A DNA stretch of 64,000 nucleotides. Source: Pseudomonadota bacterium. Lineage in GTDB: Bacteria; Pseudomonadota; Gammaproteobacteria; Steroidobacterales; Steroidobacteraceae. Of the stretch, positions 1-64,000 are shown piece by piece (position 1 is the stretch's first letter; every line of letters begins with the position of its first letter). Location of the stretch: the NCBI GenBank assembly GCA_947449495.1, contig CANFSB010000001.1, forward strand, positions 1-64,000, read 5' to 3'. Position numbers and translations under genes: made by a program. The notes beneath the pieces were generated by a model. It worked only from the letters and a program-made list of their open reading frames with translations, was not told the DNA's origin and did not search any database.

Positions 1-936
1 CTTACCAGCGCCGTTGCCCCCGTGCACCACCCAGCACTGGCCGGCTTGCACAGTGAAGGTAATATCGCGCAGCAGCCGCGTACCTTCGGCATACACGCAC
101 GCTTTGCGCAGTTGCAGTAGCGGCTCGCGGTGCGCAGTGATGTGCGGCTTAGCTGTTAAACGGCGCTTTACAGTGGCGGCTGCAACAGGCACCGCATCAG
201 ACACCGAAAAGGCACGGCGCAAGGCAGCGGCTGTGAGCTTGCCGGCCTGTTGCAACTGCCCGTCCCGCAGCACTGCCAGATGGGTGGCCGAGCGCGGCAT
301 GTCCAGCGCATGGTGAGTGGTATAGACCCACGGCAATCGTGAGCGCGCACCGGCATCGAGCCGCTGCAACAGGCGCTGGCGATGGGCTGTATCGAGCCCA
401 CTGCAGACTTCATCTAGCAGCAATAGCGCAGGCCGCGTGGCCAATGCGCGGGCCAGCAGCACCAAACGCCGCTCGCCGTACGAGAGCGTCAGAAAACGCC
501 GCCGTGCCAGATGCGCGATATGCAGTTGTGTCAGTAGCCGCGTGATCTGCAGCCTATCGGCTGCTGTCAGTCGATCCAATGGAATGTCGCTACGATACAG
601 GCCAGTGCCCACCACAGCCGCTGCAGTGAAGTTCCACTCGTAACGCTCGTAGCGATCCTGCCGCTCGGGACCCAGATACGTGATGTGCTCTTTGGCCAGC
701 AGCGGCTGATCCAGGTGCTGGCCCTGCCAGTGATAGATGCGCTGCGCGTTGGCATCGGGCGATGGCCACACATCTCCAGCGATGAGTTTGAGCAACTGCG
801 TCTTGCCCGCACCATTGCCACCCGCCAGCACCCAGCGCTGGCCGGGCTGTATCTGCCAGCTGATGTCCTGCAGCACAGCTCTACCCTCATAGGCCAGGCT
901 GACCTGCTGCAACTGCACACCCATCAGCGCGCGCAT
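1..936 (-). CDS. ABC transporter with tandem ATP-binding domains, ModF/PhrA-like; C-terminus truncated by window edge
   Basis: Reverse-strand reading from ATG at 936 is open to base 1: MRALMGVQLQQVSLAYEGRAVLQDISW...GGNGAGKTQLLKL...LSYGERRLVLLARALATRPALLLLDEVCSGLD...; a second Walker A (GGNGAGK) lies at the window edge. Not in the ORF track because it has no stop in the window. Confidence 0.85.
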   Translation of the reverse strand, partial: MRALMGVQLQQVSLAYEGRAVLQDISWQIQPGQRWVLAGGNGAGKTQLLKLIAGDVWPSPDANAQRIYHWQGQHLDQPLLAKEHITYLGPERQDRYERYEWNFTAAAVVGTGLYRSDIPLDRLTAADRLQITRLLTQLHIAHLARRRFLTLSYGERRLVLLARALATRPALLLLDEVCSGLDTAHRQRLLQRLDAGARSRLPWVYTTHHALDMPRSATHLAVLRDGQLQQAGKLTAAALRRAFSVSDAVPVAAATVKRRLTAKPHITAHREPLLQLRKACVYAEGTRLLRDITFTVQAGQCWVVHGGNGAGK

Positions 937-938
937 GG

Positions 939-1769
939 CTAGCCCAGGTCGAGTTTGCTGAGCACGGTGGCAGCGATCTCTTCGATCGACTTGGTCGTGG
1001 ACGACAGCGTGGGGATGCCTTCGCGCTGCATCAGCGCTTCGGCCTGATTCACTTCCATCAGGCAGGTGGGCAATGCGGCATATCGGCTGCCGGGGCGACG
1101 TTCGTTGCGCACTTCAGACAAGCGCTCGGGGCTGATGGTAAGGCCGAACAACTTGGCCTTATAACGGTACAACACCTCGGGCAGCCGGCCGCGCTCGAAG
1201 TCTTCGGGGATGAGCGGATAGTTGGCTGCCTTCACGCCGTGCTGCACCGCCAAGTACAGCGTAGTGGGTGTTTTACCGGAGCGTGAAACACCCACCAAAA
1301 TCACGTCGGCGATTTCCAGATCTTTGTGTAACTGACCGTCGTCGTGTGCCATCGAAAAGTGAATGGCATCGATACGCTGTTTGTAGTCCTCGGATGCGGC
1401 CACGGCGTGAAAGCGCCCCATGGTATGCGTGGACTTGACGCCAAACTCCGCCTCCAGTGGTTCCACAAAGGTAGCAATCAGATCCAGGAACATGGCATTG
1501 GCACGGCGCACGATGGCATTGATCGGCTCGTTGACTAGCGTGCTAAAAATGATCGGCCGCATGCCATCGAGCTTGCCCTGCTGGTTGATGCGCTCGACCG
1601 CCTCCTGCGCCTTGTCGGGCGTATCGGTGAACGGCAAGCGTATTTCGCGCAGCCGCTGCCCCTCAAACTGCGACAGCAGGGAGTGGCCAAACGTCTCGGC
1701 AGTGATGCCGGTGCCGTCAGAGACAAAGAACACGGTCCGGTCGGCAGGTCGGGTGCGCGCGTCCGTCAT
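939..1769 (-). CDS. ppsR: Phosphoenolpyruvate synthase regulatory protein (bifunctional kinase/pyrophosphorylase)
   Basis: MTDARTRPADRTVFFVSDGTGITAETFGHSLLSQF...GVSRSGKTPTTLYLA; divergent from ppsA. Start placed at the internal Met. Confidence 0.95.
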   Translation of the reverse strand: MTDARTRPADRTVFFVSDGTGITAETFGHSLLSQFEGQRLREIRLPFTDTPDKAQEAVERINQQGKLDGMRPIIFSTLVNEPINAIVRRANAMFLDLIATFVEPLEAEFGVKSTHTMGRFHAVAASEDYKQRIDAIHFSMAHDDGQLHKDLEIADVILVGVSRSGKTPTTLYLAVQHGVKAANYPLIPEDFERGRLPEVLYRYKAKLFGLTISPERLSEVRNERRPGSRYAALPTCLMEVNQAEALMQREGIPTLSSTTKSIEEIAATVLSKLDLG

Positions 1770-1865
1770 GGACACCTCGGGTGCAAGAGTATTAGTACAT
1801 TCTGGCCGCGCCGCTGCCAAAAGGCTAAGTTAAGCTGATTCACCCCTACCTTTGCAGGACACTTC

Positions 1866-4274
1866 ATGACGCGTCACGACGGCCACTATGTGTTGCCCTT
1901 CGAGCAGTTGCGTATGACCGATGTGGACTCGGTGGGCGGTAAAAACGCCTCACTGGGCGAATTGATCAGCCAACTCACCGAAGCCGGTGTACGGGTGCCC
2001 GGCGGTTTTGCCACCACAGCAGAGGCATTTCGCGACTTTCTAAAGGCCAGTGGCCTAGACACCCGTATTCGCAACGCACTGGATGCTCTGGACGCCAGCA
2101 ACGTTACGGATCTGGCACGCGTGGGCGCCCAAATCCGCCAGTGGGTACTCGAGGCACCGCTACCGGCTCGGCTGGAGGCGGACATCCGCAGCGCCTACGC
2201 CGTACTGTCGGCGCGCTGTGGCGAGGGCGTCTCGTTTGCCGTGCGCTCGTCGGCCACTGCCGAAGATCTACCCGATGCGTCGTTTGCAGGCCAGCAAGAG
2301 TCTTACTTGAATGTGGCGGGCATCGACAATGTGCTCGATCGCATCCGCCACGTGTTTGCGTCGCTGTACAACGACCGGGCCATTTCCTATCGCGTGCACA
2401 AGGGCTTTGCACATCACGATGTGGCGCTGTCAGCGGGTGTGCAGCAGATGGTGCGCAGCGACCTTGCTTCCTCGGGCGTGATGTTCACCATGGACACCGA
2501 GTCAGGCTTTCCTGACGTAGTGCTCATCACGGCCTCTTATGGCTTGGGCGAGACCATCGTGCAGGGCGCAGTCAATCCCGACGAGTACTACGTTCACAAG
2601 CCAATGCTCGCAGCCGGCAAGCAGGCCATCATCCGTCGGCAGCTGGGCTCCAAGCTGATCAAGATGGAGTTCGCCGATGCCGCACACGGCAGTCGCAGCG
2701 TGCGCACCGTCGATGTGCCAACCGCAGATCGCGGCCGTTATTGCCTATCAAATGCCGATGCCTCAGAGCTGGCACGTTACGCCGTGGAAATAGAGCGCCA
2801 CTACGGCCGGCCGATGGACATCGAGTGGGGCATTGATGGCATAGACGGTCGTCTGTACATCCTGCAAGCGCGCCCCGAAACCGTGAAGTCACAGAGCGGG
2901 CACCGGCAGCAGCGCTACAAGCTCAAGGCCCACTCCACCGTGCTGGCCAGTGGCCGCGCCATCGGCCAAAAGGTCGGTGCCGGCCCGGTGCGTCTGGTAG
3001 AGGACGCACGCGACATGGAACGCGTGCAACCCGGCGATGTGCTGGTTACCGATATGACCGACCCGAATTGGGAACCGGTGATGAAGCGCGCCTCAGCCAT
3101 CGTCACCAACCGCGGCGGGCGCACCTGTCATGCCGCCATCATTGCGCGCGAACTGGGCATTCCTGCGGTGGTGGGCTGTGGTGATGCCACAGAGAAGCTT
3201 GCAGATGGCATCGCGGTGACAGTGTCTTGCTCGGAAGGCGACACGGGCCACGTCTATGAAGGTCTGCTCGAAACAGAGATCACCGAGACGGCCGACGGCC
3301 CGCTGCCACCCCTGCCCACCAAGATCATGATGAACGTGGGCAACCCGCAACTGGCCTTTGAGTTCGCGCAGATCCCCAATCAGGGCGTGGGTCTGGCGCG
3401 ACTTGAGTTCATCATCAACAACAATATCGGCGTACACCCCAAGGCCATCCTTGATTGGCCCAATGTCGATGCCGACCTTAAGCGCGCAGTCACTGCACTG
3501 TCGCGCGGCCACGAATCCCCGCGGGCTTTTTATGTGGACAAAGTCGCCGAGGGCGTCGCCACCATCGCTGCCGCGTTTTGGCCGCGACCAGTGATCGTGC
3601 GGCTGTCGGACTTTAAGTCCAACGAATACCGCAAGCTCATCGGCGGCTCACGCTATGAGCCCGAAGAAGAAAACCCGATGCTGGGTTTTCGTGGTGCGTC
3701 GCGCTATGTGTCGGCCGACTTTGCCGAATGCTTCCAACTGGAGTGCGAGGCCATGCGCCGCGTGCGCGACGAGATGGGCCTCACCAACGTCGAACTGATG
3801 GTGCCGTTCGTACGCACCGTGGGCGAAGCAGCCGCCGTGGTCGAACTGCTGGCGCGCAATGGCCTGACGCGTGGCAGCGGTGCCAACGCCGATGGCAGCG
3901 GTGGTCTGCGCCTGATCATGATGTGTGAGATCCCCAGCAACGCGCTGCTGGCCGAGGACTTCCTGCAGTACTTTGATGGCTTCTCTATCGGCTCCAACGA
4001 CCTCACCCAACTGACGCTGGGACTGGATCGCGATTCAGCGCTGGTGGCAGCAGCCTTTGATGAACGCGATCCAGCCGTCAAGCAACTGCTGGCACGTGCC
4101 ATCAGTGCGTGTCGCGCGGCCGGGAAATATGTGGGCATTTGCGGTCAGGGCCCTTCAGACCATCCGGATCTGGCTGCCTGGCTCATCGAGCAGGGCATTA
4201 CCTCTATATCGCTCAACCCCGACACGGTAGTCGACACCTGGCGCAGCCTGGGTGGCGTGCACGGTCCGCAGTGA
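1866..4274 (+). CDS. ppsA: Phosphoenolpyruvate synthase
   Basis: 802 aa; [40 protein letters not shown] (phospho-His domain), C-terminal PEP-binding domain [15 protein letters not shown]. Confidence 0.97.
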
Positions 4275-5131
4275 AGTCGCTACCCCAGGCGCTGCTCTGT
4301 CTGGTGCTGGCGCTGAGCTGCAGCGGTGCCAGCGCTGCCACTAATCTGCTCAACATCACCTATGCCACGGTCGGCGGCAAAGCCCTGCGACTGGACCTGC
4401 ACCTGCCCACCAGCACCCGCCATCCACCGTTGGTGATCTATGTGCATGGCGGCGCATGGAGTGCCGGTGACAAGACGCAATACCCGGCGTTCTTGGTGGA
4501 GCGTGGCTATGCCGTAGCCAGCGTCGACTTTCGTTCAACCGACGAAGCTCCGTTTCCCGCCAACATGCACGACATCAAGGCAGCCATCCGCTTCCTGCGT
4601 GCACGCGCCGAAAGCTATGGCTATGACGGCCAGCACATCGCGCTAAGTGGCGCCTCATCAGGTGGCCATCTGGCAGCGCTTGTGGGAGTAACAGCTGACG
4701 ACAAGGCCATGGAAGGCACATTGGGCGATTACCCGGGCACGTCATCCACGGTGCAGGGGATTGTCAGTTGGTTTGGTGCCAGCAATCTCACCACTATCCT
4801 GGCGCAGTCCACACCGTTTGGACTTAGCGTACGCGAGCCGGCGCTGCGCAAGCTGTTGGGTGATACGGCCGATAAAGTGCCAGACCTTGCGCAACAAGCC
4901 AGCCCGGTGTTTCACATCAGCAAGGATGATCCACCGGCCCTGCTGCTGCATGGCGACCAGGACCGGCAGATGCCCATCAATCAACTGCACGAACTGCAGG
5001 GCGCCTATGAAGCGGCGGGGCTGACCGTGGAAACGCTGATCCTGCACGGTGTGGGGCATGACAGCGGCCCGTTCTTTACTGGGGCACCGTCTGAAGTTGT
5101 GGTGGCCTTTTTGCGGCGCACCATCGGCTGA
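4271..5131 (+). CDS. Secreted alpha/beta hydrolase (esterase/lipase-like)
   Basis: GTG start overlapping the ppsA stop; signal peptide [31 protein letters not shown] oxyanion motif, GASSGGH nucleophile, catalytic Asp/His region. Confidence 0.85.
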
Positions 5132-5140
5132 CCTGACGCG

Positions 5141-5347
5141 TTATTCGCGCGCGCTCTGACAGGCTATGCACAACCGTGCACCGGGCAGCGCCTGGCGCCG
5201 GGCCAGCGGGATCTGGGCGTTGCACTCCTCGCAGTTGGGCAATCCCGGACCGCTGGCCTGCTGCGCGCGCAGCTTAGCCAGCGCATCCTGGATGCTGTCA
5301 TCGATCTGCTGCTGCACCGCACCATCGGCGGTCCACCCACCTGCCAT
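5141..5347 (-). CDS. DksA/TraR-type C4 zinc-finger protein (YbiI-like)
   Basis: 68 aa with CEECNAQIPLARRQALPGARLCIACQ. Confidence 0.8.
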   Translation of the reverse strand: MAGGWTADGAVQQQIDDSIQDALAKLRAQQASGPGLPNCEECNAQIPLARRQALPGARLCIACQSARE

Positions 5348-5359
5348 GACTGACGGCTC

Positions 5360-6073
5360 TTAGCGAGCGCCGCTTTCCTTTTTAACCAGAAACGCGATGA
5401 GATCGGTGTAATCGGTTGCCGCGGAGAGCATGGAGTTGTTGATGCGGTATTTACCGGCGACCAGCAAAGTCGGCGTGCCTTCAACCAAGTAGGCTTTGAC
5501 CAGCGCGTCGCTCTGCTTCATGCGCGTCTCGACAGAAAACGACTTGGCAGCTTGCACAAACTGTTCAGCAGTCACGCCACCGCGCGACGCATAAAACCGC
5601 GCCACATCTTCGATGCTGGGCTGGCGCGACTTGAGGCGCTGCGTCTGCGTGTCGACCACTGCAAGCGGGCCATCCGGACCCCAGATAGCAGTGAACATCG
5701 CGCCGTGGCTCTTATCGGCAATGCCCAATGCCTGTGCCGTGATGAACGAACGCTGGAACAGCGGCCAAGACTCTGAAGAGTTCCAAGAGGCATGCACAAA
5801 GTTGAGTTGCGCGTTGGCAGGCAGACTCGCCTTGATCTTTTCGACCATGCTTTGGAACTGGAAGCAGGCAGGACAGCCGTAGGAGAACACTTCCGTGACC
5901 TCGACCTTGCCGGCCGGCACCTGAGTCGGCTGCGCGGGGCGCAGCACGGTGTAGTGGCGACCCTCCACCCACTTGGAAGCATCAGCAGCCGTTGCCACAC
6001 CCAGCGTGCTGCCCAGCAGCAGCGCGGCCATTCCCAGCAGTGCCCGTCGTGCCATCGTCATGTGTTGCCCCAT
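5360..6073 (-). CDS. dsbA: Thiol:disulfide interchange protein DsbA
   Basis: Signal peptide MARRALLGMAALLLGSTLGVATA; VTEVFSYGCPACFQFQ; cis-Pro loop EGTPTLLV. Internal start preferred. Confidence 0.88.
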   Translation of the reverse strand: MGQHMTMARRALLGMAALLLGSTLGVATAADASKWVEGRHYTVLRPAQPTQVPAGKVEVTEVFSYGCPACFQFQSMVEKIKASLPANAQLNFVHASWNSSESWPLFQRSFITAQALGIADKSHGAMFTAIWGPDGPLAVVDTQTQRLKSRQPSIEDVARFYASRGGVTAEQFVQAAKSFSVETRMKQSDALVKAYLVEGTPTLLVAGKYRINNSMLSAATDYTDLIAFLVKKESGAR

Positions 6074-6142
6074 GTTGTGTGGTGAGATGCTGTCAGTCCC
6101 GTGCGCGGATTTTCGCATGACCGGGCAGCAAACGGCAGCACC

Positions 6143-6682
6143 ATGGCACTCGGCAGCACGATTTACACCTTCGACATCAACCTGGCCGACGTGGACCGCG
6201 GGGTCTATGAGACGTTGAACCTGCGCGTGGCGCAGCACCCCAGCGAAACGCAGGACTATCTGCTGACGCGCGTGTTGGCCTATTGCCTGCAGTACACCGA
6301 GGGCATCGCCTTTTCCAAGGGGCTGTCAGATCCGGACGAGCCGGCCATTGCGGTGCGCGATCTGACCGGCGTCCTGAAGGCTTGGATAGACATCGGCCTG
6401 CCCGAGCCGGCGCGACTGCACCGCGCCAGCAAGGCTGCGCCGCAGGTGGTGGTCTACGCGCACAAGGACCCGACGTTGTGGCTGCAGCGTCTGGCAGAGG
6501 CCAAGATCCATCGCGCCGAGCATTTGCAGGTGTATGCGCTGGATCGCGACTGGCTGACGCAACTGGTGGCGCGTTTGGAGCGGCGTATGCAGTGGTCGCT
6601 GTCGCGCTCCGAAGGGCAGATCTATCTGGGTCTGGGCGATGACACGCTGGAGATGACGTTGCCGCTCGCAGCGCCGACCTAA
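6143..6682 (+). CDS. yaeQ: YaeQ family protein
   Basis: MALGSTIYTFDINLADVDRGVYETLNLRVAQHPSETQDYLLTRVLAYCLQYTEGIAFSKGLSDPDEPAI. Confidence 0.9.
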   Translation: MALGSTIYTFDINLADVDRGVYETLNLRVAQHPSETQDYLLTRVLAYCLQYTEGIAFSKGLSDPDEPAIAVRDLTGVLKAWIDIGLPEPARLHRASKAAPQVVVYAHKDPTLWLQRLAEAKIHRAEHLQVYALDRDWLTQLVARLERRMQWSLSRSEGQIYLGLGDDTLEMTLPLAAPT

Positions 6683-6728
6683 GCTCACAACAAGAGCGCG
6701 TTGAAGATAAGGACTCTTTTGGATCTAT

Positions 6729-6805
6729 TGGTGCGCCCGGACGGATTCGAACCGCCGACCAACTGGTTCGAAGCCAGCTACTCTATCCAACTGAGCTACG
6801 GGCGC
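6729..6805 (-). tRNA. tRNA-Arg (anticodon UCG)
   Basis: Reverse complement GCGCCCGTAGCTCAGTTGGATAGAGTAGCTGGCTTCGAACCAGTTGGTCGGCGGTTCGAATCCGTCCGGGCGCACCA folds as a cloverleaf; anticodon loop CTTCGAA; CCA is encoded. Confidence 0.95.
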
Positions 6806-6901
6806 GCTCTCGTCAGATGGTCTTACAAGTCTCCTTGCACACGCAAGGACAACTTAGCGCAACGCCCCGCAAACCACATTGCAAGCACGGCGGTATAAAA
6901 C

Positions 6902-8002
6902 ATGGGCCTTTTTGATTTCTTCGGCTTTTTCGGCACGATCTACGAGCATCCGGTCCTCTCGCTGCTGATTTTTATAGGGGTGTTGGCCCTGATTTTTAAA
7001 TTATTGGGCGGAGACGAAGCGCGAGTTGCTTTGAAGGGCATTGGCCTGATTGTCGCCTCTTACTTCACAGCGCCCTTTCGCTTCCTGCAACGCGTGCTGG
7101 CCATGTTCAAGAAAACCGAGGCGCTTGAACAGCCCTTCCGCAATACGCGCCAACATCTGCTGTTTCAAGCCAACCGGCTGCAATACGTTGCCATCGTCAT
7201 CTGTGCCCTGTTGTGGCTTTCCGGCGGCGTAGTCTCGGCACTGATAGCGCTGTACCCACGCGACGAGATTGCCAGCCAAGCACTGCTCAGTGACTCCTTG
7301 GCAGCAGCAAAGTCCGGCCTAGCTGATGCACAAAAGAAACTGGATGAATCTAACCGGGTCGATTTCCTCGACTCTCTGAAGGCCAAGAGCACAACAGCGC
7401 AGACGACCAACGCCACCGCAATTGCCGGTCGCGACAAAGCAGTTGCAGCGCTCAAATCTGGCAGCACAGGACTCAACGTAACAGGTGCAATCCAATCGAT
7501 TTTGCAAACCGACTCCATAGAGTCTGCAGAGACAGAAATTGAGCGATTACAAACGGAGATCAACGAGAAGTGCACCAGCTGGAACGATTACAACGAAGCA
7601 AAGTGCGCCGTGGTGCTCCAGTTGTTTGGTGCGGTCAGTTCATCTCATCAAGCTGTTCTTGAGTCCGCAGACGCTGCCAATGCTGCCGCCTCGGCAGTGG
7701 TTAACGCGGCGCGAGCGCATGGTGACGCAGAGCTGGAAGTTCTCTCCCTCACGGAAAGGGTTCGAGCGGCCCAAGTTGCCCATGATGAAAACTCCCTGCT
7801 GAATTTCAGCTGGCTCAAAAGGCACGTCGGCAGCGCCCTTAAAATATTGATCACGACCTTTTTGTCGGTCATTGGTTTTGTTTGGATTGCCGCCATAGGT
7901 GCCGACATCTTCAGTTGGCTGCTTTTGATGATGCTGGCCCTCGAAAAACGGGGCCAAGACCGGTTGCGCAGGCCAGATCAGGGCGGCGATGGCCCCCAGT
8001 GA
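6902..8002 (+). CDS. Hypothetical membrane protein with central coiled-coil-like region
   Basis: 366 aa; hydrophobic N-terminal segments (VLSLLIFIGVLALIFKLL, LQYVAIVICALLWLSGGVVSALIAL), Ala/Asp/Lys-rich middle, C-terminal hydrophobic pair. No family recognised. Confidence 0.7.
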   Translation: MGLFDFFGFFGTIYEHPVLSLLIFIGVLALIFKLLGGDEARVALKGIGLIVASYFTAPFRFLQRVLAMFKKTEALEQPFRNTRQHLLFQANRLQYVAIVICALLWLSGGVVSALIALYPRDEIASQALLSDSLAAAKSGLADAQKKLDESNRVDFLDSLKAKSTTAQTTNATAIAGRDKAVAALKSGSTGLNVTGAIQSILQTDSIESAETEIERLQTEINEKCTSWNDYNEAKCAVVLQLFGAVSSSHQAVLESADAANAAASAVVNAARAHGDAELEVLSLTERVRAAQVAHDENSLLNFSWLKRHVGSALKILITTFLSVIGFVWIAAIGADIFSWLLLMMLALEKRGQDRLRRPDQGGDGPQ

Positions 8003-8100
8003 CCAGTTAAAGGCCGCCACCTCACAACAGGCTGGCCCCGCCGCGCAGTCGCTCTTACACTAGCCGGCAGCCTATGGCCGACCAACTCTCGGGAGATTCC

Positions 8101-8469
8101 ATGAAACGCTCTGCTGTTCTGCTCGTCCTTGCCGCATTTGCCGCCGTGCCCGCCTTTGCCGACTGCACCTATCCGAAGGCGCCTGCCGCCATTCCGGACG
8201 GTAAAACCGCCTCGATCGACGCCATGGTTGCCGCCAACAAAGCGGTCAAGCAATACAACGTCGACATCGAAAACTATCTGGGCTGCATTAAGACCGAGCT
8301 GGACGAGAGCCTCTCGCGCCAGAACGACACGCTGTCCGAAGATCAGAAAAAGGCGATGAACCTGCTGCACGCGCAGAAGAACAATGCCGCTATCGATGAA
8401 CTTCAGTCGATTGCCGCACGCCTTAACGAGCAGATCCGCATCTACAAGGCGGCTCACCCGTCGAAGTAA
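8101..8469 (+). CDS. Small secreted hypothetical protein
   Basis: Signal peptide MKRSAVLLVLAAFAAVPAFA|DC; helical mature region. Confidence 0.75.
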   Translation: MKRSAVLLVLAAFAAVPAFADCTYPKAPAAIPDGKTASIDAMVAANKAVKQYNVDIENYLGCIKTELDESLSRQNDTLSEDQKKAMNLLHAQKNNAAIDELQSIAARLNEQIRIYKAAHPSK

Positions 8470-8509
8470 ACCTTCGATCGGACTGCGTCGCCCGGAGGGG
8501 CTGGCACCA

Positions 8510-9715
8510 ATGCTGACCCCTGCCGATGCCCAACGCCTGATCGGGCAGACCCTTGCCTGTCTGCCGATTGAATCCCTACCCGTGGGCCACACGGCAGGGT
8601 CAATCCTGCGTGAAAACGTCTATGCCGAGCGCGACCAACCGCCCTTCGATCGGGTGTCTATGGATGGCATCGCTCTACAGGCTGCCAGTGTGCAGTCCGG
8701 GCAGCGCAGCTTTGCCATCCAAGGAATGCAGGCCGCGGGCGATCCGCCTCTGTCGCTGACCTCCAGTCAACACTGCATCGAGGCGATGACCGGTGCCATG
8801 CTGCCTGCAGGCTGCGATTGCGTGATTCCCGTCGAGCGCATCACCGTCACCGATGGCATAGCGCACCTCGACAAAGATCTGACAGTCGAAGTGAGTCAAA
8901 ACGTACACCGCCGTGGCAGTGATCAACTGCAGGGCCAGTTACTGCTCAGTGCAGGCACGCCGCTGGCGCCGCCGGATGTGGCGGTAGCGGCTGGTGCCGG
9001 CATGGCACGGCTACGCGTCGGCGAGCAACCGTCGGTGATGGTGATTTCCACCGGCAATGAACTGATCGAGCCTGGCGAACCGATTAAGCCCTGGCAGCTG
9101 CGTCGCTCCAATGCCTATGGCATAGCCGCCACGCTGCGCCATCACGGCTTTGCCAGGGTTGGCGATGACCATCTGCCCGATGACGCAGAGGTCTTAAAGC
9201 AACGGCTGCATCAACACCTGCAAAGCTATAACGTGCTGATCCTCTCCGGTGGCGTGTCGATGGGCAAACTCGACCTGGTGCCCGCAGCACTGGCCAGCTG
9301 TGGCGTGCGAGAAGTGTTCCATCGCATCGCGCAACGACCGGGCAAGCCCATGTGGTTTGGTATCGGTTCCGAGGGCCAGGCGGTGTTTGCGCTGCCTGGC
9401 AACCCGGTATCCACTATGGTGTGCCTGTCGCGTTATGTAGTGCCGGCACTGATCAACGCCATGGGCGCTGCACCGGGCACCGCGTCACCGGCCAAAATTG
9501 CGCTGGCGACACCGGTAAACTGGAACTCCTCGTTTACTGGCTTTGTTCCGGTCAAACTGGACACCGACGAGTGGGGTCGCAGCTGGGCTGTTGCCGCACC
9601 GCACAATGGCTCCGGTGATTTCGCCGCATTGGCTGGTACTGTGGGCTTTGTTGAACTGCCGCCCGGCCCTGCGGTCTACCCCAAAGGATTTGTGACCCGC
9701 CTGTACCGGTGGTAA
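8510..9715 (+). CDS. moeA: Molybdopterin molybdenumtransferase MoeA
   Basis: RVSMDGIAL, GAMLPAGCDCVIPVE, ISTGNEL, ILSGGVSMGKLDLVP, FALPGNPVSTMV. Confidence 0.93.
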   Translation: MLTPADAQRLIGQTLACLPIESLPVGHTAGSILRENVYAERDQPPFDRVSMDGIALQAASVQSGQRSFAIQGMQAAGDPPLSLTSSQHCIEAMTGAMLPAGCDCVIPVERITVTDGIAHLDKDLTVEVSQNVHRRGSDQLQGQLLLSAGTPLAPPDVAVAAGAGMARLRVGEQPSVMVISTGNELIEPGEPIKPWQLRRSNAYGIAATLRHHGFARVGDDHLPDDAEVLKQRLHQHLQSYNVLILSGGVSMGKLDLVPAALASCGVREVFHRIAQRPGKPMWFGIGSEGQAVFALPGNPVSTMVCLSRYVVPALINAMGAAPGTASPAKIALATPVNWNSSFTGFVPVKLDTDEWGRSWAVAAPHNGSGDFAALAGTVGFVELPPGPAVYPKGFVTRLYRW

Positions 9716-9729
9716 GGCGAATACCCAGC

Positions 9730-10770
9730 ATGAACACAGACACACCCATTGCCCAGCCAGCGATCGATGCGCTGCGCCGTCCGCTGCGCGACCTGCGCAT
9801 TTCGGTGATGGACCGCTGCAACTTCCGTTGCCCGTATTGCATGCCGCGTGAGCGCTTTCACGAGCATTACCCATTTCTCAAGACTAGCGAGCGGCTGGAC
9901 TTCACCGAGATCCTGCGCCTCACGCGGCTGTTTGTGCCGCTGGGTGTGCGCAAGCTGCGCATCACCGGTGGCGAGCCTTTGCTGCGCGTGAACCTGGCCG
10001 AGTTGATCGGCGATCTGCATGGCATTGATGGCATCGACGACATCGCGCTGACCACCAACGGTGTGTTGCTGTCGCGCTATGCCTCAGAACTTAAGGCGGC
10101 AGGACTGTCACGCGTGACGGTGAGCTTGGACAGCCTCGACCAAGACATCTTTGCTCAGATGAACGGTGGCATGGGCCGCGTCACCGAAGTGCTTGAAGGC
10201 ATCGAGCATGCTCAGGCAGCAGGTCTGGGTCCGATCAAGGTCAACGCGGTCATCCAGCGCGGCGTCAACGAAAGCGGTGTGATCGATCTGATTGAGCGCT
10301 TTCGCGGCACCGGCGTCACCGTGCGCTTTATCGAATACATGGATGTGGGCAACCGCAATGACTGGCGTGAACAGCTGGTGGTGCCCTCACGCGATCTTGT
10401 CGAGCAAATCGGCGCGCGCTGGCCACTGCATGCGGTCAAGCCCGACTATGTCGGCGAAGTGGCGCGTCGCTATGCGTTTGATGATGGGCAGGGCGAAGTG
10501 GGCTTCATCTCATCGGTCACGCAACCGTTTTGCGGTGCGTGCTCGCGTGCGCGACTGTCGTCAGATGGATCGCTCTACACCTGTCTGTTTGCGCAGACCG
10601 GCACCGATCTGCGTGGCCCGCTGCGCAGTGGCGCCAGCGATGCAGAGATGGATGCGTTGCTGCGCGGGCTGTGGCAGACACGTGGCGATCGCTACAGTGA
10701 ACAGCGCGCTGTGCTGCGCTCACGCAGCGACAGCCAACCCAAAATCGAAATGAATTACATCGGCGGCTGA
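9730..10770 (+). CDS. moaA: GTP 3',8-cyclase MoaA (radical SAM)
   Basis: [26 protein letters not shown]-terminal cluster [21 protein letters not shown]. Confidence 0.97.
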
Positions 10771-10771
10771 C

Positions 10772-11266
10772 ATGGCAACCAAGAAATCCGGCCTGACGCA
10801 TCTGGATGCTGCCAACCGGCCCACCATGGTGGATGTGGGCGCCAAGGCCGTCACGCGCCGTGAGGCAGTAGCCGAGGCCCTCATAAAGCTGCCGACCAAT
10901 GTGGCGCGCGAACTGGCGGCCACCGGCCATCGCACCAAGAAAGGCCCGGTGTTCGACACCGCCATCATCGCCGGCACACTGGCGGTCAAGCGCACTCATG
11001 AACTGATTCCCTTTTGCCATCCCTTGCCGGTGGATCATGTGTCCATCGAAGTGCTGCCACGACGTGGTGGCCTGCGCATCACCTGCAAAGTGGCCGTAGA
11101 GCATCGCACCGGCGTAGAAATGGAAGCACTGACCGGCGCCAGCGTTGCCGCACTGACCATCTATGACATGTGCAAAGCGCTGTCGCATGACATCGTCATC
11201 GAGCAAGTGCGACTGATGGCCAAGCGCGGTGGCAAGCGCGACTTCAAGCGCAAGGCTGGCGCATGA
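10772..11266 (+). CDS. moaC: Cyclic pyranopterin monophosphate synthase MoaC
   Basis: [74 protein letters not shown]. Confidence 0.97.
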
Positions 11267-12096
11267 GCGCAGTGCTGCGCGGACTGGTGCTCAGCGGCGG
11301 CCGCAGCACGCGCATGCAACGCGACAAGGCGCTGCTCGACTATGCAGGCCAGACACAACTCGAACGTGCCGTGTCACTGCTACAGGCGGTCACAGACAAC
11401 GTGAGCGTGTCGGTACGGCCCGATCAGGTAGACGATCCGCTGCGCGCCCGCTTTGCCCAAGTGGTTGATGGCCCCGACGTGCAAGGCCCTGCTGCCGGCA
11501 TCCTGGCGGCACAGCAGGCCGACCCTACAGCCGCATGGCTGGTATTGGCCTGTGACCTGCCGATGCTCGACGCCACCACACTGGCCGTACTGGTGGCAGG
11601 TCGCGATCCAAGCCGCCAAGCCACGGCCTTTCGCAGCAGCCACGATGGCCTGCCCGAACCGCTGTGCGCTATCTGGGAGCCCGCCAGTGGCCCTGCCCTG
11701 CTGCAGTTTGTGGCCGGTGGCCGCAACTGCCCGCGCAAATTTCTGCTGCAGCACGATACGCTGCTGCTCGACCAGCCCAACCCCGAGGCCTTGGACAACG
11801 TGAACACGCCCGATGAACTGCGCGCCGCCCGCCAAGGGTTGGATGCCGCTGCCACACGCACACTGCGTGTGCAGTATTTTGCGCTGCTGCGCGATCAAGC
11901 CGGTCGTGCCGAAGAATCACTCAGCACCACCGCCACCACTGCCAGTGAGCTGTATACAGAGCTGGCCGCGCGCCATGGCTTTACGTTGGCCGAAGGCTCG
12001 CTCAAGGTCGCCATCAACACCGAGTTCGCCAACTGGTCGCAACCGCTGGCCGCTGGCGACACCGTGGTGTTCATCCCGCCGGTGGCCGGAGGATGA
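11263..12096 (+). CDS. MobA-MoaD fusion: molybdenum cofactor guanylyltransferase domain plus C-terminal MoaD domain
   Basis: N-terminus [32 protein letters not shown] (MobA/NTP transferase); C-terminus [21 protein letters not shown]...[13 protein letters not shown] (MoaD with terminal GG). One uninterrupted frame; ATGA overlaps with both neighbours. Confidence 0.92.
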
Positions 12097-12581
12097 GCGT
12101 CTTTCGCTTCACGCAGCAGGCCATCGACGGCACCGCCCTGCGTCAGGAACTGGCCGATCTATACTGCGGCGGCTATGCCTCGTTTGAAGGCTGGGTGCGC
12201 AATCACAACGAAGGTCATGCGGTCACTCGACTGTCGTATGAGGCCTTTGAGCCGCTGGGCATCAAAGAAGGTGAACGCATCGTCGCCGAGGCTATTGCGC
12301 GCTTTGGTGTAACGCGTGCGCTATGCGTGCATCGCGTCGGTGACTTGCAACTGGGTGATGTGGCCGTGTGGGTGGGCGCATCTGCTGCGCACCGCGATGA
12401 AGCCTTCAAGGCCTGCCGCTTCATCATCGATGAGGTCAAACACCGCGTGCCCATCTGGAAACAGGAGCACTACGTCAACGGCACTTCGGGGTGGGTTAAC
12501 TGCGAACGCTGCGCCGCCGATGCCCATACGCATGATCACGCCGATCACGCCGATCACGATCACGGCCACCGTCACCTGTAG
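12093..12581 (+). CDS. moaE: Molybdopterin synthase catalytic subunit MoaE with His/Asp-rich C-terminal tail
   Basis: GGYASFEGWVRNHNEGHAVTRLSYEAFEPLGIKEGERI, HRVGDLQLGDVAVWVGASAAHRDEAFKACRFIIDEVKHRVPIWKQEHY; tail HTHDHADHADHDHGHRHL. Confidence 0.95.
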   Translation: MSVFRFTQQAIDGTALRQELADLYCGGYASFEGWVRNHNEGHAVTRLSYEAFEPLGIKEGERIVAEAIARFGVTRALCVHRVGDLQLGDVAVWVGASAAHRDEAFKACRFIIDEVKHRVPIWKQEHYVNGTSGWVNCERCAADAHTHDHADHADHDHGHRHL

Positions 12582-12597
12582 ACGGCGGCCACTGCGG

Positions 12598-13884
12598 TCA
12601 ACCGGGGCGCACCTGGCCGTTGCCGCGCACCACGTATTTGTAGCTGGTCAGTTGCTCTACGCCCACCGGGCCGCGGGCATGAAAGCGATCGGTAGAGATG
12701 CCGATCTCTGCGCCCATCCCAAACTCGCCGCCATCGGCAAATTGCGTCGAGGCGTTGTGCAACACAATGGCACTGTCGACGCGCGCCAAGAAGTGATCGG
12801 CCGTGGCTTGATTGGCCGTGACGATGGACTCGGTGTGCGCTGAGCCATAGCGGGCGATGTGCTCTGCAGCCGCATCCACGCCATCGACCACCCGCACCGA
12901 GATCACCGCATCCAAGTATTCGGTGCGCCAATCCTCTTCAGTAGCAGGCTTCACTCGCGCATCTACCTGCTGCGTTGCCCCATCACCGCGCACCTCGCAG
13001 CCGGCATCCAGCAAGGCCAGCACCAACGGGGCCAACAGCCGATCAGCCGCAGCGCCATCGACCAGCAAAGTCTCTGCCGAACCGCAGATGCCAGTGCGGC
13101 GCAACTTGGCGTTGAGCAGGATGTCACGTGCCATGGTCAGGTCTGCATCGCGATCCACATACACATGGCAGATGCCTTCCAGGTGACCGATAACCGGTAC
13201 GCGCGCCTCGGCTTGTACCCGCTCGACTAAGCTGCGGCCACCGCGCGGCACGATGACGTTGATGTAGCGCGTCATGCTGGACAGCATGATGCCCACGGCA
13301 GCCCGATCGGTCGTGGGAACCAGTTGGATGGCTGCGGCCGGCAGTCCTGCCTGCTCCAGACCCTGCACCAGGCACGCATGAATGGCAGCGCTGGAACGCC
13401 GGCTCTCTGAACCACCGCGCAAAATCACCGGATTGCCCGACTTGAGACACAGCGCACCGGCATCGGCCGTGACGTTGGGGCGGCTCTCGTAAATGATGCC
13501 GATGACACCCAGCGGCACACGCACGCGCTGAATCAACAATCCATTGGGGCGCGACCACTCGGCACTGACCGTACCCAGTACATCGGGCAGAGCAGCAATG
13601 GCCTCAAGCCCGCACGCCATAGACTCGACGCGCTTGGCATCCAGTAGCAGCCGGTCAAGCATCGCAGTCGACAGGCCACGCTCACGGGCCTGCTGCATGT
13701 CGAGCGCATTGGCGGACAGAATCTCGGCGGCACGCCCGCGGATCTGCGCCGCTGCAGCTAACAAGGCTTGCTCGCGACTGGCTGCGTCAGCCTGCGCCAA
13801 TTGCTCTCGGCAGCCCTGCGCGGCCTGACCCAGACCATCCATCAGAGCTTGCAACTCGGTTGTATTCTGCGCCGCGGTACTCAT
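12598..13884 (-). CDS. proA: Gamma-glutamyl phosphate reductase
   Basis: [58 protein letters not shown]. Confidence 0.97.
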
Positions 13885-15059
13885 GCGTCGGTGTCTCCGG
13901 AAGTCTCGTCGTTGCGCAGCAGCACTAAGTCATCACGATGGATCAGCTCGTCAGGTCCGCGAAAACCCAGCAGCGCTTCAATATCGCTGCTGCGATGACC
14001 CAGGATGCGCACTGCCTCTTGGTCACTATAGGCACTGATGCCGCGTGCCACCTCGCGACCATCCGGTGCCAACACGCTGACGGTATCGCCCCGCCCAAAG
14101 CGTCCTACGGCACGCACCAGCCCGGCTGGTAACAGGCTACGCCCCTTGCGCAGCGCGCCCAGCGCGCCGGCATCCACATGCAGCGAGCCTGCGGGTTTGA
14201 GCGTACCGGCAATCCACTGTTTGCGGGCCTTGGCCAAGTTTGCGCTGGGCAGGAACCAGGAGCAGCGACCACCGGACTCAATGCGCTTGAGTGGATGGCG
14301 ATGACTGCCGCGCGCAATACATAGATGTGCGCCCGCCTGCACAGCGATGCGCGCAGCAATGATCTTGGTGGCCATGCCGCCGGAGCCCACATCGGACGCC
14401 GACTCGCCTGCCATGGCCGCAATGTCGGGCGTGATGTCTTTGATCACCGGAATGAACGTGGCCGACGGATCCAGGTTGGGATCGGCGGTGTACAGGCCAT
14501 CGACATCCGACAACAGGATGACGCAATCAGCACTGGCCATTTGCGCCACGCGCGCAGCCAAGCGATCGTTGTCGCCATAACGGATTTCGCTGGTGGCTAC
14601 CGTATCGTTTTCGTTGATAACAGGGATGGCGCCCAGTTCAAGCAAAGTTGTCAGCGTCGCGCGCGCATTGAGGTAGCGATCGCGCTGCTCACTGTCTTGC
14701 AGCGTCAGCAACACCTGCGCCACAGTGATGTCGTCATCTTCAAGCAACTCTTTGTAGGCATGCGCCAGACGGATCTGGCCCACTGCGGCAGCCGCCTGTT
14801 TTTCGTCGAGGCGCAATGCCCCGGCCGCCAGCCCCAGATGCCGCCGTCCCAACGCCACCGCACCGGAAGACACCAGCAACACCTGCTGGCCGCGCCGACG
14901 CAAACGGCGCAAGTCATCGATGAGCGACTCAAGCCAAGCGCGATTGAGCCGGCCGGTCTGCTGATCGACCAACAGCGCCGAGCCCACTTTGACCACGATG
15001 CGGCGCGCTGTGGTCAGTGGCGAAGCGGCCGCAGGGCGCGTCTTGTTGCGAATTTGCAT
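13881..15059 (-). CDS. proB: Glutamate 5-kinase with C-terminal PUA domain
   Basis: [66 protein letters not shown]. Overlaps proA start. Confidence 0.97.
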
Positions 15060-15186
15060 GCTCGAACTATAAGTGATGCGCGGCCAGTCGGTGCGAACCG
15101 CTCAGACGCGTTGCCTGCCCACGATTGAGCACCTACTATTGATCGGGTCGCAGCATCGTGCGACGGACGAACAGGGGATTGCAGCG

Positions 15187-15495
15187 GTGGCAAGGGATTT
15201 CGAGCCGGTTAAGGGTCAATGGTACGAGAACGTCGAGGAAGACGAACTCTTCAGGGTGCTATCTGTCGACGAGGACGGCGAGCTGGTCGAAATCGAGTAC
15301 GTCGACGGTGACATCGAAGAGATGGACCTCGACAGCTGGCACGAACTTGACTTAGAGCGCACCACCGAGCCTGAGGGCTGGGCGGATGACAAAGCCAGCG
15401 CTGACGAAGAGGAAGACGAGGATGACTGGGATGAGGAAGAAGACGAAGACGATGACGATGACGACGACGACGACGACGAAAAGGACGATTACTGA
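15187..15495 (+). CDS. Small acidic protein with poly-Asp/Glu C-terminus (DUF6763-like)
   Basis: VARDFEPVKGQWYENVEEDELFRVLSVDEDGELVEIEYVDGDIEEMDLDSWHELDLERTTEPEGW then EEEDEDDWDEEEDEDDDDDDDDDDEKDDY. GTG start inferred; family from memory. Confidence 0.65.
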   Translation: MARDFEPVKGQWYENVEEDELFRVLSVDEDGELVEIEYVDGDIEEMDLDSWHELDLERTTEPEGWADDKASADEEEDEDDWDEEEDEDDDDDDDDDDEKDDY

Positions 15496-15661
15496 GTAGC
15501 CCTAAGATCGCAACCAAGGCGGCGCACAGACCTGCGCCGCTAAGTTACTGAATAAAATGCTGATTTTTCCCTTGAACCACGGCCCCAACGCCCCAAAATA
15601 GAGGTGTACGGGAGCCAGCGCATCCAGCGCCAGCCCCGGCACCAATGAGGTCCCGGTCGCC

Positions 15662-16543
15662 ATGAAGCGCATCGTGCTGTTCCTGCTCACCAATCTGGCC
15701 ATCATGCTGGTATTGGGCATAGTCGCCCAAGTGCTCGGTATCGACCGCTATCTGCAGGCCAACGGCGGCAACCTTGGCGGGTTGCTGGTCTACTCGGCGC
15801 TGTTCGGCATGGGTGGCTCGCTTATTTCGCTGGCCATTTCCAAATGGATGGCCAAGCGCAGCATGGGCGTTGAGGTCATCGAACAAGCGTCTAACCCCAC
15901 TGAACAATGGCTGCTCGACACCGTTCGTGCCCATGCGCAGCGCGCCGGCATCGGCATGCCAGAAGTGGGTATTTTCGAATCACCGCAGCCCAATGCATTT
16001 GCCACTGGTGCCAGCCGCAACAATGCGCTGGTGGCGGTCAGCACCGGGCTGCTGCAAAACATGCGCTCGAATGAAGTTGAGGCCGTTCTCGGCCACGAAA
16101 TTGCGCATGTGGCCAATGGTGACATGGTCACGCTCACACTCATTCAGGGCGTGCTCAACACCTTTGTCATCTTCTTTGCTCGCATCATCGGCAACATCAT
16201 CGACAAGGCTGTTTTTCGCAGCGACAACGAGCGCGGCGGCGGCATGGCATCGTTTTTCATCACCATGTTTGTGCAGATGGTGTTGGGTGTGCTGGCCAGC
16301 ATCATCGTCATGTGGTTTTCGCGGCAGCGCGAATTTCGGGCCGATGCCGGCGGCGCCAGCTTTGCCGGCCGCGACAACATGATCGCTGCCCTCGAACGCC
16401 TTAAGAGCGGTGTCAGTGAGCCGCTGCCCGACAACCTTGCGGCGTTTGGCATCAGCGGCTCAACTGCCGTCTCGCGCATGTTCATGAGCCATCCGCCTCT
16501 GGATGAGCGCATTGCTGCCTTGCGCGCTGCCCGCAGCGCCTGA
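15662..16543 (+). CDS. htpX: Membrane protease HtpX
   Basis: [53 protein letters not shown] (HExxH), [14 protein letters not shown]. Confidence 0.97.
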
Positions 16544-16554
16544 CATCCCCGCGT

Positions 16555-16574
16555 ACCGGCCGACCCCGGCCGGT
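16555..16574. terminator. Possible intergenic hairpin downstream of htpX
   Basis: Perfect 7-bp inverted repeat accggcc-gacccc-ggccggt 12 nt after the htpX stop; no clear T-tract. Confidence 0.35.
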
Positions 16575-16632
16575 GCCTTCGAATCCAGATATACTTGTTT
16601 CTAAACGTCCGCTCGCCCGAGGTCATGTCCAG

Positions 16633-17652
16633 ATGGAAGCCCCCCCCAGTCCCGCACGCCCGTCATTCCTCAAGCGCTTGTTCTTGCTGGACTGGCTGCG
16701 CAACAGCAGCGACTACCTCGAAATCGAACAAAACGCCAAGGCAGCACAGGCTGCAGCCGAGGCAGCAGCCATCGGCGCCGCCAAGGCCGACCACATCGCT
16801 TGGTCTCGGGTAGTGCCTTTTGCCATGATGCATTTGGTCTGCTTCGCGGTCATCTGGGTGGGCGTCAGCCCCATTGCAGTCATCATGGCCGTGGTCATGT
16901 ACCTCATCCGCATGTTCGCCATCACTGGCCTTTATCACCGCTATTTTTCGCACAAGACCTTCAAGACCTCGCGCGTGGGTCAGTTCATCTTCGGCGTGCT
17001 GGGTGCCTCGGCAGTGCAGCGCGGCCCCATCTGGTGGGCGGCTCACCATCGCCACCACCACGTTCATTCAGACCAACCGCCTGATCTTCACTCGCCGGCA
17101 CAACATGGTTTCATGCGCTCGCACATGGGCTGGTTCCTGTCACGCAGCGGTTTTTATCCTGACGTGAAGTTTGTGCGAGATCTCATGAAGTTCCCGGAAC
17201 TGCGCTGGCTCGACCGTTTCGACATCGCCGTACCGGTGCTGTTGGGCGTAGCCATGTTCGGCCTGGGTGTGCTGCTGGAGCGTGTGGCACCGGAACTGGG
17301 CACCACCGGCTGGCAGATGCTGATCTGGGCTTTCTTCATCAGCACCGTGGTCAACTATCACGCCACATACACCATCAACTCGCTGTCGCATGTGTTTGGA
17401 CGCCAGCGCTATCGCACCGGTGACACCAGCCGCAACAACTGGTTCTTAGCCCTACTTACGCTGGGCGAGGGCTGGCACAACAACCACCACCACTATCCCA
17501 ACTCGACACGCCAGGGCTTTTACTGGTGGGAAGTGGACATCACCTATTACGTTCTCAAGCTGCTGTCTTGGATGGGCATCATCTGGGATCTGCAGCCGGT
17601 GCCTGTCGAAGCGCGCGACCACTCGCCGCGCCGCATCTCACCCAAGCACTGA
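16633..17652 (+). CDS. Fatty acid desaturase (acyl-CoA delta-9 type)
   Basis: Histidine boxes HRYFSHKTFK, HHRHHHVHSD, HNNHHHYPNSTRQGFYWWEVD. Start at MEAPPSPARPS inferred. Confidence 0.92.
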   Translation: MEAPPSPARPSFLKRLFLLDWLRNSSDYLEIEQNAKAAQAAAEAAAIGAAKADHIAWSRVVPFAMMHLVCFAVIWVGVSPIAVIMAVVMYLIRMFAITGLYHRYFSHKTFKTSRVGQFIFGVLGASAVQRGPIWWAAHHRHHHVHSDQPPDLHSPAQHGFMRSHMGWFLSRSGFYPDVKFVRDLMKFPELRWLDRFDIAVPVLLGVAMFGLGVLLERVAPELGTTGWQMLIWAFFISTVVNYHATYTINSLSHVFGRQRYRTGDTSRNNWFLALLTLGEGWHNNHHHYPNSTRQGFYWWEVDITYYVLKLLSWMGIIWDLQPVPVEARDHSPRRISPKH

Positions 17653-17691
17653 CATGACCCGGTGCCGCCGCCGCGGCGGCACCCGCGGCTA

Positions 17692-18447
17692 ATGAATAGC
17701 CGCCTTTATATTGGCAAGGTCTCACACCGGCGATTCACGCCGGTGTCGAACCACTTCAGCTACCAGCTGTTCATGCTGTATCTGGATCTGGACGAACTGC
17801 CCGGCCTCTTTGATCCCTTCTGGCTATGGTCTGCACGCGGCCGTGCGCCGGCTTGGTATAAGCGCGCAGACTATATGGGTGACCCGCAGCGCCCGCTGGC
17901 CGACTGCGTCCGTGAGCGCATTCAAGGTGAGCTGGGCTGGGCACCGGCCGGACCGATACGCCTGCTAACCCACCTGCGTTATGTGGGTCACAACTTCAAT
18001 CCAGTCAGTTTCTATTACTGCTTCGACCCAAACGATGGGCCGCTGCGCGTCATCGTGGCCGAGATTACCAACACCCCTTGGCAAGAGCGCCACGCCTACG
18101 TGTTGCCGGTGGATCAGGCCGGCACAGCGCCAGCACCTTGGCGCTTCGAATTCGATAAGGTCTTCCATGTGTCGCCCTTCATGCCCATGGAGCAGCACTA
18201 CCGCTGGCGGTTTGGGGAGCCCGGCGATCGCTTGGCGGTGTACATGGAAAACCTACAAGACGGACAGCGCGTATTCGACGCCGGACTGGACATGGAGGCT
18301 CAGCCGATCCGTAGCGGGACGCTGGCCCTCGCCCTGGCGAGATTCCCGGCCATGACCCTGCGGGTGGTGGCGCAGATCCATTGGCAGGCCCTGCGGCTGC
18401 TATTGAAAAGGGTGCCCTTCCACAGTCATCCTGCACCTGGGCGCTGA
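17692..18447 (+). CDS. DUF1365 domain-containing protein
   Basis: MNSRLYIGKVSHRRFTPVSNHFSYQLFMLYLDLDELPGLF; VGHNFNPVSFYYCFD; FDKVFHVSPFMPMEQHYRWRF. Confidence 0.9.
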   Translation: MNSRLYIGKVSHRRFTPVSNHFSYQLFMLYLDLDELPGLFDPFWLWSARGRAPAWYKRADYMGDPQRPLADCVRERIQGELGWAPAGPIRLLTHLRYVGHNFNPVSFYYCFDPNDGPLRVIVAEITNTPWQERHAYVLPVDQAGTAPAPWRFEFDKVFHVSPFMPMEQHYRWRFGEPGDRLAVYMENLQDGQRVFDAGLDMEAQPIRSGTLALALARFPAMTLRVVAQIHWQALRLLLKRVPFHSHPAPGR

Positions 18448-18485
18448 CACGAGCGTCGGGGACATAACAACAAGATCGCCACCGC

Positions 18486-19769
18486 ATGAATACCAGCAGC
18501 AAGCCGACCATCATCCCGCAGTCCGACGCCGCCGGCGCCTCATCCCTGTCTGCCATGACAGCACTGGGCCGCTCATTGCTGCTCAAGCAATTAGCCAAAC
18601 TAAGCGACGGGGAAGTGATCCTGCGCGACAGTGGTAAGCAGCTGAAGTTCGGTGCTCGCACCGAGCGCTGCGCCCTGTCTGCAACGATCACAGTAGAAAA
18701 CTCGCAGTTTTATGCCGATGCCGCCTTCGGTGGCACCACCGGCGCGGGCGAGGCTTACATCAACGGTCTGTGGCGCTGCGACGACCTGACTGCGCTGGTG
18801 CGCATCATGGTGGTCAATCGCCCGGTGATGGAAGACATGGAAGGCGGACTTGCCACCGTCAGCAACTGGGTGCGTCGTGCGATGCACTGGATCAACCGCA
18901 ACAGCAAGCGCGGCAGCGCGCGCAATATTGCCGCGCACTATGATCTGGGCAACGAGTTGTACAAGCTGTTTCTTGACGACACGATGGCCTATTCCTGCGG
19001 AATCTTCGAAACCGAAGAGTCCACCCTGCACGAGGCCTCTGTCGCCAAATTCGACGCCGCCTGCCGCAAACTTGCGCTGACGCCCAACGACCATCTGGTG
19101 GAAATCGGCACCGGCTGGGGTGGCTTGGCCATACACGCAGCAGAACGGTACGGCTGCAAAGTCACCACCACTACCATCTCACGTGAGCAACACGATTTCG
19201 CCAAAGACAAAATCGCAGCGCGCGGTCTGTCGGATCGCATCACATTGCTGTTTGAAGACTATCGGGATCTTAAAGGCCGCTTCGACAAACTAGTCTCGGT
19301 CGAAATGATCGAGGCCGTTGGCGCCAAGTACCTCGACACTTACTTTGCCAAGTGCTCCTCACTGCTCAAGCCCAACGGCGCAATGCTGTTGCAGGCCATC
19401 ACTATCCAGGATCAGTACTACGCAGAGTCACTGAGGTCTGTGGACTTCATACAGCGCTATGTATTTCCGGGCAGTTTCATCCCCTCGGTCACTGCCATCA
19501 CCGACTCCGTAGCGCGAGTCACGGATCTTAAGATCTTTAACCTTGAAGACATTGGTCCGCATTACGCCCGCACGCTGCGCCTGTGGCGCGAGCGCTTCTT
19601 TACCAACATCGCCCAGGTACGCAAACTTGGCTATCCCGACAGCTTCTCGCGGCTGTGGGAGTTTTATCTTTGCTATTGCGAAGGTGGCTATGCCGAGCGC
19701 CAACTGGGCAACGTACAAGTGCTGCTGACTAAGCCGGCATGCCGCAGGCCTGCCATTGCCGCAGCCTGA
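18486..19769 (+). CDS. cfa: Cyclopropane-fatty-acyl-phospholipid synthase family protein
   Basis: NIAAHYDLGNELYKLFLDDTMAYSCGIFE, LVEIGTGWGGLAIHAAERYGCKVTTTTISREQ, VSVEMIEAVGAKYLDTYF. Confidence 0.92.
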   Translation: MNTSSKPTIIPQSDAAGASSLSAMTALGRSLLLKQLAKLSDGEVILRDSGKQLKFGARTERCALSATITVENSQFYADAAFGGTTGAGEAYINGLWRCDDLTALVRIMVVNRPVMEDMEGGLATVSNWVRRAMHWINRNSKRGSARNIAAHYDLGNELYKLFLDDTMAYSCGIFETEESTLHEASVAKFDAACRKLALTPNDHLVEIGTGWGGLAIHAAERYGCKVTTTTISREQHDFAKDKIAARGLSDRITLLFEDYRDLKGRFDKLVSVEMIEAVGAKYLDTYFAKCSSLLKPNGAMLLQAITIQDQYYAESLRSVDFIQRYVFPGSFIPSVTAITDSVARVTDLKIFNLEDIGPHYARTLRLWRERFFTNIAQVRKLGYPDSFSRLWEFYLCYCEGGYAERQLGNVQVLLTKPACRRPAIAAA

Positions 19770-19779
19770 CGCCCTGCGT

Positions 19780-21183
19780 ATGAACCTGCCTGCCCGGTTG
19801 CGCCAACTGCTGGGCAACGAGGCAGTGCTGGATGACCCGGCACTACTGGCACCCTATCTGGTTGACCACCGGCGTCTGTATCAGGGCGCATCTCCTGCCG
19901 TGGTGCAACCGGCAGACACGGCCGGCGTAGCTACTCTGCTGGCCTTCTGCAACAGCGAAGGGATCGCTGTCGTGCCGCAGGGCGGCAACACCAGTTACTG
20001 CGGCGGTGCCACACCCGATGAGTCCGGACGTCAGCTGGTGCTGTCACTGCGCCGTCTCAACAAGATCCGCAGCGTCGATGCCGCTGGGTTTTCGATGGTG
20101 GCTGAAGCTGGCTGCCTGCTTGCACAGGTACAACAGGCTGCTGCCGATGTGCAGCGCCTGTTTCCGCTGAGCCTAGGCTCCGAAGGCAGTTGCCAGATCG
20201 GCGGCAACCTCGCCACCAATGCCGGCGGCACAGCAGTGCTGCGCTATGGCATGACTCGCGATCTGGTGCTGGGCCTAGAAGTGGCACTGGCCGATGGCAG
20301 CGTGTTATCCACGCTGTCACCGCTACGTAAGGACAACACCGGCTACGACCTCAAGGGCTTATTTGTTGGCAGCGAGGGCACGTTAGGCGTCATTACCGCC
20401 GCGTGCCTGAAACTGTTCCCAGCCTCGCAGTCCGTGGCTACGGCTTGGATCAGCCTGCCCGATCCGGCCGCAGCGTTGACGCTGCTGGGTCGTCTGCGCG
20501 AGGCCAGTGGTGATCGCACCAGCAGCTGCGAACTGGTGCCCCAGGTGGCGCTGGATCTGGTGCTGCAACATGTGCCCGGCGCACGCGATCCCGGTGTAGC
20601 GCGCGCACCTTGGTATTTACTCGTCGAACTGAGTTCACCGGCCCATGACGATCTGGATGCCGTGCTGACTACTGCATTGAGCGACGCCATTGAGTCCGGT
20701 CTTGCCACCGATGCAGTGCTTGCGCAAAGCGCCACCCAACGCGCCGCGCTGTGGATGCTGCGCGAGTCGGTGCCTGCTGCGCAGCGACGCGCCGGTGGCA
20801 GCCTCAAACATGATGTGTCCGTGCCACTGTCTGCCTTGCCGCAGTTCATTGAGCAAGGCAGCGTGCTGTGCACAGAGCTGGCACCAGAAGGCTATCTGGT
20901 GGCCTATGGCCATGTGGGCGACGGCAACCTGCACTTCAACCTGAATCAACGCGACGGGACGGACGAAGCAGATTTTCTTGATCGCGAACTGCCTCTCAAA
21001 CGTGCCGTGCATGATTTGGTTGCAAGCCTGGGCGGCAGTTTCAGCGCAGAGCATGGCGTGGGCAGATTAAAGGTGGGCGAACTGGAGCGCTATGCGCCAC
21101 CGGTCGAACTGGAACTAATGCGGCGCATTAAGCAGGCCTTTGACCCGCGCGGCATCCTCAACCCCGGCAAAGTACTACGCTAG
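19780..21183 (+). CDS. FAD-binding oxidase/dehydrogenase (GlcD/D-2-hydroxyglutarate dehydrogenase-like)
   Basis: VVPQGGNTSYCGGATP, GSEGSCQIGGNLATNAGGTAVLRYG, GSEGTLGVITAACLKLFP, YGHVGDGNLHFNL, EHGVGRLKVGELERY. Confidence 0.9.
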   Translation: MNLPARLRQLLGNEAVLDDPALLAPYLVDHRRLYQGASPAVVQPADTAGVATLLAFCNSEGIAVVPQGGNTSYCGGATPDESGRQLVLSLRRLNKIRSVDAAGFSMVAEAGCLLAQVQQAAADVQRLFPLSLGSEGSCQIGGNLATNAGGTAVLRYGMTRDLVLGLEVALADGSVLSTLSPLRKDNTGYDLKGLFVGSEGTLGVITAACLKLFPASQSVATAWISLPDPAAALTLLGRLREASGDRTSSCELVPQVALDLVLQHVPGARDPGVARAPWYLLVELSSPAHDDLDAVLTTALSDAIESGLATDAVLAQSATQRAALWMLRESVPAAQRRAGGSLKHDVSVPLSALPQFIEQGSVLCTELAPEGYLVAYGHVGDGNLHFNLNQRDGTDEADFLDRELPLKRAVHDLVASLGGSFSAEHGVGRLKVGELERYAPPVELELMRRIKQAFDPRGILNPGKVLR

Positions 21184-21193
21184 ACACCAGAGG

Positions 21194-22057
21194 CTAGGCA
21201 CTCGGCGGCAAGCGAATCAATCCTTCCTGTGCCGTGCTGGCCACCAGCACTCCATCGCGCGTAAACAGGCTGGCACGCGCGTAGCCACGGGAACCTGACG
21301 CACTCGGGCTGTCCATGCTGTACAGCAGCCAGTCATCCACCCGTGCAGGACGGTGAAACCACATCGCGTGATCGATGCTAGCAACGCTAATGCCCGGTGT
21401 TGCCATCGAGGCACCATGCGGCCGCAGTGCCGTGGCGATTAAATGATAGTCGGACACGTAGGCCAACAGACACTGCTGCAATAGCGGGTCATCGGGCAAC
21501 GGACCGATGGCTCGCAACCACACATCCTGTCGCGGTGGCTCCGCCACCGGGCGCGCGTAATTGATCGGCTGTACCAGCCGGAACTCAAAGGGTATGTCGT
21601 CACGCACCATCTTGCGGATGGCCGGCGGCAACTTGTCGCGCAGATCCGCTGGCACGTCGTACAGCGAGCGCAAATCCTCTGGCTGCGTCACGTCGGGCAT
21701 CGGCAGCTGGTGTTCGACGCCCTCTTCAATTGTCTGGAACGAGGCAGCCATGTGGAAGATCTGCGCGCCGTGCTGAATAGCTACTACACGTCGGCTGGTA
21801 AAACTGTGGCCATCCCGGCTGCGATCCACTTCGTAGACGATCGGCGCGTTGAAATCGCCGCGGCGCAGAAAATAAGCGTGCAATGAATGCGCACGCCGAC
21901 CCTCTGTAGTGGCGTAGGCGGCACGCAGCGCCTGACCGAGCACTTGGCCGCCGAAGACCTGCGGACTGCCTATATCGCGGCTGGTGCCGCGGAACAGGTT
22001 GTCCTCCAAGCGCTCCAGATCGAGCAGCCGGATCAAGTCTGTCAGGTGCGGATTCAC
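21194..22057 (-). CDS. tesB: Acyl-CoA thioesterase II
   Basis: LERLEDNLFRGTSRDIGSPQVFGGQVLGQALRAAYATTEGRRAHSLHAYFLRRGDFNAPIVYEVDRSRDGHSFTSRRV. Confidence 0.93.
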   Translation of the reverse strand: MNPHLTDLIRLLDLERLEDNLFRGTSRDIGSPQVFGGQVLGQALRAAYATTEGRRAHSLHAYFLRRGDFNAPIVYEVDRSRDGHSFTSRRVVAIQHGAQIFHMAASFQTIEEGVEHQLPMPDVTQPEDLRSLYDVPADLRDKLPPAIRKMVRDDIPFEFRLVQPINYARPVAEPPRQDVWLRAIGPLPDDPLLQQCLLAYVSDYHLIATALRPHGASMATPGISVASIDHAMWFHRPARVDDWLLYSMDSPSASGSRGYARASLFTRDGVLVASTAQEGLIRLPPSA

Positions 22058-23097
22058 GTGGCGGCGGGTTCCTCGCCCACGCCCAGACGCTTGTGCATCA
22101 CAGGACTGGTAGTGGTGTATTGCAGAAACTGGCGCTTGGCCGGATACAGGTAAGCCTGAATGCCAAACGCAGCCAGCGCCGCTTCATGGAAGCCCGACAG
22201 AATCAGCTTCTTTTTGCCCGGATAGGTGTTGATGTCACCCACAGCAAAGATACCGGGCACGTTGGTCTGAAACTTTTCGGTATCGACCTTCAGTGCTTTT
22301 TTCTCCAGCTCCAGGCCCCATTCGGCGATAGGCCCGAGCTTGGGCGCCAAGCCAAAGAACGCCAAGGCAGCATCGGCCGGCACGCTGTGCAAGGTGCCAT
22401 CGGCACTGCGCACCACCAGACCGGCAAAGCCCTCACCCGGTAGCAGACTGTCAGCCACGCCTTCGATAAAGCGCACTCGGCCGGCAGCCACCAGCGCCTG
22501 CATCTGCCCCACAGAGGCCGGTGCCCCGCGGAACTCACTGCGTCGGTGTACCAGCGTGAGACTGGCAACCTTGTCGGCCAGCGCCAGCGTCCAGTCCAGT
22601 GCCGAATCGCCACCACCGAAAATGATCAGGTGCTTGCCGGCGAACTCTGCCGCGGCGCGCACACGATAGAAAACGTTGCTGCCCTCGAAGGCCTCGATGC
22701 CTGGCACCGACAGTCTGCGTGGCTGGAAAGAACCCACACCACCGGCAATGACGATGGAGCCCGCATCAAACTGCAAGCCACCTGCCGTCACCACATCGAA
22801 ACGGCCATCGTCACGCTTGGTGACTCCGGTCACTTCATGGCCCAGGTGCAGCTGCGGCTCAAAGGGCGCGATCTGTTGCTGCAAGCGATCGATGAGCTCT
22901 TGCGCACCGCAGACAGGCAGCGCGGGAATATCGTAGATGGGCTTTTCGGGATACAGCTCTGTGCACTGACCACCGGCATTGGCAAGCGAATCGACCAAGT
23001 GCGCTTTGATGCCCAACAGACCCAACTCAAACACTTGGAACAGACCACAGGGGCCGGCGCCGATAATCACGACTTCAGTGGAAATGACAGAGCTCAT
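22054..23097 (-). CDS. Ferredoxin--NADP reductase, TrxB-like type
   Basis: VVIIGAGPCGLFQVFELGLLGIKAHLVDSLANAGGQCTELYPEKPIYDIPALP; IFGGGDSALDWTLALADK; GIFAVGDINTYPGKKKLILSGFHEAALA. Confidence 0.92.
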   Translation of the reverse strand: MSSVISTEVVIIGAGPCGLFQVFELGLLGIKAHLVDSLANAGGQCTELYPEKPIYDIPALPVCGAQELIDRLQQQIAPFEPQLHLGHEVTGVTKRDDGRFDVVTAGGLQFDAGSIVIAGGVGSFQPRRLSVPGIEAFEGSNVFYRVRAAAEFAGKHLIIFGGGDSALDWTLALADKVASLTLVHRRSEFRGAPASVGQMQALVAAGRVRFIEGVADSLLPGEGFAGLVVRSADGTLHSVPADAALAFFGLAPKLGPIAEWGLELEKKALKVDTEKFQTNVPGIFAVGDINTYPGKKKLILSGFHEAALAAFGIQAYLYPAKRQFLQYTTTSPVMHKRLGVGEEPAAT

Positions 23098-23393
23098 GCG
23101 CGTCCTGCGTTGGAATCGGTGGGGCTATGAAAATATTCGCTATCGGTAGCCAGCTCCTGCACCAGACGCTTGAGCTCGGCCAAGCGGGCCTCGGCGGTGC
23201 TGGTGGACAGACAGTCCTCACAGGCCGGATCGCCGCAGGGCTGGCGCGAGTACAGCCAATATTGCAGGGCACCGGCCAACAAGCCATCGGCGATGTCCCA
23301 CACGTCGGCGTCCGGATTCTTGTCGGCAATCTTGTTGCCCAAGTCCACCGCCTTGGTAAAGGCGGCATCGAAACTTTCGGGTGGAGCGCTCAT
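23094..23393 (-). CDS. Small hypothetical protein with Cys cluster
   Basis: 99 aa, overlaps FNR start; RQPCGDPACEDCLS. No named family recognised. Confidence 0.7.
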   Translation of the reverse strand: MSAPPESFDAAFTKAVDLGNKIADKNPDADVWDIADGLLAGALQYWLYSRQPCGDPACEDCLSTSTAEARLAELKRLVQELATDSEYFHSPTDSNAGRA

Positions 23394-23487
23394 GGAGCCT
23401 TACTGTCTGCCGGCGGCTGCCGGGGCAGACCATTATAGCCGTTGCCGCCCGCGGCGTGGCAGACGCCCACGCCGGCATTGTCGCCCG

Positions 23488-25338
23488 TCAGCGGTAGCCG
23501 CGAGCCTGCAGCTGGAACAGCTCGGCATAGCGCCCGCCGGTCTGCATCAGCTGCTCATGGCTGCCCAACTCGAGCAGGCGGCCGCGCTCCAGCACTGCAA
23601 TCTGATCAGCATGGCGCACCGTCGAAAACCGATGCGAGATGAGAATAGTCGCGCGCCGCTGCGCCAATTGGCGAAAGTGATCGAACACTTCGGCCTCGGC
23701 CTGGGCATCCATGGCTGCCGTCGGTTCATCGAGCACCAGGATGTCGGCTCGACTGCGCATGAAGGCACGCGATAGCGCCACCTTTTGCCACTGTCCGCCC
23801 GACAGCTCACGACCGTTCAAGAACCACTTGCCCAACTGCGTGTGGTAGCCGTCAGGCAGCTGGGCAATAAAGCCCTCGGCACGTCCCTTCTGCGCAGCCT
23901 CCCGCCACAGCGTCTCGTCCTCAAAATTGGGTTCATCACCGGCACCGATGTTCTCGCCCACCGGCATCTGGTAGCGGGTGAAGTCCTGAAAGATGACGCC
24001 GATGCGCGCCCGCAATGTCGCCTCATCCCACTGCCGCAGATCCAAGCCATCCAGCAGCACTCGCCCGCTGTCGGGCAGATAAAGGCGCGTGAGCAATTTG
24101 ACCAAGGTAGTTTTGCCCGACCCGTTGGCACCGACCAACGCCAGGCTATGGCCGGGCTGAAGATGCAGCGTCACGTGATCGACCGCGGGCTCACGTGCTC
24201 CCGGATAACTGAAACACACGTCCTCAAAACGGATGCCATCGCCAGGCACTGGTCCGTGCGTCGCAGTGCCGCCCACTGGGTGCAGCGGCGTTTCCAAGTA
24301 TTCGTAGAGCGTAGATAGATACAGGTTGTCTTCGTACAGACCGCTGACTGCACCCAACGCAGCGGTAACAGCGGTCTGACCTTGCCGCAGCAACATCAAA
24401 TACAGCGTCATCTGACCCACAGTGATGCGCCCTGCCACCGCGGCCACCACCACCCATCCATAGGCGCCATACAGGATGACCGTAGCCATCAAGCCCAGTG
24501 CAAAGCCCCAGATGTCGCGTTTGAGGGCAAGCTTGCGATCCTCACTGTAGAGGCGCTGAAAGATGTCTTTGTAGCGCACCAGCAAACGCGGCCCCAGCCC
24601 AAACAGCTTGACCTCTTTGGCGTGGTCATCCCGGGCCAGTACCGATTCGAGATAATCCTGCATGCGCTTTTCTGCAGAGCGCCAGCGGAACAAGCGGAAT
24701 GCATCACCAGAGAATTTGGTCTCGGCGACAAAGCCAGGCAACCCCGCTGCTAACAGCAACAACACTGCCCAACCAGAATACTGAAACAGCAGTACTGCAA
24801 AACTGCTCAGTGCCACCAAGTTCTGCAGCAAACCGAAGCTGCGGCTAACCAAACTCAAGGGTCTGGTTGAGGCTTCGCGGCGGGCACGAATTAGACGATC
24901 GTAAAACTCCGAGTCTTCAAACTGCGCCAATTCCAGCTGCTGGGCTTTTTCCAGGATTAGCACATTGACGCGGTGTCCTAATTGCGCGCGCAGCAATGAT
25001 TGGGTAAAGGCCAGGCTGCGCGAACACAGCGCCAGCAGTGCTATGACCACGCCTTCCAGCACGACCCAATGCAAGGCATCCCTTACATCGCCACCACTGG
25101 CTTGGGCGACGATTACCGTATCGATGATGCGGGCACCAACCCACGCAGCTGCTGTCGGCAACACGCCACCGAGCACCGTGAGCAGGCCCAGCGCCAAGGC
25201 CAGCGTCGGCCGCGTTTCCCACACCAACACCATGGCGCGACGGCCATAGCGAAACACCGACAGAAACTCGCGCAACAGATGCCGAAACTCCGGCGGCGGC
25301 GGCGGCTGCAGCGGTGGCGGACGACGCATAGTGCTCAT
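23488..25338 (-). CDS. ABC exporter, fused permease/ATPase
   Basis: LALVGANGSGKTTLVKLLTRLYLPDSG (Walker A), LSGGQWQKVALSRAFMRSRADILVLDEPTAAMD. Start at MSTMRRPPPL overlaps the stop of the upstream gene (ATGA). Confidence 0.92.
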   Translation of the reverse strand: MSTMRRPPPLQPPPPPEFRHLLREFLSVFRYGRRAMVLVWETRPTLALALGLLTVLGGVLPTAAAWVGARIIDTVIVAQASGGDVRDALHWVVLEGVVIALLALCSRSLAFTQSLLRAQLGHRVNVLILEKAQQLELAQFEDSEFYDRLIRARREASTRPLSLVSRSFGLLQNLVALSSFAVLLFQYSGWAVLLLLAAGLPGFVAETKFSGDAFRLFRWRSAEKRMQDYLESVLARDDHAKEVKLFGLGPRLLVRYKDIFQRLYSEDRKLALKRDIWGFALGLMATVILYGAYGWVVVAAVAGRITVGQMTLYLMLLRQGQTAVTAALGAVSGLYEDNLYLSTLYEYLETPLHPVGGTATHGPVPGDGIRFEDVCFSYPGAREPAVDHVTLHLQPGHSLALVGANGSGKTTLVKLLTRLYLPDSGRVLLDGLDLRQWDEATLRARIGVIFQDFTRYQMPVGENIGAGDEPNFEDETLWREAAQKGRAEGFIAQLPDGYHTQLGKWFLNGRELSGGQWQKVALSRAFMRSRADILVLDEPTAAMDAQAEAEVFDHFRQLAQRRATILISHRFSTVRHADQIAVLERGRLLELGSHEQLMQTGGRYAELFQLQARGYR

Positions 25339-26639
25339 GGCGCTGCGTCTTGCAGCGCACCGGGCTCGCGCCACAACGCGGCCACATCCAAGGGCGCCAC
25401 CACCAACACCTGACCCTCGATGTTGGTGCGGTTCATGCCATAGACCTCTACCAATGCTTCCCAAGCGTTGCTGCCTGCGGATTTTTGCAGCAGCTCTGCC
25501 AGACGGCGCGGCGAGACCAGCATCTCTGCGGCCTGCTGCAAGCCCACATCGCGCGTGCCGGCCACCACCAAATGCTGATTACCGTTAGGACCAGGAAACG
25601 TGGAGATCAACGCATAGTCGCGATAGCGCTGCGCTGCCGGATGCGGCATACCCGCCTCGCTCATGTAGTGCTTGTCGCCCTCACCATCCACCAACTCATC
25701 CCAGGAATCGCCCACGCCAAAGCGCGAGCCGGCAAACACTCGATCGGCCAGCATGCCAAGGCCGCTGAGATAACCGATGAACACCACATGCGAGGTCTTG
25801 AGCGATTCAGCATCCAGCTCGGAGGCCAGGGTGATGCGCGTGCGTTTACCCGATGCCGCAAGCACCGGCAGCAACTGCCCCAGCGCCCAAGCACTGGAGG
25901 TAGGCAGATAGCCCAGATCCATGTCTTCGAACTGCCGCGCTTGCGACGATTGAGTGGCCTGGCGATGTTCCAGATCAGCACGCGAATTAACTTGGAAATC
26001 ACGGATCAGACGATTCACCTGACCCGACGCATCGCGCTCACCAAAGATGTAGTAGTCGCCCAGCACAATCTGGATCGGCAGATCATCATTCAACAAGGGC
26101 TGCCACAGCGCACTGGCACGCGCGGCAGCTACTGCCGGCTCCGGTTGCGGTTGTCTGCTGCGCTGCACCACCAAGCCAAGCAGCAGCACCAGCAAGACTG
26201 CCACACACAGCGCAGCTATGCGTTCGCGCCTCGACCACTGCATCTGACTGGCAGGTATTGATTGCGACACGCCAGGCGCAGCCCCCGCGGCAGCCGGCCC
26301 CTCTACCAGCAACCGGTACTCGCCTTTGGGGATGACCAGACGCAAGCCCTGCGGATCAGGGTGTTCGTTTTGGAACGCCTCGAGCTTGGCGCGCAGCTTG
26401 TGTACATGCACACGCACCAGCGCATTCTTGGAAGCATCAAAGGAGGGGCTGCGACCAAAGCCGTCGATAGCGACTTCGATCTCTTTGGGCACCCTACCGT
26501 GCACCGCACAATCCACCAGAAAATCGAATAGCCCGCTGATACGCCGCGAGCGACCCAGCACGGCGCTGTCGCGCACCCTCTGCGCAAGGCGCAGCAGTAC
26601 TTGATTGGGGGTGGGTTCGTCTGCGGGGCTGTCATTCAC
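25335..26639 (-). CDS. Membrane-anchored winged-helix (OmpR/CadC-type) transcriptional regulator with uncharacterised C-terminal domain
   Basis: N-terminal VPKEIEVAIDGFGRSPSFDASKNALVRVHVHKLRAKLEAFQ...GLRLVIPKGEYRLLVEG; single TM RIAALCVAVLLVLLLGLVV; about 250-aa C-terminal domain. Confidence 0.8.
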   Translation of the reverse strand: MNDSPADEPTPNQVLLRLAQRVRDSAVLGRSRRISGLFDFLVDCAVHGRVPKEIEVAIDGFGRSPSFDASKNALVRVHVHKLRAKLEAFQNEHPDPQGLRLVIPKGEYRLLVEGPAAAGAAPGVSQSIPASQMQWSRRERIAALCVAVLLVLLLGLVVQRSRQPQPEPAVAAARASALWQPLLNDDLPIQIVLGDYYIFGERDASGQVNRLIRDFQVNSRADLEHRQATQSSQARQFEDMDLGYLPTSSAWALGQLLPVLAASGKRTRITLASELDAESLKTSHVVFIGYLSGLGMLADRVFAGSRFGVGDSWDELVDGEGDKHYMSEAGMPHPAAQRYRDYALISTFPGPNGNQHLVVAGTRDVGLQQAAEMLVSPRRLAELLQKSAGSNAWEALVEVYGMNRTNIEGQVLVVAPLDVAALWREPGALQDAAP

Positions 26640-26697
26640 GGCACCGCGAGTCTAGCAGCAGCCCTCGCCGTGCGGCCGCAATGCTAGCCTTAAGCGC

Positions 26698-27093
26698 ATG
26701 ACAGAACCCGTGCCAGACCCTTGCCCCTGCGGCCTGCCCGCAACCTACCAACAGTGCTGCGGACGCTGGCACGGTGGCGCGCTGCATTTGCAGGCACCTG
26801 ACGCCGAAGCACTGATGCGCTCGCGGTACAGCGCCTACGTTCGCGGGTTCGGCGATTACATCCTGGCCACGTGGCATCCGCGCACGCGCCCGCAGTTGCT
26901 GGAAGGCGATCCGCCGGGCTTGCGCTGGCTGGGCTTGCAGGTTCGCAGCCACACTGTGATTGATACCGACCATGCCGTCGTAGAGTTCGTGGCCCGCAGC
27001 AAATTGGCAGGCCGCGCCTGGCGGCTGCACGAGACCAGCCGATTTGAGCGCCAGGGCGGCTGCTGGTACTACCTGGACGGCACTCTGGCCTGA
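26698..27093 (+). CDS. ychJ: YchJ family protein (SEC-C metal-binding motif)
   Basis: PCPCGLPATYQQCCGRWHGG...APDAEALMRSRYSAYVRGFGDYILATWHPRTRP. Confidence 0.9.
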   Translation: MTEPVPDPCPCGLPATYQQCCGRWHGGALHLQAPDAEALMRSRYSAYVRGFGDYILATWHPRTRPQLLEGDPPGLRWLGLQVRSHTVIDTDHAVVEFVARSKLAGRAWRLHETSRFERQGGCWYYLDGTLA

Positions 27094-27193
27094 CTGGCAT
27101 CAGCTTACGGTTTGTGCGCAATCTGGCACGGAAAATGCTAACCTCGGCGGCCTTTTTAGCCGCCGGTACAGCTGCCCTTCTGGGCCACCCAAC

Positions 27194-29020
27194 ATGAACC
27201 GTCCGATCCGTAATATCGCCATCATCGCGCACGTCGACCATGGCAAGACCACCCTCGTTGACTGCCTGCTCAAACAGTCAGGCACCTTCGCCGCCCACGA
27301 AAAGATGGGCGAGCGGATCATGGACAGCAATGCCATCGAAAAAGAGCGTGGCATCACCATTCTGGCTAAGAACTGCGCCATCGAATACGGCGGCTACCGC
27401 ATCAACGTTGTCGACACTCCCGGGCACGCCGACTTTGGCGGCGAGGTTGAGCGTGTGCTGTCGATGGTCGATGGCGTGCTGCTGCTGGTCGATGCTGTCG
27501 AAGGCCCGATGCCGCAGACGCGCTTCGTCACCCGCAAGGCACTGGCGCTGGGCCTCAAGGCTATCGTCGTGGTCAACAAGATCGACCGTCCGGGTTCGCG
27601 CCCAGGCTGGGTCATTGATCAGACCTTCGACTTGTTCGACAAGCTCGGTGCCACCGACGCGCAGCTCGACTTCCCGGTGATCTATGCCTCTGCCCTGCAA
27701 GGGTGGGCCAGCACCGATCATCTGAGCACCCAGCCGGATATGGCCGCGCTCTTTGAAGCTATCCTCAAGTACACGCCGGCACCGCCCACCGATGCCAACG
27801 GGCCGCTGCAGTTCCAAGTTTCCCAGCTCGACTACAACTCCTACGTGGGTCGTATCGGCATCGGCCGTATCCGCCGCGGCACAGTGCGCGTCGGCCAGCA
27901 GGTCGTGATGCGCTATGGCGACGACGATTGCGGCAGTGGCAAGATCGCTCAGGTGCTCACCTTCACCGGCCTTGATCGTCATCAGGTCGATGAAGCCAGT
28001 GCCGGCGACATCGTCGCCATCACCGGCCTGCCGGAAATCAACATCGGTATCACCGTGTGCGACCCGATTGCGCCGGAAGGCCTCAAGCCTATCGCCGTCG
28101 ACGAGCCCACCCTGGCCATGAACTTCCAGGTCAACACCTCACCGCTGGTGGGTCGTGAAGGCAAGTTCGTTACCAGCCGCCAGATTCGCGAGCGTCTGCA
28201 TCGCGAGCTCGAGCACAACGTAGCGCTGCGTGTCGAAGACACTGCCGACGCCGACGTGTTTCGCGTCTCCGGTCGTGGCGAACTGCATCTCACCATCCTC
28301 ATTGAGAACATGCGCCGCGAAGGCTTTGAGCTGGCCGTCTCGCGCCCGCAGGTACTGATGCGTCGTATCGATGGCGTGCTCAGCGAGCCCTATGAGGCGC
28401 TCACGGTCGACGTCGAAGAAGCCCATCAGGGCGGCGTGATGGAAGCGCTGGGTCAGCGCCGCGCCGAAATGAAAGACATGGTGGTAGATGGCCGCGGTCG
28501 CGTGCGCATCGACTATCGCGTGCCGGCGCGTGGCCTGATCGGCTTCCAGGGTGAGTTTATGAACCTCACCCGCGGCAGCGGTCTGATGAGCCATGTGTTC
28601 GATAGCTATGCGCCCACACGCGGTGACATCTCCGAGCGTCGCAACGGCGTGCTCATCAGCATGGAATCCGGCGACACGGTGGCCTATGCGCTGTGGAGCA
28701 TCCAGGAACGCGGCAAGATGTTCATGGGCGCCGGCCACAAGGTCTACGAAGGCATGATCATCGGCATCCACAGCCGTGAGAATGATCTGGTCGTCAACCC
28801 GATCAAAACCAAGAAGCTCACCAACATGCGCGCGTCCGGTAAGGACGAAGCTGTCGTGTTGACGCCGCCGGTTCAGCTGACGCTCGAGTACGCTGTCGAG
28901 TTCATCGCTGACGATGAACTAGTGGAAGTCACGCCCGAGTCGATCCGCATCCGTAAGCGTTTCCTCACCGAGAACGAGCGCAAGCGTTCGACCAAGGCTG
29001 CAGAGCCGCTGGTGGTGTAA
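27194..29020 (+). CDS. typA: Translational GTPase TypA/BipA
   Basis: [84 protein letters not shown]. Confidence 0.98.
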
Positions 29021-29022
29021 CC

Positions 29023-29634
29023 GTGCGTAGCCTGCCTCCCGTCACGCGCGCGCTGCTCATCAGCTGCGTGGGCGTGTTCGGGTTGCAGCAGCTGGGTCTC
29101 GACGACCTACTGATTGAGCTCTTGGCGCTCTGGCCGCTGCGAGGCGGCGTGTTTCTTGCGCCCTTTCATCTCTGGCAACTGATCAGCTACAGCTTTCTGC
29201 ACGGCAGCCTGCTGCACCTGGCACTCAACATGTTCGCGCTGTACATGTTCGGACCGGAAATCGAGCGCTTGCTGGGTACACGGCGTTTCATCACCTATTG
29301 GCTGACCTGCGTCATCGGCGCAGCGATAATGCAGTTGCTGGTGCAACTGCAGGCTCCGGCCGGATCAGGTGGGCCCACAGTGGGTGCTTCAGGCGGTATG
29401 TTCGGCTTGCTGCTGGCCTTTGGCATGGCCTGGCCACGGCGGCGATTAGTGCTGCTGTTCCCGCCCATACCGATGCCCGCATGGCTGTTCGTCACCGTTT
29501 ACGGGTTATTGGAACTGGGCTTGGGTATTTCTGGCAGTCAATCTAGCGTCGCCCACTTTGCCCACCTGGGTGGTATGGCCGGCGGGCTGCTGCTGATCCT
29601 GTGGTGGCGTTATAAGGCGACCTGCGCCAGTTAA
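29023..29634 (+). CDS. Rhomboid family intramembrane serine protease
   Basis: GTG start; WQLISYSFLHGSLLHLALNMFALYMFGPEIE, GASGGMFGLLLAFG (Ser), AHLGGMAGGLLLI (His). Confidence 0.93.
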   Translation: MRSLPPVTRALLISCVGVFGLQQLGLDDLLIELLALWPLRGGVFLAPFHLWQLISYSFLHGSLLHLALNMFALYMFGPEIERLLGTRRFITYWLTCVIGAAIMQLLVQLQAPAGSGGPTVGASGGMFGLLLAFGMAWPRRRLVLLFPPIPMPAWLFVTVYGLLELGLGISGSQSSVAHFAHLGGMAGGLLLILWWRYKATCAS

Positions 29635-29650
29635 CCCACTGCCCGGGCAA

Positions 29651-31045
29651 TCAGTCCTGGATGCAGCGATTGCGACCGGCGTTCTTGGCGGCATACAGCG
29701 CCTTATCAGCACGCTCAAATGCCTCTTCCAGCAAGTCGCCCGAGCGCAGATCAGTGACACCGCAAGACAGCGTGACCTGCACCTTCTGGCCTTTGAAATG
29801 AAAGCCCAGTTCGGCAATCGACGCGCGCAGCTTCTCGGTCACCTGGATTGCATTGACCGGCGGTGTACCGGCGAGGATCAGCACGAACTCTTCGCCGCCA
29901 TAGCGGGCTAAGAAGTCGGTTTGACGAATCTGGGCATTGAGCTTTTCAGCCACGATGCGCAGCACCTTGTCGCCAGCACGATGGCCATAAGCGTCATTGA
30001 CCTGTTTGAACAGGTCGATATCCCAGATGGCGATGCTGGTTTGCGTGCCGAAACGCTGCCAGCGCTTGAACTCCTCAACCATGCGTCGATCACAGGCGCT
30101 GCGATTGGGAATTTGCGTAAGCCCATCCACCATCGAGATGCGCTGCTCATCGCGCAGCCTCTCTTGCAGGTTGCGCGTCTCGCCTTCCAGCACTTCCAAT
30201 CGTGACCGCATCTCTTCACTGCGATCGCGGAAGCTCTTGTTGCGTGCATTTTCGCGATTGCGAAACTCATCCATCTGCAGATCAATATTTAATATGCGAG
30301 TCCGAACCGTGGCGCGTGCCTGATCCAGATCTTTGGCTGCTTCAACGCTGCTACCCAAGTCCTGCACGTTGCTCACCAACTGATTGTTGAACGCAGCGTT
30401 GGTCTCAAAACTCTCGCGCTGCGCCTCGGTCTCACCCAACAGGAACTCAGTCAGGTCATCCAGTCGCAACGTGATCTGCGCCAGCAGGTCTTCGACCTCG
30501 GCCTTCTCGGCTTCAACCGAATTGATCCGGCGTATCACCAGGTCGGCAATATCCGACAACAACAGCGCCAACTGACCATCGAGCACTGGTACTGCAATTT
30601 GTGCTTGGATCTCGGTGACCAGAGGCACTAAACGTGTGTCGCGACCCACTGCATCGAGCACGCGGGCCAGCACACGTCGTACATCCGCATCACCGGAAAT
30701 CGGCTGCGCATCAGGCGCCAAGGTCGCGACCTCCCCATCAGCACTGCCCACAGGTCGCTGGTCCAAGGCCACCACTGCATCGGCAAGCGGCAGAAACAGG
30801 GCTTCGAGTTCGGCAGTGCCCATCTTGCTACTGGGTGCAGAAGACAATCGACCCAAAATGGCATCCAAGGGGGCAGTGCGCCCGCTACCGGCAACGCACA
30901 AGCGTGCAATCACGCGACGCAGCACATTTTCGAGATTGCGGAAGTCGCGGGATTCTTGTTCCAAAGCCTTGGCAGCCTCGGACGCCTTGCGACGCCAATA
31001 GTCGGCATCGACTGCCGCAGAGGTAGAGCCCGAAATAGATGCCAT
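29651..31045 (-). CDS. Diguanylate cyclase (GGDEF domain, GGEEF active site)
   Basis: VDGLTQIPNRSACDRRMVEEFKRW...DIDLFKQVNDAYGHRAGDKVLRIVA...ARYGGEEFVLIL; long N-terminal helical region. Confidence 0.93.
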   Translation of the reverse strand: MASISGSTSAAVDADYWRRKASEAAKALEQESRDFRNLENVLRRVIARLCVAGSGRTAPLDAILGRLSSAPSSKMGTAELEALFLPLADAVVALDQRPVGSADGEVATLAPDAQPISGDADVRRVLARVLDAVGRDTRLVPLVTEIQAQIAVPVLDGQLALLLSDIADLVIRRINSVEAEKAEVEDLLAQITLRLDDLTEFLLGETEAQRESFETNAAFNNQLVSNVQDLGSSVEAAKDLDQARATVRTRILNIDLQMDEFRNRENARNKSFRDRSEEMRSRLEVLEGETRNLQERLRDEQRISMVDGLTQIPNRSACDRRMVEEFKRWQRFGTQTSIAIWDIDLFKQVNDAYGHRAGDKVLRIVAEKLNAQIRQTDFLARYGGEEFVLILAGTPPVNAIQVTEKLRASIAELGFHFKGQKVQVTLSCGVTDLRSGDLLEEAFERADKALYAAKNAGRNRCIQD

Positions 31046-31150
31046 GACTGCAAGCCCCGTCGCACAAACGCCAAGTTGCGGCGCACAGTTATCTTGCGCT
31101 GGGGAGACCGGTAAAAATGTGCAGTACTTCCAAGTTTTGCAGGCAGCCGA

Positions 31151-32953
31151 TCAGGCCGTTGCAGGATCTGCGGCGGGCTCGGCGTCAAAAGCACCAAATT
31201 GCGGCTGCGCCAACTGCGCGTACAGCGGGCTATTGGCCAGCAACTGCTCGTGGGTGCCGGTGGCGACGATACGACCGTGATCCATCACCACGATGCGGTC
31301 GACCTTGCGCACGGTCGAGAGTCGATGCGCAATGATCAGCGTAGTGCGGGTGCGCGTCAGGCGTTCTAACGCCTCTTGCACCAAGCCTTCGCTGCCGGAA
31401 TCCAGTGCACTGGTGGCCTCATCCAGCAACAGCACCGGCGGGTTTTTGAGAATGGCACGGGCAATGGCAATGCGCTGTCGCTGCCCACCAGAAAGGCGCG
31501 TGCCACGCTCGCCCAGGAAGGTGTCGTAGCCCTGCGGCAGTTCACGTATGAACTCATCGGCGGCCGCGGCCTTGGCGGCATCCTCGATCTCTTGATCCGT
31601 GGCATCTGGACGACCATACCGAATGTTGTCGCGCGCACTGGCACCAAACAACACCGTGTCTTGCGGCACCAAGCCGATCCGTGCGCGCAGTTGCTGCGGA
31701 TCGGTGGTGGCGATATCCACACCGTCCAGAGTGACGCGGCCGGCCTGCGGATCATAAAAACGCAGAACCATCTGGAAGGTCGTGCTCTTGCCGGCCCCTG
31801 ACGGACCCACAAAAGCCACGGTCTCGCCGGGCTGGATATCGAGCGTGAACTCGTTGAGTGCTGCCGTCTCGGGCCGCGACGGGTAATTAAATCGCACGCC
31901 CTCAAAGCGCAGCGCACCCTGACCTGCGGCAGGCAACTGCACCGGCTGCGCAGGAGCGGCAATAGCGGGGGTCGCTTCCAGCAACTCTGCCAGGCGCTCC
32001 ATGGCACCGGCGCCGCGCTGCACCTCGCCCCATTGTTCAATCAGCGCCGCCGCGGCGGTCATGACAAACCCTGCGTAAAACAGAAACTGGCCCAATTGCC
32101 CAGCGGTCATTTCGCCAGCAAGTACTGCCCGGGCACCCAGCCACAGCACCAGGGTAATGGCGCCCAGCACTTCAATCATGCCCATGCCGGTCAGTGCTGC
32201 ACGCACTCGGTTGCGCTGCACAGCCGTGTCGAAACTGGCCTCAACAGCGCTGTCAAAGCGTCGGCTCTGCAACCCTTCCAGAGTGAAGGCCTGCACCGTC
32301 TGCATTGCACCGAGCGTTTCTCCGGCCAAGCTGCTGGCATCGGCAATACGATCCTGCGAATCACGCGACAGGCGACGGACGCGGCGACCAAACCAGAACA
32401 GCGGCAACAGGATCACCGGGATCAGCGCCACCATCACGCCCATCAATCGTGCGCTGGTCCAACCCATCAACACCAAGCCACCCAGCAGGCTGATGGCCGA
32501 ACGCAGCGCAATAGACAGACCAACGCCCGAGATCGACTGCACCAAGGTGGTATCGGCTGTCAGACGCGACAGCACCTCACCGGTCTTGGTGATCTCGAAG
32601 AAGGCCATGTCCATGTGCACCACACGCCGGTACACGGCCGCACGCACATCGGCCACCACGCGCTCACCCAGCCAAGTCACCAGATAAAAGCGCAGCGCGG
32701 CAAACACGCCGAACACCACCGCAGCCCCCAGAAAGCCCAGGAAATAGCTGTTGATGGTCGAGACATCTTTAGATGTCATACCGTGATCGATGACCTGTCG
32801 CAGCGCCATCGGCAACACCAGCAGCGCACTGGCTGCCAATACCAACGCAAGCAGTGCCAACAGCAAAGTCACACGATAAGGGCGCAGAAAAGGCACCAGC
32901 GCCCGCAACGGTCGCAGCGACTTGGATTTGGGACGATCGAGGGGTTTTTCCAT
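31151..32953 (-). CDS. ABC exporter (MsbA/LapB-like half transporter)
   Basis: VAFVGPSGAGKSTTFQMVLRFYDPQAG, LSGGQRQRIAIARAILKNPPVLLLDEATSALD; N-terminal TM domain. Start at MEKPLDRPKSKS. Confidence 0.92.
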   Translation of the reverse strand: MEKPLDRPKSKSLRPLRALVPFLRPYRVTLLLALLALVLAASALLVLPMALRQVIDHGMTSKDVSTINSYFLGFLGAAVVFGVFAALRFYLVTWLGERVVADVRAAVYRRVVHMDMAFFEITKTGEVLSRLTADTTLVQSISGVGLSIALRSAISLLGGLVLMGWTSARLMGVMVALIPVILLPLFWFGRRVRRLSRDSQDRIADASSLAGETLGAMQTVQAFTLEGLQSRRFDSAVEASFDTAVQRNRVRAALTGMGMIEVLGAITLVLWLGARAVLAGEMTAGQLGQFLFYAGFVMTAAAALIEQWGEVQRGAGAMERLAELLEATPAIAAPAQPVQLPAAGQGALRFEGVRFNYPSRPETAALNEFTLDIQPGETVAFVGPSGAGKSTTFQMVLRFYDPQAGRVTLDGVDIATTDPQQLRARIGLVPQDTVLFGASARDNIRYGRPDATDQEIEDAAKAAAADEFIRELPQGYDTFLGERGTRLSGGQRQRIAIARAILKNPPVLLLDEATSALDSGSEGLVQEALERLTRTRTTLIIAHRLSTVRKVDRIVVMDHGRIVATGTHEQLLANSPLYAQLAQPQFGAFDAEPAADPATA

Positions 32954-32957
32954 GGTA

Positions 32958-34346
32958 TCAGGCCAACCTGTTGAGACCGTTATAGGCTGCGATCCGGTAG
33001 GCCTCAGCCATCGTCGGATAGTTGAAGGTCGTATTGACGAAATAGCGCAGTGAGTTGATGTCCTTGCTAGCCATGACTGTCTGGCCAATGTGCACAATCT
33101 CGGATGCGTTATCGCCAAAGCAATGCACACCCAACAGTTCCAACGTCTGGGTATGGAACAACAGCTTGAGCATGCCCACGCGCTGGCTGGTCATCTGCGC
33201 ACGCGCCAGCGACTTGAAGTGGATATGGCCAATCTCGTAGGGCACCGCTTCGGCTTGCAACTGCTGTTCAGTGCGCCCCACAGAAGAGATCTCGGGGATG
33301 GTGTAGATGCCGCTGGGAATCAAATCCTGACGCAACGGCTCTATTGTCGGGTCGACAATGCTGTTGCCAACCCAGCTGCCCTGCTGATACGCCGCACTGG
33401 CCAGTGCCGGCGGTCCAGTCACGTCGCCCGCAGCATAGATGTGTGGCACTGCCGTCTGAAACCGCTCATTAATGAGAATCTGACCGCGCTGGTTGACCTC
33501 GATACCCAAGGCCGCCAAGTTCATGCCATCGGTATTACCGGTGCGCCCATTGGCCCACAACAACAAGTCGGACTTGATCTTGCGTCCGGACTTAAGCGAT
33601 AGCACCACATCGCGTTCACGTGTCTCGAGCGACTCAAACTGCTCGTTGTGACGAATGATGCAACCCTGATCACGCAGGTGATAGGACAGCGCTTCGGCAA
33701 CTTCTTCGTCGAGAAACGACAGCAGTCTGTCCTGGGTGTTCACCAGATTGACCTTGGCCCCCATATTCAAAAAGATCGAGGCGTACTCACAGCCGATTAC
33801 GCCCGCGCCGTAAATGGTCACAGCAAACGGTGATTCACGGTAGCGCAGCACGCTGTCGCTATCGCAGACCAGCGGATGGCTGAAATCCAAGCCCGGCGGA
33901 TGGTAGGGGCGCGAGCCCGTGGCAATCACAAAATGATCGGCCGACACCCGTACCGGCGCCTCGGATCTGGGCGTAATTTCTAAAGTGTGGGCGTCGATGA
34001 AAGCAGCGTGCCCAGACAACACAGGCACGCGGTTGCGGTCGTAGAAACGGCGGCGCATCTGCACCTGACCGTCGATGACTTTATCGGCAGTGGCCAGCAA
34101 CTGCGGGAAGCTGACCTGCAACTGCGAGGCAATCTCTTTTAGCAGCGGGTTGCTACGTACATCGCTGAGAGTTTTGACCGCATGTCGCAGAGCTTTGCTG
34201 GGGATGGTTCCCCAGTGGGTACAACCCCCGCCTACCTCGTCATAGCGCTCGACTACCGCAACGCGGAGATGATTCTTGGCGGCCATCATGGCCGCACCCT
34301 CACCGGCAGGTCCGCTGCCGATGATCACAACATCGTAATGATCCAT
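32958..34346 (-). CDS. sthA: Soluble pyridine nucleotide transhydrogenase
   Basis: [58 protein letters not shown]. Confidence 0.95.
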
Positions 34347-34408
34347 AGCTATAGTTTACCCGCATCACCCGCGCTTGCGGGAACGCGCGGCGAAGGCCGC
34401 GATGCGGA

Positions 34409-34942
34409 TCAATCGTCCTGCAGCGCCTGACCGGGAAACAGCACGTCCTGAAAGCCCAGATTGCGCAGATCGGCGATGCGAAGCGGAAACAGGATGCCAT
34501 CGAGGTGATCAACCTCATGTTGCACCACGCGGGCATGGAATCCCTCAACGGTGCGATCAATGGGCTTACCAAACTGATCGAACCCTCTGTATCGCAGGTG
34601 GCTGTAACGCGGCACCAGACCGCGCAGACCCGGCACCGACAGGCAGCCTTCCCAGCCCTCATCCTGCAAATCACCGATAGGCTGCAGCACTGGATTGATG
34701 AGCACAGTGCGCGGCACTGGCAGCGCATCGGGATAACGCGCGCTATGGTCCAGGCCGAAGATGACAACGCGCAAAGGCACGCCAATCTGCGGTGCTGCCA
34801 GGCCAGCCCCGTTGAGCGCGGCCATGGTGTCTTGCATGTCTTGCAGCAAGCCATGTAGCTCAGGCGTGTTGAAGGCATCGACCTCTGCGGAGGTTTCCCA
34901 CAAACGCGGATCGCCCATCCGCAGTACGGCTCTGACTGTCAT
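34409..34942 (-). CDS. def: Peptide deformylase
   Basis: [50 protein letters not shown] (HExxH). Confidence 0.95.
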
Positions 34943-34966
34943 GCAGGGATGCTAACCCGAAAATGA

Positions 34967-34992
34967 AGAAGGCCCGCAGTTGCGGGCCTTCT
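34967..34992 (-). terminator. Rho-independent-type terminator downstream of the RRM gene
   Basis: Perfect 12-bp inverted repeat AGAAGGCCCGCA-gt-TGCGGGCCTTCT, followed on the minus strand by TCATTTTC; lies between the RRM stop (35033) and def start (34942). Confidence 0.85.
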
Positions 34993-35032
34993 GAGACTGA
35001 GCGCCAGCTCTGCCGGCGCAAGTCCTAGTGGC

Positions 35033-35410
<378 letters not shown>

Positions 35411-35661
35411 GAATATTGATCTCCAGACAGTTATTACTTTTTGACCCGATCTCAGAACCTTCGACTGGAGCTCTCACGCGCACTGAGCACGACAGGACAG
35501 CACAATAGACGGATAACCTCGATCTGGCTCGATTCTATACGTATCGTACCGCCTAAAAACAAGCCCTATATATCGATGTCAATCATTTTCTCTGTTGCAC
35601 AAAAAAGACACAGCGCGTTTCGGATCGCCGCGTATCGCTGCCAACAACGAGCGCAGCGGCT

Positions 35662-36072
35662 GTGAGGGACAACACCAGAACCCGCTGGCAAATTGGCTTG
35701 GGCGAGAACAATACGGATCTGGCCAATACGCTGGCGCTGCTGCTGGATATGCAGCCAGACATGCGCTGTGCGGGCACGGCAGCCCGTTGCTCTGCAGTGT
35801 TGCAACTGGCTCACCAGCTAACCGTAGACGCCTGGCTGCTGGACTTGGCACTGGACGACGGGTCCAGCCTGCCACTGATACCGGTACTGCGAGACATCCA
35901 CCCGCCAGCGGTCATCATCGTGGTGACCGGCCTGCGGTCAGCACAACTCACACAGCAGTGTCTGTCAGCCGGTGCCGATGCCGTGTTGACCAAAGATGGT
36001 CAAATTCAAACACTGCTCGCAGCCCTGCGCGATCAGTTGACCCAGCGGCAACACCCCATCACACCGGCTTGA
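35662..36072 (+). CDS. Stand-alone response-regulator receiver domain protein
   Basis: WLLDLALDDGSSLPLIPVL (phospho-Asp), IIVVTGL, GADAVLTKDG; no output domain visible. Confidence 0.75.
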   Translation: MRDNTRTRWQIGLGENNTDLANTLALLLDMQPDMRCAGTAARCSAVLQLAHQLTVDAWLLDLALDDGSSLPLIPVLRDIHPPAVIIVVTGLRSAQLTQQCLSAGADAVLTKDGQIQTLLAALRDQLTQRQHPITPA

Positions 36073-37090
36073 TGTGAAACACCCGCTCGGCATTGCCGTG
36101 ATATAGCGCATGCCGCTGCGCGTCAGTTACATCCACACCATCCATGAAGGCTACAGCTGGCGCACTGGGCTGATACGGGTAGTCAATAGCCCACAGCACA
36201 TTCTCGATGCCCAACTGACGGATGGAAAAGTCCAGCGCCAAGGGTGATTCCTGCCCGCTAGTGGTGATCACGAAGTTGCGACGAAAATACTCGCTAGGGG
36301 TCAGCTGCAAACGCGGCGCCTCGGTGCCTTGGGCGCGCGCACTCATAAAGTCCAGACGCCACAACCAGAAGTGCACTGCTTCACCCATGTGTCCGAGACA
36401 GATCTTGAGCTTCGGGAAACGGTCGAACACACCCGACAGAATAAGCCGCACTGCATGCGTGGCCACCTCAACACCATAGGCCCATAGCGCTGCAAACATG
36501 CCGTAGTCACGCAATGGCGCCGCCAAGCCATCAGATGGCCCACGCGGGTGAATGTACAAGCAGCGATCTAACGCCTCTGCGGCCTCCAGGATGGGCCAGT
36601 ACTTCGGGTCGTCCAGGTATTCGTTATTGGTATGAGAATTGACCACAAAGCCATTGAGGCCCAACTCATTCACACAGCGCTGCATCTCGAGCACTGCGCG
36701 TTTGGGTGAATGCGGAGCAAAACTGCCCAAGCCAGCAAAGCGGGTCGGGTGACGTGCGATGACTTGCGCCAGATGGTCGTTGGCAACACTGGCAAGTTCA
36801 GTGGCGGTATCGGCGTCAAACATCTGTACGCCCGGCGCTGTCAGCGACAGCAGATGCATGTCGACACCGTTGGCATCCATATCGCGCAGACGCTCATTTT
36901 CGATGTCGAGCAGAGGCGCCAGAAAGCGGCTTTGATAACCGGGCGTACGCGCACCGTCATAGATCTTGCGCACCAGCATCATGTCGATGCCATTACCCGG
37001 ACTGCTACACAGCTGCTGCAGTGCCTGCGCAATTTGCGGCACCGAAAAGGCCTCTTCAGTGGCAATCCGGCGGATGTGCGGCGTGGACAT
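36059..37090 (-). CDS. Amidohydrolase-family decarboxylase (LigW/gamma-resorcylate decarboxylase-like)
   Basis: RRIATEEAFSVPQI, DMDANGVDMHLLSLTAPGVQ, GFVVNSHTNNEYLDDPKYWPI, LYIHPRG, KICLGHMGEAVHFWLWRLD, NVLWAIDYPYQ. Confidence 0.85.
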   Translation of the reverse strand: MSTPHIRRIATEEAFSVPQIAQALQQLCSSPGNGIDMMLVRKIYDGARTPGYQSRFLAPLLDIENERLRDMDANGVDMHLLSLTAPGVQMFDADTATELASVANDHLAQVIARHPTRFAGLGSFAPHSPKRAVLEMQRCVNELGLNGFVVNSHTNNEYLDDPKYWPILEAAEALDRCLYIHPRGPSDGLAAPLRDYGMFAALWAYGVEVATHAVRLILSGVFDRFPKLKICLGHMGEAVHFWLWRLDFMSARAQGTEAPRLQLTPSEYFRRNFVITTSGQESPLALDFSIRQLGIENVLWAIDYPYQPSAPAVAFMDGVDVTDAQRHALYHGNAERVFHIKPV

Positions 37091-37143
37091 GAGTACAGAC
37101 TCCGGCGTAGTGATTTGGACACGGACCTTACGCGACGGCCGAA

Positions 37144-37845
37144 CTAGGCCAGCCGCTGCTGCAGCCACTGGCTGATCGCCAGCACTTCAGCTGCGCACAG
37201 CGAGTGCTCCATGGGGTACTCGCGCCAATCCAGTGCGCAGCCGGCCTGCTGCAGCGCAGTGCGTGACTGCAACGCAAACGGCAAGGTGACCACCGGATCG
37301 TGAGTGCCGTGACACATCAAGATCGGCACCTGGCTGTTGGCCGCACTGCGCTCGGCACTCAATCGATCGCGCAGCGGCAGATAGGTGGATAACGCCAGGA
37401 TGCCTGCCAAGGGCTGTGAGTGGCGCAAGCCGGCATACAGCACGACCGCACCGCCCTGCGAGAAGCCTGCTAGCACGATGCGTTCGCTGGGGATGCCACG
37501 CGCCTGCTCTGCGGCAATCAGGGTGGCAAGGCGCTGCGCAGAGGCTGCAATACCCTCGGCATCATCGCGACCGTTAGCATCCAGCGATTTGATGTCATAC
37601 CACGCGCGCATCGGCCAGCCATTGTTGAGCGTTACCGGCCGGACCGGTGCATGAGGAAAGACAAATCGCACGGCCATAGATGCCGGCAGTCGCAACTCCG
37701 GCAACAGCGACACAAAGTCGTGTCCATCGGCACCCAAGCCATGGAGCCAGATCACCGCAGCATCGGCCGTGCGCGACGTTGGCTCTGCCTCGACTTGCAG
37801 ATCGTCCTCAGACACCCCATACGTGGAAGGCTGCGCGGTGCTCAT
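37144..37845 (-). CDS. Carboxylesterase/phospholipase family alpha/beta hydrolase
   Basis: AVIWLHGLGADGHDFVSLLPEL, RIVLAGFSQGGAVVLYAGL, PILMCHGTHDPVVTLPFA, EYPMEHSLCAAEV. Confidence 0.93.
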   Translation of the reverse strand: MSTAQPSTYGVSEDDLQVEAEPTSRTADAAVIWLHGLGADGHDFVSLLPELRLPASMAVRFVFPHAPVRPVTLNNGWPMRAWYDIKSLDANGRDDAEGIAASAQRLATLIAAEQARGIPSERIVLAGFSQGGAVVLYAGLRHSQPLAGILALSTYLPLRDRLSAERSAANSQVPILMCHGTHDPVVTLPFALQSRTALQQAGCALDWREYPMEHSLCAAEVLAISQWLQQRLA

Positions 37846-38738
37846 GAACCAAGCCCCTCGCCCCAACCCGAATGCAACTGGCCGTTGGCGCGGAAGAAGG
37901 CCTCGATGTGGCGGATCATTCCGTCCTGCACCTTGAACACCTCAAACACCACCGAGCCATTGTTGTTAGGGTATTCAGGGGGCGTTGTGAAGTTGCCCAC
38001 TGCTACAACCACACCACGCTCTACATCGGCAATGTAATAGCGTCTATTGCGCACATTCCATTTCATGGAGGGAGTGCGGAACTCACCGCCACAACTGCCG
38101 GCGTTTAGCTCCGAGTTCACCGTAAAAGTACCCAGTTCTATGCGTTGGCACTCGGGGTGCCAGGGCACCTCTCGATAAGGCTTTTCGTGGCCCACTGCGC
38201 TGAAGTAATCATCGGCCAAGGCAAATAACTGTTCGCGCGTAGAACGCTCAGCCTGCGGCAGCACGGTATCCCAAGTGCGATCCGGCAAGCGCAAAGACGA
38301 TGCGGGCGTGTTACCCAGCGTGCCATCAAAGCTGATCTCTTCAATTTCCGTAATGCGCCGCTGCTCGACTTTCAATCGCACGTTGTAAAACCACCAGCGC
38401 TGCGCATTGCGCGTCGGTGTATTGGTGAGCACACCCATGAAGATGGCTGAACCGGTCTGCGGGTCCACAAACGCCTGACGAAACGGAATGCGACGGATGT
38501 TGCCCCAGACCTCAGACTTACCGGCGCCGGCTTGCAACACGCCATTGGCGGTCACGCGCACGGTGGGTGCCAGTGCCAAACCGGCCGGCTCATTGAAAGC
38601 CAGTGCTTCGGTGTAATCGGTGAGCACTTGCAACAGACAACGTCGATCGCAATCGGCAGTGACAGGCGCTGCGGCCTGTGATTGGCCCATGCCGCCCAGA
38701 GTTAACATAACCGTGCCTAAGAACCGCGCTATTTTCAT
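37842..38738 (-). CDS. Secreted hypothetical protein (DUF8021/SnoaL-like?)
   Basis: Signal peptide MKIARFLGTVMLTLGGMGQSQAA; DCDRRCLLQVLTDYTEALAFNEPAGLALAPTVRVTANG; overlaps downstream esterase start. Family tentative. Confidence 0.7.
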   Translation of the reverse strand: MKIARFLGTVMLTLGGMGQSQAAAPVTADCDRRCLLQVLTDYTEALAFNEPAGLALAPTVRVTANGVLQAGAGKSEVWGNIRRIPFRQAFVDPQTGSAIFMGVLTNTPTRNAQRWWFYNVRLKVEQRRITEIEEISFDGTLGNTPASSLRLPDRTWDTVLPQAERSTREQLFALADDYFSAVGHEKPYREVPWHPECQRIELGTFTVNSELNAGSCGGEFRTPSMKWNVRNRRYYIADVERGVVVAVGNFTTPPEYPNNNGSVVFEVFKVQDGMIRHIEAFFRANGQLHSGWGEGLGS

Positions 38739-38945
38739 GGTGCATCCCGCGAGTTACGCGCTTGTATTTCTGCCGGCCACAAGCCCAGCACGGCCACTGA
38801 CTGGCGAAAATGGTACGGCCGGAAGCTTATGTCAACTAGTCGCATAACTTGCCAATATGTGCCGAGCGGTTAAGTCAAATGACCGCAATGACCACACTTC
38901 ATTTGCCTGACTATCGCGCTTCGTATTCGACAAAGTGTGGGCGGC

Positions 38946-39518
38946 ATGACGCAGACGCGCAGCAAACGCAGGCGCCGGAGCGGATCCAAAGGGATCCGTA
39001 CACGTCTGCGTCAGCTGCTGGCGAACGTGCCGATGATTGTCGCCGTTCTGTCGCTGATAACACCACTGGATAACGCGCACACCCCTGGCATCGAGTTTCG
39101 CAGAACAGATGGCGGCGGCGCCTATTTCACTGGACTGCAATGGTGCCCACCGGTGATCGCGACGCTGTTCTCGCCTGCAGTAGCCAAGCGCCGCGGTCCC
39201 AGTCCTGGTCTGCGCAAACTGCAGGCGCGGGAAGTTCGTGCATTGGTCAGTAGCGCGTTGCCGGAAGAACCCGAAACGATCGCGCCACCGCCAGAGCCCT
39301 TGTTGGTGACTGATCTACCGCCGCCGCCACCGGAGAGGCCGTTCATACCCACCGATATACTGCCGCCACTACCACCACCGCCACCGGTCATCGGCGGTCT
39401 CATACCTCCGGACATCTCGGTGCCAGAGCCACCGGCGTGGCTTCTGCTGGGATTGGGCTTGGCGGGAGTTATGGCTGCGCACTCGCGGCGCCGCCAACTC
39501 TTAAGGCTTAAGGCTTAG
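38946..39518 (+). CDS. Pro-rich protein with C-terminal PEP-CTERM-like sorting signal
   Basis: PPPPPERPFIPTDILPPLPPPPPVIGGLIPPDISVPEPPAWLLLGLGLAGVMAAHSRRRQLLRLKA: VPEP + hydrophobic helix + Arg cluster at C-terminus. Confidence 0.7.
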   Translation: MTQTRSKRRRRSGSKGIRTRLRQLLANVPMIVAVLSLITPLDNAHTPGIEFRRTDGGGAYFTGLQWCPPVIATLFSPAVAKRRGPSPGLRKLQAREVRALVSSALPEEPETIAPPPEPLLVTDLPPPPPERPFIPTDILPPLPPPPPVIGGLIPPDISVPEPPAWLLLGLGLAGVMAAHSRRRQLLRLKA

Positions 39519-39530
39519 GGCTTAGGGCTT
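39500..39530. repeat. Short tandem heptamer repeat (CTTAAGG/CTTAGGG x4)
   Basis: cttaaggcttaaggcttagggcttagggctt read directly. Confidence 0.9.
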
Positions 39531-39893
39531 GAGCGCCTGCTCAAGCAGGAACACATCCGTCAACAGCGCACGCAGATGCACCGATGCGTTGAGGTTGTCG
39601 ACCAGTAACGACGCGATCTGCGGTCGACTCAACACCAATGCAATGGCACCACGTGCCACGCGGGCATCTGCCTCGACTGCATCAAGATAATCACCCAACC
39701 CGGGCAGACCGCCATTGGCAAACGTCAATTTGGCCTGCTCACCAACCTGTGACATAGCCGCGTGCATGGCCTGCAAGGTAACGCGCGCTTCAGTGCCGGC
39801 ATCATCCGGTCGTCCCTGCGCGGCATAGGCCAGCAGATATTCGTAGCCGCGCTCAATGACATCAATGTGCTGCGCCAGAGAGATATCACTCAC
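39522..39893 (-). CDS. Hypothetical protein at end of molybdenum hydroxylase operon
   Basis: GTG start (VSDISLAQHIDVIERGYEYLLAYAAQGRPDDAGTEARV...) overlapping the cytochrome b stop; no family recognised. Confidence 0.65.
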   Translation of the reverse strand: MSDISLAQHIDVIERGYEYLLAYAAQGRPDDAGTEARVTLQAMHAAMSQVGEQAKLTFANGGLPGLGDYLDAVEADARVARGAIALVLSRPQIASLLVDNLNASVHLRALLTDVFLLEQALKP

Positions 39894-40491
39894 CGCGGGC
39901 AACCCTGTCCAGATCGTGATCGGCAGCAAGCTCTTCGCGACGTACGGTCCCACCGACCATGGAACGCAAATATTGGCGTTTTTCCGGCAGCAGACCGAAA
40001 TACACATGCACCAGGATCAGAAACACCGATGCCAAAGCCGCCAAATCATGGAGCAAGGTGACCAAACCCCACGAGCGATAGCTGAGGATGTACGGATTGC
40101 GGGTAAAAAATGGCGTACCTGCTTTCACCATCATGACCACACCGGTGATGATGGCCACAAGGATTGCAGCGCTCCATGCCAAGTGAATCAGCTTCTGCTG
40201 CAATGAATACTTACCGGGACGCAGCGTACCTTTTAGTTCATCAAAATCGGCGCGACGTAATTTCATGAGCCTGCCATTACGACCACGCAGCGCCCGGACA
40301 ATGTGCAACAGCACCAGCACGGTGAGCAACACACCAGAGCTCCAATGCAGCTCCAGCCAGACAAAACGAATTCCCATAATCGGCAGCAAACTGCTCACCA
40401 GCAACACCGTCATGACAAGAGCAGTAAGCCAATGGAACGCGCGATCGATGCCAGCATGGCGCACCAGCTTCTCGGGCAACTGTGTGGACAT
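39886..40491 (-). CDS. Membrane cytochrome b (cytochrome b561/FdnI-like)
   Basis: About four TM helices with His: RAFHWLTALVMTVLLV, LELHWSSGVLLTVLVLLHIVRALRG, LIHLAWSAAILVAIITG, LLHDLAALASVFLILVHVYFGL. Confidence 0.85.
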   Translation of the reverse strand: MSTQLPEKLVRHAGIDRAFHWLTALVMTVLLVSSLLPIMGIRFVWLELHWSSGVLLTVLVLLHIVRALRGRNGRLMKLRRADFDELKGTLRPGKYSLQQKLIHLAWSAAILVAIITGVVMMVKAGTPFFTRNPYILSYRSWGLVTLLHDLAALASVFLILVHVYFGLLPEKRQYLRSMVGGTVRREELAADHDLDRVARGE

Positions 40492-40494
40492 GGC

Positions 40495-40644
40495 TTATTG
40501 CCCCCGCTTGCGACTGGCGCGGCGAACTTGATGGATAACGATCACCGCCAGAGCAGCCACCACGGCCACTGGCAGCATGTCCCAGGAAATGCCATCGATA
40601 ACGATCTTGTCGTAGGCGTCGTGGCCATAGCGCAGGATGTTCAT
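40495..40644 (-). CDS. Small single-TM protein
   Basis: MNILRYGHDAYDKIVIDGISWDMLPVAVVAALAVIVIHQVRRASRKRGQ, between the FAD subunit and cytochrome b genes. Confidence 0.65.
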   Translation of the reverse strand: MNILRYGHDAYDKIVIDGISWDMLPVAVVAALAVIVIHQVRRASRKRGQ

Positions 40645-40648
40645 GACT

Positions 40649-41638
40649 TCAGGCCTCCCGGATCGCGCGACGGACAAGGTTTTCCATCAGCGGCAACTTG
40701 AAGTGGTTGTAATGCAGCGGCTTGGCTCCAACGACTGCAGCCCAAGCGGCCTTGTCGCTGGTCTCTGCGGTTCGAGGTTGGCCTCGCAGCGCATCTTGTG
40801 AACCCTTGAGCACCCAAGGCACGCAGGCCACAGCGCCGCAGACCATGCTCGCATCTTTAATGAGGTCACCCTCGAACACGAACACCGATGCAATGCTGAC
40901 TAAGGCAAAGTCCCACGCCGCGCGATCGGCAATCTTCTCAAAGTAGTAGCTCGCACCAGACCATTTGGCAGGGATGCGCACCGCCACCAGAATCTCGCCC
41001 GGCTCCAGCACCGTCATGCGTTGAATATTGATCGCGGGCTGAACAAAGAAGTCTGCAGCAGGCACAAGCCGCTCGCCCTTGGTGCTGCGAATGACCATCA
41101 CGCCTTCCAGAGCAACCACCGCTGTTGCGGTATCCGAGGGCGACACTGCCACGCAGCGACTGGCGCCGAGGATGGCGTGTTCGCGATTCATGCCCTCTGG
41201 CGTATCTGCGTAACACATGTTGCCGCCGGCCCGATAGCAATCCACACCGTAGCGGTAATACCAGCAGCGCGCGTCCTGACAGAGGTTGCCACCGAGCGTA
41301 CCGGCGTTGCGGATCTGCGGACTGGCCACCCGGCCTGCTGCCAGTGACAACACGCGAAAGCGCTCGCGCACCACTGGGTGCTCTTCAATTTCAGTCAGCG
41401 TGGTCAGCGCACCGATTTCCAATCCACCGTCGACCTCCCGCACACCTTTGAGAGCGTCAATACCCGCCAACTCAATCACCGCCGGCGTACGCTTCGTGCG
41501 GTTCTTCAACCAGTCATAACTGTCCTGACCGGCACCGAGCAGCCAACCGTCAGTTCCCAATCGACCTGCCAGATCCACCGCCGCATCGAGCGTATCGGGC
41601 TGGTACAAATCGAAATGCGGCATCATGTCCTTGAGCAT
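40649..41638 (-). CDS. Molybdenum hydroxylase FAD-binding subunit (xanthine dehydrogenase/4-HBCR beta-like)
   Basis: DGWLLGAGQDSYDWLKNR, RVASPQIRNAGTLGGNLCQDARCWYYRYGVDCYRAGGNMC, EILVAVRIP. Confidence 0.9.
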   Translation of the reverse strand: MLKDMMPHFDLYQPDTLDAAVDLAGRLGTDGWLLGAGQDSYDWLKNRTKRTPAVIELAGIDALKGVREVDGGLEIGALTTLTEIEEHPVVRERFRVLSLAAGRVASPQIRNAGTLGGNLCQDARCWYYRYGVDCYRAGGNMCYADTPEGMNREHAILGASRCVAVSPSDTATAVVALEGVMVIRSTKGERLVPAADFFVQPAINIQRMTVLEPGEILVAVRIPAKWSGASYYFEKIADRAAWDFALVSIASVFVFEGDLIKDASMVCGAVACVPWVLKGSQDALRGQPRTAETSDKAAWAAVVGAKPLHYNHFKLPLMENLVRRAIREA

Positions 41639-41648
41639 TTCGACACCC

Positions 41649-44051
41649 TTACTGGCAGTTGGTCTGCAGGGGCCCGTGCGCCTGCGGAATGTTGTAGAGC
41701 TTGTTGAGGATCATGTCGGAGGTCACCGGCGTGCGGTTGAAGACATGTCCACCCATCGCATTGGAGATGGCACACAACAAGGCTGAAGCAGCCGAGCCGA
41801 GCAGCGGCTCGCCAATGCCCTTAGTGCCCATTGGGCTGGTCGGGTCCGGAAGATCCACCGCGCACGTGCGCATGTTCAGCGGGATATCGCCATAAGTCGG
41901 TGGTCTGGCCTGATAAAAGCCGATGCTGTGCGGCAGGCCGTTTTGCGGGTCATAGATGATGCGTTCAAGACCGGCGACGCCAAAGCCCTGGATACCACCA
42001 CTCTTGATTTGCGTTTGCAGACCTGACGGATGAATGACAGTGCCGCAATCAGCCACACCAACAAAATCCAGGATAGTGTATTTACCCGTCTCGTAATCGA
42101 GTTCAACCATCACAAAGGCCGCGGCAAATGCAGCCGTCTCGCCACCGACCTTGAGCTTGTCCTTAGCCACACCAATAAGGCCGCTGCCAGCCAGCGCCGT
42201 AGCCGAGTCGCGGGTCATCGGGTTGATGTCTTCGGGCAACTGGTGGCCGTCGAACTTGCCACCCAACTGGATGGCACGCTGAGCCGCCTGGCCGTAGGTC
42301 ATGCCAGTGCCGGGACTGCCGCGACGAAACACGCGCTTGCCATCGACGTCGTAGTCTTCGGGCTTGCCACCGAACTGCTGCGCAGCAATTTCTTTGAGTT
42401 TGTTGAGAGCATCGGTGGCGGCAACAAAATTGGTGCGCGCCATCGTGAACGAAGTGTTGCTGCCGAACTGGCCAATATTCCAAGGCAAGTGTTTGCGACT
42501 ATCGCCCCGCACCACCACACAGTCTGCCCAATCAATTTTGAGTACTTCTGCGGCAATGCGCGACGTGCCTGAGTGCGAGAACGTGCCCAGATTGCCTACA
42601 CCCGTATGGATGTGCAGCTTGCCGTCTGTTGCGATGCGCACCAAACCATCAAAGCCATTGAAGCCCGCTGGGTGATAGGCCTGCCCCACGCCGACGCCAT
42701 AGCCCTTGGAGCCTTTGCGCTGACCACACATGGCCAGCTTGTTCTCCCAATCGAACTCTTTGGCACCACAGCGGATAGCCTCTTTGAGGTAGCAGCTGGT
42801 GGTCGGCGTGCGCTTAACGCCGCCCGGTGAACCTGTTTCCGGATCGTTGAGGAGCCGGATTGCCACACGATCGATGCCCAACTCATGGGCCGCGCGATCA
42901 ATCAGCGGCTCGATGATGTGCACCAGCTGGTTGTAGCCCGGGCCACGCTGCGCACTACGAATCGGCGAGTTGGCGTGCACTGGTACGCCACGCCAGCGCA
43001 TGGCCTCGGGCTGGTACACCATCGACAGCGCATCGCCCGCATTACGGAAATCCCAGAAGCTGTTGTAGGCGCCATTTTCTTGCACCACATACAGGTCGGC
43101 CGCAAGCAGCTTGCCGTTCTCTGCAAAACCCAGCTTTACCCGTCCCTGAAAGCCATGACGCGCAGAGCCGTTGTAGTACTCCTCTGCACGGCTAATGCGC
43201 AGCAGCACCGGACGGTTGATCTTCTTGGACATCAGCGCCGGCAGGGCCTGGATGGGATAGGCATTGCCCTTGGAACCAAAGCCGCCGCCGCAATATTCGG
43301 CAATCACCACTAAGTCTGAAGGTGGGATGCCGATCATCTGCGCCAGTGGCGGCACGATGAACGATTGGCTTTGCGACGACACATAAACAATGCACTTGCC
43401 GTTCTGCCAATGAGCCAGGGCCGAACGCGGCTCCATGCTGTGATGCGAGTTGCTGCCATGCACAAAGGTGTCGTCATAGACCACCTTGCACTTGGCAAAG
43501 GTGGCGTCCAAATCACCGTAAGTCCATTCCTGAGCCGGTTCACCCATCGGCATGCGACCGGGCTCTGCGTTGGCAAAATCCTCGGCCTTCCACTTGAGCG
43601 ACTGAAACTTCACCCCGGCAGCACCGACGTTGCCATCGGTGCGCGCATCCACAGCCCCTGGACGCAGGCTCTGCAGCGCATCCACGTGAAAGGGCAGGAT
43701 CTCCCAATCGATGCGGATTTTTTCAATCGCATCCTGCGCAGTTGTTTCGTCCTCGGCGGCCAGCATCAACACCGCAGCGCCGACATAACCGGGCTCGTTG
43801 GTGAGTAACGGAATCTCCGGTGCGGGCGGGTTCTTGACTTCATCGGCCGTGAGGATGCCCAGCACCCCGGGCATCTTGAGTGCCTCACTGGCATCGATGT
43901 GGCGCACCCGCGCATGCGGATAAGGGCTGTTGAGAAACCGCGCGTAGACCATGCCCTCGACGCGGAAGTCCTCGACGTACTTGGCCTCACCGGTGACCTT
44001 GGCCACCACGTCCGGCGGCAGGAAGTCTTTGCCCAGGTGCTTATACGCCAT
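41649..44051 (-). CDS. Molybdenum hydroxylase large (molybdopterin-binding) subunit
   Basis: DVVAKVTGEAKYVEDFRVEGMVYARFLNSPYPHARV, HSMEPRSALAHW, EYCGGGFGSKGNAYP, GTFSHSGTSRIAAEVL, GTKGIGEPLLGSAASALLCAISNA. Confidence 0.93.
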   Translation of the reverse strand: MAYKHLGKDFLPPDVVAKVTGEAKYVEDFRVEGMVYARFLNSPYPHARVRHIDASEALKMPGVLGILTADEVKNPPAPEIPLLTNEPGYVGAAVLMLAAEDETTAQDAIEKIRIDWEILPFHVDALQSLRPGAVDARTDGNVGAAGVKFQSLKWKAEDFANAEPGRMPMGEPAQEWTYGDLDATFAKCKVVYDDTFVHGSNSHHSMEPRSALAHWQNGKCIVYVSSQSQSFIVPPLAQMIGIPPSDLVVIAEYCGGGFGSKGNAYPIQALPALMSKKINRPVLLRISRAEEYYNGSARHGFQGRVKLGFAENGKLLAADLYVVQENGAYNSFWDFRNAGDALSMVYQPEAMRWRGVPVHANSPIRSAQRGPGYNQLVHIIEPLIDRAAHELGIDRVAIRLLNDPETGSPGGVKRTPTTSCYLKEAIRCGAKEFDWENKLAMCGQRKGSKGYGVGVGQAYHPAGFNGFDGLVRIATDGKLHIHTGVGNLGTFSHSGTSRIAAEVLKIDWADCVVVRGDSRKHLPWNIGQFGSNTSFTMARTNFVAATDALNKLKEIAAQQFGGKPEDYDVDGKRVFRRGSPGTGMTYGQAAQRAIQLGGKFDGHQLPEDINPMTRDSATALAGSGLIGVAKDKLKVGGETAAFAAAFVMVELDYETGKYTILDFVGVADCGTVIHPSGLQTQIKSGGIQGFGVAGLERIIYDPQNGLPHSIGFYQARPPTYGDIPLNMRTCAVDLPDPTSPMGTKGIGEPLLGSAASALLCAISNAMGGHVFNRTPVTSDMILNKLYNIPQAHGPLQTNCQ

Positions 44052-44736
44052 GATGCATCTCCACGTGCTGGTGGCTGATCTGGTCGTGGTTGCCGCAGGC
44101 CCGCATGATGCCGTTGAGATAGTTGTCGTAGGCAGCACAGCGGCACAGGTTGCCGGACATTGCGTGACGGGCCTCCTCGCGGCTGGGCTTGGGGTTCTTC
44201 TTGAGCAGTGCGACCGCGGCCACCACCTGCCCCGGCGTGCAGAACCCACATTGCGGTGAAAGCTCTTCGACGAACGCTTGCTGCACCGGGTGCAACTCGC
44301 CATTGGGGCCACGCAGCCCCTCAATGGTGACCACCTTGCGCCCACGCACACTGTGAGTCAGCGTTGAGCACCCATAGTGCGTGACGTCGTTGATCATGAC
44401 GGTGCAGGCACCGCACTCGGCGCGATCGCAAGCAACCTTGGTACCGGTCAGGCCCAGCTTGTAGCGCAGTGTGGTGGCCAGCGTCTCTTGCGGCAGCACA
44501 TCGACGCGGCGCAACTGGCCGTTCACATCGATGGATAGCAACCGCTCGACAGCACCGGCTGCGGTCGCACGACGCGGACTGCAGCCCGCCAAGCCCGCAC
44601 CCATGAAACTGGCTGACGAAGCCACAGCGCCAGAGGCGATGACGCGTTTGATGAACTCACGGCGCGACTGGCGCCGCGCGTCGGACTCTACTGCCAGTGT
44701 GGCCGTGACCACACTGATGCCCTTTAGATCAGCCAT
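44041..44736 (-). CDS. Molybdenum hydroxylase [2Fe-2S] subunit with Tat signal and lipobox
   Basis: SRREFIKRVIASGAVASSASFMGAGLAGC; ACDRAECGACTVMINDVTHYGCSTL; CGFCTPGQVVAAVALL; GNLCRCAAYDNYLNGI. Confidence 0.93.
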   Translation of the reverse strand: MADLKGISVVTATLAVESDARRQSRREFIKRVIASGAVASSASFMGAGLAGCSPRRATAAGAVERLLSIDVNGQLRRVDVLPQETLATTLRYKLGLTGTKVACDRAECGACTVMINDVTHYGCSTLTHSVRGRKVVTIEGLRGPNGELHPVQQAFVEELSPQCGFCTPGQVVAAVALLKKNPKPSREEARHAMSGNLCRCAAYDNYLNGIMRACGNHDQISHQHVEMHHGV

Positions 44737-44840
44737 GCTGCACCCCGTTGGCCGCGCAGAGATTGCGCTGCTGCCGCTTTGAATCGCGCCCCGAGCCTAC
44801 GCGCACCCTTGTGGTGCGGCAAGCCATAGTGCTGTGCTTT

Positions 44841-45173
44841 TCAGCTCTTGGGAATCACACCCTGCGGGGTCATCTTGTCGATGGCATCCGGAAGCACCTG
44901 CGCCAGTTTTCCCAGCAGATCCGCCGCAGGGATTCCCAACTTGGCAGACAGCTGTTGAACCAGATCCGCGCCCAGCACCTGCTGCAACTGCGCTGCAGAC
45001 ACAGCATGGTTGGACCCAGTGCCTATCCAGGACTGCACGATGCCACCCATGCCCTGCTGCTCAAACTTCTGCACTACGGCACCCAAACCACCCTGTTGCT
45101 GGATGTAACCCTGGATAGCGCTGTTGATGCCGGCACCCACCAATCCACCTAATACGCCGTCGAAAAGCCCCAT
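44841..45173 (-). CDS. YidB/DUF937 family protein
   Basis: MGLFDGVLGGLVGAGINSAIQGYIQQQGGLGAVVQKFEQQGMGGIVQSWIGTGSNHAVSAAQLQQVLG. Confidence 0.9.
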   Translation of the reverse strand: MGLFDGVLGGLVGAGINSAIQGYIQQQGGLGAVVQKFEQQGMGGIVQSWIGTGSNHAVSAAQLQQVLGADLVQQLSAKLGIPAADLLGKLAQVLPDAIDKMTPQGVIPKS

Positions 45174-45252
45174 GAGCTGCTCCTTAATTTTCTGTGGTAT
45201 TGGACTATGTAAACGATCCTACAAGTACCGCACTCGTGCTACAAACCAGCGC

Positions 45253-45498
45253 ATGGATGACACCGCCGAACCGCTGCAAATACCGCCAGAACTGCTGTCG
45301 CCGGAAGCACTGCGTGGTGTGCTGGAAGACTTCGTGCTGCGCGAAGGCACTGATTACGGCCTGCGCGACTGGAGTCTGGATGAGAAAGTCGCGCAAGTAG
45401 CGCTGCAACTGCAGCGCGGCGAAGTCAGCCTGATGTTCGACCCGGAGACGCAAAGCGTAACGCTGGTGACGCGCGATCAGCTACCAAAGTCGCCCTGA
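45253..45498 (+). CDS. yheU: YheU family protein
   Basis: LQIPPELLSPEALRGVLEDFVLREGTDYGLRDWSLDEKVAQVALQLQRGEVSLMFDPETQSV. Confidence 0.85.
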   Translation: MDDTAEPLQIPPELLSPEALRGVLEDFVLREGTDYGLRDWSLDEKVAQVALQLQRGEVSLMFDPETQSVTLVTRDQLPKSP

Positions 45499-45504
45499 GT
45501 CACC

Positions 45505-46431
45505 TTACAGATCGCGATACGCGATGCGTCCGCGGCGCGCTGAATAACGTGTTGCAGCTTCCAGCACTTCCACTTCAACCTTGTGCGAACGCCCTGCGTA
45601 GATCGTCTCACGCAGCCACTGCGCCTCGGCTGCTGCTTCATCGTGATCGAGCATCTTGTACCAGGTGCGCCGCTCACCATCCCAACGGTAGCCGCGCGCC
45701 TTGAGGTGGTCTTTGGTTTCAAACGGCGCGCCCAGCGCCCACAGCTTGTAGCTGCGACGCGGACCTGCAGCCAGCAGCAGCTGCCAAGGGCTGTGGTCCT
45801 TGCCGGGCAGCGGCACACGCAACACCTCGAGCAGCGCGCGGCAATCTATCTCGCTGCGATGACCTTCATAAAAAAAACCCCGTTCGGTAGCCAAGTATTC
45901 GAGCTTGGTGCCGGGAAAGCCCAAGTCGGACCAAGGCACTTCTTTCATAGAGCACAGCCAATTGAGCCGCGCAAAGATCGGCAACCGACGTTCGAGCAAT
46001 GGCCGATCAAAGGCTGCGTTGTGGGCAATCACCCAATGGACCCCATCCAGCAGTCCCTCAACCGCCTCGTCATCTAGAGCTTCACCGGAAACCATTTCGT
46101 CGGTAATGCCGTGGATGGCTGTGCTCTGCGGCGGAATGGCCATACGCGGATCCTCGAGACCGTCATACACATCGCTGATCCAAGCAACCTCTCCCGTGTC
46201 AGCGCTGTATTCAAACACCAGCACACACAGCTCAATGATGCGATCGGTCGCAGGATCAGTGCCGGTGGTCTCTGTATCGACTATGGCGCCCTTGAGCAGA
46301 GTGCCGGACGGCCGCACACCGAAATCATCGCGAGGTACAAGTCGCCGTAGCACCCGGTAATCGGCAGAAGACTCCAATACCTGTGCGGCCTGTTCGAGTT
46401 CTTCTGGCGATGCACTGACTGTGTTATTCAT
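45505..46431 (-). CDS. DnaQ-family 3'-5' exonuclease
   Basis: GAIVDTETTGTDPATDRIIEL (ExoI), HGITDEMV, VIAHNAAFDRPLLERR (ExoII), SEIDCRALLEVL (ExoIII). Confidence 0.9.
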   Translation of the reverse strand: MNNTVSASPEELEQAAQVLESSADYRVLRRLVPRDDFGVRPSGTLLKGAIVDTETTGTDPATDRIIELCVLVFEYSADTGEVAWISDVYDGLEDPRMAIPPQSTAIHGITDEMVSGEALDDEAVEGLLDGVHWVIAHNAAFDRPLLERRLPIFARLNWLCSMKEVPWSDLGFPGTKLEYLATERGFFYEGHRSEIDCRALLEVLRVPLPGKDHSPWQLLLAAGPRRSYKLWALGAPFETKDHLKARGYRWDGERRTWYKMLDHDEAAAEAQWLRETIYAGRSHKVEVEVLEAATRYSARRGRIAYRDL

Positions 46432-46499
46432 GCTGCCATCCTAATCTGGTCTGGAATCAGCCTCCAGCGCGGCAATCAGAGCGCTGCCCGACCTACAGT

Positions 46500-46913
46500 T
46501 CACCTGTGCAATTGGGCAGCACGGGTCGCTCGGGCCAATTGCACCAAGCCAGGCAGCGCAGCGAGCAGCAGACGCGGATCCAGCGGCTTGCTGACAAGCC
46601 ATACCGGCGCATCGGTAATACACGGAAATTCCGCGTTACTCAGATCGCCGGTCAACATGACGATGGGAGGGGTATAGCCGAGAACTCCGCGGATCTGCTC
46701 CGCCACTTCAGCCCCATTCATGTCATCACCCAAATTGAAGTCCAAAATCATCACATCGGGGTGGAGTCCCTCTCTGGCCAACTGCAATGCCCGAGGGCCG
46801 CTACAGGCGCCATGTGCTTCGTAACCGTTCACGCTCAACAAGGAAGCCAGCCCGTCCAGCACCTGCTGCTCATCGTCCACATGCAATATCACTCCTGACG
46901 ACTTGCCACCCAT
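46500..46913 (-). CDS. Stand-alone response-regulator receiver domain protein
   Basis: VILHVDDEQQVLDGLASLLSVNGYEAHGA, DVMILDFNLGDDMNG, IVMLTG, LVSKPLDP. Confidence 0.88.
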   Translation of the reverse strand: MGGKSSGVILHVDDEQQVLDGLASLLSVNGYEAHGACSGPRALQLAREGLHPDVMILDFNLGDDMNGAEVAEQIRGVLGYTPPIVMLTGDLSNAEFPCITDAPVWLVSKPLDPRLLLAALPGLVQLARATRAAQLHR

Positions 46914-47062
46914 ATCAGCACGGCCCCACCAACTTAATTAAAATCAAGGCTACGCCGCGGCTGCAAACTGACCATATGTAATTACCCCAACGCTTAAGTG
47001 TGTTTCCACACACCGCCGTTTTTTCCGGGCACTGCCCAAGCCGGTGAACATTGATCAGCTGC

Positions 47063-47341
47063 TTAAGGTGCCAAGACAGTGAACGCGCCCGGATCTGTCA
47101 GCTTTTCTAACTCTGCGAGCCAAGCCAGTGCCTCGGGGCGAGAAGCACCACACATCTGCGCAGACGGCCTGAAGCTCAAACAGACCGTCGGTCGCTCCGG
47201 ATGGCCAAAAATCGCGCAGCGATTAGTGGCTGTAAGCTGAACGCATCTGACGCCTGCAGGCTTACCTTCCGGCATGCCAGGAATGGCACTGGAGACCGAT
47301 GGCGCGATGCAACACGCCCCGCAGTCAGTGCGGCAATCCAT
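47063..47341 (-). CDS. YkgJ-family cysteine-cluster protein
   Basis: MDCRTDCGACCIAPSVSSAIPGMPEGKPAGVRCVQLTATNRCAIFGHPERPTVCLSFRPSAQMCG. Confidence 0.9.
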   Translation of the reverse strand: MDCRTDCGACCIAPSVSSAIPGMPEGKPAGVRCVQLTATNRCAIFGHPERPTVCLSFRPSAQMCGASRPEALAWLAELEKLTDPGAFTVLAP

Positions 47342-47411
47342 AAGTAAACCTCGCGGTCGAAACTAAGCGCCAAGCAGTCCATAATGTTCCTTTTCCTCAG
47401 GAACACTCCGC

Positions 47412-48701
47412 ATGGCACGCATCATCGGCGCAATCGCGACCTCTCACACCCCCACCATCGGCTTTGCCTATGACGGCAAAAAGCAGAACGACCCCGTGTG
47501 GAAGCCCATCTTTGATGCCTACGAGCCCATCAAGGCTTGGCTGGCAGAAAAGAAGCCCGATGTGCTGTTCATGATCTACAACGATCACGTCACTTCATTC
47601 TTCTTTGACCATTACTCGGCCTTTGCCCTGGGCGTGGGCGAGGAATACTCGGTCGCCGACGAAGGCGGCGGTTCCCGTCAGCTGCCTCCCATCAAGGCGC
47701 ATGGCAAGCTGGCACGCCACATCGGCGAGTCGCTGGTCGCCGACGAGTTCGACATGTCGTTCTTCCAGTCCAAGCCGCTGGACCACGGCTGCTTCTCACC
47801 GATGTGCATCCTCATGGAGCACGAACCCGACTGGACCACGCCGATCATCCCGTTCCAGATGGGTGTGTTGCAGTTCCCTGTGCCCAGCGCGGCGCGTTGC
47901 TACAAGCTGGGCCAATCCCTGCGCGATGCGATCGAAAGCTATCCAGAAGACCTCAAGGTTTGCATCGTGGCCACCGGCGGCCTGTCGCACCAGGTGCACG
48001 GCGAGCGCTGCGGATTCAACAATCCGGCCTGGGACCAGAAGTTCATGGAACTACTCGAGCATGATCCCATCGCTCTGACGCGCATGACGCATGCCGATCA
48101 CGCCACGCTAGGCGGCGCCGAAAGTGCCGAAATCGTCATGTGGTTGATGATGCGCGGCGCGCTGTCTGCCACGGCCAAGGTCGTGCACAAGAGCTATTAC
48201 CTGCCGTCCATGACGGCCATCGCCACCATGATCTTTGAACACAACGCAGAGCCCATGAGCGACAAGGTGGCCGATGCGCATCGTGCTCATATCGGTCATC
48301 AGATCGATGGCATTGAGAAGCTGCCGGGCACCTACCCGTTCACGCTGGAGCGCAGCGTCGGTCACTACAAGCTCAACAAGTTCCTGCGTGACTTGGTCAT
48401 CCCAGAACATCGCGCACTGTTCAAGAGTGACCCGGAGCGCGCCTTTACCGAGGGCGAGCTAACCGAGCACGAAAAAGACATGATCCGGCGCTTGGATTGG
48501 CTCGCACTGATGCAGTACGGCGCCATCTTCTTTGTGCTTGAGAAGCTCGCCGCGGTCAGCGGTGTGTCCAACCCGCAGATCTACGCGGCGATGCGCGGCA
48601 TGACGCTGGATGAGTTCCAGAAGACCCGCAATGCAGCGGTCACCTATGGCACCGGCGGCAAAGAAACCCACGACAAGGTCGAGGCCAGCGGCAAGAAGTA
48701 A
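47412..48701 (+). CDS. Fused LigB-LigA-type extradiol dioxygenase (gallate/protocatechuate 4,5-dioxygenase-like)
   Basis: N-terminal LigB-like ATSHTPTIGFAYD, YNDHVTSFFFDHYSAFALGVGEEY, GGLSHQVHGERCGFNNPAWD; C-terminal LigA-like YKLNKFLRDLVIPEHRALFKSDPERAFTEGELTEHEKDMIRRLDWLALMQYGAIFFVLEKL. Confidence 0.9.
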   Translation: MARIIGAIATSHTPTIGFAYDGKKQNDPVWKPIFDAYEPIKAWLAEKKPDVLFMIYNDHVTSFFFDHYSAFALGVGEEYSVADEGGGSRQLPPIKAHGKLARHIGESLVADEFDMSFFQSKPLDHGCFSPMCILMEHEPDWTTPIIPFQMGVLQFPVPSAARCYKLGQSLRDAIESYPEDLKVCIVATGGLSHQVHGERCGFNNPAWDQKFMELLEHDPIALTRMTHADHATLGGAESAEIVMWLMMRGALSATAKVVHKSYYLPSMTAIATMIFEHNAEPMSDKVADAHRAHIGHQIDGIEKLPGTYPFTLERSVGHYKLNKFLRDLVIPEHRALFKSDPERAFTEGELTEHEKDMIRRLDWLALMQYGAIFFVLEKLAAVSGVSNPQIYAAMRGMTLDEFQKTRNAAVTYGTGGKETHDKVEASGKK

Positions 48702-48728
48702 GCCGCCGGCCCTTGGGGATGCGCTGGC

Positions 48729-49145
48729 TTAGTAAGCCGGCGCGTCCTTGGCACCCTGTGCCGGCAGCACACCGGCACCATTGCCCAGCTTGCGACCATC
48801 CGGGAATGCCGCGCTGACAAATGAGCCACCTGGGTCACCGTTGCGCAGCGGACGGATGGTGATGGTCACTTTTTCACCCGGCTTGAACGAATTGCGCTTC
48901 CAACCCTGACGACCGACCAGATTGGGGCTACCGCCCTCGATCGACCACTCCTGCTCAACACCCTTGGCATTGGGCACCATCACCTGAATCCAGATGTGCG
49001 GATTGCTCCACTGGAATTCTTTGACGGTAGCTTCGAGCACCACACTCTTGGACGGGTCAAACATATTGGCCGAATGATGCGCTGCTGCAGGCAGGGCAAC
49101 GATGGCTGCAGCCAGCAGGGACATCTTTAATGCAATGGATTTCAT
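48729..49145 (-). CDS. DUF6152-like secreted protein (copy 1)
   Basis: Signal peptide MKSIALKMSLLAAAIVALPAAA|HHSANMFDPSKSVVLEATVKEFQWSNPHIWIQVMVP. Confidence 0.85.
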   Translation of the reverse strand: MKSIALKMSLLAAAIVALPAAAHHSANMFDPSKSVVLEATVKEFQWSNPHIWIQVMVPNAKGVEQEWSIEGGSPNLVGRQGWKRNSFKPGEKVTITIRPLRNGDPGGSFVSAAFPDGRKLGNGAGVLPAQGAKDAPAY

Positions 49146-49164
49146 GGCGGGTTCCTCGTCAGTT

Positions 49165-49899
49165 TCAAGGTTTGCCGGTCTGGCCGGGCAGGATGATCTC
49201 GCGGTTATTTTCCTCGCAGACATATTCCATGATCTGCAAGTCGGGTCCGCCGCGCTTGAAGCGCCGCGTGACTACCCACGGCTTGGTAAACGCCACCGGA
49301 TCGGTCACCGTCATGACCTCCTCCAGCGTATTGGCGTCAATCTGCCGTATACGCTCTGAGACTTTGATCTGATCGCTGTGCTCTAGCGGCGTTGCATCAA
49401 AGCTCGTGTCTCCGCGCAGGCCATTGGTCTCGACCACAAGCGTCTGTCCTTCCCAATGTCCCACCGAATAACCGTTGAAGGTGATCTCGACTTCATCATC
49501 AGGCGGCGCCTTGCGACCATCGGTAAAGATGCGCCGCACTTGGCTGGACCACTCGGCAATGATGGTGACCTGCTTGGCCGTCTGCAGAATCTCCAGCGGA
49601 TAACTGGCCACCATAAAACGTGGCATGCCCTGTGGCAGGCAACGCGAAGTGGGATCAGCAACGACTTCACCGCGGGCACGAGCCGCCATGGCCTGTTGAT
49701 AGCGCGCTGCATAAGCAGGCGTGAACGGCGGCAACTCGTTAGTGGGATTGAAGCGGATGCCTTGAGCACGCTCCCACACCCCAGTCCAATTGGGTGTGAC
49801 GGCGCCATTGGGCAATTTTGTGCCCGGAACTTGGGCCAGCCCGGGGCCTGCAAACAGCGCCAAGCCCAGCAGCACAATTGATCGCTCCAGCTTCTGCAT
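49165..49899 (-). CDS. Secreted hypothetical protein, 'YS.GHWEG.TLVVET' family (copy 1)
   Basis: Signal peptide MQKLERSIVLLGLALFAGPGLAQ; YPLEILQTAKQVTIIAEWSSQVRRIFTDGR; YSVGHWEGQTLVVETNGL. Confidence 0.8.
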   Translation of the reverse strand: MQKLERSIVLLGLALFAGPGLAQVPGTKLPNGAVTPNWTGVWERAQGIRFNPTNELPPFTPAYAARYQQAMAARARGEVVADPTSRCLPQGMPRFMVASYPLEILQTAKQVTIIAEWSSQVRRIFTDGRKAPPDDEVEITFNGYSVGHWEGQTLVVETNGLRGDTSFDATPLEHSDQIKVSERIRQIDANTLEEVMTVTDPVAFTKPWVVTRRFKRGGPDLQIMEYVCEENNREIILPGQTGKP

Positions 49900-50085
49900 C
49901 GTCTTGTCCTCGCAAAGTGTGGTGCATCCTCACCCGAAGTGGCTGCAACGGCAAGCCGCCTGCTTTACAGAAGCCGCTTGGCAGGACTAGTCTGCGACAG
50001 CGCCGCGCTGAGTTTTTCAGTGGTCCGGAGCATTTTCAACACATACTGGCTCCCATCGAGGAGCCTTGAATCGGGGGATCGATCG

Positions 50086-53000
50086 ATGAAAATTCAACGG
50101 AATACCCATGCCCGTCGCAAGACGATTTCAGTTCATGCCAGCGTACTGGCCATTCTGGCCGGCTGCAGCATGGCGGGCACCGCCCTGGCGCAAGACAGTG
50201 AACTGACCGAAGTGATGGTGACCGGCTCGCGCATCGCCGCCACCGGCTTCAGCACGCCGACCCCCGTGACACAGCTCAACGCCGAAACACTGGAAAGACT
50301 CAACGTCACCAACCTCGGTGCCGCGATCAGCCAGCTGCCAGCCTTTAAGGCCACCAACACCCCCACCAACAACGGCTGGGGCAGCTTCAATGTCGGCGCG
50401 CAGATCGTGAACCTGCGCGGCCTGGGCGTGAACCGCAACCTGGTGCTGGTCGATGGCCGCCGCTTTGCGCCGGTCACGCGTGAAGGCACTGTCGACCTCA
50501 ACCTGATCCCCAGCGGCTTGGTTGAGCGCACCGACGTAGTCACCGGCGGCGCCTCGGCCGCCTATGGCTCCGACGCCGTCGCCGGCGCGGTCAACATCGT
50601 GCTCAACAAGAAGCTGCAGGGCCTCAAGGGCCAGGCTGACATCGGCCAGTCGCAATGGAACGACGGCACCAATTACCACGTGGCCTTGGCCGGTGGTGAC
50701 GACTTTGCGGCCGGTCGCGGCCACTTCATCGTCGGCGGCGAATACGACCGTCAGGACGGCATCGGCGATTGCTTTACACGCTCCTGGTGCGTGGGCGGTC
50801 AGGTCGTCACAAACGGCGCGGCCGGCGCCGCTGGCATTGCGGGTCAGCCTTATCTGTTGCGCAGCGATGAGGGCGGCGGCTTCCAAGCCAACCAATACGG
50901 CGTTATCAACTTCGTCAACAACGGCACAGCCGCAACGGCCGCGATCCGCGGCATGTTCGGCAATACCGGCACGACCGGTGGCGTTACCTTCAACGCCGCG
51001 GGCCAGCCGATCGCCTATACCTTGGGCAAGCCCGCTCAGGGCACCAACGCCATCGGCGGCGATGTGGTCTCGGGCATGACCACCACGCAGCTGATGGTGC
51101 CGGTCGAGCGCTACACCAGCTACGGCCATGCCGATTACAACTTCAGCGACACGCTGCACGGCTTCATCGAGGGCTCTTACGGCCATGTGGCCGGCTCGAC
51201 GCTGCAGTCGCGCTACTTCGGTACTGCTCTGCCCATCTTTACTGACAACCCGTTCATCCCCGACGCGATCCGCGCGCTGATCCCCGGCGCACCTGCCGCC
51301 ACGACAGCACCCGGTGTTGTGCGTCCCGGCACGACCGCAACCACCGGCACCTATGGCACCGGTGCCTTCAACCTGGCAGTGCTGGGTCAGCGCCGCGGCG
51401 AATCCGCTTCTTCTGCAGAGACCAAGCGCATCACCTTTGGTCTGGACGGCAAGCTGGCCGGCAGCTGGAAGTGGGACACCTACTACCAGTACGCAGAGAC
51501 CGGTCGGCATCAAGAGGTGGCCAACAATCTGGCCACCGGTGCCACTCGCGTCATCAACAAGCCCGGCAGCGGCGGCGCCAACAATGCCGGCTCGCTGGCC
51601 TATTGGTACTGGGCAACAGACGCCGTATACAACCCGGCCGATGCAGCCCTGCCGGCTGCACAGCGTCGCATCGTCTGCCGCGCCAGCATCAGCACCAATG
51701 CAGCGCTGGCCGCTGCAGCTGCAGGCTGCGTGCCCTTCAATCCCTTTGGTGGTCAGGCCTCCAAGGCAGCGCTCGATTACGTGTACCGGACGCTGACCGA
51801 AGAGATCAAGATCAGCCAGCATGTGGCCGCAGCCAACGTGCAGGGCGATGTGCTGGACCTTTGGGCCGGCCCGCTGGCCGTTGCTGCTGGTGCGGAGTAC
51901 CGCCGCGATTCCACGGCGCTGGTGCACGACACGCTGTCTAATTCGTTCGTGTATTTCCAGAACTTCGGCGCCGACTACAACGCCAAGCAGGACGTGGTCG
52001 AGGCCTATGCCGAAGCCAACCTGCCGCTGCTCAAGAATCAGCCGCTGGCACAGGATGCCTCGATCAACGCTGCCATCCGTCAGACGCAGTACAAGTTCGA
52101 CGGCTTCGGTGGCTTCAATCAGGCAGCAGCTTCGAACAAGTTCGATGCCACCGCCTGGAAGGTGGGTCTGTTGTGGGATCTGACCGACTGGGCCCGCGTA
52201 CGCGTGACCCGCTCGCAGGATATCCGTGCCCCCAACTTCAACGAGTTGTTCCAGGCCAGCGCCAGCAACTTCACGTCCTATGCCAATCCTTGGGCCAGCA
52301 ATGCTTCGCAGTTCCCGGCAGGCTTGGCAGGCGGCAACCCTTCGTTGAATCCGGAAACGGCACACACCACCACCATCGGTCTGGTGCTGCAGCCCACTTG
52401 GGACAAGGTTGGCCGCGTGCGCTTCTCGGCCGACTACTACGACATCAAGGTGGACGGCTACATCGGCGCGCCCGGTGGCCAGAACATCATCGACCGTTGC
52501 TACAAGTTCAACGAAACGAACTTCTGCGATCTGATCGGTTTTGCTACGGATGCCGCCGGCAACACCAAGGGCACACTCACCGAGATCCGCAACGCCAACG
52601 TCAACCTGCAGTGGTTGCGCACGCGCGGCATGGACTTTGAGGGTGATTACCGACTGCCACTCAACACTGTGTCTGACAGCCTCGCCGGCGACTTGAGCCT
52701 GCGACTGCTGGCCACCAAGACACTTGAAAGTTCGACCAACCTGTTCGGCGTGGTTACTAATCAGGTGGGTGCAACCGGTTCGGCCGGTGGTATCAGCCAG
52801 TGGCTGTTCAATGCCTTTGCCACTTACAGCACCGGTCCGATGTCGGCCACGCTGTCGATGCGCTACATCCCTGAAGGTCTGCTCAGCGTCACCAACATCG
52901 GGCCCGACAGCCCGCTGTACTCGACCATCGACGTGACCAAGCAGCAGACCATCGACGGTGTCGTGTATTCGCCGATCAACGACAACATCGTCAAGAGCGC

Positions 53001-53193
53001 CACCTACTTCAACTTCAACGGCAGCTACAACCTGCGTCAGGAAGGCTCCACGAAGTTGCAGGTGTTCCTGTCGGTCAACAACCTGTTCGGCAAGACCCCG
53101 CCGGCAGCGCCCAGCACCACCTACCCCACCAATCCGGTCTACTTCGACCAGATTGGCCGCTACGGTCGCATCGGCGTTCGCTTCAGCTACTAA
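50086..53193 (+). CDS. TonB-dependent receptor
   Basis: Signal peptide; plug EVMVTGSRIAATGFSTPTPVTQL, NLRGLGVNRNLVLVDGRRFAPVT, TGGASAAYGSDAVAGAVNIVLNK; C-terminal beta-strand YGRIGVRFSY. Confidence 0.96.
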   Translation: MKIQRNTHARRKTISVHASVLAILAGCSMAGTALAQDSELTEVMVTGSRIAATGFSTPTPVTQLNAETLERLNVTNLGAAISQLPAFKATNTPTNNGWGSFNVGAQIVNLRGLGVNRNLVLVDGRRFAPVTREGTVDLNLIPSGLVERTDVVTGGASAAYGSDAVAGAVNIVLNKKLQGLKGQADIGQSQWNDGTNYHVALAGGDDFAAGRGHFIVGGEYDRQDGIGDCFTRSWCVGGQVVTNGAAGAAGIAGQPYLLRSDEGGGFQANQYGVINFVNNGTAATAAIRGMFGNTGTTGGVTFNAAGQPIAYTLGKPAQGTNAIGGDVVSGMTTTQLMVPVERYTSYGHADYNFSDTLHGFIEGSYGHVAGSTLQSRYFGTALPIFTDNPFIPDAIRALIPGAPAATTAPGVVRPGTTATTGTYGTGAFNLAVLGQRRGESASSAETKRITFGLDGKLAGSWKWDTYYQYAETGRHQEVANNLATGATRVINKPGSGGANNAGSLAYWYWATDAVYNPADAALPAAQRRIVCRASISTNAALAAAAAGCVPFNPFGGQASKAALDYVYRTLTEEIKISQHVAAANVQGDVLDLWAGPLAVAAGAEYRRDSTALVHDTLSNSFVYFQNFGADYNAKQDVVEAYAEANLPLLKNQPLAQDASINAAIRQTQYKFDGFGGFNQAAASNKFDATAWKVGLLWDLTDWARVRVTRSQDIRAPNFNELFQASASNFTSYANPWASNASQFPAGLAGGNPSLNPETAHTTTIGLVLQPTWDKVGRVRFSADYYDIKVDGYIGAPGGQNIIDRCYKFNETNFCDLIGFATDAAGNTKGTLTEIRNANVNLQWLRTRGMDFEGDYRLPLNTVSDSLAGDLSLRLLATKTLESSTNLFGVVTNQVGATGSAGGISQWLFNAFATYSTGPMSATLSMRYIPEGLLSVTNIGPDSPLYSTIDVTKQQTIDGVVYSPINDNIVKSATYFNFNGSYNLRQEGSTKLQVFLSVNNLFGKTPPAAPSTTYPTNPVYFDQIGRYGRIGVRFSY

Positions 53194-53218
53194 CGCCACT
53201 GCCAGAGGACTTACGAGC

Positions 53219-53956
53219 ATGATGAGAAAACTATCACTCGCAGTCGCTGCCACGCTCCTGACGGGCGTGGCATTGGCCGCAGCACCCAAACACCCGGACT
53301 TCACGGGTGTGTGGACCAATGCTGGCGCGCCGGCCATGGGCGGCACGACTAACACCGCAGCCAATGTGGTGCTGCCAATGTTGCCGGGCCCCAAGGCGCG
53401 CGTGGATGCCTATAACAAGCTGGTACAGCCGCTGGGCGAGACGCCCGGAGGCTGGTGCCTGGGCACGGGTCTGCCGGGCTCCATGCTCGGCTCCGGTGGT
53501 TACCCGATGGAGATTCTGCAGCGCGAAGAGCAGATCAACATCGTGTACGAAGCCCACAACGAAGCTCGTCGCGTTTACTTCGGCGCGCGCAACGCGCCGC
53601 AGGAAGATCGCGTACCGGGTCGCAACGGCTATTCCACGGGGCATTGGGAAGGCGACACGTTGGTCGTCGAGACCGACAACCTGGTCGACCAGATCGACCA
53701 GCGTTTCGCCCATTCGGATGAAGCCAAGGTTGTCGAGCGCTACCACCTAGAGCCCAAGCTCGACGACAAGGGTCGTCGCGTACTGGTGGCAGACATGACA
53801 CTGACCGACCCTAAGTTCTATTCCGCGCCGGTGACGGCACAGAAGCGTTGGGCGCAGGTTCCCAATGGGCGACTGCTGCCCTATGAGTGCGCCGAAGAAG
53901 GCTGGAATGCGCGTCTTGCAGAGATCGCCAAGAAAGCCGGTGTTGCTGTTCCCTGA
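53219..53956 (+). CDS. Secreted hypothetical protein, 'YS.GHWEG.TLVVET' family (copy 2)
   Basis: Signal peptide MMRKLSLAVAATLLTGVALA; YPMEILQREEQINIVYEAHNEARRVYFGAR; YSTGHWEGDTLVVETDNL. Confidence 0.82.
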   Translation: MMRKLSLAVAATLLTGVALAAAPKHPDFTGVWTNAGAPAMGGTTNTAANVVLPMLPGPKARVDAYNKLVQPLGETPGGWCLGTGLPGSMLGSGGYPMEILQREEQINIVYEAHNEARRVYFGARNAPQEDRVPGRNGYSTGHWEGDTLVVETDNLVDQIDQRFAHSDEAKVVERYHLEPKLDDKGRRVLVADMTLTDPKFYSAPVTAQKRWAQVPNGRLLPYECAEEGWNARLAEIAKKAGVAVP

Positions 53957-53989
53957 CGGCCCACAGGGCCATTTTCCGGAGAAATTCAC

Positions 53990-54406
53990 ATGAACAAGTT
54001 CTTCATCCTTGCCAGTGGTGTTGCCTTTGCGGCGCTAGCCACCTCAGCCAGTGCGCATCACTCGGCCGTGCAGTTCGACTTCACCAAACAAGTGCCCATC
54101 AAAGGCACCGTGACGCACTTTCGCGCCATCAACCCGCACATGCAGCTGATACTGCGCGTGAAGGATGCCAAGGGCGAACACCTGGTGGAGTTCGAAGGCC
54201 ACAGCACCAACAACATGTACCGCAATGGTTACCGCAAGGGCATGGTCAACGAGGGCGATGTCATCACTGTCAACGTTGCACCGCTCAAGAACGGTGGCGA
54301 AGGCGGCTATGTGGTGTCGGCCGACTTGGCCGGTGGCACGCACTTCGGCATGGTGTCGCGCTCGCTCGACGCCGCCAAGATCCAGCAGCAGGCCGAAGGC
54401 AAGTAA
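53990..54406 (+). CDS. DUF6152-like secreted protein (copy 2)
   Basis: Signal peptide MNKFFILASGVAFAALATSASA|HHSAVQFDFTKQVPIKGTVTHFRAINPHMQLILRV. Confidence 0.85.
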   Translation: MNKFFILASGVAFAALATSASAHHSAVQFDFTKQVPIKGTVTHFRAINPHMQLILRVKDAKGEHLVEFEGHSTNNMYRNGYRKGMVNEGDVITVNVAPLKNGGEGGYVVSADLAGGTHFGMVSRSLDAAKIQQQAEGK

Positions 54407-54421
54407 GCCTTTGCGCAGGCC

Positions 54422-55027
54422 GTGACGCAGGTTCCTGCCTCCGCCGCGGCCGAGCGCAACAAACAACCTCTCCTGCAGCAGCTGTCACTGCTGCTGCCGG
54501 AGCAGGCTTCGGTGCTGGAGATCGCCTCCGGTACCGGGCAGCACGTGGCGCACTTTGCTGCGGCCCTGCCACACACGCGGTGGCAACCCACCGACGCCGA
54601 TCCCAGCCTGTTCGAATCTATCCGTCAGCGCTGTGCACATCCGCCTCTGACCAACGTACTGCCGCCGCTACCGCTGGATGTGCACCAGAGCGATTGGGGT
54701 GTCGGTCACGAGCACGACGCAGTACTGGCCATCAATCTCATCCATATCTCGCCTTGGAGCGCCACAGAGGCGCTGATGGCCGGCGCAGCAGCAGTCTTGA
54801 ATCCACACGGGCCACGGTTGCTGGTCCTGTATGGCCCCTATCTGCAAGCCGGCGTGGCCACAGCTGTCAGTAATCTGGATTTTGATGCCTCACTGCGCAG
54901 TCGCAATACACAGTGGGGCCTACGTGATTTGGATCTGGTGACGCGTGAAGCCGCCCGCCACGGCCTGCGACGACTGCTGGTGGAGCCGATGCCGGCCAAC
55001 AACCTGCTGCTGGCCTTTGCTGGCTGA
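54422..55027 (+). CDS. DUF938 family SAM-dependent methyltransferase-like protein
   Basis: GTG start; AAERNKQPLLQQL, VLEIASGTGQHVAHFAAALP, WQPTDADPSLFESI, LYGPYLQAG. Confidence 0.88.
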   Translation: MTQVPASAAAERNKQPLLQQLSLLLPEQASVLEIASGTGQHVAHFAAALPHTRWQPTDADPSLFESIRQRCAHPPLTNVLPPLPLDVHQSDWGVGHEHDAVLAINLIHISPWSATEALMAGAAAVLNPHGPRLLVLYGPYLQAGVATAVSNLDFDASLRSRNTQWGLRDLDLVTREAARHGLRRLLVEPMPANNLLLAFAG

Positions 55028-55050
55028 CAACGCAGCGCTAACCCCAGAGG

Positions 55051-56970
55051 TCAGTGCGCTTTGGGCAGTGGCACCACTTTATCGACACTGCCCACAGTCA
55101 CCGAGTGATAGCCAGAACGAGTCGTCGCATAAATACGCTGCGCAATGGGCTTACCCCAGTCGCCCTGCCCCATCAAGTCAGTGAACAAGGGCAGTACAAA
55201 CTTGCGACGACCCTGGTCACCTAAAAACGCCTCCAGCTGCGGCACAGCGGGCGAATAGCGGTTGGCAATGGCCAAGCGTAACCAGGCAAAGCGCACTTCG
55301 CTGTTATGCGTTGCAGACAGCCCCATCGCTGTGTCGAGCTCCTGCAAACGCGCAGCGGAGAGCTTGCGCGGCAAGCCCTGCAACAGATGCACCCGCTCGG
55401 CAGTGTTCCAGCCCTTCACCTCACCCAAGGCCATGGCGCCGCGCGAGACGAACTGCGCCGCCAGCGCATCGAGTTGCGCAAAGCGCGGTGACTGCGGTGC
55501 AACGGCGGTTTGCGGCAGACCGCTGTCATAGGCCCAAGCGTGAGTGTTGATGCGTGCTTCCAGCGTTGCATCAGCAGCCAACAGGTGTTCGTTAAGGTCC
55601 CGCAGGAAGCCCGCCGTGGTCTGGGGCGAAAACGCATGGCGATCGAAATAGCCGCGCAGATAGACATCAAACCGCTCGCGCCCCGCAGCGGCTTCGATGC
55701 TGCGCAGAAAGGCTGCGCCCTTCTCGTAGGCAATATCGGTCATGCCGTCATCGGGATCGCGGCCAGCCAGATCGATGTGCAGTCGCGTGTCGGCTGGGGC
55801 TTTGTCACCCAGCGAGGTCAACTCGGACTGCAAGCTCTGCCAACCCAATTGCCGCAGCATCAGCGCCGCGTCCGGTCCGTAGACGCGCTCCATGATGCGA
55901 TTCTCGAAGTAAGTGGTGAAGCCTTCGTTGAGCCAGAAGTCCGACCACGTAGCGTTGGTCACCAGATTGCCCGACCAGCTGTGCGCCAGTTCATGAGCCA
56001 CCAGACTGACCAGCGACTTGTCGCCGGCCAGGATGGTGGGCGTGGCAAAGGTCAGACGCGGGTTTTCCATGCCGCCGAACGGAAACGACGGCGGCAGCAC
56101 CAACAAGTCGTAGCGGCCCCAGCGATACGGGCCATACAAAGACTCGGCGGCCTCGACCATACGCTCCACGTCTTCAAGCTCTGCGGCCGCGGCATCCAGC
56201 ATGACCGGCTCGGTATACACGCCCGTGCGCTGACCCAATGGCTTGAACTGGATGTCACCAATGGCAATGGCGATCAGATAGGGCGCCACCGGCTTATCCA
56301 TCGCAAAGCGCCACACGCGCCCACCCTCAACGCGCTCGCCTTCGGGGGTCTGCTGCTCGGCGCTCATCACGACGCGCAGCGGTTCGGGAGCAGTGATTTT
56401 GGCAGTCCATGTCTGGCGGATGCCGGGGCTGTCCTGAGTGGGCACCCACGTACGCGTCAAGATGGCTTCGCCCTGACTAAACAGATAAGGATGCTGTTTA
56501 CCCGCCGTCTGGGCGGGCGTTAGCCATTGCAGCGCGGCGGCGTTGGGGCTGGTGCGATAGCGCACTGTGATACGGCGAGCATTGCCGACAGTGACGGTGA
56601 GCTTGGCGCCCAATACCGCGTCTGGCTGCGCAAGCACCCAAGGCAGCGCTTTTCCTGCCGCGTCTTGGATTGCCTCAATGTCCAGATCTCGTGTGTCGAG
56701 CAGCACTTCGGTAACACCGGGCTGAACATCCAGATCTAGTGACGCAGTGCCGGCCAAGGTCTTGGCGGCAAAGTCCGCCGTCAGATCCAGATCCACATGC
56801 TGCACGCGTGCCGACAACGGCTGGGCATAGGAGTGCACATCGCGCGCCGTTTCGTCAGCCAGTACCGGCGCCACCTGACGGGTCGGTGGGACCGAACTTG
56901 GGGACTTGCCAGTGCAGGCAGCAAGCAAGGCACAGGCAATCAAGGGCAACAGACGCAAGAGTGTCGGCAT
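55051..56970 (-). CDS. M1-family metallopeptidase (aminopeptidase N/LTA4-hydrolase-like), lipoprotein
   Basis: Lipobox LLAAC; FGGMENPRLTFATP, HELAHSWSGNLVTNATWSDFWLNEGFTTYFE. Confidence 0.93.
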   Translation of the reverse strand: MPTLLRLLPLIACALLAACTGKSPSSVPPTRQVAPVLADETARDVHSYAQPLSARVQHVDLDLTADFAAKTLAGTASLDLDVQPGVTEVLLDTRDLDIEAIQDAAGKALPWVLAQPDAVLGAKLTVTVGNARRITVRYRTSPNAAALQWLTPAQTAGKQHPYLFSQGEAILTRTWVPTQDSPGIRQTWTAKITAPEPLRVVMSAEQQTPEGERVEGGRVWRFAMDKPVAPYLIAIAIGDIQFKPLGQRTGVYTEPVMLDAAAAELEDVERMVEAAESLYGPYRWGRYDLLVLPPSFPFGGMENPRLTFATPTILAGDKSLVSLVAHELAHSWSGNLVTNATWSDFWLNEGFTTYFENRIMERVYGPDAALMLRQLGWQSLQSELTSLGDKAPADTRLHIDLAGRDPDDGMTDIAYEKGAAFLRSIEAAAGRERFDVYLRGYFDRHAFSPQTTAGFLRDLNEHLLAADATLEARINTHAWAYDSGLPQTAVAPQSPRFAQLDALAAQFVSRGAMALGEVKGWNTAERVHLLQGLPRKLSAARLQELDTAMGLSATHNSEVRFAWLRLAIANRYSPAVPQLEAFLGDQGRRKFVLPLFTDLMGQGDWGKPIAQRIYATTRSGYHSVTVGSVDKVVPLPKAH

Positions 56971-57022
56971 GTTTGTCTTCCCACAGGTGCGTTACAACGC
57001 ACGGCTGCCGTACTCTAGCGAA

Positions 57023-57964
57023 ATGACAGACCTAATGCGCCCCGTCGCGCTGGACATCCAGAGCCTGAGCAAGACCTATAAAGCCGGTCACCACGCCCTG
57101 CGTAACATCAGCCTGCAGATCCCACGCGGCGAAATATTCGCCCTGCTAGGCCCCAACGGGGCCGGCAAAACCACCCTCATCGGCATTGCCTGCGGACTGG
57201 TCAATGCCACCAGCGGCAGCATCCACATCGAAGGCCATAATGTGGCCAGCGAGTTTCGCACCGCACGCAAACTGGTCGGTCTGGTCCCCCAAGAATTGAC
57301 CACCGAAGCCTTCGAAACCGTCCAAGCCGCAGTCGCGCACAGCCGGGGCCTATTCGGTCTGCAGCCAAATCCGTCCAAGCTCGAACAGGTGCTGCGCAGT
57401 TTGGCGCTGTGGGACAAGCGCGACACACGCGTCTCGCAACTATCAGGCGGCATGAAGCGTCGCGTGTTGATCGCCAAGGCCTTGGTGCATGAACCGCGCG
57501 TGTTGTTTTTGGATGAGCCTTCAGCGGGTGTTGATGTTGAACTGCGTCGCGACATTTGGAATGTGGTGCGTGGCCTGCGTGATCAAGGGGTGACCATCCT
57601 GCTGACTACGCACTACATCGAAGAAGCCGAGCAGATCGCCGATCGCGTCGGCGTAATCAACAAAGGCGAACTGGTGCTGGTCGAGGAAACACACTCCCTG
57701 ATACGACGCATGGGTCAGCGCCAGCTGGTGTTGAATCTGGTGTCGCCATTACAGCAGTTGCCTGCAGCATTGGCCCCGTGGGCCCCTGCACTGTCCGCAG
57801 ACGGCCTCTCCCTTCGTTGCAACTTTGCCCAAGACATCAGCGGCACCGAAACCGCTCTGCTACTGCAGACACTCAGTAGCGCAGCCATTGCAGTACGGGA
57901 CCTGCAAACGCAGCAGAGCTCACTAGAGGAAATCTTCGTACAACTGGTGCGGAGCAAGTCATGA
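57023..57964 (+). CDS. ABC transporter ATP-binding protein (ABC-2 type)
   Basis: FALLGPNGAGKTTLIGIACGL, QLSGGMKRRVLIAKALVHEPRVLFLDEPSAGVD. Start at MTDLMRPVAL inferred. Confidence 0.94.
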   Translation: MTDLMRPVALDIQSLSKTYKAGHHALRNISLQIPRGEIFALLGPNGAGKTTLIGIACGLVNATSGSIHIEGHNVASEFRTARKLVGLVPQELTTEAFETVQAAVAHSRGLFGLQPNPSKLEQVLRSLALWDKRDTRVSQLSGGMKRRVLIAKALVHEPRVLFLDEPSAGVDVELRRDIWNVVRGLRDQGVTILLTTHYIEEAEQIADRVGVINKGELVLVEETHSLIRRMGQRQLVLNLVSPLQQLPAALAPWAPALSADGLSLRCNFAQDISGTETALLLQTLSSAAIAVRDLQTQQSSLEEIFVQLVRSKS

Positions 57965-58722
57965 ATATCGAAGCAATCAAAGCCATCTATCGCTTCGAGA
58001 TGGCGCGCACTTTTCGCACCATGGTGCAAAGCATCTTGGCACCGGTGCTGACCACATCCCTTTATTTCATCGTCTTTGGTGCGGCTATCGGCAGCCGTAT
58101 GACCGGCATCGGCGAGGTGTCCTACGGCGCCTTTATCGTGCCGGGTTTGATCATGCTGTCGGTGCTGACCGAAAGCATCGGCAACGCCTCATTCGGCATA
58201 CACATGCCCAAGTGGTCGGGCACCATCTTTGAGCTGCTCTCTGCACCGGTCTCAACCACTGAGATCGTGCTGGGCTATGTCGGCGCGGCAACCACCAAGT
58301 CAGTGATGATCGGTCTGGTCATCTTGGCAACTTCCACGCTGTTTGTGCCGCTGCAGGTGCTCCATCCGGGATGGATGCTGCTGATGCTGTTGGTCACCGC
58401 TTTTGCCTTCAGCTTGTTTGGTTTCATGCTGGGCATCTGGGCCACCAGCTGGGAAAAGCTCACCATCGTGCCCAGCCTGGTGATTACACCGCTGGCCTTC
58501 CTCGGCGGCAGTTTTTACTCGCTGGACGTGCTGCCGCCGCTGTGGCGCACGGTCACGCTATTTAATCCGGTGGTGTATCTGGTCAGCACGTTCCGTTGGT
58601 GCTTCCACGGCAAAGCCGACGTGAACTTAATTGGCAGCATCGCATTCATTGCTGCCTTCGTGGCCCTATGTCTTGCCATCACCACCTGGATGATCCGCAG
58701 CGGCTGGCGCCTGCGCAGCTGA
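57961..58722 (+). CDS. ABC-2 type transporter permease
   Basis: Overlaps ATPase stop; RTMVQSILAPVLTTSLYFIVFGAAIGSRM, multiple TM segments, PLAFLGGSFYSLDVLPPLWRTVTLFNPVVYLVSTFRW. Confidence 0.93.
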   Translation: MNIEAIKAIYRFEMARTFRTMVQSILAPVLTTSLYFIVFGAAIGSRMTGIGEVSYGAFIVPGLIMLSVLTESIGNASFGIHMPKWSGTIFELLSAPVSTTEIVLGYVGAATTKSVMIGLVILATSTLFVPLQVLHPGWMLLMLLVTAFAFSLFGFMLGIWATSWEKLTIVPSLVITPLAFLGGSFYSLDVLPPLWRTVTLFNPVVYLVSTFRWCFHGKADVNLIGSIAFIAAFVALCLAITTWMIRSGWRLRS

Positions 58723-58724
58723 GG

Positions 58725-60290
58725 CTAGTGCCCGCCAGCGCGCGTGCCGGCAGCACCAAACGGCGGACGTGCCAGCCAGATGAACGGAATCATCGTGATG
58801 TACAGCACGAATAGCAGCATGAACACATCGTTGGCACCCAGCGTCGAAGCCTGACCGCCGATCACGCGTTCCATCACTGCTTGGGCCGGCACGCCTTCGA
58901 TGCCCAACTGCCCAAGCTGCGCCTGATAGGCCAGCGTGTTGGGTGCATTGGCGGCTACGGTCTGAATCAATTGGCCGTGGTGATACTCAGTGCGGTCACT
59001 CCACAGCCATACGCAGACTGCCGTCGATAAGCTACCGGAAATGGTGCGCAGAAAGTTGGATAGACCGGCTGCCGAGGCAAGCTCATTGCCTGACACACCC
59101 GCCATGATGATTTGGTTGATAGGCAGGAAGAACAGAGCCAGCCCGAAGCCTTGCAAGATGCGCGGCGTGGCCAATTGCATGAAGCTTGCTTGGTCGTTGA
59201 GCTTGGACACCCAGAACAGGCTGGCGGCAAAGACACAAAACGCAAAAGTAGGCGCTGCCCGCAGGTTAATGCGGTGAATGTTCTTGCCGATGACCGGTGC
59301 CAGAAACAGCGCCACCACCCCGACTGGGGCAATGGCATAGCCGGCCCAGGTGCTGGTATAGCCGAGCGTGGTTTGCAGCCACAGCGGAAACACAACGTTC
59401 ACACCCATGAAGGCAAAGTAGCCCGCACTAATTGCCAGCGAGCCAACAACGAAATTGCGGCGTGTGAACAAGTGCAGATCGACAATTGGATGCGGATCGG
59501 TCAATTCCCATGGAATCAAAAAAGCCAGCGCCACCACTGAGATGGCCGCTGCGGCTTGAATACGGCCGGAAGCAAACCAGTTGAGATCGTTACCGTTGTC
59601 CAGCAGGTACTGCAGGCTGGCCACACCAACCACCAGCAATATCAGACCGACGAAATCGACCGGCACTTTTACCTTCACCGACTCGCGCCGCCGCAAAATG
59701 ATCCAAGAGGAAATAGCGGCAAGCACACCGACAGGTACGTTGATGTAGAACAGCCAAGGCCATGACCAATTGTCGGTGATGTAGCCGCCGAGAATAGGAC
59801 CAAACACCGGCGCACAGATGATGACCATTGCCCACAAGCCCAATGCCAAGCCGCGCAGATGCACTGGGTAGTTGCGAATCAGCAGTGCCTGAGCCACCGA
59901 CATCATTGGACCGGATACAAAGCCCTGCATCAAACGGCAGGCAATCAACATCGGCATGCTGGTGGCTAAACCGCACAGAGCCGAGAAAATGACGAACAGC
60001 CAGATCGAAGTGACGAAGGTGCGCACCTCGCCAAAACGGCGCCCGATCCATCCGGCCAAGGGTTGCACCACCGCAGCGGCCAGCATGTACGAACTAATCG
60101 ACCAAGTGCCCTCCGAGGGACTGACCCCCAAGCTGCCGGCAATCGAGGGCACCGACACGTTGACAATGGTCATGTCGAGCACTTCCATGAAGCTCGACAC
60201 AGCGATCGACAACGTGAGCATCACCAGCGCGATACCGCGCAGGGGTGGATATTCGCCGGGCGCAAGCTCGGCGCCAGGCTGCTGTGCCAT
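58725..60290 (-). CDS. emrB: DHA2-family MFS multidrug efflux permease (EmrB-like)
   Basis: SFMEVLDMTIVNVSVPSIAGSLGVSPSEGTWSISSYMLAAAVVQPLAGWIGRRFGEV; about 14 TM segments. Confidence 0.93.
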   Translation of the reverse strand: MAQQPGAELAPGEYPPLRGIALVMLTLSIAVSSFMEVLDMTIVNVSVPSIAGSLGVSPSEGTWSISSYMLAAAVVQPLAGWIGRRFGEVRTFVTSIWLFVIFSALCGLATSMPMLIACRLMQGFVSGPMMSVAQALLIRNYPVHLRGLALGLWAMVIICAPVFGPILGGYITDNWSWPWLFYINVPVGVLAAISSWIILRRRESVKVKVPVDFVGLILLVVGVASLQYLLDNGNDLNWFASGRIQAAAAISVVALAFLIPWELTDPHPIVDLHLFTRRNFVVGSLAISAGYFAFMGVNVVFPLWLQTTLGYTSTWAGYAIAPVGVVALFLAPVIGKNIHRINLRAAPTFAFCVFAASLFWVSKLNDQASFMQLATPRILQGFGLALFFLPINQIIMAGVSGNELASAAGLSNFLRTISGSLSTAVCVWLWSDRTEYHHGQLIQTVAANAPNTLAYQAQLGQLGIEGVPAQAVMERVIGGQASTLGANDVFMLLFVLYITMIPFIWLARPPFGAAGTRAGGH

Positions 60291-60292
60291 GG

Positions 60293-61450
60293 TTAGCGCG
60301 CCGTGCCGCCGTTGCGCGCAATGATTGCTGCGGCGGCTGCATCAGCCTTGCTCAAGTCCGCAGTGTAGACAGCGGTTGAGGGGCGCTGAGCTGCCTCAGA
60401 TACCTTGGCCAGCACCTCGCCACTGCGGTCATGCGTATCGACATACACGGTAGTCGACAGACCAATGCGCAGTGGCCGCTCGGCAAGTTCCTGCGCATCC
60501 AATGAGACCTTGACCGGCACACGCTGTACAACTTTGATCCAGTTACCGCTGGCGTTCTGCGGCGGCAACAGCGAGAAGGCTCCACCGGTCCCGGCCGCCA
60601 AACCCACAACACGACCGTGGTACTTGCCCTTGCCGCCGTAGATATCGCTCTCAATCTCAACCGTTTGGCCAAGGCGCAAGTTGCGCAGTTGGTTTTCCTT
60701 GAAGTTGGCATCAATCCACAGGTCATCCAGCGCGATGACACTCATCAGCGGCTGACCTGCGGCGATTCGCTGGCCCAGCTGCACATTGCGCTGCGCAACG
60801 TAGCCGCGGATAGGCGCAACGATGGCATTACGGTGCGCACTGACGTACGCATCGCGATAGCGCGCCAGCGCCTCCAGCACCAAAGGATTATCACGCACAG
60901 CCCCGCCATCAATCAGGGCATGGGCGGCCGCCGCCTGGCGCTGCGACTGCTGCAGAGCAAGCTCTGCCAGTTTGACGGTGTCCTGTACATGACGCAGTTC
61001 TTCGGCTGCAATGGCCTGACCGGCCACCAGCGGTTGACGCTGTTTGAGATCGATCTGCGCGCGATTGAGCTCCAGACGGCGCTGGGCAATGCTGGAATCG
61101 TATTGCTGCGCCACTTCGCGTTGCTGACGAACTTGGCGAACCGACTGCGCCAACTGCGCTTCCGCACGCGAGAGTGCTGTGGCGGCATCCACCGGATCCA
61201 GCCTGACCAGCACCTGCCCTGCTTCAACCAGCGCGGTGTTGTCGACTGTCACCTCAACCACAGTGCCCGCTACTTGCGAAGAAATGCCAACTTGATGGCC
61301 GGCTACATAGGCGTCATCGGTGTGCTCACGCAGACCCCAGACGTAATGCGACATCAACCACCAGGCAGCACCGATTACGGCAAACAGCACTGCCAACGTG
61401 CTGAGGATCCGGCGGCGCTTGCCAGAGGGAGCAGGAGCGACTTCGTTCAT
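60293..61450 (-). CDS. emrA: HlyD-family membrane-fusion protein (EmrA-like)
   Basis: HTDDAYVAGHQVGISSQVAGTVVEVTVDNTALVEAGQVLVRLDP; IVAPIRGYVAQRNVQLGQRIAAGQPLMSVI. Confidence 0.93.
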   Translation of the reverse strand: MNEVAPAPSGKRRRILSTLAVLFAVIGAAWWLMSHYVWGLREHTDDAYVAGHQVGISSQVAGTVVEVTVDNTALVEAGQVLVRLDPVDAATALSRAEAQLAQSVRQVRQQREVAQQYDSSIAQRRLELNRAQIDLKQRQPLVAGQAIAAEELRHVQDTVKLAELALQQSQRQAAAAHALIDGGAVRDNPLVLEALARYRDAYVSAHRNAIVAPIRGYVAQRNVQLGQRIAAGQPLMSVIALDDLWIDANFKENQLRNLRLGQTVEIESDIYGGKGKYHGRVVGLAAGTGGAFSLLPPQNASGNWIKVVQRVPVKVSLDAQELAERPLRIGLSTTVYVDTHDRSGEVLAKVSEAAQRPSTAVYTADLSKADAAAAAIIARNGGTAR

Positions 61451-62877
61451 GGCTTGTCTTCCATTGCGTGATAACCGCCGCCGAGTGCGCGCTGCAGCGC
61501 AATATCGGCCGTCAGGGCGGCGAATTGGAGTTGTACCAGCGCATCGCGGCTGGCGAGTTGTTCAAGTTGCAGAGACAGCAGCGACCGTTGATCGGTCAGG
61601 CCTGCCTGAAGGCGCGCGTCAGCGGCGGCCGACAACGCCTGCAGTTGCAGCATCTGCTGGTTGCGCTGCTGCACTTGCACAGCAGCGGTCAGTCCATTGG
61701 ACACGGCGACACCGACTTCGCGTGCCGCCATGAACACGGCCGAATCGTATTCAGCCACCGCTGTTCGCAGCTGAGACTGGCGTGCAGCAAAGCGCGCGTC
61801 GCGCAATCCACCATCAAACAATGGCAGATGAATGGCCGCACCCACAGAAGGCACTGCGCTACCGGCTCGCAGCAACTTCCCGAGCTCAATGCTCTCAAGG
61901 CCGACCAGTGCACGCAGACTGACATCGGGGTAGTACTCGGCCCGTGCGCCAACCAGATCTTGTTGCAGCGCCTCGACGCGCCAGCGACTGGCGGCGACAT
62001 CCGGGCGGTGCGCAATCAAATCCAAACTGGCGGACGCAGGCAGTTGCAGATCGACCGTGGGCAAGGGCTTGACCGGCGGGTTCTTGATCTCCAGTTCCAC
62101 ACCACCTAACAGCGCCGCCATAGCCACTCGCCGAAGTTGAGCAGCGCCCTGCAACGCAGCAACCTGTTCTTGCACGCCTGCCTGCTCTTGAGCAATGCGA
62201 TGTGCTGTGTCGCCGTTATCTAATTGGGCAGCGATGCGCTGCTGAGTCAGTGCGGCCTGACGCTGCAGCACGGCCTGACGCTGTTGGAGCAACAGCAGCC
62301 GCTGCTGCTCGTGCTGCCAGCCAAAATACATCTCTACCACGGCCGCAGTAATCTGCAGTCCGGCTGCCTGGCGCTCGGCATCCGCTGCGCGCGACTCGTC
62401 TATCACAGCGGCTATGCCAGCACGCTGCTTGCCCCACCAGTCAAAGCTGTAACGGGCACTGACACCCAGATCAGCCATGTTATAGGCGCTGAAACCCAAG
62501 TACTGATGCGGGAACAAACCATTGTCACTAAGCCGCTGTCGACTCAGGCTGGCACTGCTCTCCACCTGCAACCCCAAAGAGGCGCCGGTGACTCGCACCG
62601 CCTCAACTGCAGTGGCAAACCGTGCATCGGCAGCACCGAGACTGGGCGCGTTGGCCAAGGCCAGATCAACCAGTTGGTTTAGATCCGAGTCTTGATAGAT
62701 GTGCCACCAGCGCCCCGCAGGCCATTGACCACCAGCTGGTGCCTCAGCAACCAGCAAGCGCACCTTCTGGCGTAACTGCGTCGACTGCGGCGCTGCGGGC
62801 GGTGTGGCACAGGCCGTTAGCAACCAAACCAGCGAGGTAGCCAACACGGGCAACCGCACTGCGGACAACAGACTCAT
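61447..62877 (-). CDS. Outer-membrane efflux factor (NodT/TolC-type lipoprotein)
   Basis: LVWLLTACATPPAAPQ lipobox; LVDLALANAPSLGAADARFATA; HRPDVAASRWRVEALQQDLVGARAEYYPDVSLRALVG. Confidence 0.93.
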   Translation of the reverse strand: MSLLSAVRLPVLATSLVWLLTACATPPAAPQSTQLRQKVRLLVAEAPAGGQWPAGRWWHIYQDSDLNQLVDLALANAPSLGAADARFATAVEAVRVTGASLGLQVESSASLSRQRLSDNGLFPHQYLGFSAYNMADLGVSARYSFDWWGKQRAGIAAVIDESRAADAERQAAGLQITAAVVEMYFGWQHEQQRLLLLQQRQAVLQRQAALTQQRIAAQLDNGDTAHRIAQEQAGVQEQVAALQGAAQLRRVAMAALLGGVELEIKNPPVKPLPTVDLQLPASASLDLIAHRPDVAASRWRVEALQQDLVGARAEYYPDVSLRALVGLESIELGKLLRAGSAVPSVGAAIHLPLFDGGLRDARFAARQSQLRTAVAEYDSAVFMAAREVGVAVSNGLTAAVQVQQRNQQMLQLQALSAAADARLQAGLTDQRSLLSLQLEQLASRDALVQLQFAALTADIALQRALGGGYHAMEDKP

Positions 62878-63404
62878 GGCTCGCTCCTGTCATCAATCAG
62901 AGTCGGCGCTGCATCCAGTGCAGCCACCAGGCGTTTCAGATCTTCCATCAGTCGATTCAGGTCGGCCGGCTCAAACTCGCCGAACAGGCTGCGCGTGAAA
63001 TCGGACATCTGCGGCAGCAGTCGCTCCATCAAGGCATCGCCTTCGGGCGTCAGTCGCAACATGAGCCGCCGACGATCCTGTTCGCTGGGAGTGCGTGTGA
63101 TGAGCCCCCGTTGCAACAACGCGTCGCTGACACGGGTCATGTTTGCGGGGCTCTGGGCCAGATGGCCGCCCAGATCACTGGGGCACACCTGCTCATTGCT
63201 GTGGGCAAACAAAATGCTCAGCGTACGGAATTCGACTTCGTTGAGTCCCGCAGGCCGCAGGAACTGATCCATGCGCGCCACCAGATCGCGGGTGAGCAGC
63301 GTAAGGGTGCGCAGGATGAGTGCCTGACCGACAGGCAGTGTCGGTACACGCGCGGCAACCCGCTCTATACCCGCTTGAACACGGGCGACCTGCGCCAAAG
63401 ACAT
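62874..63404 (-). CDS. MarR-family transcriptional regulator
   Basis: LNEVEFRTLSILFAHSNEQVCPSDLGGHLAQSPANMTRVSDALLQRGLITRTPSEQDRRRLMLRLTPEG; first gene of the efflux operon. Confidence 0.93.
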   Translation of the reverse strand: MSLAQVARVQAGIERVAARVPTLPVGQALILRTLTLLTRDLVARMDQFLRPAGLNEVEFRTLSILFAHSNEQVCPSDLGGHLAQSPANMTRVSDALLQRGLITRTPSEQDRRRLMLRLTPEGDALMERLLPQMSDFTRSLFGEFEPADLNRLMEDLKRLVAALDAAPTLIDDRSEP

Positions 63405-63432
63405 GAGTACCGACCTGTGACCTTATCGTCGA

Positions 63433-63454
63433 GATATTTTACCCTGAAAATATC
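63433..63454. promoter_or_regulatory. Putative MarR-type operator
   Basis: Perfect inverted repeat GATATTTT-accctg-AAAATATC, 29-50 bp upstream of the marR start. Confidence 0.6.
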
Positions 63455-63473
63455 GCGCGCGGTAAGAACTTGG

Positions 63474-63872
63474 TCAGCTATTGACGACCCGTCCAGAGTG
63501 CCCGGCACGCAGCGCCCCCAGATCGACAATCCGGTCCTCATCGGCTGTCTGCGGCAAGGTTTGGGCAACGACCGACTCGAGCCGCGGAAACGGCTTGCCA
63601 TCAAACAGCCGGTTGTTGCTGTTGGTCAGCCAACGATCGATGTGGAGGCAAAAACGCTCGATGGCCTGACGGCGCAACGTGGCCATGCCCTCTTCGCCCA
63701 ATATACGTTCATGAGCAGCACTGACCTGCCACCACCACTGCAGGCGATCGACTTTGTCGCCCTCAAAGTAGGGCAGGTTGATGGTGAAGCGGCGTCCCTG
63801 ACGGCTGGAGCCAATCTCAGCGTGAGCGAAATAGGCTTCGAGCGGATGCGGCAAGTCGATAAGCGTCATCAA
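63474..63872 (-). CDS. Hypothetical protein
   Basis: 132 aa MMTLIDLPHPLEAYFAHAEIGSSRQGRRFTINLPYFEGDKVDRLQWWWQVSAAHERILGEEGM...; no family recognised. Confidence 0.6.
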   Translation of the reverse strand: MMTLIDLPHPLEAYFAHAEIGSSRQGRRFTINLPYFEGDKVDRLQWWWQVSAAHERILGEEGMATLRRQAIERFCLHIDRWLTNSNNRLFDGKPFPRLESVVAQTLPQTADEDRIVDLGALRAGHSGRVVNS

Positions 63873-64000
63873 TCGATCCGTTATTCACTGAGTGGTCACG
63901 ATGACCACCGGCCACGTGCGGCACAGATGATAAACGCAATCACACGCGGCCTGATAGACGCCGCGTGTGATTGAACAACGGCTTTAACCGCCGCGACGTT

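Follow-up and report, generated by a model that had tools for sequence, protein, structure and literature searches.

We found that the unit of the mirror-symmetric gene cluster at 48729-54406 in the window, the whole 64,000-nucleotide stretch of DNA analyzed here, is a pair of genes encoding a DUF6152 protein and a protein of a second family, here called GHWEG, and that the TonB-dependent receptor (TBDR) between its two copies is incidental. The two families had been taken for a module in the first-pass annotation, and their tight linkage, natural fusions, and nested distribution bear this out. The explanation that we favor, tentatively and at slightly under an even chance, is a two-part periplasmic capture device, in which a constant, metal-binding OB-fold tip would be combined with a variable calycin cup and specialized by duplication.

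Layout of the receptor locus

The five genes lie in mirror order around the TBDR, as first described from the sequence. On the minus strand are D1, a DUF6152 protein of 138 amino acids (aa) (48729..49145), and, separated by 19 bp, G1, a GHWEG-family protein of 244 aa (49165..49899). G1 and the plus-strand receptor (50086..53193) diverge from an intergenic region of ~186 bp (49900..50085), in which a promoter scan found no sigma-70-like promoter above chance. Behind the receptor, also on the plus strand, the second GHWEG protein, G2 (53219..53956; 245 aa), follows after 25 bp and the second DUF6152 protein, D2 (53990..54406; 138 aa), after another 33 bp; together with the receptor, these two genes resemble a single operon. 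The receptor has both a plug domain (PF07715, E 2e-19) and a barrel domain (PF00593, E 1e-28); its open reading frame is open from a GTG at 49939, and its likely start is at ~50086 (MKIQRN...), from which it begins with a signal peptide. Signal peptides are likewise present in D1, G1, G2, and D2, followed in both DUF6152 proteins by the motif HHS.

D1 and D2 score 117 bits (E 3e-34) and 78 bits (E 7e-22) against the DUF6152 model PF19649, with its cut-off of 27 bits, and by score and motifs (HHS and NPH) they are members of this family, as are the N-terminal halves of the fusion proteins described below. G1 and G2 matched no Pfam or NCBIfam model. The left and right copies are diverged homologs, as proposed, with 34% identity between G1 and G2 (E 5e-30) and 37% between D1 and D2 (E 5e-25). 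The LigAB-type dioxygenase noted beside the module is also real: the neighboring plus-strand gene (47412..48701) encodes a class III extradiol gallate dioxygenase with LigB and LigA parts (NF009904, 715 bits, cut-off 412). Farther away in the window, two adjacent minus-strand genes (41649-44736) resemble, judged from their sequence, a two-subunit molybdenum hydroxylase with a 2Fe-2S subunit bearing a Tat-like leader and a large subunit; this pair is conserved at the locus in the genus relative G002.

The locus in relatives and the origin of its mirror order

In G002, the whole locus is kept at 93-99% identity, gallate dioxygenase included. In G001, the order D2-G2-TBDR-G1-D1 is followed by a second G1-D1 pair, which stands in place of the gallate dioxygenase, and the latter is absent from the contig examined. 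This conservation in genus relatives indicates that the layout is real and not due to chance. D1 is missing from the locus in G005, and in G006 the dioxygenase and both pairs are present with no receptor between the pairs; the dioxygenase is found at the locus in G002, G005, G006, and G008. The pairs are thus the more stable part of the locus, and the receptor is exchangeable.

In maximum-likelihood trees, neither G1 and G2 nor D1 and D2 come out as sisters: G1 is nearer another paralog that lies beside a TBDR on contig C11, and G2 falls within the clade of the fusion proteins. Sisterhood was not rejected by the AU test for either G1/G2 (p 0.147) or D1/D2 (p 0.339). A recent tandem duplication is seen elsewhere in the host genome (L024:4889-7886, contig C35), where a DUF6152 gene stands between two GHWEG genes that closely resemble each other.

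Pairing, fusion, and expansion of the two families

By the match lists of the genome searches, on which all genome-wide statistics are based, the host genome (2.58 Mb) holds ~32 GHWEG and ~22 DUF6152 matches, and a GHWEG gene lies within 500 bp of 17 of 21 DUF6152 matches. Seen from the other side, 14 of the 32 GHWEG genes have DUF6152 nearby and 18 have none within 1 kb, which suggests that the cup is able to act without the tip or with a tip encoded elsewhere. A 1.6-Mb genome of the same order and another family (G029, with loci such as L040, L041, and L042) goes much further, with 44 GHWEG and 47 DUF6152 matches, 32 of which are single fused proteins. About 60 genes of this small genome thus belong to the family pair, none with a known function, and to our knowledge the set is among the largest paralog expansions for a genome of its size.

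The same association is seen across a wider range of bacteria. A sample of 80 contigs found with GHWEG alone (the closer subset of the GHWEG alignment) comes from Gammaproteobacteria, Caulobacterales, Sphingomonadales, including Sphingobium SYK-6, and several groups of Acidobacteria; 58 of the 80 also carry DUF6152, which lies within 500 bp of 84 of the 134 standalone GHWEG genes, on the same strand in 75 cases. Among 249 genomes sampled from the phylum, GHWEG occurs in seven, all seven of which have a strong DUF6152 match. Strong DUF6152 without GHWEG was seen in one additional genome, and GHWEG is also absent from the genomes with low-scoring DUF6152 matches. Standalone GHWEG proteins begin with a signal-peptide-like N terminus in 147 of 152 cases, consistent with the secreted module postulated earlier.

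Natural fusions, consisting of a signal peptide, the DUF6152 domain, and then the GHWEG domain, are found in several genomes: 13 in the genomes examined first, 15 across the examined loci when two further contigs are included, and 32 in G029. DUF6152 is the N-terminal domain in 47 of 47 fusions (the 32 of G029 plus the 15 from the loci, with a few G029 proteins in both counts), whereas separate genes on the same strand show no bias in order (61 versus 61). The fusions are related to one another and are therefore not independent events; their fixed order fits a requirement for a free DUF6152 N terminus. Long GHWEG reading frames checked for further fusion partners were mostly over-extended frames, and one proved to be a protein of 522 aa with two tandem GHWEG domains, from a Candidatus Sulfopaludibacter metagenome-assembled genome (MAG) (L090:1365-2930).

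Predicted folds and conserved residues

The GHWEG protein is predicted to form a ligand-binding barrel of the calycin type, similar to fatty-acid-binding proteins (FABP) and avidins. An AlphaFold model of G1 (pLDDT 87, pTM 0.82), compared with the PDB by Foldseek, found calycins as nearly all of its best matches (E from 8e-5, probability about 1, TM-score 0.5-0.63 on target), including retinoic-acid- and retinol-binding proteins (CRABP), FABP, bile-acid-binding proteins, avidins, and NanoLuc. Sequence similarity to a known calycin was not found in Pfam, NCBIfam, or a sequence search of the PDB, and we therefore describe GHWEG as having a calycin-like fold and do not file it as a member of the calycins; the PDB search also found no solved structure of a sequence relative for either GHWEG or DUF6152. 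Among 117 GHWEG sequences, conservation falls largely on structural residues (G40-x-W42, C87, C228, the GHWEG hairpin, and prolines), and most strand positions are highly variable, a pattern that a scaffold with varying pockets would show. A set of polar residues, namely, E116, R122, S145, T158, E182, R183, and D200, is conserved as well and could have a catalytic role.

For DUF6152, an OB fold is predicted. In the AlphaFold model of a fusion protein (L029:1828-2871; 348 aa; mean pLDDT 84, pTM 0.79), the DUF6152 half matches OB folds such as PriB and mitochondrial SSB, with TM-scores of 0.67-0.69 on target. In an alignment of 33 sequences, HHS, NPH, and a single Glu do not vary. The residue before the two histidines is Ala in 126 of 143 proteins and V, S, G, or T in the rest, and cleavage of the signal peptide would thus likely expose His-His at the mature N terminus. 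Natural metal chelation is known from secreted proteins that begin with His, among them DUF4198, which holds nickel by its N-terminal His and one internal His (PMC12537917), and the histidine brace binds copper (PMC10952591). By analogy, the motifs of DUF6152 point to metal binding, although in the fusion model HHS is at the margin of a stretch predicted with low confidence. The Pfam entry PF19649 describes no function, DUF6152 does not appear in the main text of PMC12537917, and a literature search found no paper on DUF6152, on DUF6644 (see below), or on a copper-binding OB-fold protein with an N-terminal His; the partnership with GHWEG, the fusions, and the likely His-His N terminus were not found described. 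The periplasmic binding role put forward at the outset fits both predicted folds.

Genomic neighbors

A dedicated partnership with a TonB receptor, which the first-pass annotation had proposed along with a survey of co-occurrence, does not hold as a rule. In the host genome, 6 of 27 TBDRs are located no more than 3 kb from the module, a modest enrichment over the ~2 expected (p 0.016), and in G029 this is true of 4 of 15 (p 0.20); adjacency is thus a minority trait in both genomes, most pairs have no receptor nearby, and a constant link was rejected. TBDRs, identified in distant loci with Pfam, are still the commonest outside family among the neighbors, with 5 of 97 proteins in the host genome and 9 of 104 in the contig sample, where eight further long reading frames beside the module include three TonB receptors and two Oar-like barrels. 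Carotenoid-oxygenase-like enzymes, pyrroloquinoline quinone (PQQ) dehydrogenases, cytochromes c, esterases, and transporters also recur, a set that points to carbon catabolism but not to one particular pathway.

A low-scoring, single-copy branch of DUF6152 (AHHGW...NPHG) occurs without GHWEG, and a gene for a DUF6644-like membrane protein with four spans lies within 90 bp of it in 11 of 12 loci (L157-L164 and L166-L168). These two genes probably form a system of their own that does without GHWEG, and their arrangement is reminiscent of a metal binder encoded beside a membrane transporter. The host genome has five DUF6644-like matches, all on contigs other than those of its pairs. Tandem pairs of two different DUF6644-like genes were observed within a few kb of GHWEG or DUF6152 in a number of loci (L049, L059, L064, L069, L070, L072, L106, L126, L129, L136, L151, L171, and L174), including that of SYK-6. 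In an Altererythrobacter MAG (L137:1860-5864), a pair lies near genes that look by eye like HupE/UreJ and a His-rich cation-efflux protein, a hint at metals.

A proposed two-part capture device and its alternatives

In the capture device that we favor, DUF6152 and GHWEG would be the two halves of one secreted, periplasmic assembly. The calycin-type cup of GHWEG would hold a small molecule, probably lipophilic or aromatic, and the mature His-His-Ser end of DUF6152, together with the invariant His of NPH, would hold a transition metal ion. DUF6152 may dock to the cup, as the natural fusions suggest. Duplication would then have multiplied the pairs, with the tip unchanged and the cup adapted each time to another compound, and a pair beside a TonB receptor, as at this locus, would most likely receive or condition the imported substance. 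The structural and genomic parts of this explanation are well supported; its chemistry, from metal and ligand binding to docking and hand-over from the receptor, is what we infer. Counted against it are the conserved polar residues of GHWEG, the 18 of 32 unpaired GHWEG genes of the host genome, the non-independence of the fusions, and the position of HHS in the fusion model.

We consider it unlikely that the pair is a metal-acquisition module in which DUF6152 takes up the metal, GHWEG takes up its organic chelator, and a TonB receptor imports the complex. The N-terminal His-His, the place of TBDRs as the commonest outside neighbors, and the CopC-CopD-like proximity of single-copy DUF6152 to DUF6644 would agree with such a role, and the nickel binder DUF4198 also neighbors TonB receptors (PMC12537917). 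However, 22 to 47 copies per genome are far above any obvious need for metal, TBDRs, metal pumps, and metal regulators are absent from the surroundings of most pairs, and the recurring neighbors are mostly genes of carbon metabolism.

Similarly improbable in our judgment is that the two proteins make up one enzyme, with a histidine-brace-type site for copper or another metal in DUF6152 and a GHWEG barrel that presents the substrate for periplasmic oxidation or isomerization, the many paralogs standing for many substrates. The invariant HHS, NPH, and Glu of DUF6152 and the conservation of E116, R122, S145, E182, R183, and D200 in GHWEG are consistent with an active site; fusion into one chain keeps the His end free, periplasmic redox genes (PQQ dehydrogenases and cytochromes c) recur as neighbors, and histidine-brace proteins can be oxygenases (PMC10952591). 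Neither protein matches a known enzyme family, however, the neighbors are diverse, and DUF4198, the closest in kind among the proteins with an N-terminal His, is a metal binder with weak activity (PMC12537917). The bolder form of this idea, that DUF6152-GHWEG is an unrecognized class of secreted metalloenzymes whose His-His OB site acts on molecules held in an exchangeable calycin cup, with tens of substrate-specific copies in environmental bacteria, we regard as quite doubtful.

The model of the first-pass annotation, a system dedicated to the receptor's ligand, which at this locus would probably be gallate or a related aromatic compound, has a poor chance of being right: the adjoining dioxygenase, conserved at the locus in four relatives, the operon-like arrangement of receptor, G2, and D2, and the pair carried by the aromatic degrader SYK-6 speak for it, but the receptor is missing from the locus of G006, which has pairs and dioxygenase, the dioxygenase is missing from the examined contig of G001, which has receptor and pairs, the TBDR link is a minority trait, and the SYK-6 pair lies, by eye, near arginine-catabolism-like and not ring-cleavage genes. 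Since the dioxygenase is replaced in G001 and other pairs adjoin unrelated genes, what is left of the suggested aromatic ligand is a possibility at this locus only.

If the reading of DUF6152-GHWEG as a cup with a metal tip is true, lake and soil bacteria, including many Sphingomonadales and Acidobacteria, carry an undescribed set of periplasmic devices, each specific for a ligand and together about as numerous as the TonB receptors of these bacteria. With so many copies and no assigned function, the pair is of substantial interest, and the natural fusions, being single proteins, are directly usable for metal and ligand tests.

Comparison with known systems

As in SusC/SusD-type TBDR systems, partner genes can adjoin the receptor and expand by duplication, but the DUF6152-GHWEG pair mostly lacks an adjoining receptor, and a Pfam scan shows no relationship of either half to SusD. 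The single-copy DUF6152 gene beside the small multi-span membrane protein DUF6644 is reminiscent of the CopC-CopD operon, although the families are different and the arrangement is regular only in the low-scoring DUF6152 branch. With calycins (FABP/CRABP, avidin, and lipocalin-like barrels), GHWEG shares the predicted antiparallel beta-barrel, the cup shape, and a G-x-W near the start; it differs from them in the GHWEG hairpin, a pair of conserved Cys, and a longer, helix-containing N-terminal part, and the TM-scores are modest. Finally, DUF6152 shares with the N-terminal-histidine metalloproteins (CopC, LPMO, DUF4198, DUF6702, and anglerases) a conserved His that would be exposed by signal cleavage and a conserved internal His, and its metal binding is putative; in contrast to them, it has a predicted OB fold instead of a beta-sandwich, two consecutive histidines, a calycin-like partner domain, and tens of paralogs.
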